From Methanoculleus sp. (lineage in GTDB: Archaea > Halobacteriota > Methanomicrobia > Methanomicrobiales > Methanoculleaceae), in contig NZ_JAJGBK010000032.1 of the NCBI RefSeq assembly GCF_020696975.1, forward strand, positions 1 to 64,000: DNA of 64,000 bases, given 5' to 3'. The notes beneath the pieces are model-generated. The model searched no databases. It saw nothing but the letters and a program-made list of their open reading frames with translations, and was not told the DNA's origin. The number at the start of each line of letters is the position of its first letter. Within the stretch, counting starts at the first letter, position 1. This document shows, piece by piece, positions 1-64,000 of this stretch. The position numbers and the translations under genes are program-made.

Positions 1-566
1 CCCTCTTTTGGCACAGCGATGACGTAGGCGGTCGTCGCGAGGGCCGCGACGATCGCGACGACAAGGAGGCTGGAGAGCCCGCGGTCGAGCCAGGACGCCC
101 CGGGGTCGAAGAGCTCCAGGCGGGCCGCGTTGAAGATCTCCCGTGCCGGGACCATAAAGCGCTCGTCCGCCGGGAGGGTGAGGCGCCGGTACCAGGCAAT
201 CCCCGTCATCGCGAGGGTGAAGAGGGTGAGCGAGGCAAGGATCGGGTCGAGCCGGATCCCCCAGGGGGTGTAGTTCAGCCCGAGCCCGATGAGGGGGACG
301 ACCGCGATCGAGAGCCCGAAGGAGAGGGCAACCCGTTCGATCCCGTCAAGATCCCCCTTTGCAGGGAAGAGGGCAGCAATCAGGGCATAGCCCGGGATGA
401 AGAGGACCATTGCCACGCCAAGAAGGATCCGGAGGGGGCTTGCGTTCAGTACCGGGACATAGACGGCAAGAAGGGTCGCGGCCGTGATGACGGCAATCGC
501 GATGAGGTCGCCGGGACGGTACCCGGCGGCCTCGGCAATCAGGGATCTGGGATCTTCACTCTTCAT
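1..566 (-). CDS. DUF1616 family membrane protein (N-terminal part, cut by window edge)
   Basis: Translated by hand from an ATG at 566; the frame stays open to base 1, so about 188 N-terminal residues are visible and the rest lies outside. After a polar start (MKSEDPRSLIAEAAGYRPGD) there are several hydrophobic segments, then the stretch FPAKGDLDGIERVALSFG, which is typical of DUF1616 membrane proteins. These are often found near archaeal surface-protein and glycosylation genes. The next gene on the same strand ends 11 bases upstream of this start, so the two may be co-transcribed. The exact role is unknown. Confidence 0.8.
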   Translation of the reverse strand, partial: MKSEDPRSLIAEAAGYRPGDLIAIAVITAATLLAVYVPVLNASPLRILLGVAMVLFIPGYALIAALFPAKGDLDGIERVALSFGLSIAVVPLIGLGLNYTPWGIRLDPILASLTLFTLAMTGIAWYRRLTLPADERFMVPAREIFNAARLELFDPGASWLDRGLSSLLVVAIVAALATTAYVIAVPKE

Positions 567-577
567 GAGTTGGCCTG

Positions 578-1735
578 TCAGCCTCTTCTCTTCCAGCCAA
601 ACATTAAGATTCCGAATGCAATGACCGGGAGGAGGGGGGCGATCGGGGCCGCGGCCGGAGTCGTCGCCGCGGGCGCGGTCGTCGTTGTGGTCGTGGTCCC
701 GGCGGGGATGGAGGTCGTCGCGGTCGCCGTCGACCCGGCGGCCGGTGCCGCGATGAGGAGCGCGTAGGAGCCCGGCAGGGTGACCGTGGTCGTGATCCGG
801 TTGCCCTCGATCTTCGAGGGGACCGGCGTCCAGGCGCCGTTCTCGTAGCGGGCGAGGGTTGCCGTCGTATCGGCCGACGGGAGGCGGAAGGAGAGAACCG
901 CAGCGGGGTCAAACGTCCGGTCCGCCGGAGTCACGGCGTAGGCGTTCCCGGAGAGGGACCAGCCGGCGGGGGCGGTGCCCTGGACGGTGATGGGAAGGAG
1001 CCCGGCGCCCTCAAGATCGGTTCCGGTGAGGGAGGCTTTCCCGTCGGTCGAGGCCGTCGTCGCGGGCCCGGTGGTGGGTTCGGTCGGGAAGAGGCCGCCG
1101 GTACCCCCACTGCCGCTGCCCTGGGTGGTGGTGGTCGGGGACGAGATCCCTCCCCCGATCGCGATCGTCCGCGAGAGTTCCTGCCGCCCGTCGACGTAGA
1201 TGGTGACCGTCGCGGTGCCGTGGGTGATCCCGTCGATCGCGAAGGTGATCTGGCCGTTATCGGGCCCTGTCTTGGTGCCCATCATTGTCAGTTCGGCGGT
1301 GATGCTTCCGCTCGTGGGCGCGGCCCGCCCGTCAAGGGTGATCGTGTCATACGTCCCGCTGGAGATGTTGTAGTTCTGGGTTTCTCGGAACTCACCGTTC
1401 GCGTCGGCGTCGTTGCTCAGACTGATGGCTCTGCCTGGCATCTGCACGGACAGGCCGGTCCACGCTGTGCCCTTGCTGTAGGCGCTCACCTGGCCCGGGT
1501 CAAGGGAGAAGGGAAGGACGAGGTTTTGGGCCGTGAACGCGAACCGCTCGCCGGGAGTCACGTCGAACTCACCGCGGATCCCGAACGAGAACGCAGCGCC
1601 GTCAGGAAGGTTCTGCACATCGACGGTGACCGTATCACCGGGGTCGATCGAGGCGGGCGTGATGGTGATCGTCGCCGCTGTTGCGGTGGGAACCAGTAAA
1701 GCAAGCACAAGTAGAAGCGCACCGAGTTTGGACAT
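578..1735 (-). CDS. Exported, stalked cell-surface protein with C-terminal membrane anchor
   Basis: 385 residues. Residues 1-20 form a Sec-type signal peptide ending near TATA. A beta-rich N-terminal region follows, then a Ser/Gly/Thr linker (about 200-235), then a domain of about 85 residues ending SYALLIAAPA. A Thr/Ala stalk leads to a C-terminal hydrophobic helix (PLLPVIAFGILMFGW) closed by KRRG. This is the usual plan of S-layer-associated proteins in Methanomicrobiales. The pre-stalk domain resembles the equivalent domain of the divergently transcribed neighbour (both have a TFDPA core and a W-x-x-V-P element), so the two are probably paralogues. No enzymatic motif was seen. Confidence 0.75.
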   Translation of the reverse strand: MSKLGALLLVLALLVPTATAATITITPASIDPGDTVTVDVQNLPDGAAFSFGIRGEFDVTPGERFAFTAQNLVLPFSLDPGQVSAYSKGTAWTGLSVQMPGRAISLSNDADANGEFRETQNYNISSGTYDTITLDGRAAPTSGSITAELTMMGTKTGPDNGQITFAIDGITHGTATVTIYVDGRQELSRTIAIGGGISSPTTTTQGSGSGGTGGLFPTEPTTGPATTASTDGKASLTGTDLEGAGLLPITVQGTAPAGWSLSGNAYAVTPADRTFDPAAVLSFRLPSADTTATLARYENGAWTPVPSKIEGNRITTTVTLPGSYALLIAAPAAGSTATATTSIPAGTTTTTTTAPAATTPAAAPIAPLLPVIAFGILMFGWKRRG

Positions 1736-1821
1736 AAGAAACCTCCGTTTTGGTTGAACTACGTATAGGTGACCGTTTCAAATAAAAAGGTTTATGACTC
1801 GCGAATAAAAATGCAGACCTC
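1736..1821. promoter_or_regulatory. Shared divergent promoter region of two surface-protein genes
   Basis: 86-bp AT-rich gap between two divergently transcribed surface-protein genes. It contains AATAAAAAGGTTTATGAC and GCGAATAAAAATG, which suit archaeal TATA elements. Shared regulation is inferred from the layout only. Confidence 0.4.
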
Positions 1822-3759
1822 ATGTATCAGCGACGGAGTTATCTCCTCCTGGCCCTCACCATCGCTCTCTTCCTCCTCCCGGTGGCAGCCGCTGCCGCCG
1901 GAGGCGGAGATACCTACATCACGGTGTCGGGGGACACGAAGGAGTATAAGAACCTGCGCATCGGCGTGGTCGATGCCCTCGACCCGCTTGAAACCAGTAC
2001 GTCAAACGTGACTCTCAGGAGCACCGAGACGGGTGATCTCAGGTCTATCGAGTACCCGCTCTTCGGGGAGATCACCCGTACGTTCAACCCGGCAAGCGGC
2101 ACCTACCACGGCGTGCAGGTGACCGTGACAGGGGCCAAGACCATCGCCGGGAGCACCCTCCCGTGCAACTATCAGGTCTACACCAAACCGACACTCCCGA
2201 GCTTCACCGTCAAGGTCCCCCCCGGCCGGTGCGGCAACGTCCTCCTGGTCAAAGCCCCGGAGAATCTCCCAGATAACGGGAGCTTCGATGATATCTTCAG
2301 GGCCGCGGCGAAAGAGGGATACTTCTTTGCCGAGGACGGGTTATGCTGGACATTAGAGGACGGAAGAGTTCAGGGCAAATTCGGCACGATCGTTGTTGAT
2401 GAGAACAACCTGACCCGCACGCTGCTTGAGAACAAGTTCGATCTCAGCTGTTTTGAGTTCAACGCAGACAGTTACCTCGAAAGGGGAGCGCCGAAACCCT
2501 CCGCCGGGGAGTACCTCATCGCGGCGGTGCAGTACGACGGCGCCACGGACACGATGCACGTCCTTGCCGCCATGCCGGTCACCATCCTCAACGGGAACCA
2601 GGCCGTCACCTGGAACGGGGACAACCCCTACTACCAGAGCCAGAACAGGGACGTGAGCGTCTCCTTCACCGGCGCTGACAGGGTCACCTACGCCCTGATC
2701 AAGGAGGGCCCGAGGTACGGCCTCTCGATGACGGTCAACACGTCGAAACTTGCAGAAGAACCGATCCCCGTCTCGACTGCAGACCTTGTGGAGATACTGA
2801 AGACGATCGCCGGGGAAGCAACCCCGGTCACCTACGCCCTGACCGTGGATGATGTCCCGACCAACGTCGATCCGCACTCCGGCTTCGCCATCGCTGAAGG
2901 CTACGGGTGCTCCGGGTATGCAAATGCGTCCTCGGTGACCATTACGACAGCGACCCTCAGGACGCTCAACCCCGGCACATACTCCCTCTACGCCATGGCC
3001 CTGAACAACAATAAGGTCATCGCGATCGACCAGACGTCCATCACCATCGCCGCCACGGCACCGACACCGGCTCCCACCGGCGGCGGTGGCGGCGGCGGCG
3101 GCCCGAGCGGCCCCACCGAACCGAGCGGCCCGGTCGCCTACGAGGGCACCGGTAGCCTCACGACCGACAGCACCGGCATCGTCACCCAGTCCATCGCAGT
3201 CAGCGCCGTAGACGGCGTCGCAACCGTCGTCGTCCCGGCCGGAGTGCAGGCCCTCGACGCCAACGGCAACCCGATCACCGAGATCGGGGTAGAGCCTCTC
3301 GCAAGCGACGCAGTCCCGGCAGCCCCGGCCGGTGCCGTCTTCACGTTCGCTGGCTACGCCTACGAGGCAAGCCCCGCCGGCGCCACCTTCGACCCGGCGA
3401 TCGCCCTGACCATGCAGATCCCCGAGGACGTCTGGAACAACCTCGACCTCACAAGCGAGCAGCCTGTGGTCAAGTGGTACAACGAGGAGACCGGACTCTG
3501 GGAGGACGTCCCGACGACCTTCGACGCCGCCACCCGGACCGTGCGGGCAACGGTGACCCACTTCAGCATCTTCGCGCTCTTCACCGAGCCGGTGCCGGAG
3601 ACGACCACCCCGACCGAGACCCCGACCACCACAACCACGACGACAGCCCCCGGTGGAGAGACACCCACTGAAGGACTGCCGATGACGGTGATCCTCTCGA
3701 TCTTCGCGGTCGTCGTCATCATCGTCGCAGCCGGATACTTCCTCATGATGCGGAAGTAA
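1822..3759 (+). CDS. Large exported surface protein with Thr-rich stalk and membrane anchor
   Basis: 645 residues. Residues 1-24 are a signal peptide (LLALTIALFLLPVAAAAA). A long N-terminal ectodomain carries candidate N-glycosylation sites (NVT, NLT, NAS). A Gly-rich hinge near residue 415 (GGGGGGGG) leads to a domain also seen in the divergent neighbour (TFDPAIALTMQIPEDVW and WYNEETGLWEDVP). A Thr/Pro stalk and a final membrane helix (VILSIFAVVVIIVAAGYFL) end in MMRK. Probably an S-layer-associated or adhesion protein; the function is not recognisable. ATG 1822 is chosen because it precedes the signal peptide directly. Confidence 0.75.
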   Translation: MYQRRSYLLLALTIALFLLPVAAAAAGGGDTYITVSGDTKEYKNLRIGVVDALDPLETSTSNVTLRSTETGDLRSIEYPLFGEITRTFNPASGTYHGVQVTVTGAKTIAGSTLPCNYQVYTKPTLPSFTVKVPPGRCGNVLLVKAPENLPDNGSFDDIFRAAAKEGYFFAEDGLCWTLEDGRVQGKFGTIVVDENNLTRTLLENKFDLSCFEFNADSYLERGAPKPSAGEYLIAAVQYDGATDTMHVLAAMPVTILNGNQAVTWNGDNPYYQSQNRDVSVSFTGADRVTYALIKEGPRYGLSMTVNTSKLAEEPIPVSTADLVEILKTIAGEATPVTYALTVDDVPTNVDPHSGFAIAEGYGCSGYANASSVTITTATLRTLNPGTYSLYAMALNNNKVIAIDQTSITIAATAPTPAPTGGGGGGGGPSGPTEPSGPVAYEGTGSLTTDSTGIVTQSIAVSAVDGVATVVVPAGVQALDANGNPITEIGVEPLASDAVPAAPAGAVFTFAGYAYEASPAGATFDPAIALTMQIPEDVWNNLDLTSEQPVVKWYNEETGLWEDVPTTFDAATRTVRATVTHFSIFALFTEPVPETTTPTETPTTTTTTTAPGGETPTEGLPMTVILSIFAVVVIIVAAGYFLMMRK

Positions 3760-3770
3760 TCCACCCCAAC

Positions 3771-3778
3771 TTTTTTTT
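3771..3778 (+). terminator. Oligo-T terminator
   Basis: Eight consecutive T residues 12 bases after the stop of the surface-protein gene, a typical archaeal intrinsic termination signal on the plus strand. Confidence 0.55.
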
Positions 3779-3781
3779 AAA

Positions 3782-4705
3782 TCAGGCCGAAAGGGCCGCA
3801 AAGATGAAGTAGAGGGTCACCAGCCCCTGGAAGAGAAAATATCCTGCAATATTTGCCGTGGCGTAGCGAAGAGCGGGCGCCCGTTCGGGGGACCGGTGCA
3901 GAAACCCCAGAAGAGCAATCCCGAGCGGGATCAGCGATATCAGCGCCACCGGGCGGAAGTCCACGGGAAAGAACGCCCCCGTCAGGGCAGAGACGACAAG
4001 CGCCGCGGTCGCGAGGCTCGCCGCGACAGCAATCAACCCAAACCCGAAGACCCGCCCCTTCCGCACGACGAGGGTCGGTTTCCCCCCGGCGATATCCCCC
4101 TCCCGGTCGGGAATCTCGACGCTCACGATGAAGACGAGGCCGTAGAGGCAGAGCGGGACGGCAAACGCAAAGAACGCCATATCGAGCGTTCCCGCCGCGA
4201 CAAAATAGCCCGCGCCCGGCATCAGGAGGCCGAAGGTGATCATGTTCGCGATCTCGCCGAGTTTATGGTAGGCAAGGGCGATCGGCGGGGCCGTGTAGAA
4301 CCAGCCAAGCAGGTTCCCGGCGATCCCGAAGACAAGGAAGATGACCGGGTAGGCGTAGACGGTCACAAAGGCGCAGCCGATCAGGACCGAGACCGCCATC
4401 AGGGCGACGGCGGCCCCAAACGCGGCGGGTTTCAGGTCCGGGTGCGCCGGAAGGACGCCGCTGCCCCCGGATATCGCCGTCGTCTCGACGAACCGGTCGG
4501 CATCGGCATCGAAGTAGTCGTTGCTGTAGTGGACCGAGAGGTGGGCCGCCGCCATCGCCGCATACCCGAAGACGAACTGCGCCGGGGCGAACCGCGCCCC
4601 GAGGAGGAAGGCGAGGAGTGCCCCGGCGGTGAACGGGATGAACCCCGAGAGGAGGAAGGGAAGCCGGCCGAGCCGGATGAACTCGCGGATGGCGCGGGTA
4701 TCCAT
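3782..4705 (-). CDS. UbiA family prenyltransferase (MenA-like)
   Basis: About 307 residues from ATG 4705, which is preceded by GGGAG; longer upstream starts lack support. This is an integral membrane enzyme with roughly eight or nine hydrophobic segments and both Asp-rich motifs of the family: NDYFDADADRF near residue 62 and DREGD near residue 200. These bind the Mg-diphosphate of an isoprenoid donor. Family members join a prenyl chain to an aromatic or glycerol acceptor. Here the acceptor is unknown; archaeal lipid (DGGGP) or quinone-like products are both possible. A second, divergent UbiA gene lies at 6455. Confidence 0.85.
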   Translation of the reverse strand: MDTRAIREFIRLGRLPFLLSGFIPFTAGALLAFLLGARFAPAQFVFGYAAMAAAHLSVHYSNDYFDADADRFVETTAISGGSGVLPAHPDLKPAAFGAAVALMAVSVLIGCAFVTVYAYPVIFLVFGIAGNLLGWFYTAPPIALAYHKLGEIANMITFGLLMPGAGYFVAAGTLDMAFFAFAVPLCLYGLVFIVSVEIPDREGDIAGGKPTLVVRKGRVFGFGLIAVAASLATAALVVSALTGAFFPVDFRPVALISLIPLGIALLGFLHRSPERAPALRYATANIAGYFLFQGLVTLYFIFAALSA

Positions 4706-4790
4706 GGGATTCTCCCGGGGCGGGTGGTATGTATACCTTTGCCCGGGCTGGCCGGGGAGCCCCTGCACCGGCTCTCACGCGGAAGGGGGC

Positions 4791-5423
4791 CTATATCACG
4801 GGATTTCTTACCGGCAGCGGCACCGCGGCCCGCAACGCGTCGGCACCCCCCTCGATGTAGATGAGGCCGAGGACGGCCCGGGCAAGGGTCGCCTTCTCCT
4901 CGTCGAGGGGGTGCTGGCCGACCGGAAGACCGATCCGGTCTTCGTAGAGCCCCCATTGGTCGCAGAGCGCGACAAGGTCTTGAGGCTCGAGGTGCGTGCC
5001 GGGAGGGGTCTTCACCTGCAGAGTGACGTCGCCGATGATGGCAAGGGCCTGTGCATCGGAGGCGCTCTCGAGCATGGCCAGGTCCCGTGCGGGAGCCGGG
5101 AGCGCACCGGCAGAAAGCCGCCCGAAAAACCGTCTCGCGGAATGAGACAGCATGAGGCGGACGAGCCCGTCCGGGTCCCGGAAGGCGTGGCCGGTCTCCT
5201 GCTCGATGCGGAGAAGGGTCTGCTGCGTCACCCTGTCGACCCGGGCGACCAGGCAGGAGAGGTCCCGGCTCCACGCTCGTATCCGCCGGAGCCTCCGGCT
5301 TCTCCGGGGCGACCGCCGGTGAGCCGGGAGATACTCCGCCCGGTACTCGCAGAGGAGGGCGTCACGGAGCAGGATGAGGGTCTCCCGGACCGGGGGGGAA
5401 GGAGGCCCGTAACTGCGTTCCAT
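4791..5423 (-). CDS. Conserved hypothetical protein
   Basis: 210 residues if read from MERSYG at 5423; an alternative ATG is at 5456. The AT-rich stretch just upstream (TTAATACAATCAATTGCC) favours a promoter there and the shorter start. The frame remains open further upstream but overlaps the DUF1294 gene and is unlikely to be used. The protein is Arg-rich in its N-terminal half (RRSPRRSRRLRRIRAW) with an acidic, hydrophobic C-terminus and no signal peptide or membrane helix. I do not recognise the family. Confidence 0.55.
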   Translation of the reverse strand: MERSYGPPSPPVRETLILLRDALLCEYRAEYLPAHRRSPRRSRRLRRIRAWSRDLSCLVARVDRVTQQTLLRIEQETGHAFRDPDGLVRLMLSHSARRFFGRLSAGALPAPARDLAMLESASDAQALAIIGDVTLQVKTPPGTHLEPQDLVALCDQWGLYEDRIGLPVGQHPLDEEKATLARAVLGLIYIEGGADALRAAVPLPVRNPVI

Positions 5424-5500
5424 CTGTCCAGGATTGGCAATTGATTGTATTAACATTGCCGAAATGTAAATGGGAGTGTGTAACCCCATCCCCGGGCCGG

Positions 5501-5770
5501 CTACGCGAGAGCCAGGGCGAGTGCGGCGGCGAGGTGGAGGCAGAGGAAGAACGGGACGAGCCGGAACTTCCCCTTCTGAGTCTTGTGCCGGAAGAGGTGC
5601 ATCGCCCCAAAGGCCCCGAACGGCCCGATCAGCGCGAGGGCGAGGAGCCGCCGCTCCGGGGTCCGCCATCCGCTCTTCTCCGCGGACCTCTTGTCGTACA
5701 GGTAAGCAACAAACGTAAGAGCGTTCGCCAGGATATAGGCGAACAGAATCGCGCCGGGTATTGTATCCAT
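5501..5770 (-). CDS. DUF1294 small membrane protein
   Basis: 89 residues from ATG 5770, which has GGAGG six bases upstream. The layout is membrane helix, then the family signature YLYDKRSAEKSGWRTPERRL, then GPFGAFGAMHLFRHKTQK and a second helix. This is the classic DUF1294 pattern, often found alone or attached to a cold-shock domain in bacteria. The function is unknown; the conserved basic motifs suggest a compact membrane protein. Confidence 0.85.
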   Translation of the reverse strand: MDTIPGAILFAYILANALTFVAYLYDKRSAEKSGWRTPERRLLALALIGPFGAFGAMHLFRHKTQKGKFRLVPFFLCLHLAAALALALA

Positions 5771-5870
5771 AGAGTCCTCCGGCCGCCCGGGATCCCCCGA
5801 TCGGCCAGGTACTCTACGCTCTCCGGCCATTTATCCGGTAAGGGTCTGTGCCGGGGCCGGCCCCATCCCG

Positions 5871-6329
5871 TCAGGTGGCGTTCGAAGAGATCGCCGTCAG
5901 GTTCATCAGGGCGGCATCCTCCGCCGTGATGTTGAAGGGCACGATCACGATCTCACCCCCCGCCGTCTGCTCGACGTCGGGGACCGGGTACTCGAAGACG
6001 CCCTCCCTGCCGGCATCCTGGTGCAGGACCGCAAAGAGGGTGTCGGCGGCAACGAACGTGTGGATCGTGACGGTGACATTCGTGTTCACCCCCGACTCGA
6101 CCGGTGCGTAACCGATGACCCCGCCGGGATGCCCGAAGAGGTTGTTGTGGATCACGAGCCACCCGGTGCCGTTGCTCACGGTCTCATTGACGGTGACGTT
6201 CCCGACGACCCCGTCGCTCTCGACAGCCTGGTCCGTCACCGTGATCGAGGCGTTGTCGGTCTGGGCAGAGACAAACCCGATGCAGCAGGCCAGAAGAACC
6301 CCTGCGATAGCCAGCCAGTGTATCTTCAT
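5871..6329 (-). CDS. Exported DUF7282-type protein
   Basis: 152 residues. The signal peptide is residues 1-22 (cleavage near FVSA-QT). The mature part is an all-beta domain with NGTGWLVIHNNLFGHPGGVIGY and IHTFVAADTLFAVLHQDAG, which match the DUF7282 domain found in many secreted methanogen and haloarchaeal proteins. Several NxT/NxS sequons suggest N-glycosylation. No membrane anchor is present, so it is probably secreted or loosely surface-bound. Confidence 0.75.
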   Translation of the reverse strand: MKIHWLAIAGVLLACCIGFVSAQTDNASITVTDQAVESDGVVGNVTVNETVSNGTGWLVIHNNLFGHPGGVIGYAPVESGVNTNVTVTIHTFVAADTLFAVLHQDAGREGVFEYPVPDVEQTAGGEIVIVPFNITAEDAALMNLTAISSNAT

Positions 6330-6454
6330 GGTATCGACCTCCCCCGTGGGGGAGGGGGCAGGGGTTCCCGGGGCAGATAAAGAGCTGGGTGGGACCCGGC
6401 CGCCGGGTGTGCAACGCTTTTTGAACCCGGGCGTGCAACCCCTGACACACCATT

Positions 6455-7396
6455 ATGAGAGAGACCCTTGCCGCGCTTGCCGACCTGACCCGCATCCACT
6501 TCTTCTTCGTCTGGCCATTGATCTTCTGTTCCGGGCTCGCCCTCGCGTTCCAGAACTACGGCGGGTTCTCGTGGGAACTGGTCGCCCGGGCGGCGCTCAT
6601 CGGGCTCCTCGGCTTTCTGGCCGGCCTCGTCCTGAACGACTACGTCGACCGGGAACACGACCGGCGGGACGTCGACGGCGCGCTCACCCGCTACTGGCGG
6701 CCGTTCGGAGAGCGGCCGATCGCCGAAGGGAAGATCTCGCCCCGGGGAGCCCTGACCGTCTTCCTCGTCCTCGCCGGGTCGGCGGCCGCGCTTGCCGCGA
6801 CGCTCCCCGCGCCGCACAATCTCTACGTCCTCGGGATCATGGGCTACTCCTACGCCGTCGAGTACTTCTACCAGACAAAGAAGCGGAACCAGACCCTCCC
6901 CATCGCCCAGGTGATCGGGAGGACGGACTTCGCCCTCTTCCCCGTCGCCGGCTACCTGGTGTACGGCAGCCCGGACGTGACCGCGCTCCTCTACTTCCTC
7001 TTCTTCTACCCCTGGACCCTCGCCCACCTCGCAGCGAACGATATCGCCGATATCGAGAACGACCGGGCGAGGGGGATGGCGACGATCCCACGTCTGACCT
7101 TCGGTCGGACCGGGTCGGCTCCGGAGGACCCGACTCCGATCCTCTACGGCATGAAGGGTGCGGTCATCTGGGTCCTCGGCTTCTCGGCTGCCCACGTCGC
7201 GATGGCGCTCGTCTTCGGCCTCACCCTCGGGCCGGTCGCCCTCGCCGGGTTCGGGGTGGGAGCCGTCCTCCTCGGGGCTGCAAACTACCTCATCATCCGG
7301 GAGAAAAGCCCGGCCGCCGCGATGCGGGCGCTCCCGCTCATCCACATAGCGGCAGCCGTCTACGCCATAGCGATCATCGCGGCGACCGTTCTCTAA
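6455..7396 (+). CDS. UbiA family prenyltransferase
   Basis: 313 residues, polytopic. The first Asp motif is NDYVDREHDRRDVDG; the second is NDIADIENDRARG. Both are needed for Mg-diphosphate binding in this superfamily. The ATG at 6455 is preceded by an oligo-T-containing promoter-like stretch. It is transcribed away from the DUF7282 gene. With the enzyme at 3782 the window encodes two UbiA proteins that differ in sequence and are presumably not redundant. The substrates cannot be told from sequence. Confidence 0.85.
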   Translation: MRETLAALADLTRIHFFFVWPLIFCSGLALAFQNYGGFSWELVARAALIGLLGFLAGLVLNDYVDREHDRRDVDGALTRYWRPFGERPIAEGKISPRGALTVFLVLAGSAAALAATLPAPHNLYVLGIMGYSYAVEYFYQTKKRNQTLPIAQVIGRTDFALFPVAGYLVYGSPDVTALLYFLFFYPWTLAHLAANDIADIENDRARGMATIPRLTFGRTGSAPEDPTPILYGMKGAVIWVLGFSAAHVAMALVFGLTLGPVALAGFGVGAVLLGAANYLIIREKSPAAAMRALPLIHIAAAVYAIAIIAATVL

Positions 7397-7414
7397 AAGA
7401 GGGAGGGATCCTCC

Positions 7415-7788
7415 CTACTGAACGATGAAATCGCCGTTCATCGAGTGGTGCACATCGCACCGGAAGAAGTAGGTCCCCGGGGTCCCGGGGGCCGTGAAGG
7501 TGTAGGTGGCGCGTGCGGGGCCGACGATGATATCGCCGACAGAGATCGCCGTCGCCGCCGAAGCGTCCGTGTAGACCGCGACGTTGTGAGGGACGCCGGG
7601 GTCCCGGTTATCGAAGTTCATCGTCACCTGTGAGCCCGCCGGGACCGTGATCGTCTCCGTGTTGAAGGCCATGTTCTCGGCCGCGATATCGACGGTCACG
7701 CTCCGGAGAGCCTTTGACCCGGTCACCTCCGGGGTCACGCGCCCACCCCCACGACGGTGGTCGCCATGACTACGGGTATTCGTGCCAT
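7415..7788 (-). pseudogene. Cupredoxin-domain protein with frameshifted signal peptide
   Basis: The C-terminal part is a cupredoxin domain (TVPAGSQVTMNFDNRD, GVPHNVAVYTD, YFFRCDVHHSMNGDF) with the copper ligands His, Cys, His and Met in place. The open frame has no ATG before the domain. In another frame, from ATG 7788, the sequence encodes a signal-peptide start (MARIPVVMATTVVGVGA) and then hits TGA. Adding one G in the GGGGG tract (bases 7746-7750) would join the two. A GTG at 7738 could still start the domain alone, without export. It is a close tandem copy of the C-terminal domain of the next gene on the same strand. Either real decay, phase variation, or a sequence error. Confidence 0.6.
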
Positions 7789-7887
7789 GAGCCTCACCGT
7801 GCGGCCGGGAATGATAAAGGTTGCCCCGGCCGGCACCGGAGCCGGAGCGTTCCTGCGCTCTCGAAAAGAAGGAGGGGTGGGTCCCCT

Positions 7888-9816
7888 CTACGTCACGACG
7901 AACTCGCCCTCCATCGAGGGATGGACGTCGCACCGGAAGTAGTAGGTCCCGGGCTCCGACGGCGCCGTGAAGGTGTAGGTCACCTCCGTCGGGCCAGTGA
8001 CGATCTCGCCGATGTAGATCGGTGTTGAGGCCGAAGCGTCCGTGTAGACCGCGACGTTGTGGGGGACACCGGAATCCCGGTTATCGAAGTTCATCGTCAC
8101 CTCTGCCCCCGCCGGGACCGTGATCGTCTCCGTGTCGAACTCCACGTCCACGGCAGCGATCGCCACGGTCACGCTCTCGCCTCCGGGAGCGGCGGCGGGC
8201 GGGGTCGGTGTTGCGGTCGGCGTCGGGGTCGCCGTCATGTTCCCCGGAACGAGTCTCCAGACCCTGCCGGTCATGTTGGATGCGTCCGGACCCCCGTCAT
8301 CGGTCGTGAGGACGTAGATCTCCGACTCCGCATCCATACCGAACCCCAGGAGGAAGGCATCAATAGTTCCCGCAGGCGTCCCGGTCACGTTGAGTTTCTG
8401 CAGGCTCCACATCGCGACGTCCTCGGGGGTGAGGTCCTCCGCGGAGTCGGGGAAGGCCGACGGGTCCCGGCCCTCCGGGGGCGTCGCGGCGAAGAGGGTC
8501 GCGTTCCCGATGGCGAAGTTGTTGCTCCAGTGGCCGAGGATGTAGTGCCCCGCAAGGTCCGGAAGCGCCGTGCCGTTGTAGATCCCGCCGCCGACGAAGA
8601 CGACGCCCAGGTCATGCCCGCCCTCGATGATGGGGCCGATCAGGGGGTCGCCGGAGGAACCGTTCGTCGGGCAGGTTGCCGGCGGGGTGCGGGGGTTCTC
8701 GGGGTCGAAGCAGTGGGTCCCCTCCCTGATGCGCCATCCGTAGTTGCCGCCCTTCGTGACGACATCCACCTCTTCAAAGAGGTCCTGGCCGGCATCGGCC
8801 ACATAGAGGTTGCCTTCGGCGTCAAACGAGAGGAAGGCGGGGTTCCGCAGACCGTAGGCGTAGATCTCGGGCGGGATGCTCGCGTTCGAGACGAACGGGT
8901 TGTCCGCCGGGATACCATAGAGGGTGCCCGCCTGCGTCGTCCAGGTCGCGTTCTCCGGCGGCGCCGTCACGTTCCCGGTGACGTTGTCCACGTCGATCCG
9001 GAGCACTTTGCCGTAGATCTTCGTGAGATCCTGGGCGTTCCCGATGCCGGGGGTGTGACCGGTCCCGTTGTCGTCCGCCGCGCCGCCGTCCCCGAGCGGC
9101 ACGTAGAGGTAGCCGTCACGCGGGCTGAAGACAATGCTCCCGCCGTTGTGGTTGAACTGCGGCTTGTCGATCTCCATCAGGATCTTCTCGGAGGTCATGT
9201 TGACCCGGTCGGGGTTCGCGGGATCGACCTCGAACTCCACAAGACGGTTCGTGCAGTTCCAGTCTCCGGGGGCTCCCTCACGCAGGGGTGCGCTGTAGAA
9301 CGCAAAGACCCGCCCGTTCTCCTGGAACTCGGGGTGGAAGGCTATCGAGAGGAGCCCGCGTTCGTCAAACGACGGGTCGATCTCGACCAGACGGTCGCGG
9401 ACGTCCAGGAACGGCTCCGGAACACGGGTGCCGTTCGCGTCGATGATCGAGACCGTCCCGACCTGGTCGACGACAAAGAGCCTGCCCGAGCCGTCATTGG
9501 CGGTCGTGAGCATCACCGGGGCGACGAAGCCTTCGGCCACGGGCTCAAGGCTCACGTCGAGCGTTACGTTCCCGGCAAGCCGGGTGACTGAGGTGTCGTT
9601 CTCGAAGATCGCCGCATGCGGTGACCCGGCGTTCGTCAGGTCTCCCGCAGGTGCTGTTGCGTTCGTCGCTCCCGGAGCCGTCAGGGTCTGCGGCATGGCG
9701 GGAGTGGCGTTCTCCATGACATCGGTTCCGTCACGTGGATACTCCTGGGCCCCGACGGAGACCGCCAGAGCGAGGAGCACAAGGACGGATACCATGACTA
9801 CGGCTGCTCGCGTCAT
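7888..9816 (-). CDS. Secreted PQQ-type glucose/sorbosone dehydrogenase-like protein with C-terminal cupredoxin
   Basis: 642 residues from ATG 9816 (MTRAAVVMVS), the start that directly precedes a signal peptide. Residues about 95-520 form a six-bladed beta-propeller of the soluble aldose dehydrogenase family: GSGRLFVVDQVG, DERGLLSIAFHPEF, FNHNGGSIVF, YVPLGDGGAADDN, GLRNPAFLSFD and GGNYGWRIREG. A Thr/Pro linker is followed by a cupredoxin domain with GVPHNVAVYTD and YYFRCDVHPSMEGEF. The propeller family often uses PQQ and Ca. PQQ synthesis is not expected in a methanogen, so the domain may instead bind another cofactor or act structurally. The adjacent gene carries a second copy of the cupredoxin. 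Confidence 0.8.
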   Translation of the reverse strand: MTRAAVVMVSVLVLLALAVSVGAQEYPRDGTDVMENATPAMPQTLTAPGATNATAPAGDLTNAGSPHAAIFENDTSVTRLAGNVTLDVSLEPVAEGFVAPVMLTTANDGSGRLFVVDQVGTVSIIDANGTRVPEPFLDVRDRLVEIDPSFDERGLLSIAFHPEFQENGRVFAFYSAPLREGAPGDWNCTNRLVEFEVDPANPDRVNMTSEKILMEIDKPQFNHNGGSIVFSPRDGYLYVPLGDGGAADDNGTGHTPGIGNAQDLTKIYGKVLRIDVDNVTGNVTAPPENATWTTQAGTLYGIPADNPFVSNASIPPEIYAYGLRNPAFLSFDAEGNLYVADAGQDLFEEVDVVTKGGNYGWRIREGTHCFDPENPRTPPATCPTNGSSGDPLIGPIIEGGHDLGVVFVGGGIYNGTALPDLAGHYILGHWSNNFAIGNATLFAATPPEGRDPSAFPDSAEDLTPEDVAMWSLQKLNVTGTPAGTIDAFLLGFGMDAESEIYVLTTDDGGPDASNMTGRVWRLVPGNMTATPTPTATPTPPAAAPGGESVTVAIAAVDVEFDTETITVPAGAEVTMNFDNRDSGVPHNVAVYTDASASTPIYIGEIVTGPTEVTYTFTAPSEPGTYYFRCDVHPSMEGEFVVT

Positions 9817-9879
9817 GCGCCCATCCTGTCGTCTTGAGTATATAAGGGTTGCCCGTTCCGGCCGGAACAATGGCCAATG

Positions 9880-11898
9880 CTATGGGCGCGATCCTGCCAA
9901 CCGCTCATAAATCTGGACCCCACCCTCGTCGTAGATCAGTACGAGTCCCCAATCAGGCAGCCGGATATCGTAGCGTTCGCGCTCGGGCTCCCCGACGTAG
10001 AGGAGGGTCGCGTTGTACTTCTCCATGAGCGCGAGGGTCTCCTCCGGGTTCTCGTAGATCGCCCGGATATCCGCCGGGCGTTCGGCGTACCACGCGCCGT
10101 TCCCCCGCCAGGTCAGTTCGTGGCTGATCTGGCCGAGGATCGTAGGGATGCCGGAGAACGACGAGATCCTGGAGTAGTAGGTGTAATCGCCGTTCTCGGC
10201 CTCCACGACACGGTGGTCGCCGTCGAGCGTCCGGAGGAAATCGACCGCCGCGGCCTCCCCCGGGCGTGTGGCCTCAAGGTAGGCGAACCCGTCGAGGGTG
10301 TGGTAGCCCGCGGAGGGATACTCGATCCCGAGGAGGCCGCGACCGATATCGACGTCGAGGGCAACCGGGGCGGCGATGAGGGCGGCGGCCGCTCCGACGG
10401 CAAGCCACCGGGAGGCCGGCACCGGGCGGCGGCTCGCAAGCCAGCCGGCGGCGGTAAGGAGGGCGCCGGTCCCGAGCAGGATCCAGGCGTCGAAGTAGAA
10501 CTTGAATATGGTGTTATACCGGCTATAGTCCCCGCCGAGCATCTCCTCAAGGTAGAAGACTTCGCAGAAGGCGAGGACCGCGAGCCCGGCGATAGAGAGG
10601 AGGTCGGCAAACGAGCGCTCCCGCCGGAGGAGGAGGTAGGCGAGCGGGACCAGGACGAGCGCGAGAGCGGCGTAGCCGGTCGCGAGGGCCGGAAGGGCGA
10701 CGGCGGCGATGACCGGGAGCCGCCGGATATCCCGGGCGACGGCGAGATAGACGATTCCGAGAAACCCGCCCCAGACCCCGAGGAAGGCAAGCGGGTCGGT
10801 GGGAGGAAACCCCGTCCCGATCCCGCCGATACCCGCGGGTTCGAGGGCGGGGTAGTAGGGGAGGTAGAGAGCGAAGGCAATCGCGGGGACGGCGATGGCG
10901 GCGGCGAGGGTGGAGCGGTCTCGTTCGCGGAGGGTGAGCCCGAGGAGGAAGACCGCGACGGCCGGAGCGTAGACGAGGGCGTCCCAGGAGGAGAGGAGCG
11001 GCATCGAGCCGGTGGAGAGGGCGATGAGGAGCGTGAGCGTCCCTCGCCCGCGTGTATCGAGCCCGCCCCACCGCAACCACGCAAACCCGAGGAGGAAGAT
11101 GAGGAGGAACTGGTTGAACGCGGCCATCTCGAAGGCGTGGACGTTCCCGAGGAAGAGGGAGAAGACCGGGAACTCGAACCGGGCGCCCGCGATGATCCAG
11201 TTGGTATCCTGAAACGCAGTATAGAGATCGGCGCCTGAGACGAGGGAGCGGGGAATCGACGGCGGGACAAGGAGGAGGACCGCGAGGGGGAGCCACCGCC
11301 AGCGGGGAAGGATGAGGTGTCCAAGAGCGTAGAGCGCAACAAACGACGTGCCGTAGACCGTGGCCGGGATGAGGTTGAAGACGACCTCCGACGGGGTGCC
11401 GGTGACGATGGCGAGAGAGCCCATCAGCCAGTGGCCGAGGTAGTAGTAGACGGTGAGGTGCCCGCCCGCGAACCAGGGGTCGAGCGGCGGGACGGTCGGC
11501 TCCCGGATCACGCTCGCGAGGAAGGCATGGTTCATGTACTGCTCGCTGAAGTAGCCGATGGGCGGGTTTGTGAACCGGACGGCGAGGGCAAAGAGGAACC
11601 CGACCAGGAAGACCGCGTCCCAGGCGGCGAGACTCTGGATCTCCTGGAGGCGGTAGTCGCCTCGCCGGATGCCCGGGATCCCGAGGGCCAGGAAGGCGAG
11701 GAGGGCGAGGGCGACCGGGATGCGGAGGAGGCCGCAGTACCAGGTCAGGAGGCCGAAGAGGAGGAGGGAGACCGGGTAGGCCGCCGGGTAGGCATAGGCA
11801 CCGAGCGCCGGACGGAGGCGGGGCCAGAGGGCCATCTGGAGCCCTTTGAGGAGTCCGGCCCAGAGGAGGACGTCGTATGCCTGCACCAGGAGGTTCAC
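9880..11898 (-). CDS. DUF2298 / YYY-domain polytopic membrane protein
   Basis: 672 residues with about a dozen membrane segments. The motif HLTVYYYLGHWLMGSL contains the tyrosine triplet that names the Chlor_Arch_YYY family. A conserved GGDYSRYNTIFKFYFDAW segment follows, and a soluble C-terminal tail (VLIYDEGGVQIYERL) ends the protein. Members are distantly related to GT-C glycosyltransferases and are thought to act in surface glycan or membrane biogenesis; activity is unproven. It ends 63 bases upstream of the sugar dehydrogenase-like gene on the same strand. Confidence 0.8.
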   Translation of the reverse strand: MNLLVQAYDVLLWAGLLKGLQMALWPRLRPALGAYAYPAAYPVSLLLFGLLTWYCGLLRIPVALALLAFLALGIPGIRRGDYRLQEIQSLAAWDAVFLVGFLFALAVRFTNPPIGYFSEQYMNHAFLASVIREPTVPPLDPWFAGGHLTVYYYLGHWLMGSLAIVTGTPSEVVFNLIPATVYGTSFVALYALGHLILPRWRWLPLAVLLLVPPSIPRSLVSGADLYTAFQDTNWIIAGARFEFPVFSLFLGNVHAFEMAAFNQFLLIFLLGFAWLRWGGLDTRGRGTLTLLIALSTGSMPLLSSWDALVYAPAVAVFLLGLTLRERDRSTLAAAIAVPAIAFALYLPYYPALEPAGIGGIGTGFPPTDPLAFLGVWGGFLGIVYLAVARDIRRLPVIAAVALPALATGYAALALVLVPLAYLLLRRERSFADLLSIAGLAVLAFCEVFYLEEMLGGDYSRYNTIFKFYFDAWILLGTGALLTAAGWLASRRPVPASRWLAVGAAAALIAAPVALDVDIGRGLLGIEYPSAGYHTLDGFAYLEATRPGEAAAVDFLRTLDGDHRVVEAENGDYTYYSRISSFSGIPTILGQISHELTWRGNGAWYAERPADIRAIYENPEETLALMEKYNATLLYVGEPERERYDIRLPDWGLVLIYDEGGVQIYERLAGSRP

Positions 11899-11990
11899 AC
11901 CCTGCTATCGTGGATGGGGATATATGCGTTTTGCGCTCATCCTCGCGGGGGCAGGGTATAACCGCGATCCCGACGATATCCAGCTGAGAT

Positions 11991-12842
11991 ATGATCGACG
12001 AGAAGAAGAGGAAACAGCCGGGGATCATCCCCCTCCGGGGGAAGGGGAGGGTCGCCGTCCGGGGGAAGATCCCGGCCGGCGTGATGACCGCGCCGCAGAT
12101 GGCGGCGGTGGCCCGGATCGCGGAGGAGTTCGGGGACGGCACGGTCGGGCTGACCACCCGGCTCAACGTGGAGATCCCCGGTGTCGACCGGCGGGACGCC
12201 GGTGCGGTCGCAGAACGGCTCCGGGAGGCCGGGATCGAGGCCGGGAGTACCGGCGCTGCGCTCCGGTCCGTCGTCGCCTGCAAGGGCACGGTCTGCAGGC
12301 ACGGGTGCTGCGACACGCAGGGGCTCGCCCGGGCGATCGAGGAGCGCTACGGCGGGTGCAGCCTCCCCTGGAAACTCAAGATCGCCGTCACGGGGTGCGC
12401 CAACAACTGCGGAAAGGTGCAGTTAAACGACATCGGGATCATGGGCCGGCGGCTCCCGGCGTTCGGCGCCGGGGAGTGCAACGGCTGCGGTGCGTGCGAG
12501 AAGGTCTGCCGGGAGGGGGCGGTCCGGGTCGTCGACGGCGAGGCCCGCCACGCGGAAGAGAACTGTGTCGGCTGCGGCGACTGCATAGCCGTCTGCCCCA
12601 TGGGGGCGATCGGCGTCGCGGCAAAAGGAGTCCGCCTCTTCCTCGGCGGGAGGTCGGGCCGGGTCCTCCGGGCCGGCGTCGAGGCCGACGGGCTCGTCGG
12701 CGAGGACGAGGCTCTGGAGGTTGTCGGGAGGCTGCTCGACTGTTTCCGGGAGAACGGGCTTCCCGGGGAGCGATTCGGGGAGATGATGGAGCGGGTGGGA
12801 AGAGACGCGGTCTTTGCCGCCGCGGGGCTCCGGCCGCGGTGA
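11991..12842 (+). CDS. Dissimilatory-type sulfite reductase-like protein with ferredoxin insert
   Basis: 283 residues. The N-terminal half has the nitrite/sulfite reductase substrate-binding fold (TTRLNVEIPGV). Next are the Cys motifs of the siroheme-[4Fe-4S] site (CKGTVCRHGCCD and CANNCGKVQ). An 8Fe ferredoxin module follows (CNGCGACEKVC and CVGCGDCIAVC), then a return to the reductase C-terminal region. This is the arrangement of the small Dsr-LP/Fsr-C-like proteins of methanogens. It may reduce sulfite or a related sulfur/nitrogen species in the cytoplasm using ferredoxin electrons; the substrate is not proven. Confidence 0.8.
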   Translation: MIDEKKRKQPGIIPLRGKGRVAVRGKIPAGVMTAPQMAAVARIAEEFGDGTVGLTTRLNVEIPGVDRRDAGAVAERLREAGIEAGSTGAALRSVVACKGTVCRHGCCDTQGLARAIEERYGGCSLPWKLKIAVTGCANNCGKVQLNDIGIMGRRLPAFGAGECNGCGACEKVCREGAVRVVDGEARHAEENCVGCGDCIAVCPMGAIGVAAKGVRLFLGGRSGRVLRAGVEADGLVGEDEALEVVGRLLDCFRENGLPGERFGEMMERVGRDAVFAAAGLRPR

Positions 12843-12852
12843 ACTCACCTCC

Positions 12853-13098
12853 TTACTGCGGCGGCAGCGCCTCCGCTCTCGGCCCGCCGTCCCAGTCACC
12901 GCACCCGGCGACGACCCGCCACGTCTCCCGAAACCCCTCCTCCTCCAGCCGCACGATCCGGGCGGTCCCGCCGAGGCTCTCCTCGACCTCAAAGAACTCC
13001 CGCGCCTTCTGCTCGTTGAACGGCCCGTAGCGCTCGATGCCGCCGCGGTCGCCGAGGACCTCGACCCGGTACTTCAGTCGGGATACGTCCATCATCAT
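12853..13098 (-). CDS. Small hypothetical protein
   Basis: 81 residues starting MMMDVSRLKY, with GGTGA upstream. A small alpha/beta domain (YRVEVLGDRGGIERYGPFNE and VEESLGGTARIVRLEEEGF) with no export signal. It is convergent with the reductase gene, ending 10 bases from its stop. I do not recognise the family. Confidence 0.5.
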   Translation of the reverse strand: MMMDVSRLKYRVEVLGDRGGIERYGPFNEQKAREFFEVEESLGGTARIVRLEEEGFRETWRVVAGCGDWDGGPRAEALPPQ

Positions 13099-13206
13099 TC
13101 ACCGGACGTGGAATCGCCTGCAGCTCCATAAACCCTGCGGGCACCCCGGCGGAGCAAAGATTTAACGCCCCCTTAGCCCTATTACCTCTCAAAGAAGGTT
13201 CTACCA

Positions 13207-13533
13207 ATGCCACGGAGGCCGGAGGAGATACCCCCGCACTGGACCGTGCGATCGATCATCGACACGCTCAAAAGAGCGAAGCCGTACCTTCGGGAACGGT
13301 ATCGCGTCCGGGAGATCGGGGTCTTTGGCTCGTATGTGCGCAATGAGCAGGGCACGGGGAGCGACCTTGACATCCTGGTCGAGCTCGATGAGCCGATCGG
13401 CTGGGACGTCGTAGACCTCAAAGAGGATCTGGAGAGGATCCTCGGTCTCCCTGTAGATCTCGTGTTGAAAGGCGGGATAACCCGGCGGCCGCGGCTCATG
13501 CGCGTCGTCGACGCGGAAGCGGTGTATGCCTGA
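13207..13533 (+). CDS. MNT-type nucleotidyltransferase without HEPN partner
   Basis: 108 residues. The signature GSYVRNEQGTGSDLDILVEL is the minimal nucleotidyltransferase motif GSx10DxD, with a third acidic residue expected at VDLVL. MNT proteins (MntA) normally antagonise a HEPN toxin (HepT) encoded next to them, by AMPylation. No HEPN gene follows; the next genuine gene is a zinc-ribbon protein. It may be a solitary antitoxin or an independent nucleotidyltransferase. Confidence 0.75.
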   Translation: MPRRPEEIPPHWTVRSIIDTLKRAKPYLRERYRVREIGVFGSYVRNEQGTGSDLDILVELDEPIGWDVVDLKEDLERILGLPVDLVLKGGITRRPRLMRVVDAEAVYA

Positions 13534-13615
13534 ACAGAGGCAAACGAGAGCCCGGGTGCTCCGCGAAATGCGGGGACCGTGTCACGGCAGTCAGGAAGAA
13601 CCCGGGCCGATACCG

Positions 13616-13631
13616 TACATTATATACTATA
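13616..13631 (+). promoter_or_regulatory. TATA element upstream of zinc-ribbon gene
   Basis: ACATTATATACTATAC is a strong AT-rich box in otherwise GC-rich DNA, about 35-50 bases before the ATG at 13665. This is suitable for an archaeal promoter with a short leader. Confidence 0.5.
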
Positions 13632-13664
13632 CACCCGTATCTCTACAGGCAGTGTTCTATCTGC

Positions 13665-13859
13665 ATGAGCAATCCAATGGATTATAACAGAGGCAACAGA
13701 AATTTCGGTGGTCCGAGGAACTTCGGCGGCCCCCGTGAAATGACCAAGACCATTTGTTCCGACTGCGGTAAAGAGTGCGAAGTCCCGTTCAAGCCGACCG
13801 AAGGCAGACCCGTCTATTGCCAGGACTGCCTCCCCAAGCACAGAAAACCCCGGTTCTAA
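13665..13859 (+). CDS. CxxC-x17-CxxC zinc-ribbon protein
   Basis: 64 residues. An Asn/Gly/Arg-rich N-terminus with two near repeats of FGGPR leads to CSDCGKECEV...YCQDC: two CxxC pairs separated by exactly 17 residues, which defines the CxxC-x17-CxxC family. A further Cys (KEC) lies between. The basic tail (KHRKPRF) suggests nucleic-acid contact. The role is unknown. It has its own TATA box and an oligo-T terminator, so it is probably a monocistronic, well-expressed gene. Confidence 0.8.
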   Translation: MSNPMDYNRGNRNFGGPRNFGGPREMTKTICSDCGKECEVPFKPTEGRPVYCQDCLPKHRKPRF

Positions 13860-13875
13860 ACAATAATTAACTCTC

Positions 13876-13881
13876 TTTTTT
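13876..13881 (+). terminator. Oligo-T terminator
   Basis: Six T residues 17 bases after the zinc-ribbon stop codon, within an AT-rich stretch. Confidence 0.45.
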
Positions 13882-13948
13882 CGCGAATCGTTCCACCAGG
13901 CAACTGACGATATTTCCCGGGAGCGGAGCGGTTCAAAAATTGGCGGGC

Positions 13949-14818
13949 TCAGATGAGCCCGAGTTCGGCAAAAAGGTTGTCCCGGAGGGCATAAAGCGCC
14001 TCCGCCGCCGGGGAGTCGCCCCGGGTCACGGGCCGGCCGCTCCGGACCGCGGCGACGACCGCCGGGTCGAACGGGATCTTCCCCACCACCCGGATGCCCG
14101 CCTTTTCGCAGTAGTCCTCGATCCTGGCGCAGATATCCTCCGCAAGGTCGAACCGGTTGATCGCGACAAAGATCCGGACCTCAAAGCGGCGGGAGACCGT
14201 GACGAGCCGTGCGAGATCGTGGAGCGCCGAGACCCCCGGCTCCGTGACGACGAGGATCGCGTCCATCCCGCCGATTGTCGCGATCAGCGGGCAGCCTATC
14301 CCCGGCGGGCCGTCGGCGAGGAGGAGGTCGGCGCCGTTCGACCGGGCGAACGCCCGTTTCTTCACCCCGGTGACGAGCAGCCCCGAGTTCCCGGAGCCCG
14401 GGAAGAGACGGGCGTGGGCGAGATCGCCCTTCCCGGTGGACGAGACGTAGATCTCGCCGCAGACACGCGGCTCCATCCGGACCGCACCCACCGGGCAGAC
14501 GTACGTGCAGACGCCGCAGCCCTCGCAGTGCTGGGCATCCACCCTCCAGGCATCGTCGCAGCGCACGATTGCCTCGAACCGGCAATGGTCGGTGCAGATC
14601 CCGCAGTCACGGCACCGTTCGGGATCAATCCGGGCCGCCGCAAGCCCCCGGAACTCTTCCGTGCTGATCCGGCAGGGGTCGAGGAGGAGTTCCAGGTTCG
14701 CGGCGTCCACGTCGCAGTCGGCGAGGACCTGCGGCACAGCGCTCACGTCCGCGAGCGCCGCCGTCACCATCGTCTTCCCTGTGCCGCCCTTGCCGCTCAC
14801 GACCGCGAGCCGGATCAC
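13949..14818 (-). CDS. MinD-superfamily P-loop ATPase with inserted ferredoxin domain (second copy)
   Basis: 289 residues from GTG 14818, which overlaps the TGA of the gene upstream by four bases (GTGA), fixing the start. Deviant Walker A: SGKGGTGKT. An inserted 8Fe ferredoxin (CRDCGICTDHC and CEGCGVCTYVC) sits near residues 70-115. Walker B-like LLLADGPPGIGCP. These MinD/Mrp-type ATPases are tied to Fe-S cluster handling and occur in pairs beside NifX-domain proteins in many anaerobes. Translational coupling suggests a hetero-complex with the preceding gene product. Confidence 0.85.
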   Translation of the reverse strand: MIRLAVVSGKGGTGKTMVTAALADVSAVPQVLADCDVDAANLELLLDPCRISTEEFRGLAAARIDPERCRDCGICTDHCRFEAIVRCDDAWRVDAQHCEGCGVCTYVCPVGAVRMEPRVCGEIYVSSTGKGDLAHARLFPGSGNSGLLVTGVKKRAFARSNGADLLLADGPPGIGCPLIATIGGMDAILVVTEPGVSALHDLARLVTVSRRFEVRIFVAINRFDLAEDICARIEDYCEKAGIRVVGKIPFDPAVVAAVRSGRPVTRGDSPAAEALYALRDNLFAELGLI

Positions 14819-15666
14819 GGGCTCACCCCCGCAATCTGCACTATCCCCTCGTAAAGACCGGCGAATCGCTCCTCCCACCCCGAAAGGAGCGAAGCGATGA
14901 GCCCGCCCCGGTTCTGGACGGCGGCGATCTCCCGGGAGAACGGGATGGTCATCAGGACGGGAAGCCCGTGGTCGCGGCAGAACCCGGAGATCGCCGCATC
15001 CTCACCATCGCTCCGGTTGATGACGACACCGGCGGGGATGCCGAGCCTCTCCACCACCTCCACGGCGAGCCGGAGATCGTGCAGCCCGAACGGCGTCGAC
15101 TCCGTGACCAGGACGCAGGCATCGCTCCCCTCAAGGGTCTCGATGACCGGGCAGGCGATCCCCGGCGAGGCGTCGTAGAGGGTGAGCGGGTGCCCTTCGC
15201 CGAGCATCTTTGCCACCCGGATGACCGCCGGGGCCTGCACCTCCCCCTCGTTCAAGACCCCGCTCACCAGGGTGAGGCGGGGGAGGGGGCGGGAGCACGC
15301 CACCCGGCCGACGGTGCGCCGGACCTCCCGGACGGCCCCCTGCGGGCAGACGAGGACGCAGCCCCCGCAGGAGTGGCAGAGGTCCGGGAAGACCAGAACA
15401 CGGTCTTTGAGGACCGAAAGCGCTCCGAAGTTGCAGAACCTCCCGCACTCACCGCAGAAGGTGCATCGGGTGGGGTCGATCACCGGGACCGGCGTCGTCA
15501 CCGGCACGTCCACGGCGCCGGCCGGGAAGAAGAGGTGGAGGTTCGGCTCCTCGACGTCGCAGTCGACGAGCACGACGTCGCGGGAGCGGGCGAGCGTGCA
15601 GGCGAGGTTCGCCGCCACCGTGCTCTTCCCGGTACCGCCCTTGCCGCTTGCAATCGCGATCTTCAT
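14815..15666 (-). CDS. MinD-superfamily P-loop ATPase with inserted ferredoxin domain (first copy)
   Basis: 283 residues. The deviant Walker A is ASGKGGTGKST. The ferredoxin insert (CTFCGECGRFC and CHSCGGCVLVC) is near residues 65-110. TLYDASPGIACPV is the Walker B region. It starts inside an ATGA overlap with the NifX-type gene upstream and overlaps the next MinD gene by four bases, so the three genes form one translation-coupled operon. Likely role: an ATP-dependent Fe-S or metallocofactor carrier/scaffold with the NifX proteins (inference from family context). Confidence 0.85.
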   Translation of the reverse strand: MKIAIASGKGGTGKSTVAANLACTLARSRDVVLVDCDVEEPNLHLFFPAGAVDVPVTTPVPVIDPTRCTFCGECGRFCNFGALSVLKDRVLVFPDLCHSCGGCVLVCPQGAVREVRRTVGRVACSRPLPRLTLVSGVLNEGEVQAPAVIRVAKMLGEGHPLTLYDASPGIACPVIETLEGSDACVLVTESTPFGLHDLRLAVEVVERLGIPAGVVINRSDGEDAAISGFCRDHGLPVLMTIPFSREIAAVQNRGGLIASLLSGWEERFAGLYEGIVQIAGVSP

Positions 15667-15995
15667 AGCGGCTTCAGGTTCCCCGCGGCGTACTCCGCAA
15701 GGGCGTCGGCCACGGTGCCGCTCCCACGGTAGGCGTATGCCCTGATCCCCCCGGCTTCGAGCGCTTTGGCGGCGTTTCCACCGACCTGACCGGTGATGAG
15801 GATGGTCGCGCCGTGTTCCGCGAGCATCTGGACCGCCCGGGGACCGACCCCGCCGGCAGCGTCGATGAGGGGGTTTTCAACCGATTCCGACTTCCCCGTC
15901 TCCGTATCAACGAAGACGAAACAGGGTGCCCGGCCGAACCGCTGCTCGACCGGGGCATCCGTGCCCGTGGTGCGGGCTGTGATGCTGACAATCAT
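15663..15995 (-). CDS. NifX/NifB-C domain (FeMo-cofactor-type) protein
   Basis: 110 residues from ATG 15995, preceded by GAGGAACC. The fold signature is the dinitrogenase iron-molybdenum cofactor domain: VEQRFGRAPCFVFVD, GVGPRAVQMLAEHGATILITG and VGGNAAKALEAGGI. Such small proteins bind metal clusters or cofactor precursors. No nitrogenase genes are visible nearby, so general Fe-S or cofactor trafficking with the two MinD ATPases is more likely. Confidence 0.8.
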   Translation of the reverse strand: MIVSITARTTGTDAPVEQRFGRAPCFVFVDTETGKSESVENPLIDAAGGVGPRAVQMLAEHGATILITGQVGGNAAKALEAGGIRAYAYRGSGTVADALAEYAAGNLKPL

Positions 15996-16051
15996 ACTGG
16001 TTCCTCGGGATAATTCTGACTCATGAGCATGATGCTGGGTTGCGCACCAGT

Positions 16052-16411
16052 TCAGTGGCTCCCGCCACACTCCCCGCCGTCCTCGTGATGGCAGGAACTC
16101 TCGCCCGGCGTGAGGCGGCCGGCGATGTAATCCTGTGCGATGTAGTCGACGTTTCCGCTGATCCCGAGGAGAACCTCGATGCCGTTTCCATGGAAGAGGT
16201 CGACGGCCCGCGGCCCCATCCCGCCGGCAATGATCAGGTTGACCCCCTGCTCCGCGAGGAAGACCGGGAGCCTCCCGGGTTCGTGACCAGGGTTCGGGAG
16301 GTCGTCTTTGCGGTAGATGATCGAATCCTCCACGTCGAATATCGCATACCCTTCACAGTGCCCGAAGTGCCCGGACACCTGGTTTTTGTCCTGTGCAATC
16401 GCAATCCTCAT
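16052..16411 (-). CDS. NifX/NifB-C domain protein with His/Cys-rich tail
   Basis: 119 residues from ATG 16411 (MRIAIAQDKN), preceded by GTGAG. Family motifs are VSGHFGHCEGYAIFD, QGVNLIIAGGMGPRAVDLF and a C-terminal metal-binding-like tail, SSCHHEDGGECGGSH. First gene of the NifX-MinD-MinD run, with 56 bases to the next gene. A palindrome-like element at 16458 lies in its promoter region and recurs upstream of the DUF5320 gene at 23210. Confidence 0.8.
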   Translation of the reverse strand: MRIAIAQDKNQVSGHFGHCEGYAIFDVEDSIIYRKDDLPNPGHEPGRLPVFLAEQGVNLIIAGGMGPRAVDLFHGNGIEVLLGISGNVDYIAQDYIAGRLTPGESSCHHEDGGECGGSH

Positions 16412-16457
16412 GATCTCACGTCTCCTATCGCTCACACGGAGCCGCATGCAGACATAC

Positions 16458-16474
16458 TACACATATGCGCAAAA
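16458..16474 (-). promoter_or_regulatory. Candidate operator: TACACATATGCGCAAAA
   Basis: About 47-63 bases upstream of the NifX-type start at 16411. It matches 15 of 17 bases of TACACATATGAGTAAAA at 23231, upstream of DUF5320-DUF134. The core is a partial palindrome centred on CATATG. A DNA-binding protein such as DUF134 is a natural candidate ligand (inference). Confidence 0.45.
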
Positions 16475-16583
16475 GAAAGTAAAACCATCTATCGTACCAT
16501 TCGGGCGACGCAGTACCGGACCGGGGAACATTTTTTAAGGCGAGCGACATCCTGCGGTGTAGTTGTAAAACCTGGTGAGAGTG

Positions 16584-18983
16584 ATGGTTCAGCCTTTGGA
16601 TATTGGAGAGTACCGGAACGTCTACGAGCCGGGAAGAGTCGAGTGCGCCAGCACCGGGGAGATGCGGCCGCTCGAAGAGATCATCGGCCAGGAACGGGCG
16701 CTCAGGGCGCTGCGGTTCGGGCTTGAGATCCGGGAGCCCGGGTTCAACGTCTACACCGCGGGCGCCCAGGGCACCGGACGGATGACCGCCGTCCGGAGTT
16801 TCCTCGACCAGCTCGCGAAGGGCAAACCCCGGGCGAGCGACTGGGTCTACGTCCACAACTTCGAGAACCAGTACGAGCCCAATGCCATCGCCCTCCCGGC
16901 GGGGAGAGGGCCCCGGTTCCGGGAGGAGATGAAACGCTTCATCGAGGAGGCCCGGCAGGCGCTTCCCCGGTCGTTCGAGAGCGAGGAGTACGCCAAACGG
17001 CGGGACGAGACCCTCCAGTCGCTCCAGGAGAGGAGGACCGATCTCATCGCCCGGATCAACCAGCGCGCTCAGGAAGCGGGGTTCGTCATCCAGATGAGCC
17101 CGATCGGCCTGCTGACCATCCCGGTCGTCAACGGGCAGCCGGTCCCCGACGAGGAGTTCATCAACCTCCCCGACGAGGTGCGGACAGAGATCCTGCGGCG
17201 GCGGGATGCCCTCAACACCGAACTGCGCAGCGTACTCCGGCAGGTGCAGGACGTCGAACGGCAGGGGGCCGAGGCGGTCAAGAACTTAAACCACGATATC
17301 GCCCTCTACGCGATCGGCAACCTCGTCGCCGAACTCAAGGAGAAGTATGCCGACGTCCCGGAGGTCCCCGAGTACATCGATGCCGTCCAGAACGATATCC
17401 TCGATAACCTCCAGACCTTTCTCGGGGTCCCCGAACAGCCGGGCGCCCCGCCCCAGTTCCAGGCCTTCATCCGGGAACTCCCATTCCGGAAGTACGACGT
17501 GAACGTCGTCGTGGACAACGCCGACGCCGGGGGTGCCCCGGTGATCGTCGAGCAGAACCCCACGTTCCAGAATCTCCTCGGCAAGATCGAGAAGGAGGTC
17601 CAGTTCGGTATCTTCACGACCGACTTTACGATGATCCGGCCGGGCTCGCTGCACAAAGCCAACGGCGGCTATCTGGTCATCAACGTCGAAGACCTCCTGA
17701 GGGCGCCCCTATCCTGGGACGGGCTCAAGACGGCCTTAAAGACCGGAAAAGCCGTAATCGAGGAGCCGGGGGAGCGGATGGGTTTCATCACGGCAAAGAC
17801 CATCAAGCCTGAAGCGATCCCCCTCGATATCAAGGTGGCCCTCATCGGGACCCCGATGCTCTACCACCTCCTCTACCAGTATGACCCCGACTTCAAGGAA
17901 CTCTTCAAGGTCAAGGCCGACTTCGACACCGTGATGGAGCGAAACGACGAGAACGCCGGGAAATACGCCGACTTCATGTGCAACCTCGTCCGGGAGGAGA
18001 ACCTCCGGCACCTGGACCGGGAGGCGATCGCCCGGGTGATCGAGTACGGGTCACGGCTCGCCGCGGATAAGGAGAAACTCTCGACCCAGTTTGCGGCGGT
18101 CGCGGACCTCATCCGGGAGGCGAACTTCTACGCCGCGAGCGACGGGGCGGAGATGATCGAAAAGCAGCATGTCATGAAGGCGATCGAGGAGAAGGTCTAC
18201 CGCTCGAACCTGATCCAGAAGAAGATCGAGGAGTACATCCAGCGGGAGATCTTCCTCATCGATACCGAGGGCGAGAAGGTCGGCCAGGTGAACGGCCTCT
18301 CGGTCATCGGGCTCGGGGACTTCGCCTTCGGCCGGCCGTCGAAGGTGACCGCGAGCATCGGGGTCGGCCGCGAGGGGATCATGGATATTGAGCGGGAAGC
18401 GGCGCTCGGCGGACCGATCCACACCAAGGGTGTCCTGATCATCAACGGCTACCTCAACAACAACTACGCGCGGGACAAACCCCTCTCCCTCTCGGCCCGG
18501 CTCGTCTTCGAGCAGAGCTACGAGGGGATCGAGGGCGACTCGGCATCGAGCACCGAACTCTACGCCCTCCTCTCGGCGCTCTCGGGCCTCCCCTTGAAAC
18601 AGTACCTCGCCGTCACGGGCTCCGTGAACCAGAAAGGGGAGGTCCAGGCGATCGGGGGCGTGAACGAGAAACTGGAAGGGTTCTACGAGGTTTGCAAAGC
18701 AAAAGGGCTCAACGGGAACCAGGGCGCCCTGATCCCGGCAAGCAACGTCCAGAACCTGATGCTCAAAGAGGAGATCGTCGAGGCGGCGAAGGCCGGGAAG
18801 TTCCGGATCTACCCGGTGCGGACGATCGACGAGGGGATCGAGGTCCTGACGGGTGTCCCGGCGGGCAGGCGGCGGGAGGACGGGACCTACGAGGAGGGGA
18901 CGGTGAACTACCTGGTGGACCGGCAGCTCCGCGAGATGGCGGAGACGATGCGCGGGTTCCAGCCGACGATGGCAGCGAAGTGA
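16584..18983 (+). CDS. LonC-type ATP-dependent/AAA+ Lon family protease
   Basis: 799 residues from ATG 16584, with GGTGA just upstream. The N-terminal AAA-like region has a degenerate Walker A (GAQGTGRM, Arg replacing the usual Lys) and a long helical insertion (about residues 120-270). The C-terminal Lon protease domain has the catalytic Ser in [15 protein letters not shown] and the Lys in [14 protein letters not shown]. The layout matches the LonC subgroup, whose ATP dependence is weak. Cytoplasmic proteolysis is expected; no membrane segment is present. It is divergent from the NifX operon and followed by a cysteine desulfurase 6 bases later. Confidence 0.85.
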
Positions 18984-18988
18984 CCCTG

Positions 18989-20161
18989 ATGGAGAGGCGA
19001 CGAACGGTCTACATGGACCATGCGGCGACGACGCCGACGCGGCCGGAGGTCGCCCGGGCGATGCTCCCCTACTTCTCGGAGCGGTTCGGGAACCCCTCCT
19101 CGCTCTATTCCCTCGCCCGCGAGGCGAAGGAGGCGATCGAGGAGGCACGCCAAAGGGTGGCGGAGGCGATCGGCGCAAACCCCGAGGAGATCTACTTCAC
19201 GTCCGGGGGGACGGAGGCCGATAACTGGGCGATCAAGGGAGTGGCGGCGGCGAACAAAAAGAAGGGCGACCACATCGTCACCTCCGCGATCGAGCACCAC
19301 GCCGTCCTCCACCCCTGCCAGGCTCTCGAGAAGCAGGGCTACCGGGTCACCTATCTGCCCGTCGACGAGTTCGGCCGGGTGGACCCGGGCTCGGTCGAGG
19401 AGGCGATCGACGACAAGACCATCCTCGTCTCGGTGATGGCCGCAAACAACGAGATCGGGGCGATCCAGCCCGTGGCGGCGATCAGCAAGGTCGCCCGCGA
19501 CCACAAGATCCCGTTCCATACCGACGCTGTCCAGGCGATCGGGGCCTTCCCGGTGGATGTGGGCGATATGGGAGCCGACCTCCTCGCCCTCTCGGCCCAT
19601 AAGTTCGGCGGCCCGAAGGGGATCGGAGCGCTCTATATCCGGCGGGGGACCCGGATCGGGACGTTCATGGACGGGGGGGCGCAGGAGCGGGGCCGCCGGG
19701 CCGGGACCGAGAACGTTCCCGGCATCGTGGGGCTCGGGAAGGCGATCGAGCTTGCGGTCGCCGAGATGCCGGAGAAGGCCCCCCGGCTCGCCGCAATGCG
19801 CGATCGGCTGATCCGGGAGATCCTGGAGGCGATCCCCGATACCCGATTAAACGGCCACCCGACCGAGCGGCTCCCGAACAACGTCAACGTCGCGTTCCGC
19901 TACGTCGAGGGCGAGTCGATCCTCCTCATGCTCGACGCGTTCGGGATCGCCGCCTCGACCGGGAGCGCCTGTACTTCGGCGTCGCTTGAGCCCTCGCACG
20001 TCCTCACGGCCTGCGGCCTCCCCCCCGAACACGCCCACGGCTCGCTCCGGCTGACCCTCGGGTCGCGGAACACCGAGGAGGACGTGGACTATGTTCTTTC
20101 CGTCCTCCCCGGGGTGATCGAGCGCCTGCGGGCGATGTCGCCGCTCCGGGGGGAGGCGTGA
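18989..20161 (+). CDS. Cysteine desulfurase (NifS/IscS family)
   Basis: 390 residues from ATG 18989; a second ATG in [13 protein letters not shown] is possible. It is a PLP enzyme that removes sulfur from cysteine for Fe-S cluster and thiolation pathways. Seen: N-terminal MDHAATTP, the internal [14 protein letters not shown], the PLP lysine in [17 protein letters not shown], and the catalytic loop [17 protein letters not shown]. It begins 6 bases after the LonC stop and abuts the next gene, so all three are probably one operon. The nearby Fe-S ATPases and NifX proteins fit with a local Fe-S supply function. Confidence 0.9.
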
Positions 20162-21508
20162 ATGGCCGGGATCTTCCGGGCCTACGACATCCGGGGGCGC
20201 TACCCGGACGAACTCGATGAGGCGACGGCAAAGCGGATCGGGAACGCCTTCGTCCGGCTCCTTGCGGCGGAGCAGGTCGTCGTCGGGCGGGACATGCGCC
20301 CCTCGTCGGCGTCGCTCGCCCGGGCGTTCGTCGAGGGCGCGGTCGGGGCCGGGGCGGAGGTTGCCGATATCGGGATGGTGAGCACCCCGCTCCTCAACTA
20401 TGCCATCGCCGCCGGGGGGTTCGACGGCGGGGCGATGGTGACGGCTTCCCACCTCCCGGGAGAGATGAACGGGTTCAAACTCGCCCGCGAGAACGCCATC
20501 CCCCTCTCCGGCGACCGGGACCTGCCGCTCCTGGAGACACGGGTCGGGGAGGAGCCGGCAGCCCGTGCCGGCGGGTCCTGCCGCAGGATCGATATGCTCG
20601 AGCCCTATATCGGGAAGGTGGCCGGGTTTCTCCGGGCCCCAAAACCCCTCAAGATCGTCGTGGACGCAGGCAACGGGATGGTCGGGCCGGAGGTCCCCCG
20701 GCTCTTCGAGCGGGTGCCGGCATGGCGGCTCGTGCCGATGTACCTGGAGCCCGACGGGCGGTTCCCCCACCACCACGCGAACCCGCTCGACCCGGAGACG
20801 ACCCGGGACCTCCAGGACCGGGTTGTGGCGGAGGGCGCGGACTTCGGGGTGGCGTTCGACGGCGACGGCGACCGGTGCGGGTTCATCGACGAGCGGGGCG
20901 AACGCGTCCGGGAGGACCTGGTGACGGCGCTGATTGCGGAGTTCCTGCTCCTGGAGGTTGCGGGGGCGACGATCCTCTACGACCTGCGGTCGAGCCGGGC
21001 GGTCGTCGAGACGATTGAGAAGGCCGGAGGCCGGGCCGTCCGCTCACGGGTGGGCCACGCCTTCATCAAGGCGCTGATGCGGGAAGAGAACGCGCTGTTT
21101 GCCGGGGAACTCTCCGGGCACTACTACTACCGGGATATGGGGTTCACCGACAACGGGCTTCTGACGCTGGTCTATATCGCGAACATCCTCGCGGCGAGCG
21201 GCCGGACCCTCTCCGAACTCATCCGGCCCCTCGACCGCTACCCCTCGACCGGGGAGATCAACCTCCGGGTGAGCGATACGGCGGCGGTGCTCGCGGTGCT
21301 TGCGGCGCGCTACCGGGACGCGGACCTCGACCACCTCGACGGGCTGACGGCGGGTTATTCCGACTGGTGGTTCAATATCCGCCCTTCCCAGACCGAGCCG
21401 GTGGTGCGGCTGAACCTGGAGGCGGAAAGAAAGGAGCTCCTGGACGAGAAGGCGCAGGAGGTGCTCGCGGTCATCCGGACGGCCGACCCGGCGGCGCGGG
21501 AGGTGTAG
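20162..21508 (+). CDS. Phosphohexomutase (phosphomannomutase/phosphoglucomutase family)
   Basis: 448 residues, ATG immediately after the preceding TGA. Domain signatures in order: FRAYDIRG (N-terminal), the phosphoserine loop TASHLPGEMNGFK (Leu in place of the usual Asn), the metal loop FDGDGDRCGF, the sugar-binding GELSGHYYYRD, and the phosphate-binding RPSQTEPVVRLNLEA. It interconverts hexose 1- and 6-phosphates for nucleotide-sugar and glycan synthesis; mannose versus glucose preference is unclear. Confidence 0.85.
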   Translation: MAGIFRAYDIRGRYPDELDEATAKRIGNAFVRLLAAEQVVVGRDMRPSSASLARAFVEGAVGAGAEVADIGMVSTPLLNYAIAAGGFDGGAMVTASHLPGEMNGFKLARENAIPLSGDRDLPLLETRVGEEPAARAGGSCRRIDMLEPYIGKVAGFLRAPKPLKIVVDAGNGMVGPEVPRLFERVPAWRLVPMYLEPDGRFPHHHANPLDPETTRDLQDRVVAEGADFGVAFDGDGDRCGFIDERGERVREDLVTALIAEFLLLEVAGATILYDLRSSRAVVETIEKAGGRAVRSRVGHAFIKALMREENALFAGELSGHYYYRDMGFTDNGLLTLVYIANILAASGRTLSELIRPLDRYPSTGEINLRVSDTAAVLAVLAARYRDADLDHLDGLTAGYSDWWFNIRPSQTEPVVRLNLEAERKELLDEKAQEVLAVIRTADPAAREV

Positions 21509-21661
21509 GGCGGAAGAATCGCAGGACGGGCGCGGATTGGTGCGCACAACGTATTTAACGTTCAAGGAAGATGTTTATGTGCACCGTGATCTGCACGGAT
21601 CCCGGGAACGGCACGGGTTACTGTGATTCCGGGATCTCGGCGGGTCAGGACGCTTATTCAG

Positions 21662-21736
21662 GGGCCCGTAGCTTAGTCCGGTTAGAGCGCTCGGCTCATA
21701 ACCGAGCGGTCGTGGGTTCGAATCCCTCCGGGCCCA
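21662..21736 (+). tRNA. tRNA with CAT anticodon (elongator Met or Ile2)
   Basis: A 75-base cloverleaf: acceptor GGGCCCG pairs with CGGGCCC, discriminator A at 21736. D-arm TAGCTTAGTCCGGTTAGAGC; anticodon stem CTCGG/CCGAG with loop CTCATAA; T-arm GTGGGTTCGAATCCCTC. No intron and no encoded CCA. A CAT anticodon may be elongator Met or an agmatidine-modified Ile2; sequence alone does not settle it here. It marks the left border of the accessory island. Confidence 0.93.
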
Positions 21737-22124
21737 TGTTTTTCCAGAATATCATCGTGATGACCGGCCGGGCTCCATTTCTGGACCGCCATCAGATCGA
21801 GGCGTATTCGTGCCGCTTCACTGTCGAGCATGAACGCATACCCCTTCCGCCCAGGCTTACACTCTTGCCTGTTTTGACCGGGGGCCGCTCTTTGCTCGCA
21901 TCTTGTCCGCTGTTATGACGGTTACGGGTCTGCGCTTGCGGAATATGGATTCGTCCGGCATCCACTCAGTCTTTCAAGGGCAGCAGGGTTGATCGGTCCT
22001 CCACCAGACCCGAATGAGCCTTCAGGATGTTACGCAGCATCGCCGGCAGAAGATATTTGGCGATGGAGAAGGAAGGAACTATCAGAGACATAAGGCCGCG
22101 AGCAGAAAAGAGTGAGGTGCCGCT
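21737..22124. other. Non-coding gap downstream of tRNA
   Basis: 388 bases with no convincing gene on either strand. A minus-strand fragment ending in GLVEDRSTLLPLKD (stop near 21966) reads protein-like over about 40 residues but has no clear family or promoter. It could be a remnant. Base composition is lower in GC than the flanking operons. Confidence 0.35.
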
Positions 22125-22445
22125 ATGACCACTGCCCCGAAACCGATGAAGAAGACGCCGTCCGTCGTCAGGCTTGAGGAAGTGCTGCCGGTACTCCGGG
22201 AGCGGTTCGGCGTGGAAAAGATCGGGGTCTTCGGGTCCACCGCCCGCGGCGAGGAGCGGTCCGACAGTGATGTGGACGTTCTGGTCGAACTCTCGCCGGG
22301 CCATCTCACGTTCCGAAACTTCATGGCGCTCGCCGACTTTCTGGAGGAGTTATACGGGCGAAGAGTTGATCTCGTCACCGTCGGAGGACTGGACCCGCTT
22401 ATCCGGCAGGATGTGGAGAGTGAGGTGGTCTGGTGTGAAGCGTAA
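22125..22445 (+). CDS. MNT-type nucleotidyltransferase antitoxin (MntA-like)
   Basis: 106 residues, ATG with GAGGTG upstream. The motif GVFGSTARGEERSDSDVDVL gives GSx10DxD, and VDLVTVGGL supplies the third acidic position. In HEPN-MNT modules this protein inactivates the HepT RNase by AMPylation. The following frame, starting within its last codons (GTG 22435), encodes only a 37-residue stump of a HepT-like protein, so the module is broken. Confidence 0.8.
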   Translation: MTTAPKPMKKTPSVVRLEEVLPVLRERFGVEKIGVFGSTARGEERSDSDVDVLVELSPGHLTFRNFMALADFLEELYGRRVDLVTVGGLDPLIRQDVESEVVWCEA

Positions 22446-22548
22446 CTCCGTCTATCTCGCCCACATCCTGCAGGAGATGGAGTTTATCGAGACCAACTTC
22501 TCCAACCGGCCCTTCGAGGGTTTGAATCCGGACGCATTCGGTTTTTGA
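22435..22548 (+). pseudogene. Truncated HepT-like (HEPN/DUF86) remnant
   Basis: From GTG 22435, overlapping the MNT stop, 37 codons read VKRNSVYLAHILQEMEFIET and continue to FEGLNPDAFGF-stop. The start matches the N-terminus of HepT proteins (SVYLxHI...), but the catalytic R-x4-H region (normally near residue 90) is absent. The sequence after the stop runs straight into the DUF134 3' end, which suggests a deletion junction. Confidence 0.6.
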
Positions 22549-22580
22549 GGAAAAACGCGGAGCCGACGCCCCCATCGCCA

Positions 22581-22955
22581 TCAGGTCGCCGGGCCGGCGG
22601 GGGCATCCTCATCCTCGGGACACCCCGCTTCCTCCCGGCGGCCGCACCCGGCGATCCGGATCGTCTTCCCGTGGACCAGGGCGTCCGCGACCTTTGCCCG
22701 CGCCTCGTGGAGGTCGCGCCAGAGGGTCTTTCGGGAGACGCCGAGGGCGACGGCGGCCTCCTCCTGCTCGAGCCCCTGGAGGTCGACGAGCCGCAGGGCC
22801 TCCACCTCCTCGGGAAGGATGACGACGACCGCATCAGGCCTCCCGCAGAGGGGGCCGAAACAGCGGAACGCCTCCGGATCCCCGATCACCCGGCGGACCC
22901 GGGGCCGGCCCCGCCCGCGGCGGCAACGTCCCTCGCCGGGCTCGCTTGCATTCAT
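22581..22955 (-). CDS. DUF134 predicted DNA-binding protein
   Basis: 124 residues from ATG 22955 (MNASEPGEGRC). The family pattern is RGRPRVRRVI near the N-terminus, then CFGPLCG, then a sigma70-region-4-like helix-turn-helix: LEQEEAAVALGVSRKTLWRDL. DUF134 proteins commonly sit beside NifX-domain and DUF5320 genes in anaerobes, suggesting they regulate Fe-S/metal genes. Here it follows a DUF5320 gene and a palindrome shared with the NifX operon 6.8 kb away. The long Asp/Glu/Cys-containing tail is poorly conserved. Confidence 0.8.
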   Translation of the reverse strand: MNASEPGEGRCRRGRGRPRVRRVIGDPEAFRCFGPLCGRPDAVVVILPEEVEALRLVDLQGLEQEEAAVALGVSRKTLWRDLHEARAKVADALVHGKTIRIAGCGRREEAGCPEDEDAPAGPAT

Positions 22956-23018
22956 GCTATCATCCTGGAGAGAGATCCGTCTCGCGTGCAGATAGTGCCT
23001 TCGCTCCGGCACCGGCCG

Positions 23019-23210
23019 TCACCACCGGCCGCGTGCCCGGCCAAAACCGCGGCCGCATCCCCACGGGATACCGCCCCGGCCGACGCCGCGAAGCACCGGT
23101 GCGGGGGATTCGCCTTCCGCTCCCGGAGTTAGGGGGGAGACGCACCGGCCACGGCGGCCGCCCGTCATCGGGCCGCGACCGGCCGGTCCGGTTCCATCAA
23201 ATCCTGGCAT
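23019..23210 (-). CDS. DUF5320 domain small protein
   Basis: 63 residues. The start MPGFDGTGPAGRGPMTGGRR is diagnostic of DUF5320 proteins, which begin with a Gly-rich GDGTGPxGxGPMTG motif. GAGGTGAT lies six bases before the ATG. Two Cys residues (GRCVSP and WGCGRG). Its function is unknown, but the family accompanies NifX/MinD genes. Likely co-transcribed with DUF134, 63 bases downstream. Confidence 0.8.
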   Translation of the reverse strand: MPGFDGTGPAGRGPMTGGRRGRCVSPLTPGAEGESPAPVLRGVGRGGIPWGCGRGFGRARGRW

Positions 23211-23230
23211 GGTTGTATCACCTCAATTAT

Positions 23231-23247
23231 TACACATATGAGTAAAA
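23231..23247 (-). promoter_or_regulatory. Candidate operator: near-perfect palindrome TTACTCATATGTGTAA
   Basis: Read on the minus strand, the element is a 16-bp palindrome with seven of eight complementary pairs, 20-37 bases before the DUF5320 ATG and overlapping the promoter. The same sequence recurs at 16458 upstream of a NifX-type gene (15 of 17 bases). Autoregulation by DUF134 is a reasonable guess. Confidence 0.5.
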
Positions 23248-23282
23248 ATATTTGAAAGGATCAGATGCGGCAGAATATTATG

Positions 23283-23489
23283 TTATCCTTTGTTCATCTG
23301 CGCATAGTATTGCCGCGCCTCATTGAGCGAGAGGGTCTCCTCTTTCTCGACTTCTTCCATGTACTGCGCAACCCCACAGTTTTCGAGGAGTTCCTCAATT
23401 CTCTCGAAAGTCTCAATGTCGAGCACGACCCTGATCTTTCTGCCATCGTCGGTTACGATGTACTGCCGTTTGATACCAGTCGCCGTGAA
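23283..23489 (-). pseudogene. Antitoxin-like protein lacking a usable start codon
   Basis: 68 codons read (F)TATGIKRQYIVTDD, then VVLDIETFERIEELLEN and NEARQYYAQMNKG-stop. This matches small archaeal Phd/RelB-type antitoxins that begin with MxxxxIKRQYIV. The position expected to be ATG is TTC (23487-23489), although GGTGGGG lies at the right distance upstream. Further upstream an ATG overlaps the hepT stop, but an in-frame TAG interrupts after five codons. So the start appears to have been lost, unless an unusual codon is used. Confidence 0.5.
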
Positions 23490-23503
23490 CTACCCCACCC
23501 TGC

Positions 23504-23844
23504 TCATTCCACTTCCCGGATCATCGTTTTGACCGTATCTTCAAGGGGTCCGAGCCCCGTCTGGATGATATCCCAGAGGATTATCGGTTTCACCGAATAA
23601 TAAGAGTGGACACCGATATCCCGGAGCCCGGCGAACTTTCGCCACTCAATCTCCGGGGATCTGCGGTGATATCGGCAGGGATCTGCTTCACCGCTTCCCC
23701 GATGGTGATAAACCTGAGCACGACGGCATCAAGGCACATGGGATCGCCCGCAAACTCCTCAAACGTCCGGCCCCCTGCATAGGAGCGGATGGAGGCGATG
23801 GCATCACGGATATCCTCCAGATAGAGGAGGAGATCCCCAGGCAT
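23504..23844 (-). pseudogene. Frameshifted hepT (HEPN toxin, DUF86)
   Basis: From ATG 23844 the frame encodes MPGDLLLYLEDIRDAIASI and continues to AVKQIPADITADP, then leaves frame. Shifting at the GGGG tract 23655-23658 (one base missing) restores PEIEWRKFAGLRDIGVHSYY and a C-terminus ending at a TGA at 23504. The restored part carries the HEPN RNase motif R-x4-H-x-Y (RDIGVHSY), so the break removes the active site. It overlaps the MNT gene upstream by 41 bases. Confidence 0.7.
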
Positions 23845-24124
23845 AGACGACCTCACCCAGGACGGTCTCCCGGATCCGGGGCTTCAGGGTATCGGTGATG
23901 ACGAGGTCCGTCCTTCGTCCCAGGAGGTCCTCAAGGTAGAGTTTGAGGCCCATAAAGTGATCAAAGGTCTCCTCCCCCTCCCGGAACTCCACCAGGATAT
24001 CGATGTCGCTTGCCCCGGTGGCCTCGCCACGCACCACAGATCCGAAGATGCCGATACGGGCTACACCGTAGCGCTCCCGGATGGTGTGAAGGTTCTGCTG
24101 GATCTGGATGAGTGGATATACCAT
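23804..24124 (-). CDS. MNT-type nucleotidyltransferase antitoxin (MntA-like)
   Basis: 106 residues from ATG 24124 (MVYPLIQIQQNLHTI). The motif GIFGSVVRGEATGASDIDIL gives GSx10DxD and RTDLVITDTL the third acid. It is the first gene of a three-part module with the frameshifted hepT and the start-less antitoxin-like gene. The enzyme itself looks intact. Confidence 0.8.
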   Translation of the reverse strand: MVYPLIQIQQNLHTIRERYGVARIGIFGSVVRGEATGASDIDILVEFREGEETFDHFMGLKLYLEDLLGRRTDLVITDTLKPRIRETVLGEVVYAWGSPPLSGGYP

Positions 24125-24273
24125 TATTCTGTGATGCTGCATTTATCCACTTATATCCTCCGGCGCCAGGCAGAAAACGCCCGGATGAACCTTCATACGA
24201 CATCATGTATCAGAGTATGAACGTCAGTTTGATGCTGCCCGGGTCTGCTCGGGTCAACCCGGCGTCTGCCCAA

Positions 24274-24327
24274 TGGTCTAGCGGTATGACGTCGCCTATT
24301 CTGGCGACGTTACAACCAGTTAGACCA
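24274..24327. repeat. Inverted repeat of two tRNA 5'-half-like arms
   Basis: Left arm TGGTCTAGC-GGTATGACGTCGCC (24274-24296) and right arm GGCGACGTTACAACCAGTTAGACCA (24303-24327) are complementary over almost their whole length around a six-base loop, TATTCT. Each arm, read inward, has the order of a tRNA 5' half: U8/G9-like TG, D-arm GTCTAGC..GG, and the 5' anticodon stem. The innermost eight pairs (ACGTCGCC/GGCGACGT) are perfect. No T-arm or 3' acceptor follows, so it is not a complete tRNA on either strand. Confidence 0.7.
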
Positions 24328-24595
24328 TGGCGCTCGCATACTAGAATTGCCACATACAAGGTCCAATAGCCTTTCCAGGCCGATCCGGCCGTGTTCCCGG
24401 TTTCATGTTAGGCTCGTGCACCCTCGCCTATCCATGGCGGCGTCATAACCAGCTAGACCATATAAACTCACGCCCGAAATTGGCCGTATAAGCGGTCCGA
24501 TAGTCATTCCATCCAAGTTCTGGCCGGGCCCTCGATCCACGTGCCCACGTCATCTCTCCTCGCCTTACCAGGCGACGTCATAACCAGCTAGACCA
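24303..24595 (-). repeat. Array of tRNA-half-like elements with ~134-bp period
   Basis: Three copies of GGCGACGTCATAACCAGCTAG-type sequence on the plus strand (24303-24327, 24436-24460, 24571-24595), starting 133 and 135 bases apart. On the minus strand each reads TGGTCTAGCTGGTTATGAC, then a CGCC...GGCG hairpin with a changing 6-7 base loop (TGGTAA, ATGGATA, AGAATA). The right-most copy also has a 5' acceptor-like GGGCTCG. The spacers of the first two units are diverged but alignable (GGTCCAATAGCC versus GGTCCGATAGTC). The 588-bp gap 24125-24712 has no protein gene. It looks most like a tRNA-Val-type 5' half. Confidence 0.65.
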
Positions 24596-24679
24596 CGAGC
24601 CCATTACGCCCCACCGGGGGCACCAGCCCCACCCACTGAACTATTCGGAATCTCCGAACAGTTGCCCGGCCGGGGGACA

Positions 24680-24690
24680 ACCTATATCCC
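24680..24690 (+). promoter_or_regulatory. TATA box for a probably leaderless SulP transcript
   Basis: ACCTATATCCC lies about 25-33 bases before ATG 24713. That spacing would place transcription start at or next to the ATG, as is common for leaderless archaeal mRNAs. Confidence 0.45.
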
Positions 24691-24712
24691 GCACCCCACC
24701 CCCTCCCCGAGC

Positions 24713-26359
24713 ATGCCCGCCGGTGGACTGCAGGTGAAAAGCCTCCCCGCCGACATCGTCGCCGGGACGACCACCGCCCTCGTCGGCATCCCCCAGGTGA
24801 TGGGGTTCGCCCTCGTCGCCGGGATCAACCCCGTCTACGGCCTCTACACCGCCGCGTTCTCGACGGCGATCGCCGCGTTCCTCACCGGCTCCACCTACCT
24901 CAAGGTGATGCTCTCAAACGTCCTCGCGGTCTCGATCTACTCGGTCCTCGCCCCGGTCCCGGAGGCCGACGTCCCCGCCACCCTCTTTGTCCTGACACTC
25001 CTCGTCGGCATCTTCCAGCTCGGCTTCGGGCTCATCAAGGCGGGCAGCCTGACCCGGTTCATATCGAACGCCGTCCTCACGGGGTTCGTCACCGGAGCAG
25101 CGCTCCTCATCGTCCTCGGCCAGCTCGGCAACCTCACCGGCTACCAGCTCCCGCGGGAGGCGATCCAGATCCTTGCCGTGCCCGACCTCATCCTCCACGC
25201 GGGCGAGATCCGGCCCGGGGCGCTCGCGGTCGGCCTCCTCACCATCGCCCTTGCCCTCGTCTTCCGGCGGGTGGAGCGCCTCCGCCCCGTCGCCCTCCTC
25301 CTCCCGGTCATCATCGCCACCCTCCTCGTCCGGATCGCGTTCCCAAAGGTCGCGATCGTGGGCAGCATCGCCGCGATCCCCGCCGGCCTCCCGGCCCCCG
25401 TCATCCCCGACATCACCCTCGCACCCGGGCTCCTGGTTCCGGCGCTTGCGCTCGCCATCATCGGGCTCGTGATGGCCGTCGGGGTCACGGAGACGACCCC
25501 CGAGCCCGACGGGACCGTCGCCGACGTGAACCGGGACTTTGCCGGGCAGGGGGCGACGAACATCCTCGCAAGCTTCCTCCAGTCCGCCCCGGCGGCCGGC
25601 TCCCTCTCCGCGACGGCGTTGAACGTCGCCGCGGGGGCAAAGACCCGGGCAGCGAACCTCATATCGGGCGTCATCGTCGGGGCGGTCATCCTCGTCGCCG
25701 GGCCGCTCGCGGAACTGATCCCGCTCCCGGCGCTTGCCGGCATCCTGATCCTCATCGGGATAGAACTCATCTACCAGCCCCGCGAGATCACCTGCATCTG
25801 GAAGTACTCCCGCCCGGGACGCTGGGGGATGATCGCCACCTTCATCTCCACCCAGGTCCTCCCGCTCCAGTACAGCATCTACATCGGCGTCCTCCTCTCG
25901 CTCGCCATCTACCTCGTCACCTCAACCCGGGAGGCGACCGTCGTCCGCCTCGTCCCGGTCGGCGAGTGGATGTTCCGGGAAGAACCGGCGCCCGACCGGC
26001 TCCCCGCCGGCGAGATCACCATCCTCTCGATCTCCGGCAGCGTCTACTTCGCCACCCTCCGGGCGATCGAACGGTCGCTCCCGTCCCCGGAGGGGGCCAA
26101 CGGCGCCGTCGTCATCCTCACCCTCCGGGGGAGGAGCGAGACCGGCATCGGGCTCTTCCGGATGCTGGAGCGCTACGCCCGGAGGGTCCGGGGCCACAAC
26201 GGCCGGCTCATCCTCGCCGAGGTCGAACCCCGGCTTCTTGCGGGCCTCGAAGAGATCGGAGCAGCCGCGATCATCGGCCACAATAACATATTCCTCGCGA
26301 CCCCGATCATCGGGGAGTCGCTCCAGGAGGCGATCCGGGCAGGAGAGGCCGGAGCGTGA
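24713..26359 (+). CDS. SulP family anion transporter with STAS domain
   Basis: 548 residues from ATG 24713, which suits a leaderless transcript; an upstream TTG/ATG extension would include the promoter. About 11-12 membrane helices: the N-terminal LPADIVAGTTTALVGIPQVMGFAL and PVYGLYTAAFSTAIAAFLTGS (SulP signature), then a C-terminal cytoplasmic STAS domain from about residue 430 (ITILSISGSVYFATLRAIE). SulP proteins move sulfate, bicarbonate, molybdate or other oxyanions; the substrate is unknown. It lies directly downstream of the tRNA-half repeats. Confidence 0.9.
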   Translation: MPAGGLQVKSLPADIVAGTTTALVGIPQVMGFALVAGINPVYGLYTAAFSTAIAAFLTGSTYLKVMLSNVLAVSIYSVLAPVPEADVPATLFVLTLLVGIFQLGFGLIKAGSLTRFISNAVLTGFVTGAALLIVLGQLGNLTGYQLPREAIQILAVPDLILHAGEIRPGALAVGLLTIALALVFRRVERLRPVALLLPVIIATLLVRIAFPKVAIVGSIAAIPAGLPAPVIPDITLAPGLLVPALALAIIGLVMAVGVTETTPEPDGTVADVNRDFAGQGATNILASFLQSAPAAGSLSATALNVAAGAKTRAANLISGVIVGAVILVAGPLAELIPLPALAGILILIGIELIYQPREITCIWKYSRPGRWGMIATFISTQVLPLQYSIYIGVLLSLAIYLVTSTREATVVRLVPVGEWMFREEPAPDRLPAGEITILSISGSVYFATLRAIERSLPSPEGANGAVVILTLRGRSETGIGLFRMLERYARRVRGHNGRLILAEVEPRLLAGLEEIGAAAIIGHNNIFLATPIIGESLQEAIRAGEAGA

Positions 26360-26414
26360 GAACCCGGCCGGAAAAACTCTTTCTTTTTGGAGCGCCCATA
26401 TCATTCCCGTGAAT

Positions 26415-27437
26415 ATGATCGGCGAGAGCCTCTCCCCTCCTGCCCGGATCGCGATCATAGGCGCCGCGGTCGTCATCGTGCTCGCGGGGGCGAGAGCGGC
26501 AACGCCGATCCTCGGCCCGCTCCTCGTTGCCGTCTTCTTTGCGATGATCACCGCGCCCGCCATGGCGTGGCTGACCCGGCGGGGGGTGCCCCCGGTCCTT
26601 GCCGCCGGAACCGTGGTCGCGGGGCTCATCGGGATCTTCGCCGGAGCCATCGCCTTCCTCGGCGTGGCCCTCACCGGGTTCGTCCGCTCCCTGCCGCGCT
26701 ACCAGGCGGCCCTTGAAGCCCAGGCTGCCGTCCTCGCCGGCTACGGCATCGACCCCGGCACCTTCACGATATGGGACTACATCGACCAGGGGTTCGTCAT
26801 CCAGCAGATCGCCGGGATTGCCCAGCAGGTCGGGGGTATCGCCGTCGACGCCTTCCTGGTCTTCGTCGGGATCGGGTTCCTCCTCCTTGAAGCCCCCCGG
26901 CTCACGGCCGGCATCGCCCGGCGCCTGGGGCCCGAGAGCTCCCCCTACCGGCACCTCTCGCAGTCGGGCCGGCTCCTCATCGACTATGTCATCGTCAGGA
27001 CGAAGGTGAACCTGATCACCGGTGTGGGGACCGGGCTCTTCCTCGCCCTCATCGGGGTCGACTTTGCGCTGCTCTGGGGGTTCATCGCCTTCGTCCTGAG
27101 TTACGTCCCCTACATCGGCCTCGTTGCAGCCGCGATCCCGCCCCTCCTCCTCGCCTTCATCGAGTTCGGGCCTGCGGGAGCGATAGCCGTCATCGCCGCC
27201 GTCACCCTCATCGACGCCGCCGCCGAGAACCTCGTCCTTCCCCGGATGGCCGGACGGGATCTCGACCTCTCGCCGTTCGTCGTCCTCTTCTCCGTCGTAT
27301 TCTGGGGGCTCATCCTCGGGGCGGTCGGTGTCTTCCTTGCCATACCCCTGACGATCGCGGTGAAGCTCTTCCTCGAGAGCTGGGAGGAGACCCGGTGGAT
27401 CGGGGAGCTCCTGGGCAGCGGAGAGCGGCGGGAGTAA
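26415..27437 (+). CDS. AI-2E family (UPF0118) transporter
   Basis: 340 residues from ATG 26415; a GTG two codons earlier is possible. Seven or eight membrane segments with the family plan: an N-terminal pair of helices (LLVAVFFAMITAPAMAWL), a long amphipathic middle part, then GVDFALLWGFIAFVLSYVPYIG and a C-terminal PRMAGRDLDLSPFVVLFSV. Members export autoinducer-like or other small solutes or act as Na/H antiporters; a signalling role in archaea is not established. It follows the SulP gene by 55 bases. Confidence 0.85.
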   Translation: MIGESLSPPARIAIIGAAVVIVLAGARAATPILGPLLVAVFFAMITAPAMAWLTRRGVPPVLAAGTVVAGLIGIFAGAIAFLGVALTGFVRSLPRYQAALEAQAAVLAGYGIDPGTFTIWDYIDQGFVIQQIAGIAQQVGGIAVDAFLVFVGIGFLLLEAPRLTAGIARRLGPESSPYRHLSQSGRLLIDYVIVRTKVNLITGVGTGLFLALIGVDFALLWGFIAFVLSYVPYIGLVAAAIPPLLLAFIEFGPAGAIAVIAAVTLIDAAAENLVLPRMAGRDLDLSPFVVLFSVVFWGLILGAVGVFLAIPLTIAVKLFLESWEETRWIGELLGSGERRE

Positions 27438-27507
27438 GGTCCGGCAGCGCAGGTCTTATATACATTCCACCATATTTCGGCTGCACCTCAATGCAGGGGA
27501 GGATGGT

Positions 27508-28029
27508 ATGAGTGACCTGATAGCCATCGCCTACGAAGGCGAGGATACCGCGTTCCGTGTCAGAGACCGACTTGTCAACCTGACAAAGGAGCACATCATA
27601 GAACTGGAGGACCTGGTGGTCGTCGTCCACCACCGGGACGGCAAGACCGAGATCAAGCAGGCGACCAACCTGGCCGGCATGGGAGCGCTCTCGGGGGCTT
27701 TCTGGGGGCTGCTCATCGGCCTGATCTTCTTCGCCCCGATCTTCGGGCTTGCCATCGGTGCGATCGCCGGCGCACTCGCCGGACGCTTCTCCGACTACGG
27801 CATCGACGATAAATTCATCAAAGAAGTCGCCGAGAGCGTCGGGCCGGGCAACTCCGCGGTCTTCGTGCTCGTCAAGAAGATGACCCCGGATAGAGTGGTC
27901 GACGCCATCAGGGAGTATGGTGGGCGCGTCGTACGGACGTCGCTCTCGGAAGCGGAGGAGACGAACCTCCGCGACGCCTTCGGCGCCGGCACACCGGCAA
28001 AGGCGGAGGTCCCGCCACCCTCTCCGTAA
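27508..28029 (+). CDS. DUF1269 membrane-associated protein
   Basis: 173 residues, ATG 27508 with GGGGAGGAT upstream. The DUF1269 pattern is an N-terminal ferredoxin-like half (LIAIAYEGEDTAFRVRDRL), then a Gly-zipper hydrophobic hairpin (GALSGAFWGLLIGLIFFAPI), then a second half (SAVFVLVKKMTPDRVVDAI). The Pro/Ala tail is low in complexity. The function is unknown; Gly-zipper hairpins insert into membranes. Confidence 0.85.
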   Translation: MSDLIAIAYEGEDTAFRVRDRLVNLTKEHIIELEDLVVVVHHRDGKTEIKQATNLAGMGALSGAFWGLLIGLIFFAPIFGLAIGAIAGALAGRFSDYGIDDKFIKEVAESVGPGNSAVFVLVKKMTPDRVVDAIREYGGRVVRTSLSEAEETNLRDAFGAGTPAKAEVPPPSP

Positions 28030-28051
28030 GCGGGAGGGCGGCAACGCCTCA

Positions 28052-28057
28052 TTTTTT
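28052..28057 (+). terminator. Oligo-T terminator
   Basis: TTTTTT 22 bases after the DUF1269 stop, preceded by a GC-rich inverted stretch (GGGAGGGCGGCAACGCCTC). Confidence 0.45.
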
Positions 28058-28167
28058 GGATGTGCGGCCCGGTTCGAATCTCCCGGATATCCAGGATGCA
28101 GGCCTGATCCGCTCGAGGTCGGGAGCCGGGCGGACCGCAGAGGAAGATATGGTGCCCGGGGTGGAAG

Positions 28168-28767
28168 GTGCGGGAAGTCAGGGTTACCAGGATCGAGCGG
28201 GACGGGGGCGTAGAGATCGGGTTTCGGTTCAAATCGCCGGATCAGCTCCTTGACCCGGACGACCCGTCTCCCCTCCCCGCCCGGGAACTCACGGAGTTTG
28301 CCGAAGAGTTCATCGCCGGTTATCTGGACGGGTGCAACCTCAAGACGGTCGCCGCCATCACCATCGGGCTCCCGCGGGCATCGCTCTCCCCGGAGGAGGT
28401 CGCGCTTCTTCCTGAGACGATACGGCGGCACTTCTCGTTCCGGATAGCCGACCTCGACAACGACAGAAGGGTCTCCCGCCGGGAAGGAAAGATCAGCGCC
28501 ATCCTCGCCGGTATCAACGCAGGCATCGCGGTTCTGTTCTTCCTGGCCTTCGCCGGGAGCCTCGGCGACCCCGTCGTGGTCCTGCTCACCGGCCTCGTCA
28601 CGATCTTAAACTGGGTGACGATCTGGGACACCTACGAATACTTCGTCTACGACTACCGGCGCGAGATGCGGAAGCGCCGGATCTACGAAAAACTCGCGAA
28701 GATCGATATCCGGGTCGATGACGGCGCGGCAGAAGGTGTTTACGAATCGCCCCATACTCCTCCATGA
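28168..28767 (+). CDS. Hypothetical membrane protein with EF-hand-like loop
   Basis: 199 residues from GTG 28168 (AAGGTGCGGG context). An N-terminal soluble region is followed by DLDNDRRVSRRE at residues 95-106. That 12-residue stretch has acids at positions 1, 3, 5 and 12 and a hydrophobic at 8, as in an EF-hand calcium loop, although Arg sits at the usual Gly position 6. Two membrane helices follow (about 112-131 and 135-153), then a basic cytoplasmic tail. Its 3' end overlaps an interrupted frame at 28718. Family unknown. Confidence 0.6.
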   Translation: MREVRVTRIERDGGVEIGFRFKSPDQLLDPDDPSPLPARELTEFAEEFIAGYLDGCNLKTVAAITIGLPRASLSPEEVALLPETIRRHFSFRIADLDNDRRVSRREGKISAILAGINAGIAVLFFLAFAGSLGDPVVVLLTGLVTILNWVTIWDTYEYFVYDYRREMRKRRIYEKLAKIDIRVDDGAAEGVYESPHTPP

Positions 28768-28960
28768 AGAGACCGGCCGGTTGCTCACCGCCGTCCTCAC
28801 GCGCCGGTGAAACATCACGCTCCCCTTCCGGGGGTTCTACGAGTGGACGTTCGAGACCATCCTCGATATGATCTTCGTCCTCGTCGGCTCGATCACCGTC
28901 GCTCTCACCGGGAACAGCTACCTCTCCCGGTTCCCGGAGGAGGAGAACACAAGATGGTGA
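28718..28960 (+). pseudogene. Short membrane-protein frame interrupted by in-frame TGA
   Basis: From ATG 28718 the frame reads MTARQKVFTNRPILLHEETG and continues to TAVLTRR, hits TGA at 28808, then continues 49 codons: NITLPFRGFYEWTFETILDM, with a membrane helix (IFVLVGSITVALTG) and stop at 28958. The second half is protein-like but has no start codon near its beginning. A nonsense mutation in a small membrane protein is the simplest view. Selenocysteine is unlikely in this order. Confidence 0.45.
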
Positions 28961-29028
28961 CCCCCGGAGAGGTCCGGGCCGGGTGACCGCCGGAACCTTT
29001 TTCTGATCTACCCCGGAGAGGGGGCGCC

Positions 29029-29427
29029 ATGCTCGAGCGGATGGAGACAGGAGCAGACAGCGTCGTCGGATTCCGGTTTGACGGCGATATGACGGCACAG
29101 GACTACACCGGGACGCTCATCCCGGCGCTGGAGGCGGCGGAAGGGAACCAGCCAATCTTCCGGATCCTCTTTGAGATCGTGGACTTTCACGGCTGGAAGG
29201 CGCACGGCCACTGGGAGAGCCTCAAGGACTGGCCGGGGATGAGGAAGGTCGACCGGATCGCGATTGTCGGCGGCGAGAGGTGGGAGGAGTGGATGAGCCG
29301 TCTCCCGGGACTCTTTGTCGGGTTTACCGGGATCGACGTCCGCTACTTCACGAGCGACCACCTTGATTCCGCCCTCGACTGGCTGCGGGAGCCGATCGTC
29401 CTCGAGGGGGCCGCACCGGAGGCGTGA
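29029..29427 (+). CDS. SpoIIAA-like (DUF3478-type) protein, copy 1
   Basis: 132 residues. The layout is a beta-alpha STAS-like fold: VVGFRFDGDMTAQDYTGTLIP, FRILFEIVDFHGW, then DRIAIVGGERWEEWMSRLPG and VRYFTSDHLDSALDWL. This is the SpoIIAA-like family that may bind lipids. A paralogue with about half its residues identical lies 2.9 kb downstream. Its own promoter is suggested by CCTTTTTCTG upstream. Confidence 0.8.
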   Translation: MLERMETGADSVVGFRFDGDMTAQDYTGTLIPALEAAEGNQPIFRILFEIVDFHGWKAHGHWESLKDWPGMRKVDRIAIVGGERWEEWMSRLPGLFVGFTGIDVRYFTSDHLDSALDWLREPIVLEGAAPEA

Positions 29428-29514
29428 TAGGCACCGGTGCCGCCCCTTCCCGGTGACCGGGCAACCCTTTTTCATCCCGGCCAACCTACCGGTGATCGGG
29501 CAGATAGCGATCCC

Positions 29515-30381
29515 ATGCACTATTATAAAGACGTCATCTTCCAGAAACCCCTGCCGGAAGAGATCCGGCGGCTCGGGCTCCTCCCGGTGGACCTCCATTT
29601 CCACACCCGGCACTCCGACTCGGCCACCCGCGTGCGGGACGCGCTGAAACTCGCGGCCCGGCGGGGCGTCGGGCTTGCGATCACCGATCATAACCAGGCA
29701 AGCGGCGTCGCCGAGGCCAAAGGGCAGAAGATCCGCGTCCCCCTCGTCCCGGGGATCGAGGTCAGCGCGAACGACGGCCCGCACATCCTCCTCTACTTCT
29801 ACTCGGTCTCCGATCTTTTGGACTTTCACCGGCGCCACATCGCGAAGAACCGGAGAGTCGGCCCGTTCACCGCGATACGCCTCGACACCTCCGATATCCT
29901 CGACCGCCGGGAAGGCTACTCCTGCATCGCGGTCGAGGCGCATCCCTGCGGTTACGCGTTCCTGAACCGGGGCGTCCAGCGCTGTGTCGCAGGCGCATGC
30001 ATCGGGGAAGAGGTCTTCTCTCGCCTCGACGCCCTCGAGGTGATCTGCGGCGGGATGGCCCGGTCCCATAACCTGAAGGCCGCCGGGCTCGCCGTCACCC
30101 ACGATCTCGGGCGAACCGGGGGCACCGACGGCCACCTCCTCCACGAGCTCGGCGGGGTCGTCACCTGCGCCGAGGTCGACACCGCAGAAGAACTCCTGGA
30201 CGCCATCCGGATGAAAAAAACCGTCGTCATCGGCCGTGAGCGGCCCCTCGTCGAGAAGGCCGTGATGGGGACCGCGGTCCTCCCCCACCACCTCCCCTAC
30301 GCCGTCCCCATCCTCCAGGCCCGCTGGGAGCAGGGCCTCCCCCGGATCCGGAAGTTCGTCGAGGGCCGGTTGAACCGGTGA
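29515..30381 (+). CDS. PHP-domain metal-dependent hydrolase
   Basis: 288 residues from ATG 29515 (MHYYKDVIFQKP); the longer frame upstream has no supporting site. PHP motifs in order: DLHFHTRHSD, AITDHNQ, VPGIEVSAN, EAHPCGY and GGTDGH. These bind two or three metal ions for phosphoester hydrolysis. The closest plan is the YciV/RNase-AM-like and histidinol-phosphatase-like PHP proteins. The substrate is unknown. It is convergent with the cardiolipin-synthase-like gene, ending 8 bases from its stop. Confidence 0.85.
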   Translation: MHYYKDVIFQKPLPEEIRRLGLLPVDLHFHTRHSDSATRVRDALKLAARRGVGLAITDHNQASGVAEAKGQKIRVPLVPGIEVSANDGPHILLYFYSVSDLLDFHRRHIAKNRRVGPFTAIRLDTSDILDRREGYSCIAVEAHPCGYAFLNRGVQRCVAGACIGEEVFSRLDALEVICGGMARSHNLKAAGLAVTHDLGRTGGTDGHLLHELGGVVTCAEVDTAEELLDAIRMKKTVVIGRERPLVEKAVMGTAVLPHHLPYAVPILQARWEQGLPRIRKFVEGRLNR

Positions 30382-30388
30382 GACAGCC

Positions 30389-31819
30389 TCACCCAAGGGG
30401 TGAGAAGAGCCGGGAGACCGACTCCTTCACCCGGACCCGGAGGGACCGCGCCCGGTAGCGCTCGGGGGTGATCTCGGTGGAGACGGCGAGGTCCTCGTTG
30501 AAGGCCCGGGCGAGGGCGAGGCCGACGGCCGCGTCGTAAAAGAAGGCGTTCGCCTCGAAGTTCAGCCGGAAACTCCGGATATCCCAGTTCGCGCTCCCGA
30601 CCGAGCCTGCCTTTCCGTCAACGACGATCGTCTTCGCGTGGAGGAACCCGTCATCGTAGGTGTAGGCCCGGACCCCGGCGTCGAGGAGGTCGCCGATGAA
30701 TGAGAGGGTCGCCCAGTAGACGAACGGGTGGTCGGGCTTGCAGGGGATCATGATCCGGACGTCGACCCCCGAGAGCGCCGCGAGCCGCAGGGCGTCGGTG
30801 ACGCTCTCGTCGGGGATGAAGTAGGGCGTCTGGATATAGACCGATTCCCGGGCGGAGTTGATCAGTTTGATGTAACCCTCTTTGATCGGGTTCCACCGGC
30901 TGCCCGGGCCGCCGGAGACGATCTGGACGGGAGTCGTCCCGGGGCTGCCCGGGTCGGGGAGGTAGCGGGGCGCCGGCTCCAGGCGCTCGCCGGTCACGTA
31001 GTTCCAGTCGAGGAGGAACCGGAGCTGGAGCATCCGGACGGCGTCTCCCGTGATCCGGACAGCGGTGTCCCGCCAGCGGCCGAGCGGGCCTTCCCCGAGG
31101 TAGTCGTCTCCGATGTTGAACCCGCCGATGAACCCCACTGTCCCGTCGATGACGACGATCTTTCGGTGGTTGCGGAAGTTAATCCGGTAGATCGCCGGGA
31201 AAAAGACCCCGATCTTCCCGCCGGCATCGGTCAGTTCGGAGAACGCCGCCCGCGACCCGCCCCCGGCCCGGGTCCCCATCGCGTCGAAGAGAAGGCGGAC
31301 CTCGACACCTTCCCGCGCCTTCTCTGCGAGGGCATGGATGACCGCCCGCCCGAGGTCGTCATTGTTGACGATGAAGTACTCCAGGTGGATGTGGTGGCGT
31401 GCCATCCGGATCGCGGCGAAAAGCGCATCGAACTTATCCTCGCCCCGTGTGTAGAGATCGACCCGGTTCTTCTCGGTCAGGCATGCCTGACCGCTCCGGA
31501 GGAGGAGAACGATCGTCTCGCGAAACTCCTCCGCCTCGGGGGTGGCGAAGCGGTGGCGGGGGTCGGCGAACTCGCGGTCCTGCTCCCCGAACGTCTCCCG
31601 CAGGAACCGGCGGTCCTCCTGCTCCATCATGGCGCAGATCCTCCGCCGGGTGTAGTTCTGCCCGAAGAGCAGGTAGAGGACAAACCCGACGGGCGGAAGG
31701 AGGAAGAGGACCATCAGCCAGGCCACCGCGGCCGTCGGGCTTCTCCGCTCGAAGAAGACGATCGTGACGGCGAAGATGACGTTCAAGACCAGGATGATGC
31801 CAAGCAGGAGCCGTTCCAT
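30389..31819 (-). CDS. Cardiolipin synthase-like phospholipase D protein
   Basis: 476 residues from ATG 31819, with GGGGATGA upstream; ATG 31828 is an alternative. Two N-terminal membrane helices (LLLGIILVLNVIFAVTIVFF and VAWLMVLFLLPPVGFVLYLL) precede two HKD motifs: NHRKIVVIDGTVGFIGG and HAKTIVVDGKAGSVGSAN. This is the bacterial-type ClsA arrangement, joining phosphatidyl groups of two phospholipids to give cardiolipin-type lipids. In methanogens such proteins have been linked to archaeal cardiolipin analogues; the exact product here is inferred. Confidence 0.85.
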   Translation of the reverse strand: MERLLLGIILVLNVIFAVTIVFFERRSPTAAVAWLMVLFLLPPVGFVLYLLFGQNYTRRRICAMMEQEDRRFLRETFGEQDREFADPRHRFATPEAEEFRETIVLLLRSGQACLTEKNRVDLYTRGEDKFDALFAAIRMARHHIHLEYFIVNNDDLGRAVIHALAEKAREGVEVRLLFDAMGTRAGGGSRAAFSELTDAGGKIGVFFPAIYRINFRNHRKIVVIDGTVGFIGGFNIGDDYLGEGPLGRWRDTAVRITGDAVRMLQLRFLLDWNYVTGERLEPAPRYLPDPGSPGTTPVQIVSGGPGSRWNPIKEGYIKLINSARESVYIQTPYFIPDESVTDALRLAALSGVDVRIMIPCKPDHPFVYWATLSFIGDLLDAGVRAYTYDDGFLHAKTIVVDGKAGSVGSANWDIRSFRLNFEANAFFYDAAVGLALARAFNEDLAVSTEITPERYRARSLRVRVKESVSRLFSPLG

Positions 31820-31967
31820 TCTGCTCATCCCCTTGCCGGGAGAGGGCGGTGCCGTTCGTCTCGCGGGGAAGCATATTCGGGTATCCCCCCCGGAGTGGTG
31901 TTGCCGTCCGGCCCATGGGTACCCGGGCGGCATAGCCTTTTTCTCTTTAGAAGTAAAAGGGGCACCC

Positions 31968-32360
31968 ATGCTTGACCGGATGAGAGAGAGTTCAGGACGC
32001 GTGATCGGGTTCCGGTTCGACGGAAAACTGAGCGAGAGCGATTATGCTACTCTCCTGATCCCTGAGCTTGAACGAGCGATGGAAGACCACCAGAACGTCC
32101 GGGTTCTCTTCAAGATCGAGGGTTTCCGGAGCTGGAGGCCGGGGGAGGGCTGGGATGCCTTCCGGGAGTGGCCCGGGCTCGCGATGGTCGACCGGATCGC
32201 CATCGTCGGCGGCGAGAGGTGGCGGGAGTGGATGAACCATCTCCCCGGTCTCTTCGTCGGGTTCTCCGGGATCGATGTCCGTTACTTCCCCGAGAGCCGT
32301 CTCAGGGACGCCTGGGGCTGGCTCCGGGAAGGGCTTGTGCTTCCGCCGCGGGCCGCCTGA
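31968..32360 (+). CDS. SpoIIAA-like (DUF3478-type) protein, copy 2
   Basis: 130 residues from ATG 31968. It is colinear with the protein at 29029 (VIGFRFDGKLSESDYATLLIP, FKIEGFRSWRP, DRIAIVGGERWREWMNHLPG, VRYFPESRLRDAWGWL). It is divergent from the cardiolipin-synthase-like gene, with a promoter-like GCCTTTTTCTCTTTAG upstream. Possibly membrane- or lipid-associated, given the neighbouring lipid enzyme (inference). Confidence 0.8.
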   Translation: MLDRMRESSGRVIGFRFDGKLSESDYATLLIPELERAMEDHQNVRVLFKIEGFRSWRPGEGWDAFREWPGLAMVDRIAIVGGERWREWMNHLPGLFVGFSGIDVRYFPESRLRDAWGWLREGLVLPPRAA

Positions 32361-32396
32361 TACACCTATATACCGCGGACCCCAACCCAATCGTGT

Positions 32397-33413
32397 ATGC
32401 ACTGTCCCGTCTGCGGGCACGACTGCGTCACCGACGCCCCCGCGCTCCTCGCCGCCCTCCCCGGGCGGTTCGCTCCCTGCCCCGACTGCATGGGGCTCGT
32501 CTACGATAAAAGGAGCCCGCCGCCCGATATCGATCCGGCCGACCCCTGTCCAACCTGCGGGAAGCGGTTCATCGACGAGGTCTTTGCCGAGACCTACCGG
32601 ATCATGGCCGAAGAGGGCGACCTTGCCGGGACCGAACCCCTCGCCGCCGTCGGGACGCCGCTCATTCATCCCGGGCATCCCATGCAAAGCCCGCCCTACC
32701 TCCCGCCCGGCTCCCTCGTCCTCCTCTCCCGGTCGGTCGGGGAGCGGGCGGCGGCACGCCTGGTCGCGAGCGTCCCGGAGATCCGGGGCGTCGTCCGGAC
32801 AGACGGCAGGACACCGGGAATCACGGATACCGACGCCGGACCCCTGACGCATACCCTGCTTGCCGGCTGCGACGTTCGGGCCGATATCTTCTCCACCCGC
32901 GCGGGACCGGTCGTCGTCTACAAACAGCAGTCGGTCCTGCACATCGAGTTTCCCCGGGACCGCGACGAGAAGATCCTCTCCCTTGAACAAGAGATCGGGC
33001 GGCACCGGCCCCGGACCTTCGTCGACGCCTGCTGCGGCGCCGGGACCCTCGGGCTTGCCGCCGCCCGGGCGGGTGTCCCGCGCGTCATCTATAACGACGC
33101 CTGGTACGCGGCCGCCTACTGGACCGCCTCCAACCTCCGGGTGAACCGGGAGGCCCTCGGGATCGGGGAAGTCGCGATCCGCCGGACCTACGACGACCTG
33201 CGGCGCCGGCCGGTCGCGCGGGACCCCGTCCTCGTCGCCGAGACGGAGGGAGCCGCGGTCTACCAGGGCGATCTCCGGCTGCTCTCGGCCGTCCTCCCAC
33301 CAAAAATTGACCTTACCGCCCTCGATATCTTCGAGAAGAGGGACGCCGGGAAGGTTGCACGGATCACCCGGGCCTGGGAGGCCTCGGTGGGCGGAGCTAT
33401 TTTTATCCCATAG
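32397..33413 (+). CDS. Class I methyltransferase with N-terminal zinc-ribbon region
   Basis: 338 residues. The N-terminus carries three CxxC pairs (CPVCGHDC, CPDCMG, CPTCGK), probably one or two zinc ribbons. The C-terminal half has the Rossmann methyltransferase motif FVDACCGAGTLGLAAARAG and an NDAWY post-motif. It probably methylates RNA or a small molecule in the cytoplasm; the substrate is unknown. Its 3' end carries the promoter of the SRP RNA gene, so the two are tightly packed. Confidence 0.75.
   Translation: MHCPVCGHDCVTDAPALLAALPGRFAPCPDCMGLVYDKRSPPPDIDPADPCPTCGKRFIDEVFAETYRIMAEEGDLAGTEPLAAVGTPLIHPGHPMQSPPYLPPGSLVLLSRSVGERAAARLVASVPEIRGVVRTDGRTPGITDTDAGPLTHTLLAGCDVRADIFSTRAGPVVVYKQQSVLHIEFPRDRDEKILSLEQEIGRHRPRTFVDACCGAGTLGLAAARAGVPRVIYNDAWYAAAYWTASNLRVNREALGIGEVAIRRTYDDLRRRPVARDPVLVAETEGAAVYQGDLRLLSAVLPPKIDLTALDIFEKRDAGKVARITRAWEASVGGAIFIP
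33398..33406 (+). promoter_or_regulatory. TATA box of SRP RNA gene
   Basis: TATTTTTAT lies about 22-30 bases before the inferred 5' end of the SRP RNA and inside the last codons of the methyltransferase gene. Confidence 0.5.
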
Positions 33414-33427
33414 ACCCTATGGTATAC

Positions 33428-33735
33428 GGGGACTAGCCCGGGTGGCTCGGCGTCACCTGTCACCCGAAACCGCCGTTACGCGGGGGGCGAAGTCCAAGGA
33501 AGGCCGCAGCGGCATCCAGGATCCGTTGCGTCCCGACGGAGAAGCCTCGTCCCATGAGGTCGGCGGAAAGGTATCAAAGCCCCGGAGGGGGCGGCGACCT
33601 TTTGCCGCGGGTACCGGTTCAGGCCCGGAAGGGAGCAGACTTACCGTGGACGTTCGGCGCCCATGGGGTTGCGGGGTGGAGGAGGGATGCAGCGGTGAAT
33701 GGTTGTGCGCACGGTCGACCGAGGACGCGTCCCCA
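33428..33735 (+). ncRNA. ffs: SRP RNA (7S RNA)
   Basis: About 308 bases. The helix 8 signature GGTTCAGGCCCGGAAGGGAG is at 33616-33635, with the surrounding helix 5/6/8 GC-rich arms expected of archaeal 7S RNA. The ends GGGGAC (33428-33433) and GTCCCC (33729-33734) are complementary and can form the closing helix 1 of archaeal SRP RNA, which sets the approximate boundaries. It binds SRP54 and SRP19 for co-translational targeting. Exact ends are uncertain by a few bases. Confidence 0.9.
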
Positions 33736-33747
33736 ACGGCGATCTCC

Positions 33748-34701
33748 ATGGCAAAAGTAACGATTCTTGGGGCTACAGGGAACGTCGGCATGTTTGCGGC
33801 CCACACCATCTCCGAGATCCCGTACGTCAGCGATATGCTGCTCGTCGGGAGGCCCGGACGCGAAGATTTTCTCGCGGGCTGCTGCCGTGACCTTTCTGAT
33901 TCGTTTGCTGCGCGAGGCACCGATATCCGGCTTTCGCACAGTACCAGTCTATCTGACGCAGAAGACTCGGACATCATCATATGTACGGCAGGAGTGCCCC
34001 GTCGGCCCGGCCAGGACCGGAACGACCTCGCCTTCGAGAACGCCAAGCTCACCGCAGAGACCGCCGAGACCATCGGTCAATCATCGCCCGATGCCCTCCT
34101 CTTCATCATAACAAACCCCGTCGACGTCATGACCGCCGTCGCCCTGAAGTATTCGGGGCTCAAGCCGCGGCAGGTCTTCGGCCTCGGGACGCACCTTGAC
34201 TCGATGCGCTTAAAATCCCTCATCGCGCGCTACTTCCGGGTCCACGTCAGCGAGGTGCATACCCGTATCATCGGCGAGCACGGCGAGAGCATGGTCCCGC
34301 TCTGGTCGGCGACGACGATCGGCGGCATCCGGATCAGCAACCTGCCTACCTTCTCGGGCCTGCCCGTGCAGGAGATGATCGATACCGTCAGGACAAGCGG
34401 CCAGGCGATCATCAGGGATAAGGGTGCTACCGTCTACGGACCGGGGGAAGCGATTGGAACCCTTGTCAGGACGATTCTCGGGAACGAGAACAGGATCCTC
34501 ACCGTCTCCAGTTACATCAAGAGCGAGGTCAACGGGATTGGCGACGTCTGCATCGGCGTGCCCGCCCGCATCAACCGTGACGGCGTCTTTCCGGTTCCGA
34601 TCAGCCTTGAAGAGGACGAGATCATGGGGTTCGGGAGATCAGTCGCCAAGATCCAGAGGATCACCGCTGAAGTGATGGAGCGGCTGGAAGAGAGCCGGTA
34701 G
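33748..34701 (+). CDS. mdh: Malate dehydrogenase (LDH/MDH superfamily)
   Basis: 317 residues from ATG 33748; the frame continues upstream but only through the SRP RNA. NAD(P) Rossmann motif ILGATGNVGMFAA. Substrate loop AGVPRRPGQDRNDL with the binding Arg residues, TNPVDVMTAV, and the catalytic His in RIIGEHGESMVPLWS. Arg at the first substrate position fits malate rather than lactate. It makes oxaloacetate/malate interconversion for the partial TCA cycle. It begins only 13 bases after the inferred SRP RNA end, so it may lack an independent promoter. Confidence 0.85.
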   Translation: MAKVTILGATGNVGMFAAHTISEIPYVSDMLLVGRPGREDFLAGCCRDLSDSFAARGTDIRLSHSTSLSDAEDSDIIICTAGVPRRPGQDRNDLAFENAKLTAETAETIGQSSPDALLFIITNPVDVMTAVALKYSGLKPRQVFGLGTHLDSMRLKSLIARYFRVHVSEVHTRIIGEHGESMVPLWSATTIGGIRISNLPTFSGLPVQEMIDTVRTSGQAIIRDKGATVYGPGEAIGTLVRTILGNENRILTVSSYIKSEVNGIGDVCIGVPARINRDGVFPVPISLEEDEIMGFGRSVAKIQRITAEVMERLEESR

Positions 34702-34726
34702 AGCGAAAAAAGGTATGGGAATCCGC

Positions 34727-34981
34727 CTATACGAGGGTGGATTCGATGATCTCTGCGCTGCCGACGCCTTCAAGGCCCTGGAGCGCTGTCTCGACTTCAT
34801 CGGGAGCCCCGGCTCTGTCGGGGACGACGATGACGGCTTTCAGTGCCACGAGACCAAAGCCGATCGGCTCTTCCCTGATATCGTCGACCGGGACGGCCGC
34901 CTTGATTGCCGCTTTGAGTGCTTCGCGGTCGACGTCGGGGGACTCGGGCATGATCTTCACGATGATGGCTACGTTACCCAT
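34727..34981 (-). CDS. Translation elongation factor aEF-1beta
   Basis: 84 residues, the usual archaeal length. VAIIVKIMPESPDVDREALK and IGFGLVALKAVIVVPD are family hallmarks of the GEF domain that reloads EF-1alpha with GTP; the C-terminus ends in VGSAEIIESTLV. It follows a zinc-finger gene by 3 bases, the conserved archaeal pair. Confidence 0.9.
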   Translation of the reverse strand: MGNVAIIVKIMPESPDVDREALKAAIKAAVPVDDIREEPIGFGLVALKAVIVVPDRAGAPDEVETALQGLEGVGSAEIIESTLV

Positions 34982-34984
34982 GGT

Positions 34985-35149
34985 TTATGGCCCCTGGAAC
35001 CCGCACTTCGGGCAGGTATATCCTATGCTCTGCTCCCTGCACCGGTAGCACCTGTTGATCTCGTGCGCGCAGACCGGGCACGGGAACCCGGTTGAGCCTT
35101 CCTCGGCCAGTGTGGCGTTGCAGGAGGTACATCGCTCTCTTGCTGTCAT
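34985..35149 (-). CDS. HVO_2753-type double zinc-finger protein
   Basis: 54 residues, too short for a length-filtered gene search but clear from ATG 35149. Four Cys pairs: CTSCNA, CPVCAHE, CYRCRE and CPKCGFQGP (two CPxCG-like ribbons). This is the small zinc-finger protein that sits next to aEF-1beta across archaea (HVO_2753 family). The gap to the aEF-1beta start is 3 bases, so they are co-transcribed. Probably binds RNA or the translation machinery (inference). Confidence 0.85.
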   Translation of the reverse strand: MTARERCTSCNATLAEEGSTGFPCPVCAHEINRCYRCREQSIGYTCPKCGFQGP

Positions 35150-35194
35150 TATCAATTCCTCGAAAGTTAACCTATCATATCTCCCTCGCAGCAG

Positions 35195-35797
35195 TTAAAA
35201 TCTCGGATCGACGAGAGTCCCGATGACCGGCTCATCCCGGAGGGCTGCACGGACACGGTCGTCGTGCCTGCCGTTCACCACCCGGGCCCGGAGACCGTGA
35301 TCGAAGACAAACCGGACAAACGCGGGATCGACCTCGTCGGAGATGAGATCGGGGTCCGCGACGCGGGAGAGGAGTCTCCGATGGTGATGGATGCCGTCGA
35401 CCGACTTTAAGAGGAGGAGATCGAGGGAGAGTTCCTTCGCGACCCAGGCGGCGATGGTGTCGGAGGTGACGTTCCAGGAGTGCGGGAGGGGGTCGGCCCG
35501 CCGGAGGGCGCAGTAGGGGAGGAGGACCGTCACTTCCGCCGGAAGCGCGGGTCCGCTGACCGACGGGACCCCGTGCGAGGCGATGTACCACCCAAACTGC
35601 TCCATGCCGGCGATCGCCATCCAGTGGCCGGCGGTATCGGAGACGTTGAGGCGCCGGACGAGGTCGGCGAACTTCCCGCCGCCGGGGACGATCAGGACCG
35701 GGCGGCCGACCTCCCGAAAGATGCCGAGCAGTGACGCCGTCCGGTCAAAGAGGCTTCCGCCCACCTTGACGACCAGCGGGGGTGCAGGTGAAGTCAT
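35195..35797 (-). CDS. Amino-acid kinase family protein, MfnE-like
   Basis: 200 residues. Amino-acid kinase signatures are VVKVGGSLFD, VLIVPGGGKFADLVR, and the nucleotide region NVTSDTIAAWVAKEL and LLLLKSVDGI. The length and plan fit MfnE, the kinase of the furan-methyl phosphate intermediate in methanofuran synthesis in methanogens, rather than uridylate or aspartate kinases. I leave the symbol blank because the separation rests on length and context only. Confidence 0.65.
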   Translation of the reverse strand: MTSPAPPLVVKVGGSLFDRTASLLGIFREVGRPVLIVPGGGKFADLVRRLNVSDTAGHWMAIAGMEQFGWYIASHGVPSVSGPALPAEVTVLLPYCALRRADPLPHSWNVTSDTIAAWVAKELSLDLLLLKSVDGIHHHRRLLSRVADPDLISDEVDPAFVRFVFDHGLRARVVNGRHDDRVRAALRDEPVIGTLVDPRF

Positions 35798-35837
35798 ATC
35801 GCTCTGCTATTAAACCGGGGGATACATAACCCTGCGT

Positions 35838-37514
35838 ATGCGCCGGATCGCCGTGGCCGTCATCCTTCTCTGCCTCCTTGCCGGGACGACCGGCGGGATC
35901 CGGATCGTCGAGTTCTGTCCGGACCCCTACCTCCCCGGCGATCTTGACGAGTACCTGGTGATCGAGGGGACGGGGGTGCTCGACGGATACGCCTTCTCGG
36001 ACGGAGAGGGCGGATTCCGGTTCCCATCGGGGACGCGGATCGACGGGCGGCTGGTGGTCGCGAGGAGCGGGCCGGCCTTCGAGCAGACCCACGGCTACCC
36101 GCCCGACTTCGAGATCGAGGGGCGGACCCCGGCCGTCCCGGACGTGATCCCGGGCGGAAACCTCCTGATGGCGAACCGGGCCGACGAACTCCTTATCTAC
36201 CGGGGGACGACGCTCGTCCAGAAGGTCGCCTGGCCCGCCGACGTCCATCCGCGGGAAGGGCAGATCCACTACCTCGAGGACGGCGCCTGGGACCCGCGCC
36301 CGCTCGCCATCGGCCAGTCCCGTTTCGGTCCCGCGACCTACCAGGACGTCGCCGTGACCGCGTTCGTCGCGCCGGACTGCTCGCAGGAGGTCTTTCTTGC
36401 GGCCGTCGCGGGCGCAGAGCGCGAGATCCTCGCAAACGTCTACGAGTTCACCGACCCGGACCTCGCGGAGGCGCTCATCAGCGCCCGGGAACGGGGCGTT
36501 GCCGTGACCGTCCTCCTCGAGGGCGGTCCGGTCGGCGGCGTCCCGGCCGAAGAGCGGGCGATCGCGGGCGCGCTCAACCGGAGCGGGATCGCCGTCCTCT
36601 CGATGGAGACGACCGATGCCGCCCACGCAAAGTACCGCTACGACCACGCGAAGTACATCGTCATCGACGCCGAGACGGTCCTTCTCGGGAGCGAGAACTT
36701 CAAGCCCGGCGGCTACCCCGCGCCGGGGCTGCAGGGCAACCGCGGGTGGGGGCTCGTTCTTGAGGATACCGGGCTTGCGGCCTACTTCCGGGAGGTCTTC
36801 CTCTTCGATGCCGCAGGCGAAGATATCGTCCCGTTCGAAGGGACGGCGGCCGAACTCAGCACGCCCTGGGCTCCCGCCTACACTGTGGAGTTCGCCCCCT
36901 GCCGCGCGGAGGGTGCGCGGGTGACCCCGGTCCTCTCTCCCGACACGAGCGCGCTCATCCTCGAACTGATCGAGGGAGCGGAGGAGAGCATCGTTATCGA
37001 GCAGGCCTACATAACAAACGAGACCGGCGACCTCCTCAACCCCTACCTTGCGGCCGCAATCAACGCCTCCCGCCGGGGGGTCGCGGTCAGGGTCCTCCTT
37101 GACTCCGTCTGGTTCAACACCGAGGACGATGCCGACAACGACGAGATGGTCGCGGTTATCAACCGGATCGCCGCGGCCGAAGGGCTGCCGCTCGAGGCAC
37201 GGCTCGCGGACCTTGAGGCGAACAACCTCGCTAAGATCCACAACAAGGGTGTCGTCGTCGACGGCCGCGCGGTCCTCGTCAGCAGCATCAACTGGAACGC
37301 CAACTCACCGGCGTTCAACCGGGAAGCGGGCGTGATCGTCGAGCACCCCGAGATCGCGGCCTACTATGCCCGGGTATTCTCGGACGACTGGGACGCTGCA
37401 GAAGAGAGGGAGGGGGAGGGTGCCCCGGGACCGGACCGGCTCAAGGCCGTCGCGGCGGCCTGTATCCTCGCCGGACTTCTCGGGCTCTACATCTACCGGC
37501 GGCGGCGCACGTAA
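35838..37514 (+). CDS. Exported phospholipase D-like protein with lamin-tail-like domain
   Basis: 558 residues. Signal peptide residues 1-19, then a beta-rich domain (RIVEFCPDPYLPGDLDEYLVIEG) resembling the lamin-tail domain. Two PLD modules follow: HKD 1 is DHAKYIVIDAETVLLGSEN and HKD 2 is IHNKGVVVDGRAVLVSSIN. A C-terminal helix (VAAACILAGLLGLYIY) ends in RRRRT. It would be a membrane-anchored hydrolase facing outside. PLD proteins act on phospholipids or nucleic acids; DNA processing in the extracellular space is one possibility. Confidence 0.8.
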   Translation: MRRIAVAVILLCLLAGTTGGIRIVEFCPDPYLPGDLDEYLVIEGTGVLDGYAFSDGEGGFRFPSGTRIDGRLVVARSGPAFEQTHGYPPDFEIEGRTPAVPDVIPGGNLLMANRADELLIYRGTTLVQKVAWPADVHPREGQIHYLEDGAWDPRPLAIGQSRFGPATYQDVAVTAFVAPDCSQEVFLAAVAGAEREILANVYEFTDPDLAEALISARERGVAVTVLLEGGPVGGVPAEERAIAGALNRSGIAVLSMETTDAAHAKYRYDHAKYIVIDAETVLLGSENFKPGGYPAPGLQGNRGWGLVLEDTGLAAYFREVFLFDAAGEDIVPFEGTAAELSTPWAPAYTVEFAPCRAEGARVTPVLSPDTSALILELIEGAEESIVIEQAYITNETGDLLNPYLAAAINASRRGVAVRVLLDSVWFNTEDDADNDEMVAVINRIAAAEGLPLEARLADLEANNLAKIHNKGVVVDGRAVLVSSINWNANSPAFNREAGVIVEHPEIAAYYARVFSDDWDAAEEREGEGAPGPDRLKAVAAACILAGLLGLYIYRRRRT

Positions 37515-37518
37515 CGCC

Positions 37519-37836
37519 TCACCGGCGGTCGGGGAGATCGGCCGAGCGGCAGACGTCGCAGATGGTGATCGTCCCTTCGCCCGAGGCGACGGCGGAGACC
37601 CAGCGCTCGATGACCCGGTCAAGGTCGTCAGGAAGGTCCTGCCGGGTAAACCCGCGTTTCCGGCTCATGTACTGGGATATTGCGGCCCTGCTGATCCCGA
37701 GGCGTTTGGAGACCTCGCTCTGGGTGATCCCGCGCTCGTTCACCAGCCGGTAGACCATCTCGGCGCGCATCCGGGGGAGGAGGAGCCGGGCGAGGTTGTC
37801 GCACCGCATGATGTCGCAGGAGAACGGCTCGGTCAT
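37519..37836 (-). CDS. XRE-type HTH regulator with terminal Cys pairs
   Basis: 105 residues. HTH signature is ITQSEVSKRLGISRAAISQY at about residues 36-56. Cys residues cluster at both ends (SCDIMRC near the start and ICDVC near the end), a possible Fe-S or zinc site and hence a sensor. It overlaps the winged-helix gene by an ATGA junction, so the two regulators are translationally coupled. Confidence 0.75.
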   Translation of the reverse strand: MTEPFSCDIMRCDNLARLLLPRMRAEMVYRLVNERGITQSEVSKRLGISRAAISQYMSRKRGFTRQDLPDDLDRVIERWVSAVASGEGTITICDVCRSADLPDRR

Positions 37837-38066
37837 TGCGCAGACACCATCTGGGAGTCTTTGTACTCGTAGAGGATCTGCCGGGCATCCCTGAAGTTGA
37901 ACTTCTCCACGATCATATCGTTATCTTTGAGCCTCTTTAAGGCGTAGCGGACGGTGCGGGGGGCCAGGCTGCTGAGACGGACGAGCTCCTTGTGGGTCAG
38001 GGCGCCCCCGTCCTCTAACAGCAGGAGGATCTTTCTCGACGACGGGGGAAGGTTCACATCATCCAT
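37833..38066 (-). CDS. Small winged-helix regulator
   Basis: 77 residues. LLLEDGGALTHKELVRLSSL and APRTVRYALKRLKDNDMIVE form a wHTH typical of MarR/ArsR-type archaeal regulators. First gene of a two-regulator operon. The 70-bp region upstream, shared with the divergent OB-fold gene, contains GTTAACGCTGTTAAC, an obvious inverted repeat (GTTAA...TTAAC) that could be its operator. Confidence 0.75.
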   Translation of the reverse strand: MDDVNLPPSSRKILLLLEDGGALTHKELVRLSSLAPRTVRYALKRLKDNDMIVEKFNFRDARQILYEYKDSQMVSAQ

Positions 38067-38077
38067 GCAGCATAGTT

Positions 38078-38090
38078 AACGCTGTTAACA
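38078..38090. promoter_or_regulatory. Inverted repeat GTTAAC-n-GTTAAC between divergent genes
   Basis: AGTTAACGCTGTTAAC contains two copies of the palindrome GTTAAC four bases apart, 10-25 bases upstream of the winged-helix start and within the divergent promoter region. A plausible autoregulatory operator. Confidence 0.4.
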
Positions 38091-38136
38091 TATCAAACTG
38101 ACGGATGTTATAACCCCGTGAGCCCATAAGGTAACT

Positions 38137-38502
38137 ATGCTGGAACGGGAGGAGAAAACAGCCCTTGCGATGCTTGTATGCGTCGTCGGGATCGTGCTTG
38201 CCGCGCACCTCCTCTTCGGCGCCGTCGGCCGGCCGCTCGTCGCGGAGCCCTACTCGATAGACGTCCCCGACGGAGCGCTGGTCCTCCTTGAGGGGAGGAT
38301 CGAGGAGGTCAGAGCGACATCGACCGGCGGGCACCTTATCCTCGACGTCAACGGCACGACCGTCTTTCTGCCGCAGAACGTGGCGGGCGCACTCGAACTC
38401 CACGAGAACAGGAGCGTCTCGCTCTACGGGGTGGTGCAGACCTACCGCGGGACGCGGGAGGTGCTGGTCTCCTCCGCCGCGGATATCCAGGTGCACGAGT
38501 GA
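38137..38502 (+). CDS. Membrane-anchored OB-fold-like protein
   Basis: 121 residues. An N-terminal helix (ALAMLVCVVGIVLAAHLLFG) anchors a beta-barrel-like domain (LVLLEGRIEEVRATSTGGHL, VFLPQNVAGALEL and VSLYGVVQTYRGTREVLV) that has the order of strands of OB-fold/BOF-type domains. Outside-facing topology is expected. It is divergent from the two regulators and could be their target. Confidence 0.65.
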   Translation: MLEREEKTALAMLVCVVGIVLAAHLLFGAVGRPLVAEPYSIDVPDGALVLLEGRIEEVRATSTGGHLILDVNGTTVFLPQNVAGALELHENRSVSLYGVVQTYRGTREVLVSSAADIQVHE

Positions 38503-38503
38503 G

Positions 38504-38716
38504 TTACTTCGTCTTCGTGTAGAAGATATCGGCGCTGTCGCCGTCCCCAAACCGGGGCCGCCCCTGCCGGGGCTTGACGAGGTTCTTCTCTGTTGCGGTA
38601 CCCGGTCCGGGCTCACGGGAGGCGGCTGCCGGGATATCGTCGGGTCGCTTCTTTCGTCCTCCCTCAACACCAGTCCCTGAAGAGAGGGCTCCGTCATTGA
38701 TCCGCACGCTCGGCAT
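38504..38716 (-). CDS. Small hypothetical protein
   Basis: 70 residues from ATG 38716 (MPSVRINDGALSSGTGVEGG), basic and Gly/Pro-rich, ending FGDGDSADIFYTKTK. CATATACC lies about 25 bases upstream of the ATG, fitting a leaderless transcript. The protein-like C-terminus and its promoter support it, but I know no family. Confidence 0.45.
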   Translation of the reverse strand: MPSVRINDGALSSGTGVEGGRKKRPDDIPAAASREPGPGTATEKNLVKPRQGRPRFGDGDSADIFYTKTK

Positions 38717-38977
38717 ACAGGAGAATCGTCCCCGGGGTATATGACACCTTGGATCCGTCCTGCCGGGCGATGGTGGCCGTTCCGGGAGAACGGCGTTCAC
38801 CGGGGGAAGAGATCCGGAAAGGATTAGTCTTTCGCAGCAGAACTATAGTTCATCGCGAAAGCAGCAGTAATCCGGGGAGAGAAGGCCGGTGAGGCGGCGG
38901 ACCGGAGCGGCACGGAGGACTACCCGCTCTCCGCCGTCCCGCAAGGAGCCCGGCAGGGGTTCTGGCCGATCGCCCTG

Positions 38978-40126
38978 GTGCTGCTCGGGTTCACGTTCTT
39001 CTCCGCAACGATCTGGGGCGGCGCGAGGATCGGGGTTGCGTTCCGGCTCTGGCCCGACCTGGTCCTGATCATCCTCTCCGGGAGTGCGATCCTCGCGCTC
39101 TACGTCGCCGGCCTCGGCTACGTCGGCTACAAGAGCGGTCTCTCCACCGTCCTCTCCGCCCGGTTCGCCTTCGGGGATATCGGGAGCCGGTGGTCCGACG
39201 CCATCCTCGGGCTCACCCAGATCGGGTGGTATGCCTGGGGGACCGCGACGATCGCGATCGTCCTCGACCGTCTCCTGGATCTCGATGCGGGGCTGCAGGC
39301 ACCCCTGATGATCGTCTTCGGCCTCGGCTTCTGCCTGACGGCCTGCGTCGGCTGCCGGGGGCTCGCCGCCCTCTCCCGGGTCGCGGTCCCGGCGATGCTC
39401 CTCCTCATCACCGTAAGCGGTGCGGTCGCCCTGGAGGACGCAGGAAACGGCCTCCTCGCCCCGGCGGCGGCGGGCACACTCACGCTCCCCGAAGCCCTCA
39501 CCATCGTCGTCGGGACGTTTGTCTCCGGCGGGACCCAGGTCGCCAACTGGACCCGGTTCTCCGGGTCGGCCCGGGCCGCCGTCGGCTCCACGCTCCTTGC
39601 GTTCTTCCTCGGGAACGGGTTGATGATCGCCGCCGGGGCCGTCGGCGCCGCTATCTACGGCCTCTCCGACATCGTCGAGGTCCTGGCGGTCCAGGGTCTC
39701 CTCTCCGCCGGCCTCCTGATGCTCTTCTTAAACATCTGGACGACCCAGGATAACACCATCTATAACTTCTCGGTCGCCGGGTGCCACTTCTGCAGGACCG
39801 AACGCCGGCGGCTGGTCACCTTCGCCGGCGCCGCCGCCGGGACGGTCCTTGCCCTCTGCGGGATGTACGACTGGCTGATCCCCTACATGACCCTCCTCGG
39901 GGTCTTCATCCCCCCGCTCGGCGGGGTGATCATGGCCGACTTCTTCGTCCGCCACCGGGGCCGTTACCCCGCGCTCGGGGAGACGGCCGTCCCCCGGTTC
40001 AACCGGCAGGGGCTCGCCGCCTACGCCGCAGGCTCCCTCGCCGCCCTCGTGGTCCCGGGGATCCCCCCGGTGAACGGGATCGTCGCCGCGTTCCTCGTCT
40101 ACGCCTGCCTCGACCGGCTCACATAA
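38978..40126 (+). CDS. Cytosine permease-like NCS1 transporter (start unclear)
   Basis: At least 382 residues with about 12 membrane helices. The N-terminal family signature EDYPLSAVPQGARQGFWPIA lies upstream of the first in-frame GTG at 38978, in frame back to a TAG at 38846, but no ATG, GTG or TTG occurs there. Downstream features are [30 protein letters not shown] and [14 protein letters not shown] (CodB-like). So either an unusual start (for example ATC 38852) is used, or a start plus frameshift near GTG 38889 was lost. Probably imports cytosine or a related base. Confidence 0.75.
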
Positions 40127-40613
40127 ACCGCTCGAACCGGTCGCGGGGGACCCGGCAGATCGGGCAGATCTCGGGCGGCTCGTTCCGGGCACAGAGGTAA
40201 CCGCAGACCCGGCACCGCCAGACCGGGAACTTCAGGGACTCCGGGACCGCGGCGTATCCCGCCTTCTGCCGCTCGCGCTCCGCCGGCGGCGGCCGCCGTT
40301 CCGGGACGGGGTCGGGGATGCGGGCCCCGGCCTGCACGTCGGCGGTGACATAGAGGGCGCAGTAGCAGGCGCCGTAATCGGCGAGATCGGGGTCCCGGTA
40401 GTCGCAGGGACAGATGATATCGACATCGTCCTCCCGGTTCCCGGAGGCGAGCCGGCAGGGGCAGGAAATGTAGCCGTAACGCTCCCGGTTCGCGAGCAGA
40501 CCCCGGACGAGACCGCGGGTGAATTCCGGGTCGGGGTTTAAGTGATAGCCGCCGGCCTCCGCCTCAAGATCGAGGTCGCGCATGAACCGGTCGACGTCCG
40601 CCGGTTCAGGCAC
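40119..40613 (-). CDS. Ferredoxin:thioredoxin reductase catalytic subunit fused to rubredoxin
   Basis: 164 residues from GTG 40613, eight bases inside the end of the glutaredoxin gene. The FTR beta signature [31 protein letters not shown] carries the Cys residues of the [4Fe-4S]/disulfide site. The C-terminal ~45 residues form a rubredoxin ([10 protein letters not shown] and [16 protein letters not shown]). It transfers electrons from ferredoxin or rubredoxin to a disulfide partner, most likely the adjacent glutaredoxin (inference from overlap). Confidence 0.85.
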
Positions 40614-40890
40614 CGACCGCCTCCCGGATCTCCTGCTCCCGGAACCCCACGACCACCTTTGCGTCGTCGACGACGACCGTGGGAAACGAGAGCCGCGGGT
40701 TCCAGCGTTCGACCTCCCGGACCACGCGGTCCCGCTCCTCACCCGTGAGCAGGTCCACGTAGACGTACGAGAACCCGACCCCGAGGTCGGTGAGGAGTTC
40801 TTTTGTCCGGGCGCACCAGCCGCAGGTGCTCAGGGCGTAGAGGATCACCCTGCCGCGGTCGACTCCGGGCACGTGCTGCATCGCCATCAT
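40606..40890 (-). CDS. Glutaredoxin/NrdH-like redox protein
   Basis: 94 residues from ATG 40890 ([10 protein letters not shown]); a GTG at 40896 is possible. The thioredoxin fold has active site [13 protein letters not shown], cis-Pro in SFPTVVVDD, and C-terminal [13 protein letters not shown]. Its 3' end overlaps the FTR-rubredoxin gene, so the pair forms a ferredoxin-linked disulfide-reduction unit. Confidence 0.85.
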
Positions 40891-40941
40891 GATCACCCTG
40901 ACTCCGGGTGCCGGGGATAAGTAGTTTGTCCCGGAGCCGGG

Positions 40942-42585
40942 TCAGGAGGAGGCCGGCCGGAGGAGAAGGAGAAGCCCGGCGCCATCCTCCCGGACCGCGA
41001 GCGACGCCCCCGCGAGCCCGAACTTGCGCCGGTAGAACCGGAGCCTTCTCTCCGAGAGAGGGCCGGGGCGCGGGATCAGAAGCCCGACCGCATCCCCCTC
41101 CCGCCGGAGGGAGAGCCGGATCTCCCGGGCGCCGCCGGCCGCCATATCCTCAAGGGCCCCGACGACCTCGTCGGCGAACCGTTCCCGGTCGACCAGGACC
41201 GGCGGGAGGGAGCCTTCCGTCTCGACAAAGAGGTCGACGCCCTCAAAGAGCGGGAGGTAGGCGAGCCGGGAGGCGAGCTCCGCCTGGTATGCCGCCGGGT
41301 CATCGGCCGCCTCGATGAAGGCCGCATCAGAGAACGGCGGGTTCATGACTCCGGCGACCAGGTCGCAAAGCACCGAAGGGAGGTCGGCGGCAGAGAGGCA
41401 GGCCGTGTCCCGGTAGTCGAAGATCGTATTCATGAAGTCGGTGAGCAGGCGGTCGGCCCGGCGGAGAAGCGACGCATCGACGACGTGGTTGAGCCGGTCG
41501 CCCACGAAATGGGCCTCGACCCGCTGGATAACCTGGACCGCCTTGAGGACGAACTGGACCTCGAGTTTCTTCCCCGCCTGGAACTCATCGGCGAACCGGG
41601 AGAACTCTGCCAGGAACTCGTCGATCCGGTCGGACTCGAGGAGTTCCAGGTAGCGCCGGGCCTCGTCAGCCTCGCCGAGGTCTTCGAGGCGGTAGGCGAG
41701 GGCGTAGAGCCTTCCTGCGATCACCGCAAAGACCCGGTTGGCCTCCAGGAGGAGGTCGACGGCGTGTTCCAGGGAGTCATCGAGCCGCGCCAGGTTGAAG
41801 GTGCCGACACCCGCCATCCTCGCCGCCTCCCCCTCGAGCCGGTCGAGGAGCGCCGGCATCGCCGCGGCCGGGATGCACCGGCCGTGGCCGGGACAGCAGA
41901 GGCTCACGGGTTCGTGGGCGAGGATCCACCGGACCCTTCCTATGGACGCAAGCAGGGCCGCCTGGGACCAGCCAGATATCCCGGCAATCCCGGGGTTCGT
42001 CGAGAAGAGGAAGTCGCCGATGAAGAGGTACTCCCCGAGCCGGATGCAGATGCTGTCGGGCGAGTGCCCCGGGGTGTGGTAGACCGAGAGGCCGTCCCCG
42101 GACCGGAGAGTGACCTCCTGGCGGTAAAGGGCGGTGCCGTCGTCCATCTCCAGGGACTCGCGGTCGTGGGCGGTGAGGAGGGGGAGATTGACCGGGAGCG
42201 GCTCGACCTCCCACCCAAAGAGTTCGGCAATCGTCAGGACAGCGTCGCCGGCCTCGAGCGCCCGGGCGCCCTCCGTCTCCACGGCGACGGTGAGGTCCGG
42301 GAGGGACCGGAACCGCCGGTTTCGGGCAGCCTGGCAGCAATGGTCGATGTGGCAGTGGGTGAGAAAGAGGGTGACCGGGCGCGGGGCCTCCCGGAGGCTC
42401 TCCTCGATGATCGCCATGATCCGGTCCATCTGGCCGGGTTCGGCCCCGGTATCGATGAGCAGGATATCTCCGGGTGTCCGGATTATGTAGGCGTTCGAGC
42501 AGGTGACGTCCGGTTTTCGGAGGAAGGGGTAGATCTCGGCGCCGGCGGTCCCCGGAACCGGCTGCCACTGTTGGTCCTCAAGCAT
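40942..42585 (-). CDS. Metallo-beta-lactamase-fold protein fused to histidine-kinase-like region
   Basis: 547 residues from ATG 42585 (MLEDQQWQPVPG). The MBL motif THCHIDHC (HxHxDH) with a later HTPGHSPD and CCPGHGR lies in the first ~290 residues. After a helical stretch with dimerisation-like helices (about 330-420), the C-terminus (LPPVLVDRERFADEVVGALE, then LRREGDAVGLLI) resembles a degenerate HATPase domain, lacking the normal G1/G2 boxes. No receiver domain is present. Role unknown; perhaps a redox or signalling hydrolase. Confidence 0.6.
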   Translation of the reverse strand: MLEDQQWQPVPGTAGAEIYPFLRKPDVTCSNAYIIRTPGDILLIDTGAEPGQMDRIMAIIEESLREAPRPVTLFLTHCHIDHCCQAARNRRFRSLPDLTVAVETEGARALEAGDAVLTIAELFGWEVEPLPVNLPLLTAHDRESLEMDDGTALYRQEVTLRSGDGLSVYHTPGHSPDSICIRLGEYLFIGDFLFSTNPGIAGISGWSQAALLASIGRVRWILAHEPVSLCCPGHGRCIPAAAMPALLDRLEGEAARMAGVGTFNLARLDDSLEHAVDLLLEANRVFAVIAGRLYALAYRLEDLGEADEARRYLELLESDRIDEFLAEFSRFADEFQAGKKLEVQFVLKAVQVIQRVEAHFVGDRLNHVVDASLLRRADRLLTDFMNTIFDYRDTACLSAADLPSVLCDLVAGVMNPPFSDAAFIEAADDPAAYQAELASRLAYLPLFEGVDLFVETEGSLPPVLVDRERFADEVVGALEDMAAGGAREIRLSLRREGDAVGLLIPRPGPLSERRLRFYRRKFGLAGASLAVREDGAGLLLLLRPASS

Positions 42586-42732
42586 TCTCTGCACCAGGGA
42601 GCATTTGATAGACCAGTGTTGCATCAGGGAGAAGAAAAATGGTTTCTCCGGGAACGGGATCGTCCGGCCGGACGGCCGGGTTCGGATACCCTTATCTCAC
42701 CGCGGGAGAAGGGGGGGTGCGGTGAGAAGAGG

Positions 42733-43278
42733 ATGAACACCAGAAGGCTTGCCGGAATCACGATCGCTCTCGTGCTTGCGGCATGGATCTGCGGCACCGC
42801 CGCCGCGCAGGAGATGACCATCAACGAGATCAGCGACGTCTCCGCCGGGGAACTCCTCACGATCAGCGGGACGACGAACATCGCCGCGGGGGACCGTCTG
42901 CTTGTCACGGTGGCAGCGATCGGGTTTGAGCCGACGAACGCATCCGCGCCGGGCGGGGTTGAAGGCACGTCGGGAACGGTCATCATCCAGGAAGGGAACG
43001 CCACCGCGAACACCTGGTCGTTCGAGGTCGACACAACCGGGTTCGAACCCGGTGAGTACCTCGTGGCCGTCGAGTGGGTCGAGGGTGAGGCCACCACAAG
43101 CACCACGTTCAACGTCACAGAGGCGGGGCCCGCCGCCCCGACAGCGACCGTGACGACCCCGGCGGCAACTGCGACCACACCGCCGGCCGAGGAGCCGAGC
43201 CCGACCGCGGCAGGGCCGGCCATACCGCTCGCGGTAATCCTCGCGGCGATAGCGGGCGGTTACCTGAAGAAAAGGTAG
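42733..43278 (+). CDS. Exported surface protein with Thr/Pro stalk
   Basis: 181 residues from ATG 42733, GGTGAG upstream. Signal peptide 1-25, a single beta domain (ISDVSAGELLTISGTTNIAA and FEPGEYLVAVEWVEGEATT), a Thr/Pro/Ala stalk, then a C-terminal helix (IPLAVILAAIAGGYL) ending KKR. Similar domains occur in S-layer proteins of Methanomicrobiales. Convergent with the DASS transporter gene 5 bases away. Confidence 0.75.
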   Translation: MNTRRLAGITIALVLAAWICGTAAAQEMTINEISDVSAGELLTISGTTNIAAGDRLLVTVAAIGFEPTNASAPGGVEGTSGTVIIQEGNATANTWSFEVDTTGFEPGEYLVAVEWVEGEATTSTTFNVTEAGPAAPTATVTTPAATATTPPAEEPSPTAAGPAIPLAVILAAIAGGYLKKR

Positions 43279-43282
43279 GGGA

Positions 43283-44794
43283 TCAGAGCGCCCAGGCAGG
43301 AAGATCGAGGGGAACGCCAATCGCCCAGAGGACGAGGGTGAAGAGGAAGACCGTCCAGAGCACGACCCCGATGATATCGAGCGCCCAGCCGGACCGCAGA
43401 AGGTCTTTTGCGCTGATGTAGCCGCTCCCGTAGGCGACGGCGTTCGGGGGGGTGGCGACCGGGAACATGAATGCCATCGAGGCGCAGACCGCAGCGGTCA
43501 TCATCAGGATGGCGGGGTTGATCTCCACACTGATGGCCGTGACCGCCATGATCGGCATCATGATGGCGGCCATGGCGGTGTTCGAGGAGACTTCCGTCGC
43601 AAGTGAGACCCCCAGAGCCACCACGAGGACCAGGAGAACGATCGGGAGCCCGTGGATGAGGGTGAGGGACTCGACGATCGTCGCGGCAAGCCCGCTCTGG
43701 ATGAATCCGTTCGAGAGGGCGATCCCGCCGCCGAAGAGGAGGAGGATACCCCAGGGGATCTTCACCGCCCACTCCCAGTCCATCGTAAAGATGCCTTCTT
43801 TGCGGTTGACCGGGAGGACGAAGAGGAGGAGCGCCCCGAAGATCGCGATGGTGGAGTCCTTGATCCCGGGGAAGATCATATCAAGGCCCGGGATGATGAA
43901 CCCACCGATATCCTTCGTCTGGGCAAATATCCAGCCAAGAGCGGTCAGCGCGAAGACGATGAGTGTCCACCGTTCACCCGTCGAGATCGAACCGAGTTTC
44001 TCAAGTTCCTCGCGGATGAGCTCCTTTGCGCTCGGGAGAGTTGCCATCATCCGGCGGTAGGGGACCTGAGTGAGCCAGAGCCACGCAAGGAGGATGAATA
44101 CGGCGGCGAACGGGACACCGAACTTCATCCAGGTGAAGAAGTCAACGGTGGGCGCATCAGGAAAGATGGTCGCGAGCTGGGAGACAAAGATCCCGTTCGG
44201 GGGCGTCCCGATGATCGTGGCGATCCCCCCGATGCTCGCCGCGTAGGGGATGGAGATGATCAGGCACCGGGCGAGAGCCTGCTCTTTTTCGTCGAGGTTC
44301 TCAAGCGCGTGATCGGTCCCGGGCAGGACCGTCAGGATGATCGCGACCGCGATCGGGATCATCATCATCGCTGTGGCGGTGTTCGAGATCCACATCGAGA
44401 GGAATGCGGTGGCAACCATGAACCCGAGCACCAGGCGGCGCGGGCTTGTCCCCACGATCCGGATGATGTGGAGCGCGATCCGCCGGTGCAGGCCCCAGCG
44501 CTGCATCGACATCGCAATGATAAATCCACCGAGGAAGAGGAAGATTACTTCGTTGCCGTAAGACTCCGCCACTTTCACCGGGGAGAGGATCCCGAGCGCA
44601 GGGAAGAGGACCAGCGGGAGCAGCGCGGTCGCCTCAAGGGGGATGACACCGGTGACCCAGAGGAGAACCATAAGGACGGTGACTGCAGCAACGGCCTTCG
44701 CCTCAGGCGCAAGGAGGCCGGGATCGACAGGGATCGCCAGGATCGCGAAGAAAACTAATATTGATACAACGATAAAGGCGACCTTATTCATCAT
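43283..44794 (-). CDS. DASS family anion:sodium symporter
   Basis: 503 residues, about 11-14 membrane segments. DASS signatures: FLSMWISNTATAMMMIPIAV, IPYAASIGGIATIIGTPPN, and the second half GVSLATEVSSNTAMAAIMMPI with FMFPVATPPNAVAYGSG. Both SNT motifs for Na and dicarboxylate binding are present. It imports malate/succinate/fumarate or sulfate with Na. Malate is attractive given the malate dehydrogenase in the window, but it is far away. Confidence 0.9.
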   Translation of the reverse strand: MMNKVAFIVVSILVFFAILAIPVDPGLLAPEAKAVAAVTVLMVLLWVTGVIPLEATALLPLVLFPALGILSPVKVAESYGNEVIFLFLGGFIIAMSMQRWGLHRRIALHIIRIVGTSPRRLVLGFMVATAFLSMWISNTATAMMMIPIAVAIILTVLPGTDHALENLDEKEQALARCLIISIPYAASIGGIATIIGTPPNGIFVSQLATIFPDAPTVDFFTWMKFGVPFAAVFILLAWLWLTQVPYRRMMATLPSAKELIREELEKLGSISTGERWTLIVFALTALGWIFAQTKDIGGFIIPGLDMIFPGIKDSTIAIFGALLLFVLPVNRKEGIFTMDWEWAVKIPWGILLLFGGGIALSNGFIQSGLAATIVESLTLIHGLPIVLLVLVVALGVSLATEVSSNTAMAAIMMPIMAVTAISVEINPAILMMTAAVCASMAFMFPVATPPNAVAYGSGYISAKDLLRSGWALDIIGVVLWTVFLFTLVLWAIGVPLDLPAWAL

Positions 44795-45036
44795 CAGAAA
44801 TTGGAGAATGGATTATTTAAGCATAAGGAAACGAATTGGAACGATTTGTAGGGAATGTATGATAAACCGCGCTGCCATCACCCCCGGGGAGATTGTTACT
44901 CAATCCCGGCAGCCCCAAGGGATCGGGGAGCCAGCCGCACCCGGTGCGCCCGGCCACGGAGGCGATCCCGGGCGCGGAATAGAGGCAGTACCCCATCGCG
45001 CCAACCTATATCAGTAAAATCAGCACACGGGATAGT

Positions 45037-46056
45037 ATGACACCAGAGTGGATTCCCAGGCGAGGCCTCACCATCCTCCTCGCCGTCTGCCTGCTTGCCC
45101 TCTGTGTGGGGCAGGTCGGCGCCCGTGGTCCGACGATCAGCGATATCCAGCCCTACGACACGATCTTCGTCTACGAAGAGGGGCTGAACCTCTCGCAGCT
45201 CCGCGACCCGGCCACAGGGAGCCCCATCACGGCGCTCCAGAAGCACCAGGACGACAACCCCGACCGGGGGGTCACGAGGAGCATCCCGGTCCCTGACGAC
45301 ACCGACTTCGACCTGCAGGAGTTCCTGGTGCGGGGGGACTACGGCCCCTACTACGCCTTCAACCCAACAGACGGCGAGACGGCGCTCGTCTTCATCCGTG
45401 AGCCCGAGATCTTCCTGGATGTGGTGCTCGCAAACCCCAACCACAACGAACCCCTGACCGGGCTCACGGTCTCCCCGAACACCCGGGTAGCCTTCCGGGT
45501 AGTCTGCCCCGATGTCGGAGCCTTCTATCGGGCGGACAGCGTCTCACCGGCGACGATCGACCTCATCCTCACCACACCGGGCGGCGCGGAGACGACCCGG
45601 ATCGGCGAGTTCAACTTCGCGGGGTTGAACGTCAGTTCGACCCGGTTCTACACCGACGACCCCGGCAGGCCCGGGGCAGTTCGGCTCGGCGATATCGGTG
45701 AGCCGGGAACCTACTCCGTCCGGGCCGTATGGCGAACACCGGCGGGGTTCGACGCAAACGCTCCTGACTCCGATCCGGTGACGTTCACCGTCGCCAACCG
45801 TGTCGGGGTCGATGCCACACCGACGCCGACACCGACGCCCACCGTGACCATGACGCCCGCCCCGACGACCGCGGTCCCGACGACCCCGCCCACGACCGCA
45901 CCGACGCCGGCGGAGACGGCCACACCGGCCCCGACCGCGACCGAGACGACGGCCCCGGCAACCACCGCTCCCACGCCGACCGCAACGCCGCTCCCGGCTG
46001 CAGCGGCCGCCGCGGCGCTCGGCCTCGCCGTTCTCGTCATCGGCAGGCGCCGGTAA
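45037..46056 (+). CDS. DUF3821 exported surface protein
   Basis: 339 residues. Signal peptide residues 1-29, then a DUF3821 domain with GPTISDIQPYDTIFVYEEGL, ITALQKHQDDNPDRGVTRSI and LANPNHNEPLTGLTV. A Thr/Pro stalk (TPTPTPTVTMTPAP and onward) leads to an Ala-rich C-terminal helix ending GRRR. DUF3821 proteins are abundant surface proteins of Methanomicrobiales. Probably N- and O-glycosylated. Confidence 0.85.
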   Translation: MTPEWIPRRGLTILLAVCLLALCVGQVGARGPTISDIQPYDTIFVYEEGLNLSQLRDPATGSPITALQKHQDDNPDRGVTRSIPVPDDTDFDLQEFLVRGDYGPYYAFNPTDGETALVFIREPEIFLDVVLANPNHNEPLTGLTVSPNTRVAFRVVCPDVGAFYRADSVSPATIDLILTTPGGAETTRIGEFNFAGLNVSSTRFYTDDPGRPGAVRLGDIGEPGTYSVRAVWRTPAGFDANAPDSDPVTFTVANRVGVDATPTPTPTPTVTMTPAPTTAVPTTPPTTAPTPAETATPAPTATETTAPATTAPTPTATPLPAAAAAAALGLAVLVIGRRR

Positions 46057-46062
46057 GAACCG

Positions 46063-46368
46063 TCAGCAGAACCGGCAGCCGCAGCCCCCGGCCCCATCCC
46101 GGATCCGGCGGAGGGCATCGGCCGCCCATTTCACCACACCGGGATCGGGGTCATCGAGCGCCCGCATAAGCGCCGGGACGGCTCCCGCGTCCCCGATCAT
46201 CCCGAGGGTGTACGCCGCCCACATACGGAGGCGGGGGTCGGGGTCATCGAGCGCGGCTGAAAGCCCCGGAAGGGTGGCCGGCCCCCGGGCGGCGAGGGTC
46301 TTCGCGGCCGCCATCCGGTCGGCGCTCCCGCCGTCGCGGAGAACCCCGATCAACTCGTCTTCCGTCAC
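46063..46368 (-). CDS. HEAT-repeat protein
   Basis: 101 residues with two or three HEAT/PBS-lyase-type repeats (LPGLSAALDDPDPRLRMWAA and VPALMRALDDPDPGVVKWAA), followed by a Cys-rich tail CGCRFC. Its start overlaps the end of the STAS gene (ATGA), so the two are translationally coupled. HEAT repeats often mediate protein partners; here the partner is probably the STAS protein or its regulator. Confidence 0.8.
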   Translation of the reverse strand: MTEDELIGVLRDGGSADRMAAAKTLAARGPATLPGLSAALDDPDPRLRMWAAYTLGMIGDAGAVPALMRALDDPDPGVVKWAADALRRIRDGAGGCGCRFC

Positions 46369-46727
46369 GGCGACTCGTTCTCCTGCTTCTCCTGCTCAGA
46401 CGCGGCCAGGATCTCGTCCAGGCCCACGTAGATCGGGAAGACCTCGTGGACGCCCGCGAGGAGGAAGACCTGGTAGATCTCGGGGGAGAGGGAGCAGAGC
46501 GCTATCTCGCCGTCTTTCTGCCGCAAGTCGCGGAACTTGCCGAGGAGCACCCGAAGACCGCTGCTGCTCATGTAGACCGCTTTCTCCAGGTTCACGAGCA
46601 CCCGCCGCCCGCCCCGGGCCAGCACCCCGGAGAGCGCTGTATCCAGGCGTTCTGCCGATTCGGCATCAATTCTCCCGTCCACCGATACGATGGCCGTATC
46701 GTCCCGTTCGCTGACCGTAACGTCCAT
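46365..46727 (-). CDS. STAS-domain anti-sigma-antagonist-like protein
   Basis: 120 residues. STAS fold with the phosphorylatable Ser region AVYMSSSGLRVLLGKF and RRVLVNLEKA; LLAGVHEVFPIY is the C-terminal part. It resembles RsbV/SpoIIAA. No phosphatase or kinase is adjacent, but a full STAS-phosphatase-kinase set lies at 52796-54943 and may act on this one too. Confidence 0.8.
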   Translation of the reverse strand: MDVTVSERDDTAIVSVDGRIDAESAERLDTALSGVLARGGRRVLVNLEKAVYMSSSGLRVLLGKFRDLRQKDGEIALCSLSPEIYQVFLLAGVHEVFPIYVGLDEILAASEQEKQENESP

Positions 46728-46750
46728 GATCCTTCTATGGCGCGGGAGGG

Positions 46751-46800
46751 AAAAAGCCGCTCGTTTTGCACCGTGGCAAAACGCCTTTTGAAAAAAGGAT
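46751..46800 (-). terminator. Double hairpin plus oligo-T terminator
   Basis: Downstream of the lipoprotein stop (46803) on the minus strand: a CCTTTTTTCAAAAGG hairpin, then the perfect 8-bp inverted repeat CGTTTTGC/GCAAAACG (46762-46783), then TTTTT (46751-46755). It separates the lipoprotein from the STAS gene. Confidence 0.55.
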
Positions 46801-46802
46801 GA

Positions 46803-47753
46803 TTAGTGGGTCTGCCGGTAGTAGTCCCAGGCATCGACTGCGGTGCCGTTTGCAAATATGCAGACACCGTACTCGCTGCCGTCGGGGTTCGTCCGGGTCT
46901 CGTAGGTGTGGCCCTGCTCGATGCACCAGACGGCGGCCGGGTCGGCGATCCCGACGCCTCCGCCGCACGAGGAGCAGGCCCACGGGACGGCGATGATCTC
47001 GACCGGCGTCCCCCACTGCTGGAAGGTTACGGTATCGCGGGCGATCTTGCCGGCGAAGGCAAGAAGCATCCCGTCGACCCGGTAGGTCTCGTTCAGGTTG
47101 AGCGGGAGGTACCGCTCACCGTCATCGGCGACGATCCCGTAAAATCCACCCTCGAGGTCGACGTAGGTGACCGTCCCGGTCTCTGCGACGTAGGTTGCGT
47201 TCCCCGCCCCATCGACGGCGAGGATCTCGACCGGGGTGCCCCACTGCTGGATGGTCAGGGTCTCCTCCTGCACCGCGGCAACGAACGTCACGTTCGCTCC
47301 GTCAACCTGCCAGGTCTCGTTCAGGTTCCCGGGGAGAAACTGCCGGCCGTCATCGGTGACGAGCCCATAAAACCCACCTTCAAGGTCGATGTAGGTGACC
47401 GTGGCGTTCGCCGCAACCGTGCGGCGGGTATCGCCCTTCTCGATATTGACGATCTCGACCGGTGTTCCCCACTGCTGGATGGTCACCGTCTCGCTGGCGA
47501 TATCGGCGGTGAACGTCACCCGAAGACCGTCTTCCCGGTACTCCGCCGGGAGATCGGCGGGGAGGTAGCGCTCGCCGTCGTCGGCAACGATCCCATAAAA
47601 CCCGCCCTCGAGATCGACGTACGTGACTGTCCCGTTCCCGGCGATGCGGTCGGTCGGCTCCTCCTCTCCCCCGGCAGCCATGCACCCGCAGGCGATGATG
47701 GCCCCGATGAGCGTGAGAAAGATGACCGGATAGCTCGGATGTGCTCGCGTCAT
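46803..47753 (-). CDS. Lipoprotein with three tandem repeats and DUF333-like tail
   Basis: 316 residues from ATG 47753. An N-terminal signal with a Cys near residue 24 (IACGCMAAGG) suggests a lipid anchor. Three consecutive ~75-residue repeats each contain GTVTYVDLEGGFYG(I/L)V, DDGERYLP and IQQWGTPVEI. The final ~45 residues (ADPAAVWCIEQGHTYETRTN) match the DUF333/haemolysin-like domain. The three repeats resemble DUF5818-type OB-like domains but I cannot assign the family. Role outside the cell is unknown. Confidence 0.7.
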   Translation of the reverse strand: MTRAHPSYPVIFLTLIGAIIACGCMAAGGEEEPTDRIAGNGTVTYVDLEGGFYGIVADDGERYLPADLPAEYREDGLRVTFTADIASETVTIQQWGTPVEIVNIEKGDTRRTVAANATVTYIDLEGGFYGLVTDDGRQFLPGNLNETWQVDGANVTFVAAVQEETLTIQQWGTPVEILAVDGAGNATYVAETGTVTYVDLEGGFYGIVADDGERYLPLNLNETYRVDGMLLAFAGKIARDTVTFQQWGTPVEIIAVPWACSSCGGGVGIADPAAVWCIEQGHTYETRTNPDGSEYGVCIFANGTAVDAWDYYRQTH

Positions 47754-47939
47754 AGGCATCAACAACAGACTATTCTCCCGCCGCAGGTAAGTAGGTTACC
47801 TTAACTACGAACGGATTCGGACCTATCCGCCCGGCGCGGCCGTATCCTGGCCGGGAAGATTGGGAGAGAGCACCATGCCGGCGGATGGAACGGCCGGGCT
47901 TGAGAGTAACGGAAAAAAGGGATGCGGGTGCAGGGAGCG

Positions 47940-49763
47940 TCAGCGTCCCCCGACGCCGCCGCCGCCAAAGCCGCCACCGCCGCCGAAGGATCCGCCGCCA
48001 CCGAAACCGCCGCCACCACCCGAGGAGGGCGGTGAGTAGAGGACGATCGGGGCAAAGATCACCGGCATGTTCGAGTAGAGCGGCACCCCGACATCCGGGA
48101 GGCTGATGTTCAGGTTCTTCATCGCCTGCTCAACCTTATCACCGAGGCCGAGCGCCGTCCCGTAGACCAGCCACTCGCCCCACATCGAGAGGTCGGCGGG
48201 GGAGTACTGCCGGATCAGCGCGAGGTCCGAGAGGAAGTAGCCGAACGCATCCCACTCGAGTTTCTCCTTGTAGTGGTCGCCCTTCCAGAAGCCGAAGAGC
48301 GTCGAGGGGAAGAGGGCCGCAAGCCCGACCTGGACCGCGGCGATGAACGAGAGGATGCCGGCCGGGATGAGGAGGTAGGCCGCGCCCGGCGCGAGGATGA
48401 AGACGAGGATCGCAAGCCCGCAGGGGATCGCCCCGAGGAAGATGAGCGGGAGGACGGTCTCCCGGCCGTCCTTGATGTACCGCCGGGAGAGGGTGGTGTC
48501 CACGTCCCGCGTCAGGGCGGTGAGCGACTGCTGGTACTGCTGGATCCGGTGCTGGTAGCCCGGGCTCCGCCGGGCGGTCTCGGCGAGCGCCTCAAGTTCG
48601 CCGGTATCCACGACATGGTCGTCCGCGATGTTTGCAAGGAAGGTGAGCACCCGCTGCTCGTAGGGGTCCGCCGACTCCCCCGAGACGATCCGGACCGTGA
48701 CCCCGCCACCCTCCGGCTTCTCCGTCACGACGATCTTCTTCTGCCGGTGGAGGTCGAGGATCGTCGCGTAGAACCCGTTGTCGTCGAACTCGGTAGCGTC
48801 GCCCTTGAAGAGGAGGTTCACCTGCCAGGGCTTGAGCGCGGTATTCGGGGTGAAACTCAGGTACTCCGGGACCGTGAACGGTTTCTCCCGCCCGTAGCGA
48901 AGGTAGATGCCGAGGAGGATGAACGGCATCAGAAGGACGAGGAGGGTTGCAAGGGTGTTGAGGACGGCTGCCGCCCCGTAGAAGACCGGGGGCCACCGGT
49001 GGGCGTCGGCCGTCTGCTGCTGCACGTCCGGGACGAAGACGGGGAAGCCGTCGATCGTTTCCATGAAGGCGGGATCGAGGACCATCTCGACGTTCAGCGC
49101 GTCGTTCTGGGCGGCGCTCCCCGTGATGACGACGGCGTCCGCCGTCCGCTCGATCTCAAGGGTCGGGGGATGGGTGTAGACCTCCTTTATGCTTCCGGCG
49201 AACGGGAGGGTGATCCGCAGATCCCGGTAGGGGACGTGCTCGTCGACGAGCAGGAGGTTTACGTGCGCCCATTCCTCGTCGTGCTCGATCGGCGGCCGGA
49301 CCTGGTAGCGGTACTCCACCGTGTAGGTGCCCGGGCTGAAGTAGCCGGGGTTGTAGAGGCCTACCTCGTTCTCGAACGCAAGGTCGCGGATCGCCGCGAG
49401 GTCGGCGGGGCTCGGCGTCCCGGAAGCTGTCCGCACCTCGCCCGTCGAGTCCTTGATGTAGCCGATGGTCCCCGGGGGGGCGGTCATCCCGAGAAACTCG
49501 ATGTGCGGCCGATCGATGGCCGCGAAGGTGAGCGGGGCGGCCCAGTAGCGAAAGAGCATCCGATACTCCCCCGCCGACCGGACGTCGTACGTGTAGCGCT
49601 CGGTGAGGGTCCCGTTCTCGTAGAAGACGGCGTCGTAGTGCTGGACATCCAGGTTCCCCTGAAAGAGGGCGGGGAGCGCGTTCGCTCCCGCAACCGCCAG
49701 CACCCCGACAAGGAGGGTGATGGCAACAAGGATGACGATCTGTTGCCGCTCAGTCATGCCCAT
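47940..49763 (-). CDS. DUF2207 membrane protein with Gly-rich tail
   Basis: 607 residues. N-terminal helix, then an extracellular DUF2207 domain (VRSAGEYRMLFRYWAAP, TVEYRYQVRPPIEHD and EWAHVNLLLVDE). Membrane helices near residue 275 and residues 430-475, and a Gly-rich C-terminus (GGGGGFGGGGSFGGGG) as in TPM/DUF2207 proteins. It follows the LemA gene by 6 bases; LemA-DUF2207 pairs are common in bacteria and archaea and are thought to be envelope stress or quality-control systems. Confidence 0.85.
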   Translation of the reverse strand: MGMTERQQIVILVAITLLVGVLAVAGANALPALFQGNLDVQHYDAVFYENGTLTERYTYDVRSAGEYRMLFRYWAAPLTFAAIDRPHIEFLGMTAPPGTIGYIKDSTGEVRTASGTPSPADLAAIRDLAFENEVGLYNPGYFSPGTYTVEYRYQVRPPIEHDEEWAHVNLLLVDEHVPYRDLRITLPFAGSIKEVYTHPPTLEIERTADAVVITGSAAQNDALNVEMVLDPAFMETIDGFPVFVPDVQQQTADAHRWPPVFYGAAAVLNTLATLLVLLMPFILLGIYLRYGREKPFTVPEYLSFTPNTALKPWQVNLLFKGDATEFDDNGFYATILDLHRQKKIVVTEKPEGGGVTVRIVSGESADPYEQRVLTFLANIADDHVVDTGELEALAETARRSPGYQHRIQQYQQSLTALTRDVDTTLSRRYIKDGRETVLPLIFLGAIPCGLAILVFILAPGAAYLLIPAGILSFIAAVQVGLAALFPSTLFGFWKGDHYKEKLEWDAFGYFLSDLALIRQYSPADLSMWGEWLVYGTALGLGDKVEQAMKNLNISLPDVGVPLYSNMPVIFAPIVLYSPPSSGGGGGFGGGGSFGGGGGFGGGGVGGR

Positions 49764-49769
49764 GAGACA

Positions 49770-50348
49770 TCAGAACGCTATCGTCGGGACCCGCTCGATC
49801 TCCTCGCCGAACTCAAGATACTCGAGTTTCTGAAAACCCATGACGCGGGCGACCAGGTTCGAGGGGACGGTATCGGTCATGGTGTTGTACTGCTGGGCGA
49901 TGTTGTTGTAGGTGTAGCGGTGCCGGGCGATCTCGTCCTCGACACCCTGGACCGCGCCCATCAGGTTCTGCACCGTCTGGGAGGTCTTGAGGTCGGGGTA
50001 GTTCTCGGCGACCGCAAGCAGCCGCCCGAGGACCGACCGGGACTCGCGCTCGAGTTCGTTTAAGTCGCCGGGACCGGCGCTGCCGATACGGGCCCGCATC
50101 GCGGTCACGTCGGTCAGGGTCTCCTTCTCGAAGGCCGCGTAACTCTTCACCGCACCGAGGAGCTGCTCGATCATATCCAGCCGCTTCTTCATCGCGACCT
50201 TCACCTGCCCGACCGTTGCTTCGGCGGAGTTCTTGAGAGAGAAGAACCGGTTATATATACCTACCGCGGCCGCAACGATGCCGATGACGATCAGCACGAC
50301 GACGACGATAAGGACAAGGGAGATGATGTCCACCAAGGTTATCACCAC
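49770..50348 (-). CDS. lemA: LemA family protein
   Basis: 192 residues. One N-terminal membrane helix ([20 protein letters not shown]), then the helical LemA domain: [39 protein letters not shown] and [19 protein letters not shown]. Partner of DUF2207 downstream. Function is not known in detail. Confidence 0.9.
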
Positions 50349-50633
50349 TATTCTATGTGCCGTGCGGCGTATTTAAGTTGCAGGGATGGGATAATCGGGC
50401 CATAAAAGGGCGTTTTCGGGGTTTGGGGCGATAGGCACCGACAGTTTCAGGCGTCCTCTCCGTAAGAGAGGCCGTATCCCCCGCGGGACCCTGAGGGATG
50501 CGGAACGGGCCCAATTCCCACGGTGGGTCGCGGGAATCAGGCCGCCGTCGTCCCCGATACCCGGTCGGAGTACCGGGAAAGAGGCGCCGGGCGGCACCGT
50601 GGAGCAGCGGTGGATGGCCGGTTGAGGGTCAGG

Positions 50634-52310
50634 CTACTCCGCGACCGCCTCGCCCGAGCTCACCATTGCCACGACGTTGCCGTCGGTGTCCCGGAGAAGG
50701 GCGTTGTGCCAGAGGACCGGACGTTCCCGGCCGTCCCGGGTGAGAATCGGGCTCTCTTCGAAGGGAGGCAACTCGATCTTGCCGGCAACGAGGCCGGCGA
50801 AGTTCTGGGCAAGCCGATGGCGCAGACGCTCGGGGACGACGGTTGCAAACCAGTTCTTCCCGGCGAGGTCTTCCTCGGCATACCCCAGGATCTCGCTCCC
50901 CCGCCGGTTGACGAGGTTGATGGTGCCGTCCGCCCCGATCACCGCGATCATCACGCCGGCAGCGTCCAGGTAGCCCTGCGCCCGGTCCCGCTCGGCGACT
51001 AGGAGGCTCTCGGCGGCGGCGCGGTCGGTGACGTCCTCGGCGATCCCGAGCATGTAGCGCAGCATGCCGCGGGAGTTGAAGATCGGGATCTTTTTCACCG
51101 AGAGGATCCGCCCCCCCGGGAGGGCGATCTTCTTCTCCCGGGCGGCCTCCCGCTCCAGGAGTTCCCGGTCGCCGTTGGCAAAGAAGGCCGCTATTTCCGG
51201 CGGGAAGAGGTCCGCGGCCTCTTTTCCCGCCATCTCCTCCTGGGTCATCCCGAGGAAGGCCTCGGCTGCCTGGTTTGCGAAGACAAACGTGTTCCCCTCC
51301 ACCTCCCGGACGAAGACCATGCTCGGGATGTTGTTGACGACCGAGTAGAGGAACGACTTCCACTGGGCCACCCTCTTTGCGGCGCGCATCCGTTCGGTGA
51401 CGTCACGGCAGACCATCCGGTAGCCGGTGAAGTCGCCGATGACGTCGTAGACAGGAGTGCCGCTCACCTCGAGGATGACCGTGCTCCCGTCCCGGTGGTG
51501 CATCGTCCACTCAAAGAGGACTTTCTGCGCAGGGTTGGCGAAGAGAGCCGCGATCTGCGCCCGGACCCGCTCCGCCTTCTCCGGGGGCATAAAATCGCAG
51601 GGCGTCTTGTGGAGCATCTCTTCAGGAGAGTAACCGAGGATATCCCGGCTTTTCGGGCTGACGTAGGTGAACGAGCAGGTCTCGTCGACGTTCAGGATCA
51701 GGTCGTTGATATTCTCCACGAGGCTTCGGAAGAGGAGTTCGCTCTCGCGGAGAGCCTCCTGCGCCCGGCGGCTCTCGGTGATGTCCTCAAGGATGATGGT
51801 GACGCCCGGCATACCGTCGTTGAAGACGGTGGGGAGGAACTTGATCCGGAAGAAGAGCTCCTCATCGTGCCGCAGGAACCGGAGTTCTTCCGTGACTTCA
51901 TGGCCGTTCAGGGCATCGGTGATCCGGCTTCGTATCAGGGGGTGGTCGAACGCGGCGAGCGGGGACGCCTCGACGCTGTTCCCGATGATATCGTCCCGGT
52001 CTCTCCCGGCAAACGTGCAGACGGCATTGTTTGCCTGGACGATTCGGCGCTCGCGATCGAGCACCAGCACGAGATCCGACGAGAAGTTGAGCATGGCGGC
52101 GATGGGAACCCGCTGCGAGAGGTAAAAGACCTTGGCCTTCCCGTAGGTCTCCATCTCCACCTGCCCCGATACGAGGAGGACATCGAGGTACCGGGAGACG
52201 GTGTTCCGGTTGATTCCGACGGCGGCAGCAAGATCGGAGACCGACATGCCCCGCGGGTGCTCTTTTAATGCGCTGAGCAGAAGAGAGAGTGCGTCGGTAG
52301 TGGGATCCAT
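50634..52310 (-). CDS. HTH-PAS sensor regulator (four PAS domains, no kinase)
   Basis: 558 residues from ATG 52310. An N-terminal winged HTH (MSVSDLAAAVGINRNTVSRY) is followed by four PAS domains, with SFTYVSPKSRDILGYSPEEM, FVFANQAAEAFLGMTQEEMAG and INLVNRRGSEILGYAEEDLAG marking domains 2-4. No histidine kinase or receiver domain follows. So it is most likely a one-component transcription regulator that senses a small ligand or redox state. It may control its own gene or the divergent Rsb-like operon. Confidence 0.8.
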   Translation of the reverse strand: MDPTTDALSLLLSALKEHPRGMSVSDLAAAVGINRNTVSRYLDVLLVSGQVEMETYGKAKVFYLSQRVPIAAMLNFSSDLVLVLDRERRIVQANNAVCTFAGRDRDDIIGNSVEASPLAAFDHPLIRSRITDALNGHEVTEELRFLRHDEELFFRIKFLPTVFNDGMPGVTIILEDITESRRAQEALRESELLFRSLVENINDLILNVDETCSFTYVSPKSRDILGYSPEEMLHKTPCDFMPPEKAERVRAQIAALFANPAQKVLFEWTMHHRDGSTVILEVSGTPVYDVIGDFTGYRMVCRDVTERMRAAKRVAQWKSFLYSVVNNIPSMVFVREVEGNTFVFANQAAEAFLGMTQEEMAGKEAADLFPPEIAAFFANGDRELLEREAAREKKIALPGGRILSVKKIPIFNSRGMLRYMLGIAEDVTDRAAAESLLVAERDRAQGYLDAAGVMIAVIGADGTINLVNRRGSEILGYAEEDLAGKNWFATVVPERLRHRLAQNFAGLVAGKIELPPFEESPILTRDGRERPVLWHNALLRDTDGNVVAMVSSGEAVAE

Positions 52311-52351
52311 GTGCAAACAGAGTTTCGCGCCGGGGGATATAGTGTTTTGCA

Positions 52352-52373
52352 GTGTCGCATGCTATGACGACAC
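52352..52373. repeat. Inverted repeat GTGTCG-n10-CGACAC
   Basis: In the 485-bp gap between the HTH-PAS gene and the STAS operon, 42-63 bases upstream of the HTH-PAS start. Six-base perfect arms with a ten-base spacer are suited to a dimeric HTH regulator. Otherwise the gap holds an AT-rich stretch near 52408-52436 and no credible gene. Confidence 0.4.
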
Positions 52374-52645
52374 ACACATTGCCACGCCTCAATGCAAGGC
52401 AATGACCGAAAAGAATATAAATTAATCAGATCAACACATGATCCCCAGAGTCGAGAGAAGGGGAATCTCTCCGACGACCCGGGCCACACAGGCACAGGTG
52501 GTCCGGACCGGCACAAGATCGGCTGGGATCGGTGAACGGAACATTCACCACGCTGATTGCACCAACGTCACGATGCGCCAGCACCGGGTGCATCCACAGG
52601 CACACCTCTCTAAACAATCAATACCGGCACGGTGGGACAGGGCGA

Positions 52646-52672
52646 CCCGGGCGGGCGGCACAACCGCCCGGG
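52646..52672. repeat. Perfect 9-bp inverted repeat CCCGGGCGG/CCGCCCGGG
   Basis: Arms at 52646-52654 and 52664-52672 around a nine-base loop GCGGCACAA, 124 bases before the STAS start. It would form a stable hairpin in RNA or a DNA cruciform. It could be an operator or part of a long leader. Confidence 0.45.
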
Positions 52673-52795
52673 AGCCCGCAGACACCGCATGGTTATCACA
52701 CACCCTACAATACACCCTCATTTTTTGTTATCTCCCTGGAAACACCCTGATGCGGAAAGCAACATCTATCTCCCATCAGAAACAAAATTCGTTCA

Positions 52796-53152
52796 ATGAG
52801 CGGGCATGTTGAGATCACCGAGAAGAGAGCAGGCGCCGTCGATATCATTACTGTGCGAGGAAGGCTCGACGCCGGTTCTTCGGAGAAGGCGGAAGAGCGT
52901 ATCAACCGGGTCCTCGATGCCGGGGGGACGAACCTCCTCATCAACCTCTGCGACCTCGACTACATCAGCAGCTCCGGGCTCCGGGTGCTGCTTGCCGCGC
53001 TGAAGCGGCTGAAGAGGGACGGGGGGGCGCTGCGGATCGCCTGCAATAATCCCCAGATCCTCGAGGTCTTCACCATGGCCGGGTTTCACCGGATCTTCTC
53101 CCTCTCCTCCGACGAAGCGACAGCGCTTGCCGAGTTTGCAGCGGGGCCCTGA
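52796..53152 (+). CDS. STAS-domain protein (RsbV/SpoIIAA-like)
   Basis: 118 residues. STAS features: GRLDAGSSEKAEERINRVLD, LLINLCDLDYISSSGLRVLL with the likely phospho-Ser, and ILEVFTMAGFHRIFSL. First gene of a three-gene unit with a SpoIIE-type phosphatase and an RsbW-like kinase. In bacteria these control sigma factors; archaea have none, so the output must differ. Confidence 0.85.
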   Translation: MSGHVEITEKRAGAVDIITVRGRLDAGSSEKAEERINRVLDAGGTNLLINLCDLDYISSSGLRVLLAALKRLKRDGGALRIACNNPQILEVFTMAGFHRIFSLSSDEATALAEFAAGP

Positions 53153-53165
53153 CGGGTAGACCGGC

Positions 53166-54533
53166 ATGGCACTCTCCGGCTTTGACGATATGTTCTTTGT
53201 GCTCCTCCAGATGATCTGCGTCGTCGTGGTGGTCGCCTACCTGATCACCCGGACGACGTCGTTTACCGAGGTGCTCGACGGTCTCGTCACCTGGAAGAAC
53301 CAGGTGATCCTCGTTCTCCTCTTTGGGGCGCTCTCCATCTACGGCACCGAGAGCGGGATCACCATCCTCGGCGCCACGGCAAACGTCCGCGACCTCGGCC
53401 CCATGGTCGGGGGGCTCGCCTGCGGACCGGTGGTGGGGCTCGGCGCCGGCCTGATCGGCGCCGCGTACCGCTTCTCCCTCGGGGGGTTCACCGCCGTCCC
53501 GTGCGCGACGGCAACCATCCTCGCGGGCCTCCTCGGGGGGCTGATCTTCCTTGCCGCCGGCCGAAAGTTCATCGGGATGCACGGCGCGGTCCTCTTCGCC
53601 GTCGGCATGGAAGTCTTCCACATGGGCCTCACCCTCGCCCTCTGCCGGCCGTTTGAGCAGGCGCTCGGTGTCGTCGAGGGCGTGGCTCTGCCGATGATCG
53701 TCGCGAACGCCACAGGAGTCTTCATATTCGCGTTCATCATCGGGAACCTGGTCACCGAACGGCAGACGAAGGCGGAGCGGGACAGTTACCTCTCGGAACT
53801 CGAGCGCAAAAAGGCCGAACTCCGTATCGCCCACGATATCCAGATGAGTTTCCTCCCCGAACGGCTGCCGGAGGTCCCCGGCCTCAACCTCGCCGCCCTC
53901 TCGCTCCCGGCAAAAGAGGTCGGCGGGGACTTCTACGACGCGATCACGCTACCCGGGAATCGGACCGCCTTCGTCATCGCCGACGTCTCGGGGAAAGGTG
54001 TCCCTGCGGCGCTCTTCATGGCGCTCTCGCGGACGGTGCTCCGGGCGAACGCCCAGGTGCCGCGGAGCGCCCGCGAGGCCGTCAGCGAGGCCAACGTCCT
54101 GATCGCCGAGGACGCGAAGTCCGGGATGTTCGTCACCCTCTTTTACGCGGTCGTCGACCCGGAGGAGAAGACGCTCACCTACGTCAACGCGGGGCATAAC
54201 CCACCGCTCCTCTTCCGGCCGGGCGGCGGCCGGCCGGTGCCGCTCAAGGGCACCGGGATCATCCTCGGGGTGATGCCGGAGGCCGAGTACAGAGAGGAGA
54301 CCGTCAGCCTCGAGAGCGGGGACCTCCTCCTCCTCTACACCGACGGCGTCACCGAGGCGATCAACCCCGATGAAGTGCAGTTCGGGGAAGAGCGGCTGAT
54401 CGAGACGGTGATGGGCTGGCGCGACCTCTCCCCCGCGGAGATCATCGACCGGGTCCGCGACGCGGTCACGGAGTTCTCCGGCGACGAGCCGCAGTTCGAC
54501 GACATGACCCTCATGGTCATCCGGGTGATCTGA
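53166..54533 (+). CDS. SpoIIE-type PP2C phosphatase with LytS-like 5TM sensor
   Basis: 455 residues. N-terminal half has about six helices, with GTESGITILGATANVRDLGP and GGLACGPVVGLGAGLIGAAYR matching the LytS/YhcK-type 5TM receptor. A coiled-coil linker (about 198-225) leads to a SpoIIE domain: KEVGGDFYDAI, VIADVSGKGVPAALFMAL, LLYTDGVTEAINP and FDDMTLMV, with the Asp residues that bind Mn/Mg. It would dephosphorylate the STAS protein in response to a membrane signal. Stop overlaps the kinase start (TGATG). Confidence 0.9.
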   Translation: MALSGFDDMFFVLLQMICVVVVVAYLITRTTSFTEVLDGLVTWKNQVILVLLFGALSIYGTESGITILGATANVRDLGPMVGGLACGPVVGLGAGLIGAAYRFSLGGFTAVPCATATILAGLLGGLIFLAAGRKFIGMHGAVLFAVGMEVFHMGLTLALCRPFEQALGVVEGVALPMIVANATGVFIFAFIIGNLVTERQTKAERDSYLSELERKKAELRIAHDIQMSFLPERLPEVPGLNLAALSLPAKEVGGDFYDAITLPGNRTAFVIADVSGKGVPAALFMALSRTVLRANAQVPRSAREAVSEANVLIAEDAKSGMFVTLFYAVVDPEEKTLTYVNAGHNPPLLFRPGGGRPVPLKGTGIILGVMPEAEYREETVSLESGDLLLLYTDGVTEAINPDEVQFGEERLIETVMGWRDLSPAEIIDRVRDAVTEFSGDEPQFDDMTLMVIRVI

Positions 54534-54943
54534 TGGCGGAACTCACGCTCCGGGCGGATCTCGGCGCCCTCGCGGCGATCGCCGACTTCCTTGCCGGGGA
54601 ACTCGCCGGGTGCGGCGACGACCTCGTCTTTGCGGTCCAGCTCGCCGTCGACGAGGCCTGCAGCAACACAATCCTCTACGGCTACCCCGGCGGGGAGGCG
54701 GGAACGATCACGGTCGCCTGCACCATCGACGGCGACACCGTCACCGTGACGATCACCGACGACGGGGTTGCCTTCGATCCCCTGACCGCCCCCCCGCCGC
54801 GCCTCGATATCCCCGCCGAAGAGCGGCCGATCGGGGGCCTCGGGGTCCACTTCATCCGGACGGTGATGGACAGCGTGGCCTATGCCAGGACCGGCGGAAA
54901 AAACGTCCTCACGATGGAGAAGAGGCGGGCCGGCTCACCCTGA
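54533..54943 (+). CDS. RsbW/SpoIIAB-like serine kinase (HATPase_c_2)
   Basis: 136 residues, ATG overlapping the TGA of the phosphatase gene by one base. GHKL motifs: N-box AVDEACSNTILYGYP, G1 TDDGVAFDP, and G2-like GGLGVHFIRTVMD. It would phosphorylate the STAS protein at the conserved Ser. Together the three genes make a complete partner switch. Its 3' end overlaps the end of the convergent gene by 9 bases. Confidence 0.85.
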   Translation: MAELTLRADLGALAAIADFLAGELAGCGDDLVFAVQLAVDEACSNTILYGYPGGEAGTITVACTIDGDTVTVTITDDGVAFDPLTAPPPRLDIPAEERPIGGLGVHFIRTVMDSVAYARTGGKNVLTMEKRRAGSP

Positions 54944-55774
54944 GGCGATGAGGAGCGACCCGAGCGCCCGGGGGAGGTCCTCTTTTGCCGTGACGACCCT
55001 AGCCGACTCCTCGAGCATCAGGTTGACCCGCTCGTAACGCCCGGCAATCCGGAAGTCGGTCCGGAGGGCGACGACCTTCTTCCCGAGAGCATACGCGTAC
55101 CCCATCTCCCAGGACGTCCCGGAATCGGCGTCAGCGCCGTCGATGACCGCGACGACGATATCAGCGTCGCGAATGGCCGGGAGATGCTGCGCAAAGATGG
55201 CCCCGTTCTCCTCCCGGCCCCGGGTATGGCTCGTATCCCCCACCTCCTGGGGCAGGTAGACGTCGAAGAGGTGGGCTTCAAGGATGTCGCGGAGGACGAG
55301 GTTGTAGGTTCTCTCAGCCTCAGAGAAGAGCGGGCCTGCGAGGTAGACCCGGTAGCGGGCGAACTCTTTGACGTCGACCGCCGGGATCTCCGGGAACCGG
55401 GCGAGGAACGCCCCCCGACCGGGCTGTTTTACGGGGGAGTAGTAGGTGGTGTTCACCCCGCAGGTCGGGGAGGAGTCCACACCGACGATCGCGAGCGGCG
55501 GCTCTCCGCGCTCCCGTATGATGGCGCGGACCTCTGATTCGAGCCGGTCGAGCAGTGCCGCAAACTCGTCGGTCGCGAGCCGCTCGGTGAATGAGCCCGG
55601 GGAGCGGTCGCGGCCGAGGTAGATCGTCTCCGGGCAGGGGAGCGGGACGGTATCGATCGAGAAGCGCCGGCAGCGCTTCATGGCCCGGTCAAAGTAACGG
55701 AGGTCCTCATCGGTCGTTATTCCGCGGGCGCGGCACGCGGGGTTCTCGATGCAGGGAGCGATGAGCACGTACAT
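54935..55774 (-). CDS. DUF523-like and nucleoside 2-deoxyribosyltransferase-like fusion
   Basis: 279 residues from ATG 55774 (MYVLIAPCIENPACRARG). The N-terminal ~130 residues have Cys-containing motifs (PCIENPACRAR, GVDSSPTCGVNTTYY) like DUF523 desulfidase-type proteins. The C-terminal ~140 residues resemble nucleoside 2-deoxyribosyltransferase (YRVYLAGPLFSEAERTYN, IRDADIVVAVIDGADADSG, SWEMGYAYALGKKVVALR). Such fusions could salvage or modify a pyrimidine or thiolated base. Divergent from tsr3 by 35 bases. Confidence 0.7.
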   Translation of the reverse strand: MYVLIAPCIENPACRARGITTDEDLRYFDRAMKRCRRFSIDTVPLPCPETIYLGRDRSPGSFTERLATDEFAALLDRLESEVRAIIRERGEPPLAIVGVDSSPTCGVNTTYYSPVKQPGRGAFLARFPEIPAVDVKEFARYRVYLAGPLFSEAERTYNLVLRDILEAHLFDVYLPQEVGDTSHTRGREENGAIFAQHLPAIRDADIVVAVIDGADADSGTSWEMGYAYALGKKVVALRTDFRIAGRYERVNLMLEESARVVTAKEDLPRALGSLLIASG

Positions 55775-55809
55775 TGATAGTACCTGGGCGGCGTACCATA
55801 ACAAGACAG

Positions 55810-56301
55810 ATGATACCGCTCTACGCCTACCGGGACAACACCTGCGATCCGCGGAAGTGCACAATGAAGAAACTCGCACAGCGCGGGCTTGTCCGGATCG
55901 TCACGAGCATCGCAAAGATCCCCCGCTCGACCCTCCTCCTTGACCCGACGGCGGAAAGAGCGGTCTCCCCCGCCGACCGGCACCTCCCCTCGATAACCGC
56001 GCTCGACTGCTCCTGGGAGGTCCTCGATACCGGGGCCGTCGCCTCCTGGCGCAACCGCCGGGCGCTCCCCTACCTCGTGGCCGCAAACCCCGTGAACTTC
56101 GGCCGGCCGTTCCGGCTGACATCGGTCGAGGCGATCGCCGCAACCCTCTACATCCTCGGCGAGAAAGAGCAGGCACACGATATCCTCGCCCCGTTCGGGT
56201 GGGGGCTGCGGTTCCTCGAGGTGAACGCCGAGCCTCTCGAGGACTACTCGCGGGCAAAGGATAGCGCCGAGGTCGTCGCCCTCCAGGCGCTCTATATGTA
56301 A
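55810..56301 (+). CDS. tsr3: 16S rRNA aminocarboxypropyltransferase Tsr3
   Basis: 163 residues from ATG 55810 (MIPLYAYRDNTCDPRKCTMK). The DUF367/Tsr3 pattern continues with LLLDPTAERAVSPAD, LDCSWEVLD, RRALPYLVAANPVNFGRP and LTSVEAIAATLYILG. It transfers the aminocarboxypropyl group of SAM to a modified uridine in small-subunit rRNA. Cytoplasmic. Not obviously coupled to its neighbour. Confidence 0.9.
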   Translation: MIPLYAYRDNTCDPRKCTMKKLAQRGLVRIVTSIAKIPRSTLLLDPTAERAVSPADRHLPSITALDCSWEVLDTGAVASWRNRRALPYLVAANPVNFGRPFRLTSVEAIAATLYILGEKEQAHDILAPFGWGLRFLEVNAEPLEDYSRAKDSAEVVALQALYM

Positions 56302-56385
56302 CCAGAACCCCCGCCCCCTCCCCGGGCGGCACGTTTTTATGCCGGGAGCCTCCAGTCCGCGTCCGGGAATGGGAGGTTACCGGAT

Positions 56386-58242
56386 ATGGATACCGAACGA
56401 GAGAGGGTGCTCCTCGCCGCGGCCCACGCCGTGACGTTCAAGCCCGACTACATGACCGTCGACAAACTGGAGGCGGCGACCCGGGGACACGGGGCGCTCG
56501 TCATCCCTGCGTTTGCCGCGGCAAACTCGCTCGCCGAAGACATCTTCTGCAACATCGGCGCACCGGAGATGCATCTTATGAACATGACGGTCGTCGACGC
56601 CTCGGCCCCGCACCTGCCGCTTGACTCGGTCATCGGGAAGGCGGTGGGTGAGGCGAAGCGGGCGGGTGCCGAGCCGGCGAACGCGGCCCTGATCGTCGCG
56701 ACGCTCGCCTACTTCTCGGGGAGCTGCGCCCGCGCCGGGGTCCCGCTCGGGAACCGGAAACTCGGCGCCATCGCCCGGATGCACGCCGGCGGCGACCGGA
56801 CGAGCGCCATCGCGCTCACGACGAACAAGTTCACGCACCGCGTTCCGGCGTTTCCCGCATACCTCGCGATCTACGAGGGCCTGATGGAGAAGCGGCTGAC
56901 CCGGCTCGACGGTGCGGTCCTGCCGCCGTTCGTCGCCGGCGGGGGCGTCATGGGCCACGCCGCACTCGGTGAGGACTACAACATCCCCGAACTCGCGAGA
57001 AACGCCGCGAAGGTCGGGACCGAGGCGATGATGCGGAGCATGGAGGGTGCCGGGACGACCCCGTACCCCCTCTGGCCGGCCCTGATCGCGGCGGCGGTGA
57101 CGATGGAACTCGTCCACCCCGACGCCATGCTCGGTGAGGAGTTCGGGAAGTTCGGGGAGGTCGACTCCGCCTACCTCGCCGGGAAGGGGGCCGTCGAGGC
57201 GGCGAAGCTCCCCGAGAAACTCCACATGCGGGGGACCGGGGAGGAGTACGAGACCGCCCGGCTTGTCGGGGACTTCGGGCTGATCCTGAAGGATATCGGC
57301 GGGCCGTCGGTGATCGGGTCGATGGTCACAAACGAGCTCTTCGCCGGATTCCAGGAATCCGCCATCATCGGGGCCGGGTTCTCCGGCGGGCCGGTGAACG
57401 TCCCCCTCGGCCACCTTGCCGGGGACATCCTGCCGGCGCTCCGGCTGCTGCTTGCAAACGGCGGCGACGTGGAGCGGACCGCGGCGGCGATCCGGGACTA
57501 CAAACTGGCGTCGTTCATCGACCCGGAACTCGCCCTCTGCGCCTTAAACACCATCGCCCGGAAGGCGGAGGTCGCGAACCGGGGCTCGGTGACGGAGGCC
57601 GCTATCCGGGCGAGCGAGACGGTCCGGGACCGGGCGATCTACCGGCGAGCGGCGAAGGCCTACGAGGCGCTCAAGGCGGGCAGATCGGTTGAGGAGGCGG
57701 CCGCAGCGCTCGATGAGGAGAAGAAGGCCGCCGTCGAGGAGCGGGGGTCCGCGGCCCTCTCGGGGTTCACCGGAAAAGAGATCCGGTTCCGGTTTACCGG
57801 GATCGCGCCGGGGGCACGGAGGACCGACCCGTTCACCGCGAAGTTCTGGGGGTTTGACGCAAAGATCTCATACGATGTCACGATCGGTGGGAAGGACTAC
57901 CATATCGAGAACCTCACCGCCCGGGTGATACCGGAGTACGCCCTCGAGGGGAAGGGGCGGGACGACCCCGATATGGGGACCGCCATCTTCGTCGGGGCCG
58001 TCCTCACCCAGGAGCTGCAGTACTCCGGGCATACCATCCTCAACGTCACCGTGCCGGCTGCGGTCGCGGCCGCCCTCGGGACCGACCCAAAAGTTGCCGC
58101 AAAACTGGCCGCAAAGGGCGCACGCTTAACAAACGCCATCCCCGGCGCCCGGGAGGCAGCGGAACGGGTCGCGGAGATCGCCCGGGCGGTCTATGCAAAC
58201 CTCAACGAGCCAGGAGAGGGAGAGGACGGGTCCCCGGCATGA
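56386..58242 (+). CDS. Large conserved protein of unknown function, coupled to LarC-like gene
   Basis: 618 residues, soluble, no signal peptide. An acidic Ala-rich protein with Gly/Ala-rich regions (LDGAVLPPFVAGGGVMGHA, GLILKDIGGPSVIGSM and FSGGPVNVPLGHLAGD). A C-terminal part with HILNVTVPAAVAAALGT after a beta domain (EIRFRFTGIAPGARRTDPFT). HAGGDRTSAIALTTNKFTHR could be a metal or phosphate site. I do not recognise a family. The last four bases overlap the start of the LarC-like gene (ATGA), so the two are translationally coupled and likely act together. Confidence 0.7.
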   Translation: MDTERERVLLAAAHAVTFKPDYMTVDKLEAATRGHGALVIPAFAAANSLAEDIFCNIGAPEMHLMNMTVVDASAPHLPLDSVIGKAVGEAKRAGAEPANAALIVATLAYFSGSCARAGVPLGNRKLGAIARMHAGGDRTSAIALTTNKFTHRVPAFPAYLAIYEGLMEKRLTRLDGAVLPPFVAGGGVMGHAALGEDYNIPELARNAAKVGTEAMMRSMEGAGTTPYPLWPALIAAAVTMELVHPDAMLGEEFGKFGEVDSAYLAGKGAVEAAKLPEKLHMRGTGEEYETARLVGDFGLILKDIGGPSVIGSMVTNELFAGFQESAIIGAGFSGGPVNVPLGHLAGDILPALRLLLANGGDVERTAAAIRDYKLASFIDPELALCALNTIARKAEVANRGSVTEAAIRASETVRDRAIYRRAAKAYEALKAGRSVEEAAAALDEEKKAAVEERGSAALSGFTGKEIRFRFTGIAPGARRTDPFTAKFWGFDAKISYDVTIGGKDYHIENLTARVIPEYALEGKGRDDPDMGTAIFVGAVLTQELQYSGHTILNVTVPAAVAAALGTDPKVAAKLAAKGARLTNAIPGAREAAERVAEIARAVYANLNEPGEGEDGSPA

Positions 58243-59483
58243 AGGTCCTCGTCATCGACCCGAGATCCGCAGGAGTTACGGGGGAGACGCTCCTTGCCTC
58301 CCTCATCGACCTCACCGGAGAGGGGAAGGCGCTCGACCGGGTAGCCGACGCAATCCGGGGGCTCGAACTCTGCCGCAGGTTCGGCTACGGGGCAGAGAGC
58401 GTGGACGCGGGCGGGATTACGGCGACCCGGCTTACGATCGAGGTGGCGGGCGGAGAGCCCGGCGGTCTCCAGGATGCCGCGGCCGCCGCGGATGCGGCAG
58501 GGCTCCGTCCGGGCGCACGCTCCCGGGCGCTTTCCGTTCTCGACGACCTCGCCGCATTCGATGACCGGTCCGGGCTCATCGGGGCGGCGACCATCTTCTC
58601 CGTCCTCGGGACGATGCTCCTCCTCGACCGGGCGGGATTCTTCGAGGGATCGGTCGTCGCGACGCCGCCGGCGCTCGGGGGCGGCACCATCCGGACGGAG
58701 TACGGGGATATCCCCGGGCCTGCACCCGCAACGCTCGCCATCCTCGCCCGGCACCGGTTCCCGTTCGCCTCCGCACCCCTAAAGGTTGAGCTGACCACGC
58801 CGGCCGGGGCGGCCCTGCTCGCCAACCTCGCAGGACGTGCGGCAACCTCATACCCGACGATGGTCCCCGTCCGGATCGGCTACGGTATGCGGACCGCTCC
58901 AGACGGCCTTCTCCGGGTGGTGGAGGGGGAGAGCCTCCATCCGGGAGAGGAGAGGATGGTCATCCTCGAGACGAACCTCGACGACGTCTCCGGCGAGGTG
59001 ATCGGCTACACAGTCGAGCGCCTCTTTGCGGAGGGAGCGGTGGACGTCTTCGTCACCCCGGCGTCCGGGAAGAAGAACCGGCCGGTCAGCGTCGTCTCGG
59101 CGATGGTGGCCGCAAAGGACGAGGACCGCCTGATCCGTGTCCTGATGGAGGAGACCGGGACACTCGGGGTGCGGGTGCACGAGTTCCGGAAGGTGGTGGC
59201 CGACCGGAGGAGGGGGACGGTGCCGATCCGGGTCGGTGAGAGGGTGTATCCTGTCCGGGTGAAGACCTCGACCGCCGACGGGCATCTGATCGCGGAGAAA
59301 CCCGAGCACGACGACCTTGCGGCGATTGCACGGGACCAGGGCATCCCGCTCCGGTTCGTGGACGACGAGATCAGGCTGAGGTTATCGGAACGGAAAAGAG
59401 AGCGGAACTCTTCCAGAGGGGGTGCAGGGGGTGGATGCCCACCCGACCACCCGAATGCGGCGAACGCCGCACGCGACGAGTGA
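58239..59483 (+). CDS. LarC-like (nickel pincer cofactor family) protein
   Basis: 414 residues. The body matches LarC: PPALGGGTIRTEYGDIPGPAP, APLKVELTTPAGAALLANL, ETNLDDVSGEVIGYTVERLF, AEGAVDVFVTPASGKKNRP and MEETGTLGVRVHEFRKV. In place of the usual N-terminal CFAGISGDM it has VIDPRSAGVTGETLLASLID, so this is a divergent paralogue rather than a certain LarC. LarC inserts nickel using CTP. It is read as a single frame here, without the LarC1/LarC2 split of lactobacilli. LarB/LarE are not visible nearby. Confidence 0.8.
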   Translation: MKVLVIDPRSAGVTGETLLASLIDLTGEGKALDRVADAIRGLELCRRFGYGAESVDAGGITATRLTIEVAGGEPGGLQDAAAAADAAGLRPGARSRALSVLDDLAAFDDRSGLIGAATIFSVLGTMLLLDRAGFFEGSVVATPPALGGGTIRTEYGDIPGPAPATLAILARHRFPFASAPLKVELTTPAGAALLANLAGRAATSYPTMVPVRIGYGMRTAPDGLLRVVEGESLHPGEERMVILETNLDDVSGEVIGYTVERLFAEGAVDVFVTPASGKKNRPVSVVSAMVAAKDEDRLIRVLMEETGTLGVRVHEFRKVVADRRRGTVPIRVGERVYPVRVKTSTADGHLIAEKPEHDDLAAIARDQGIPLRFVDDEIRLRLSERKRERNSSRGGAGGGCPPDHPNAANAARDE

Positions 59484-59520
59484 GTGCGAGCATATCCCAC
59501 CGGGATGCGCTCCACTCGCG
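59472..59520. terminator. Long imperfect hairpin at end of LarC-like gene
   Basis: GAGCATATCCC-acc-GGGATGCGCTC plus flanking GAGTG/CACTC arms fold into an extended stem that overlaps the stop codon. Probably a transcript end or mRNA-stability element. Confidence 0.4.
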
Positions 59521-59766
59521 TCTACAGTTCTCTCATGTCACCGGGGTAATAGTTCCCCAAGCTATTAGATGATGCGTGCGATATTTATACGATTCTATTT
59601 AGTTTCGCCCATCAATCCCCTTTTCCGCCCCAAATCGCCGAAAGACTTTTGAACAGGCGGGTGTTTTACCGAATAGTTGCGACGTCATGGGCCCGGGATT
59701 GAAAAAAATACGAAATTACCGTTAAATACCCGGGTCGTTTCTTTCCCGGCGTCAGACAGGTACTTT

Positions 59767-60444
59767 TCATCTGAAGAGGCGCATCATCATCCTCGCATCA
59801 TCGAGCATGGCATGGTCGTTGTTGAAGAAGATGTATGCCCGCTCCGGGCCGACAGCCAGAATCCTGTCCCGGATCTCCGCAAGTTCACCGTCCGCATAGT
59901 CGTGCCGGTACCAGACCTCCCGCCCGTGCATCCTGAGGTAGACGGTATCGCCGGGGAATATCCGCATCCGGAAGTCGGGAGAGTCGACCGAGACCAGGAC
60001 GGCCGCATCCTGCAGCCGCCGGCATGCCTCGTCGCTGCCGAGCACCGCGGGGCTCCTCACCTCCACGGCACACTGCGTCTCAAGATCGATCGCCTCGATG
60101 AATGTGAGGATGCAGTCGACGTCCGTAAATGCCGGCGGGGCCTGGAAGAGGTAGAAGTCGACGAGATCGTCGAGAGGAAGGAACCGCTCGCGGAACCGCT
60201 CCCAGACAGGAACCGCCTTCTCGTTGAACCGGTGCCGGTGCGTCACCGACCGGTTCACCTTGACGCTCCACCGCAGCCCCGATCCCGTATCGGCCCAGGA
60301 TAAAACGGCCTTCTCGGACGGAAAACCGTAAAAACTCGCGTTCAGTTCGATGGCGTCGAGACCGGAGTGCTCCACGAACCACGCGAGGCTGCCTCCCCGG
60401 TTCCATGCATACGCCCACCCGCTCGTGCCGACATGGATCTCCAT
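59767..60444 (-). CDS. DUF72 protein
   Basis: 225 residues from ATG 60444 (MEIHVGTSGWAYAWNRGGSL). The TIM-barrel-like DUF72 pattern follows: DAIELNASFYGFPSEKAVLSW, RWSVKVNRSVTHRHRFN, CAVEVRSPAVLG, YLRMHGREVWYRHDYADGEL and YIFFNNDHAMLDDARMM. The family is widespread and of unknown activity, with conserved acids suggesting a hydrolase. The 283-bp gap before it (59484-59766) holds the hairpin above and AT-rich stretches but no gene. Confidence 0.9.
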   Translation of the reverse strand: MEIHVGTSGWAYAWNRGGSLAWFVEHSGLDAIELNASFYGFPSEKAVLSWADTGSGLRWSVKVNRSVTHRHRFNEKAVPVWERFRERFLPLDDLVDFYLFQAPPAFTDVDCILTFIEAIDLETQCAVEVRSPAVLGSDEACRRLQDAAVLVSVDSPDFRMRIFPGDTVYLRMHGREVWYRHDYADGELAEIRDRILAVGPERAYIFFNNDHAMLDDARMMMRLFR

Positions 60445-60596
60445 GCCGGAACGTTCATGCAGGACAGGCAATACAACCTTCCCGGCCGCAGCCGGAGGTG
60501 CTCCGGGGACCGGGATGGGCGCTATTTAACCCCTTTTTCACAAACAATCCCGTGAAATTCCAGCATATTTAATAAAGCTCCAGCATAACTCCGATT

Positions 60597-62255
60597 ATGC
60601 GAATAACAGCATTTATTACCGCCCTGTTCATCATCGTCGCGGTGCTCGGGACAGGCTGCACGGAAGAGAACCAACTTCCTCCGGGGGATACGGGGGAGTC
60701 GGTTCTTCAGGAAGCCGTCGCCGGGATAAACGGCGAACTGGAGGCGGTAAGCACCTCAGCAGGCGAGAGTGCCCGGGTGCTCGGCGAGGCCGGACTCACA
60801 AGCGCCGCAGGAAAGGAGGCAGTGCGGCAGGCGATGCTGAACCACCCCTATACGGAGTCGACCCTGGTGGTGACGAAAGACGGTATCGTGGCCATGACCG
60901 TGCCCGATAACTACGCTGACGCGGTGAACAGCAATATCTCGTCCCACCTGGAGACCGGGCGGGCGGTTCGGGAGCAGGTGCCGCTCGTAAGCGAGGTCTT
61001 CCCTCTGCGAGAGGGATACGCCGGGGTTGCCCAGAGTTATCCGGTCTTCGGGAAGGGTGGGGAGTACCTCGGGTTCGTGAGTTTCGCCTACCGCCCCGAC
61101 GCCTTCATCGGCCGGGTGGTCGCGCCACTGACGAACGGCACCCCGTACGATATCTGGGTGACGCAGACCGACGGTATGGTGATCTACGACACGACTCCCG
61201 AAGAGATCGGGAAGAACCTCTTCTCGGACCCGGCCTACCAGTCTCCGGGGCTCCAGGAGGCGTTCTCCCGCATTGTGACCGAACCTTCCGGGTCCGTGGA
61301 GTATACGTTCTGGGACCGGAACTGGGAGCGGAACGTGACCAAAGAGGCGATCTGGGATACCGCCGGCATCGACGGCGCTGCATGGCGGGTCATCGTCACG
61401 CGGAATCTCGACGCCGGGGAGCAACAGGTCGCACCGGCAGGCGGTCGGCCGCCGGCGGCGGACGCAGCCGAAGAGATGAAGGCCTTCGTCGCCAAAGCGG
61501 CCGCGTATGCCCGGGAGCACGGGCGCACTGACGCGCTCACCGCATTCAACGACCCGGACGGCGAGTTCGTCAGAGACGAACTCTACATATTCGCCTACGA
61601 CATGAACGGCACCGTCCTCGCCCTTCCCTTCCAGCAGGCGTTCATCGGGACGGACCGGAGCGGCGTGCACGACTCAGGCGGCGTGGCCTACATCGCCGGC
61701 ATGAGCAGGCTGGCAGCGGAAGGAGGCGGCAGCATCTACTATCTCTACCCGAACCCGGCAAGGGGGTATGCCGAGGAACTTAAACTCGGCTACGTCCTCC
61801 CCGTCGACGGGACCTGGTTCGTCGGTTCGGGTATCTACATCCCCGACGTTGCGACCACGTTCAATGTGAGCACCAGGGAGACGCTCGGGCAGCGGGTGAA
61901 GGCTGCGCGGGACTTTGCGCAGGAGCAAGGAAGGGAAGCGGCGTGCGCAGCATTCAACGACCTCTCCGGTGACTTTGCCAACGGCGGGGAGTATATCTTT
62001 GCCTACGGGAACGACGGGACGACGCTTGCCCTCCCCTACCAGCCAGAATATATCGGGAAAAACCGCTTCGACCTCGAAGACCGGTACGGTATCAGGGTGA
62101 TCCTGCTCGAGATCGCCGCCGCAGAGAGAGGGGGCGGGTTCGTGTATATCACCTACTATAACCCGGACACCGGGCTTGACGAGCTCAAGCTTTGCTACGT
62201 CGCTCCGGTGGACGATGAGTGGTTCGTCGGCTCCGGCGTATATGCCGGAGCGTAA
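60597..62255 (+). CDS. Cache-domain lipoprotein without signalling domain
   Basis: 552 residues. The signal ends in a lipobox (VLGTGC, Cys near residue 21). A dCache-like domain (about 30-280, YTESTLVVTKDGIVAMTVPD, GYAGVAQSYPVFGKGGEYLG, DGMVIYDTTPEEIGKN) is followed by two sCache-like repeats, each starting AAAYAREHG/AARDFAQEQG and ending LKLGYVLPVDGTWFVGSGIY or its counterpart. No transmembrane transducer or methyl-accepting domain follows, so it probably binds a small ligand outside the cell for another protein. TATA at 60563 near the ATG suggests a leaderless mRNA. Confidence 0.85.
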   Translation: MRITAFITALFIIVAVLGTGCTEENQLPPGDTGESVLQEAVAGINGELEAVSTSAGESARVLGEAGLTSAAGKEAVRQAMLNHPYTESTLVVTKDGIVAMTVPDNYADAVNSNISSHLETGRAVREQVPLVSEVFPLREGYAGVAQSYPVFGKGGEYLGFVSFAYRPDAFIGRVVAPLTNGTPYDIWVTQTDGMVIYDTTPEEIGKNLFSDPAYQSPGLQEAFSRIVTEPSGSVEYTFWDRNWERNVTKEAIWDTAGIDGAAWRVIVTRNLDAGEQQVAPAGGRPPAADAAEEMKAFVAKAAAYAREHGRTDALTAFNDPDGEFVRDELYIFAYDMNGTVLALPFQQAFIGTDRSGVHDSGGVAYIAGMSRLAAEGGGSIYYLYPNPARGYAEELKLGYVLPVDGTWFVGSGIYIPDVATTFNVSTRETLGQRVKAARDFAQEQGREAACAAFNDLSGDFANGGEYIFAYGNDGTTLALPYQPEYIGKNRFDLEDRYGIRVILLEIAAAERGGGFVYITYYNPDTGLDELKLCYVAPVDDEWFVGSGVYAGA

Positions 62256-62274
62256 CCCGGATCACCTTTTTTTT
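62231..62274 (+). terminator. Hairpin plus oligo-T terminator
   Basis: Perfect 7-bp inverted repeat CTCCGGC-GTATAT-GCCGGAG at the end of the Cache gene, followed by eight T residues at 62267-62274. Confidence 0.6.
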
Positions 62275-62425
62275 GCTCGAGAAGAACTCCCGTCGGGGAT
62301 CGCACCCCGCCTGTTTCCACCATCTGACCCCGAACCGGCCAAAGGATCCGGGCCCGACCCGGTACCTCGCTATCGACCTCGGGCTCAACGGCGTTGTGAC
62401 GATGGTTGAACCAGGGCGCGATAGT

Positions 62426-63163
62426 TCACCAGAACCCGGGCACCAGAACGAAGAACGCCCAGCCCATGTACTCGCGGCCGTAGCCGAAGTACTCGTCCTG
62501 GATGCGGTGGAGGTAGTCGATCACGAAGTCGCGGTCGGGGTGGTCAGGGTTCTCCCTGAGCCACGAGAGGACCGCCTGCCAGATCCCCGACTCGTAGCCG
62601 TCCCAGTCGTCCTGGTTCGACCGGATGACGGCGGCGATATCAAACCCGGCCTCCCGGGCGGTTTCAAGGATCTCGTACTCGGTCAGGACGTCGGGCCACT
62701 CCCGGGCGAACTCGGGCGGGGTGCGGTCGGACCGCCAGCAGCGGTCGCCGATGACGATCGTCCCCTCGTCATGGACAAGACTGAGGAGGGAATCAAGCGT
62801 CGCCGCAAACCCGCCCCGGATGTGGGACGCGCCGACCGATGCGGCGCAGTCGAACGGCTCGTCGGGGACGTAGTCACGGGCGTCCATGCACCGGACGGCG
62901 AGCCTGCCGGCAAGCCCCGCCGCCCGGAACGTCTCCTCCGCCCGGGTGCAGGCGTCCTCCCGGGCCTCGATACCGAGGCCGGATATCCCGTACTCGCGCC
63001 CCCAGAGTTCGAGGATCGTCCCGTTCCCGGACCCGACCTCGACGACACGATATCCCTCCCGGAGCCCGGCGGCCCTCCCCGCGGCGAGCACCTTCTCCGG
63101 TGTCGTGGGGTTCATGATCGCGAGCCCTCCCTGGGTTATGCTGACAAGTTCGTTCTGTTCCAT
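62426..63163 (-). CDS. Class I SAM-dependent methyltransferase
   Basis: 245 residues from ATG 63163 (MEQNELVSITQGG). Motif I is YRVVEVGSGNGTILELWGRE; motif II/III regions are LGIEAREDAC and CMDARDYVPDEPFDCAASVG. The C-terminal half is alpha-helical. The fold resembles small-molecule or ubiquinone-type methyltransferases; the substrate is unknown. The open frame extends further upstream, but no better start is present. Confidence 0.8.
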   Translation of the reverse strand: MEQNELVSITQGGLAIMNPTTPEKVLAAGRAAGLREGYRVVEVGSGNGTILELWGREYGISGLGIEAREDACTRAEETFRAAGLAGRLAVRCMDARDYVPDEPFDCAASVGASHIRGGFAATLDSLLSLVHDEGTIVIGDRCWRSDRTPPEFAREWPDVLTEYEILETAREAGFDIAAVIRSNQDDWDGYESGIWQAVLSWLRENPDHPDRDFVIDYLHRIQDEYFGYGREYMGWAFFVLVPGFW

Positions 63164-63317
63164 GCTCCGTGGTCCTCCTGACGGTTGCGTACATGGTGCA
63201 TCTTCAGCCCATATAATCCGTGTAGCATCGCCGGGCAGGGGAGTTCGTGGGCTCTGAAGCACCTGGAAGTGGGAGCGTATGGGAAACTACAAATAGCGCC
63301 GTAAAAGAAGGATCTGT

Positions 63318-63968
63318 ATGCAAGGGCGCCATATCCTGCTCCTGATCTTCCTTGCGGCCGCCGTCGTCATCGCCGGCTGCACGGCGCCGGAGAATACTGC
63401 TCCAGACAGCCAGCCACCTTCCCCCACCCCATCCTCGGCGCCGGTCGAGGCGGTGGGAGCGGGCCAGCCGGCCCCCACACCGGCCGTGCCCGCCCGGGCC
63501 GGCGGGGCACCCCAGAGCGTGGAGTTCGTCGACCCGGCAACCTACCACATCCCGAGCCCGACGCCCACAATCGCGATGACGAAACAGCCAAACGACCTCC
63601 GCGTCCTCGAAGGTATGAGCACGTATGCGGTGGTGACCAGTGAGAAACTCTCTCCTGCGCCCCGGGATTTCGCCACCGAGGCCTACCACATCCCCTTCCC
63701 CTACTGGGCGGTCAACGTGAGCGCGGTGCCGATAGGCGATTTTCCTCTGATCACGGTGGAGATCCGCGATCCAAAGGACCCGAACCGGGTCATCGAGACG
63801 ATCCGCTACTCAAGAAACGAGTTTCCGACATCGGACAGGAAATTCAACGAGAAAGACCAGCGGTTCCTCATCAAAGAGGGGTACAGGGACTACTGCTTTG
63901 TCGTCCATACAGAGTCGATACGATCGTTTAAGATCACCGTCTACGTCCCGACAAAGTACCTTGTCTAG
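63318..63968 (+). CDS. Small surface lipoprotein
   Basis: 216 residues. Lipobox VIAGC near residue 20, then a Pro/Ala-rich linker to about residue 75. A beta-rich domain follows (YHIPFPYWAVNVSAVPIGDF, RYSRNEFPTSDRKFNEKDQR) and ends FKITVYVPTKYLV. Family not recognised; probably exported and lipid-anchored. Confidence 0.7.
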   Translation: MQGRHILLLIFLAAAVVIAGCTAPENTAPDSQPPSPTPSSAPVEAVGAGQPAPTPAVPARAGGAPQSVEFVDPATYHIPSPTPTIAMTKQPNDLRVLEGMSTYAVVTSEKLSPAPRDFATEAYHIPFPYWAVNVSAVPIGDFPLITVEIRDPKDPNRVIETIRYSRNEFPTSDRKFNEKDQRFLIKEGYRDYCFVVHTESIRSFKITVYVPTKYLV

Positions 63969-64000
63969 GCGGGAGGGACCTCCCCCACTTCCTCTGCGAC

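Follow-up and report, generated by a model that had tools for sequence, protein, structure and literature searches.

How did tRNA half-like elements come to form a tandem array beside a transporter gene in Methanoculleus, and what maintains them there? In the window, that is, the whole 64,000-nucleotide stretch analyzed here, a repeat search recovered a 25-nt core as one family of three minus-strand copies (24303-24327, 24436-24460, and 24571-24595), with unit starts 133 and 135 bp apart, as a sequence-only reading of this DNA had described. The changing loops that it reported were read in the sequence as claimed (Table 1), and the spacers, considered partly alignable, are indeed related, with the alignment of the E3-E2 and E2-E1 spacers scoring 45, compared with 18 ± 7 for shuffles (0 of 2,000 as high); the sequence following E1 bore no relation to the spacers in alignments against shuffles. 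That reading had overlooked the inverted repeat of E1, the 5′ acceptor strand in E3, the location upstream of the SulP gene, and the hairpins in other families. The 33-nt tRNA identity of E3 spans the acceptor 5′ strand GGGCTCG, the D-arm, and the 5′ anticodon stem. The right arm is mostly unpaired in both E2 and E3.

Table 1. Array units, spacers, and neighboring features in the window.
Feature	Positions	Strand	Description
E3, tRNA-identical part	24570..24602	-	33-nt stretch shared without mismatch with the 5′ end of the window genome's tRNA-Val genes; BLAST, 100% to G000:C9 and G000:C10
E3 unit	24542..24595	-	hairpin model R1, 28.2 bits, similar to what genuine tRNA-Val genes score; loop TGGTAA
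E2 unit	24409..24460	-	R1, 36.2 bits; loop ATGGATA; right arm mostly unpaired
E1 unit	24274..24327	-	R1, 68.4 bits, high by construction because E1 is one of the 17 sequences from which the model was built; near-complete 54-nt inverted repeat (arm alignment); loop AGAATA
E3-E2 spacer	24463..24556	-	86% identical to G005; noise level against distant clades
E2-E1 spacer	24330..24421	-	related to the E3-E2 spacer
SulP-family transporter gene	24713..26359	+	divergent from the units; family name from sequence reading
TATA-like box	24682..24687	+	read directly from the sequence, ~28 bp upstream of the SulP start codon; relatives share this arrangement
Dyad AACTATTCGG-N5-CCGAACAGTT	24639..24663	.	between array and SulP promoter; in many relatives, with changes; sequence comparison
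MntA-like nucleotidyltransferase gene (PF01909)	23804..24142	-	nearest gene following the array, with which it is not co-conserved
HepT-like (HEPN) partner gene	23590..23856	-	short, 88 aa; of the 120 model positions, only 1-51 matched
DUF134 gene (PF02001)	22581..23012	-	across the array from SulP in most relatives

The distance between the TATA-like box and the start codon suggests a leaderless SulP transcript, in which case the array would fall outside the SulP 5′ UTR. On the other side of the array, the HepT-like gene looks truncated or frameshifted, with a 117-aa relative at L088 7804-8157, and a second MntA-like nucleotidyltransferase gene (PF01909; 22125-22445) has no recognized HepT partner. 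As a separate observation, a conserved palindrome around ACATATGTGT, perhaps an operator, lies just before a small 'MPGFDGTGPAG' gene in L048, L050, L051, and L054.

To which molecule the units owe their sequence is clear. Allowing up to three mismatches, the core occurs at six sites in the window genome, namely, the three units and three tRNA-Val genes, with no control matches, which is far beyond chance; the same pattern search yielded no further tRNA-Val fragment elsewhere in this genome. By sequence, the units are tRNA-Val-derived, the core of E3 being identical to the window genome's own tRNA-Val genes. The absence of a T-arm and 3′ acceptor, asserted in the sequence-only reading, was borne out: ARAGORN predicted no tRNA at the array and the Rfam tRNA model gave nothing at E ≤ 1, so that a complete cloverleaf with T-arm and acceptor pairing was not encountered, and no Rfam family matched the array at or above its gathering score.

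Across the genus, units are found directly upstream of SulP, on the DUF134-facing side, in about 22 of 35 genomes, a count of our own that includes genomes with a cut or incomplete SulP gene. In relatives, most units are inverted repeats of ~55 nt with a loop of 6-7 nt, and the array period is 132-134 bp in seven genomes and 126, 141, and 151 bp in three more. The array is best explained as an element typical of the genus and passed on vertically. It has been lost in G019 and reduced to a remnant in G017, both of which keep SulP, and is missing or a remnant in G001, G002, G014, and G025, where SulP has other neighbors; thus, the array is dispensable. Conversely, two units are located near DUF134 in G011, and units are also present in G030, with no SulP detected in either genome. 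In single-unit genomes, the remaining unit combines the left flank of unit 1 with the unit-2 loop and right flank, a structure that, judged from the sequences, fits deletion by recombination between the repeats.

The evolutionary behavior of the arms differs from that of the DNA between them. Unit-1 arms are on average identical at 21.98 of 25 positions between genomes (88%), a value that is inflated, since the units were located by similarity and such a search favors conserved ones, compared with the 66-79% expected from the divergence of SulP fourfold sites (0.70-0.80 identical between the window and relatives). The spacers are only 0.48-0.62 identical between distant clades, against a noise floor of 0.51 ± 0.035, and despite this drift, periods of 132-135 bp recur in three clades. 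The two arms also differ from each other: conservation is 0.86 in the left, tRNA-like arm but 0.76 in the right one, and their similarities to tRNA-Val are 0.92 and 0.79, respectively. Among the D-loop columns, G11, T13, and T14 are invariant, T14 being unpaired in the hairpin. In G032, G013, and G027, 2-5 nt separate the arms from the tRNA-Val sequence, so that the arms have not simply been overwritten by the tRNA genes; furthermore, arms are only slightly more alike within a genome (22.9/25) than between genomes (about 21.8/25), indicating that homogenization between units is weak.

These patterns bear on the proposal in the sequence-only reading that the units are decayed tRNAs. Decay holds as a statement of origin, because the sequence is that of the tRNA-Val 5′ part, but is weak as a full account, considering that no intact tRNA-Val was present at this locus in the relatives examined, the arms are kept while the spacers are not, and most units are inverted repeats. 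Comparison with relatives for intact tRNAs and for unconserved spacing did not reduce the array to mere decay: the hairpin units were kept while the intervening DNA changed completely, which points to more than a randomly broken tRNA. Among the readings put forward earlier, a structured family built from tRNA halves appears to fit the comparative data best.

We searched for signs that the units act as RNA from a particular strand. In 14 of 15 loci, folding is more stable for the minus strand; however, this preference reflects composition and was rejected as evidence, the two strands having similar z-scores when compared with dinucleotide shuffles. Likewise, the ratio of G.U to A.C pairs (37:18) is indistinguishable from what left-arm composition alone would give (about 33:22 by our estimate). 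Paired cells amount to 89.3% in the unit alignment, compared with 25-43% when slid, although neither this value nor covariation exceeds that of shuffles. Overall, folding z-scores, G.U counts, and covariation gave no strand-specific RNA signal.

Beyond the genus, an order-level model search identified hairpins in three genomes of other Methanomicrobiales families (G047, G042, and G046), a match in G131 being discarded as a real tRNA-Val. A noncoding block of 440 bp is common to G046 and G030, which represent different families, at 89% identity (L052 2660-3120 in G030; L131 in G046); it holds hairpins of a tRNA-Val half and a tRNA-Asp-like half, the latter identified by reading. The loop of the Asp-like half reads TGACA, the inverse of TGTCA. 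According to PADLOC, the hairpins neighbor BREX proteins BrxA, BrxB, and BrxC in G046 and Druantia DruE with a type IV restriction enzyme in G047 (defense islands L154 and L155), as well as type I restriction proteins in G042 and G030. Because the G047 and G042 occurrences look orthologous and G030 and G046 have the block in common, these represent at most two independent places, and the link between hairpins and defense is only suggestive. A general tie to the pairing of XRE/M78 and PIN-like genes in G047 and G046 was considered and rejected, since among 30 PIN-like loci the hairpin lies just downstream in G047 only. A pattern scan of named genomes gave matches only in Methanoculleus, M. chikugoensis and M. 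sediminis among them, and in unclassified Methanomicrobiales or Euryarchaeota MAGs. Searches of phages and plasmids and a pattern scan of IMG/VR gave no match; no report of such an element was found in the literature searched, the coverage of which left most subscription papers outside.

What, then, keeps the array in place? Our leading answer, held tentatively, is that it might be a hairpin element specific to this lineage, derived from tRNA-Val and maintained by selection, possibly in the role of a tRNA-mimicking RNA. A 5′ fragment of tRNA-Val would have been captured, folding back of its anticodon stem-loop would have led to copying of the 5′ half into its complement, and tandem duplication of the resulting units would have followed. 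As an RNA hairpin, a unit could present a tRNA-like 5′ half, consisting of the D-arm and anticodon arm, to a tRNA-binding protein or nuclease that recognizes it, and might thereby serve as a decoy, a processing signal, or a regulator. Arms that have changed less than fourfold sites predict, the better-conserved left arm, the invariant D-loop columns, and the stable location speak for this reading; the lack of a strand-specific RNA signal, the dispensability of the array, the similarity-based detection of the arms, and the mostly unpaired right arm in E2 and E3 speak against it. A much broader version, in which the hairpins are a new archaeal RNA family mimicking tRNA 5′ halves (Val here, Asp-like in G030 and G046), arranged in tandem, horizontally transferred in defense islands, and serving to decoy or sense enzymes that cleave tRNAs, is speculative and improbable as it stands.

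A serious rival, only a little less probable, is that a captured tRNA-Val fragment turned palindromic through template switching and persists by recombination between repeats as an inert relic devoid of function. Unit number appears to have been altered by recombination between arms (G004, G006, and G034), and loop inversions typical of foldback events are seen in G009 (TTACCAA vs. TTGGTAA) and G022, where the Val-GAC loop TTGACAT is present as its reverse complement, ATGTCAA; losses of the array in several relatives and the lack of a covariation excess are also in line with an inert sequence. However, the arms of such a relic would not be expected to change less than fourfold sites while the spacers separating these very units diverge to the noise level, foldback should equalize the two arms, yet the left one is clearly better conserved, and homogenization within genomes is weak. 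Selection on the units is therefore favored over an inert, recombining relic, by a small margin.

It is unlikely that the units are past or present DNA-level recombination or integration sites of the anticodon-arm attachment type, which would attract variable genes, as in the repeated integration at a tRNA gene suggested by the sequence-only reading. Archaeal tyrosine recombinases use anticodon-arm sites, and an anticodon loop with a flanking palindromic stem resembles their core sites (PMC8371274); moreover, gene content between the array and DUF134 varies among species, and the outlying copies in G046, G047, G042, and G030 reside in defense islands. Nevertheless, the single PF00589 tyrosine recombinase detected in the window genome is encoded on contig C22 and the array is on C7, in none of the 13 genomes checked does a tyrosine recombinase gene adjoin the array or an outlying hairpin, and the window genome contains no displaced tRNA-Val fragment elsewhere. 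In addition, the unit loops are all different and lack the match to the anticodon loops of the window genome's tRNA-Val genes that an overlap region for integration would require.

Still less probable is a DNA operator, that is, palindromes bound by a regulator of SulP or of the DUF134-side genes, with the tRNA resemblance reflecting origin only: the units are close to the SulP promoter, and DUF134, the usual far-side neighbor, has an HTH-like region (Sigma70_r4 match), but a distance of 90-400 bp separates the window units from the TATA-like box, unit number varies, and G011 and G030 carry units without a detected SulP. Least probable of all are tandem tRNA genes that decayed independently, given that, notwithstanding the tRNA-Val 5′ identity and the resemblance of the G011 units to tRNA-Val as far as the variable loop, no intact tRNA-Val is located at the locus in any relative examined, and the 5′ extent and inverted-repeat form are common to several species.

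Retention of a tRNA half as a repeated hairpin at a single site throughout a genus, if this is what the array represents, would be unusual for a tRNA fragment. tRNA fragments of this kind are usually treated as integration scars. The locus is compact and offers a testable setting for the question of whether archaea use tRNA mimics in regulation or defense.

Several known systems resemble the array in part. With tRNA-Val itself (RF00005), the units share nucleotides 1-31 and anticodon-stem pairing, but they have neither T-arm nor 3′ acceptor, their loop is changed, and tRNA models do not recognize them. Integron attC arrays, in which imperfect palindromes follow one another in tandem and one arm carries unpaired bases, seem similar in these respects, whereas here there is no recombinase beside the array, there are no gene cassettes, and the spacers are shorter than 100 bp and contain no genes. 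Integration-remnant tRNA fragments are likewise partial tRNA genes ending at the anticodon arm, but the array has mismatched loops and no integrase nearby, and is tandem, inverted-repeat, and fixed in place. Finally, REP and BIME palindromes are, like the array, intergenic, imperfect, and variable in copy number; matches in the window genome, however, comprise the array and the three tRNA-Val genes only, without dispersed REP-like copies, and the array mostly occupies one locus per genome and is derived from tRNA-Val.
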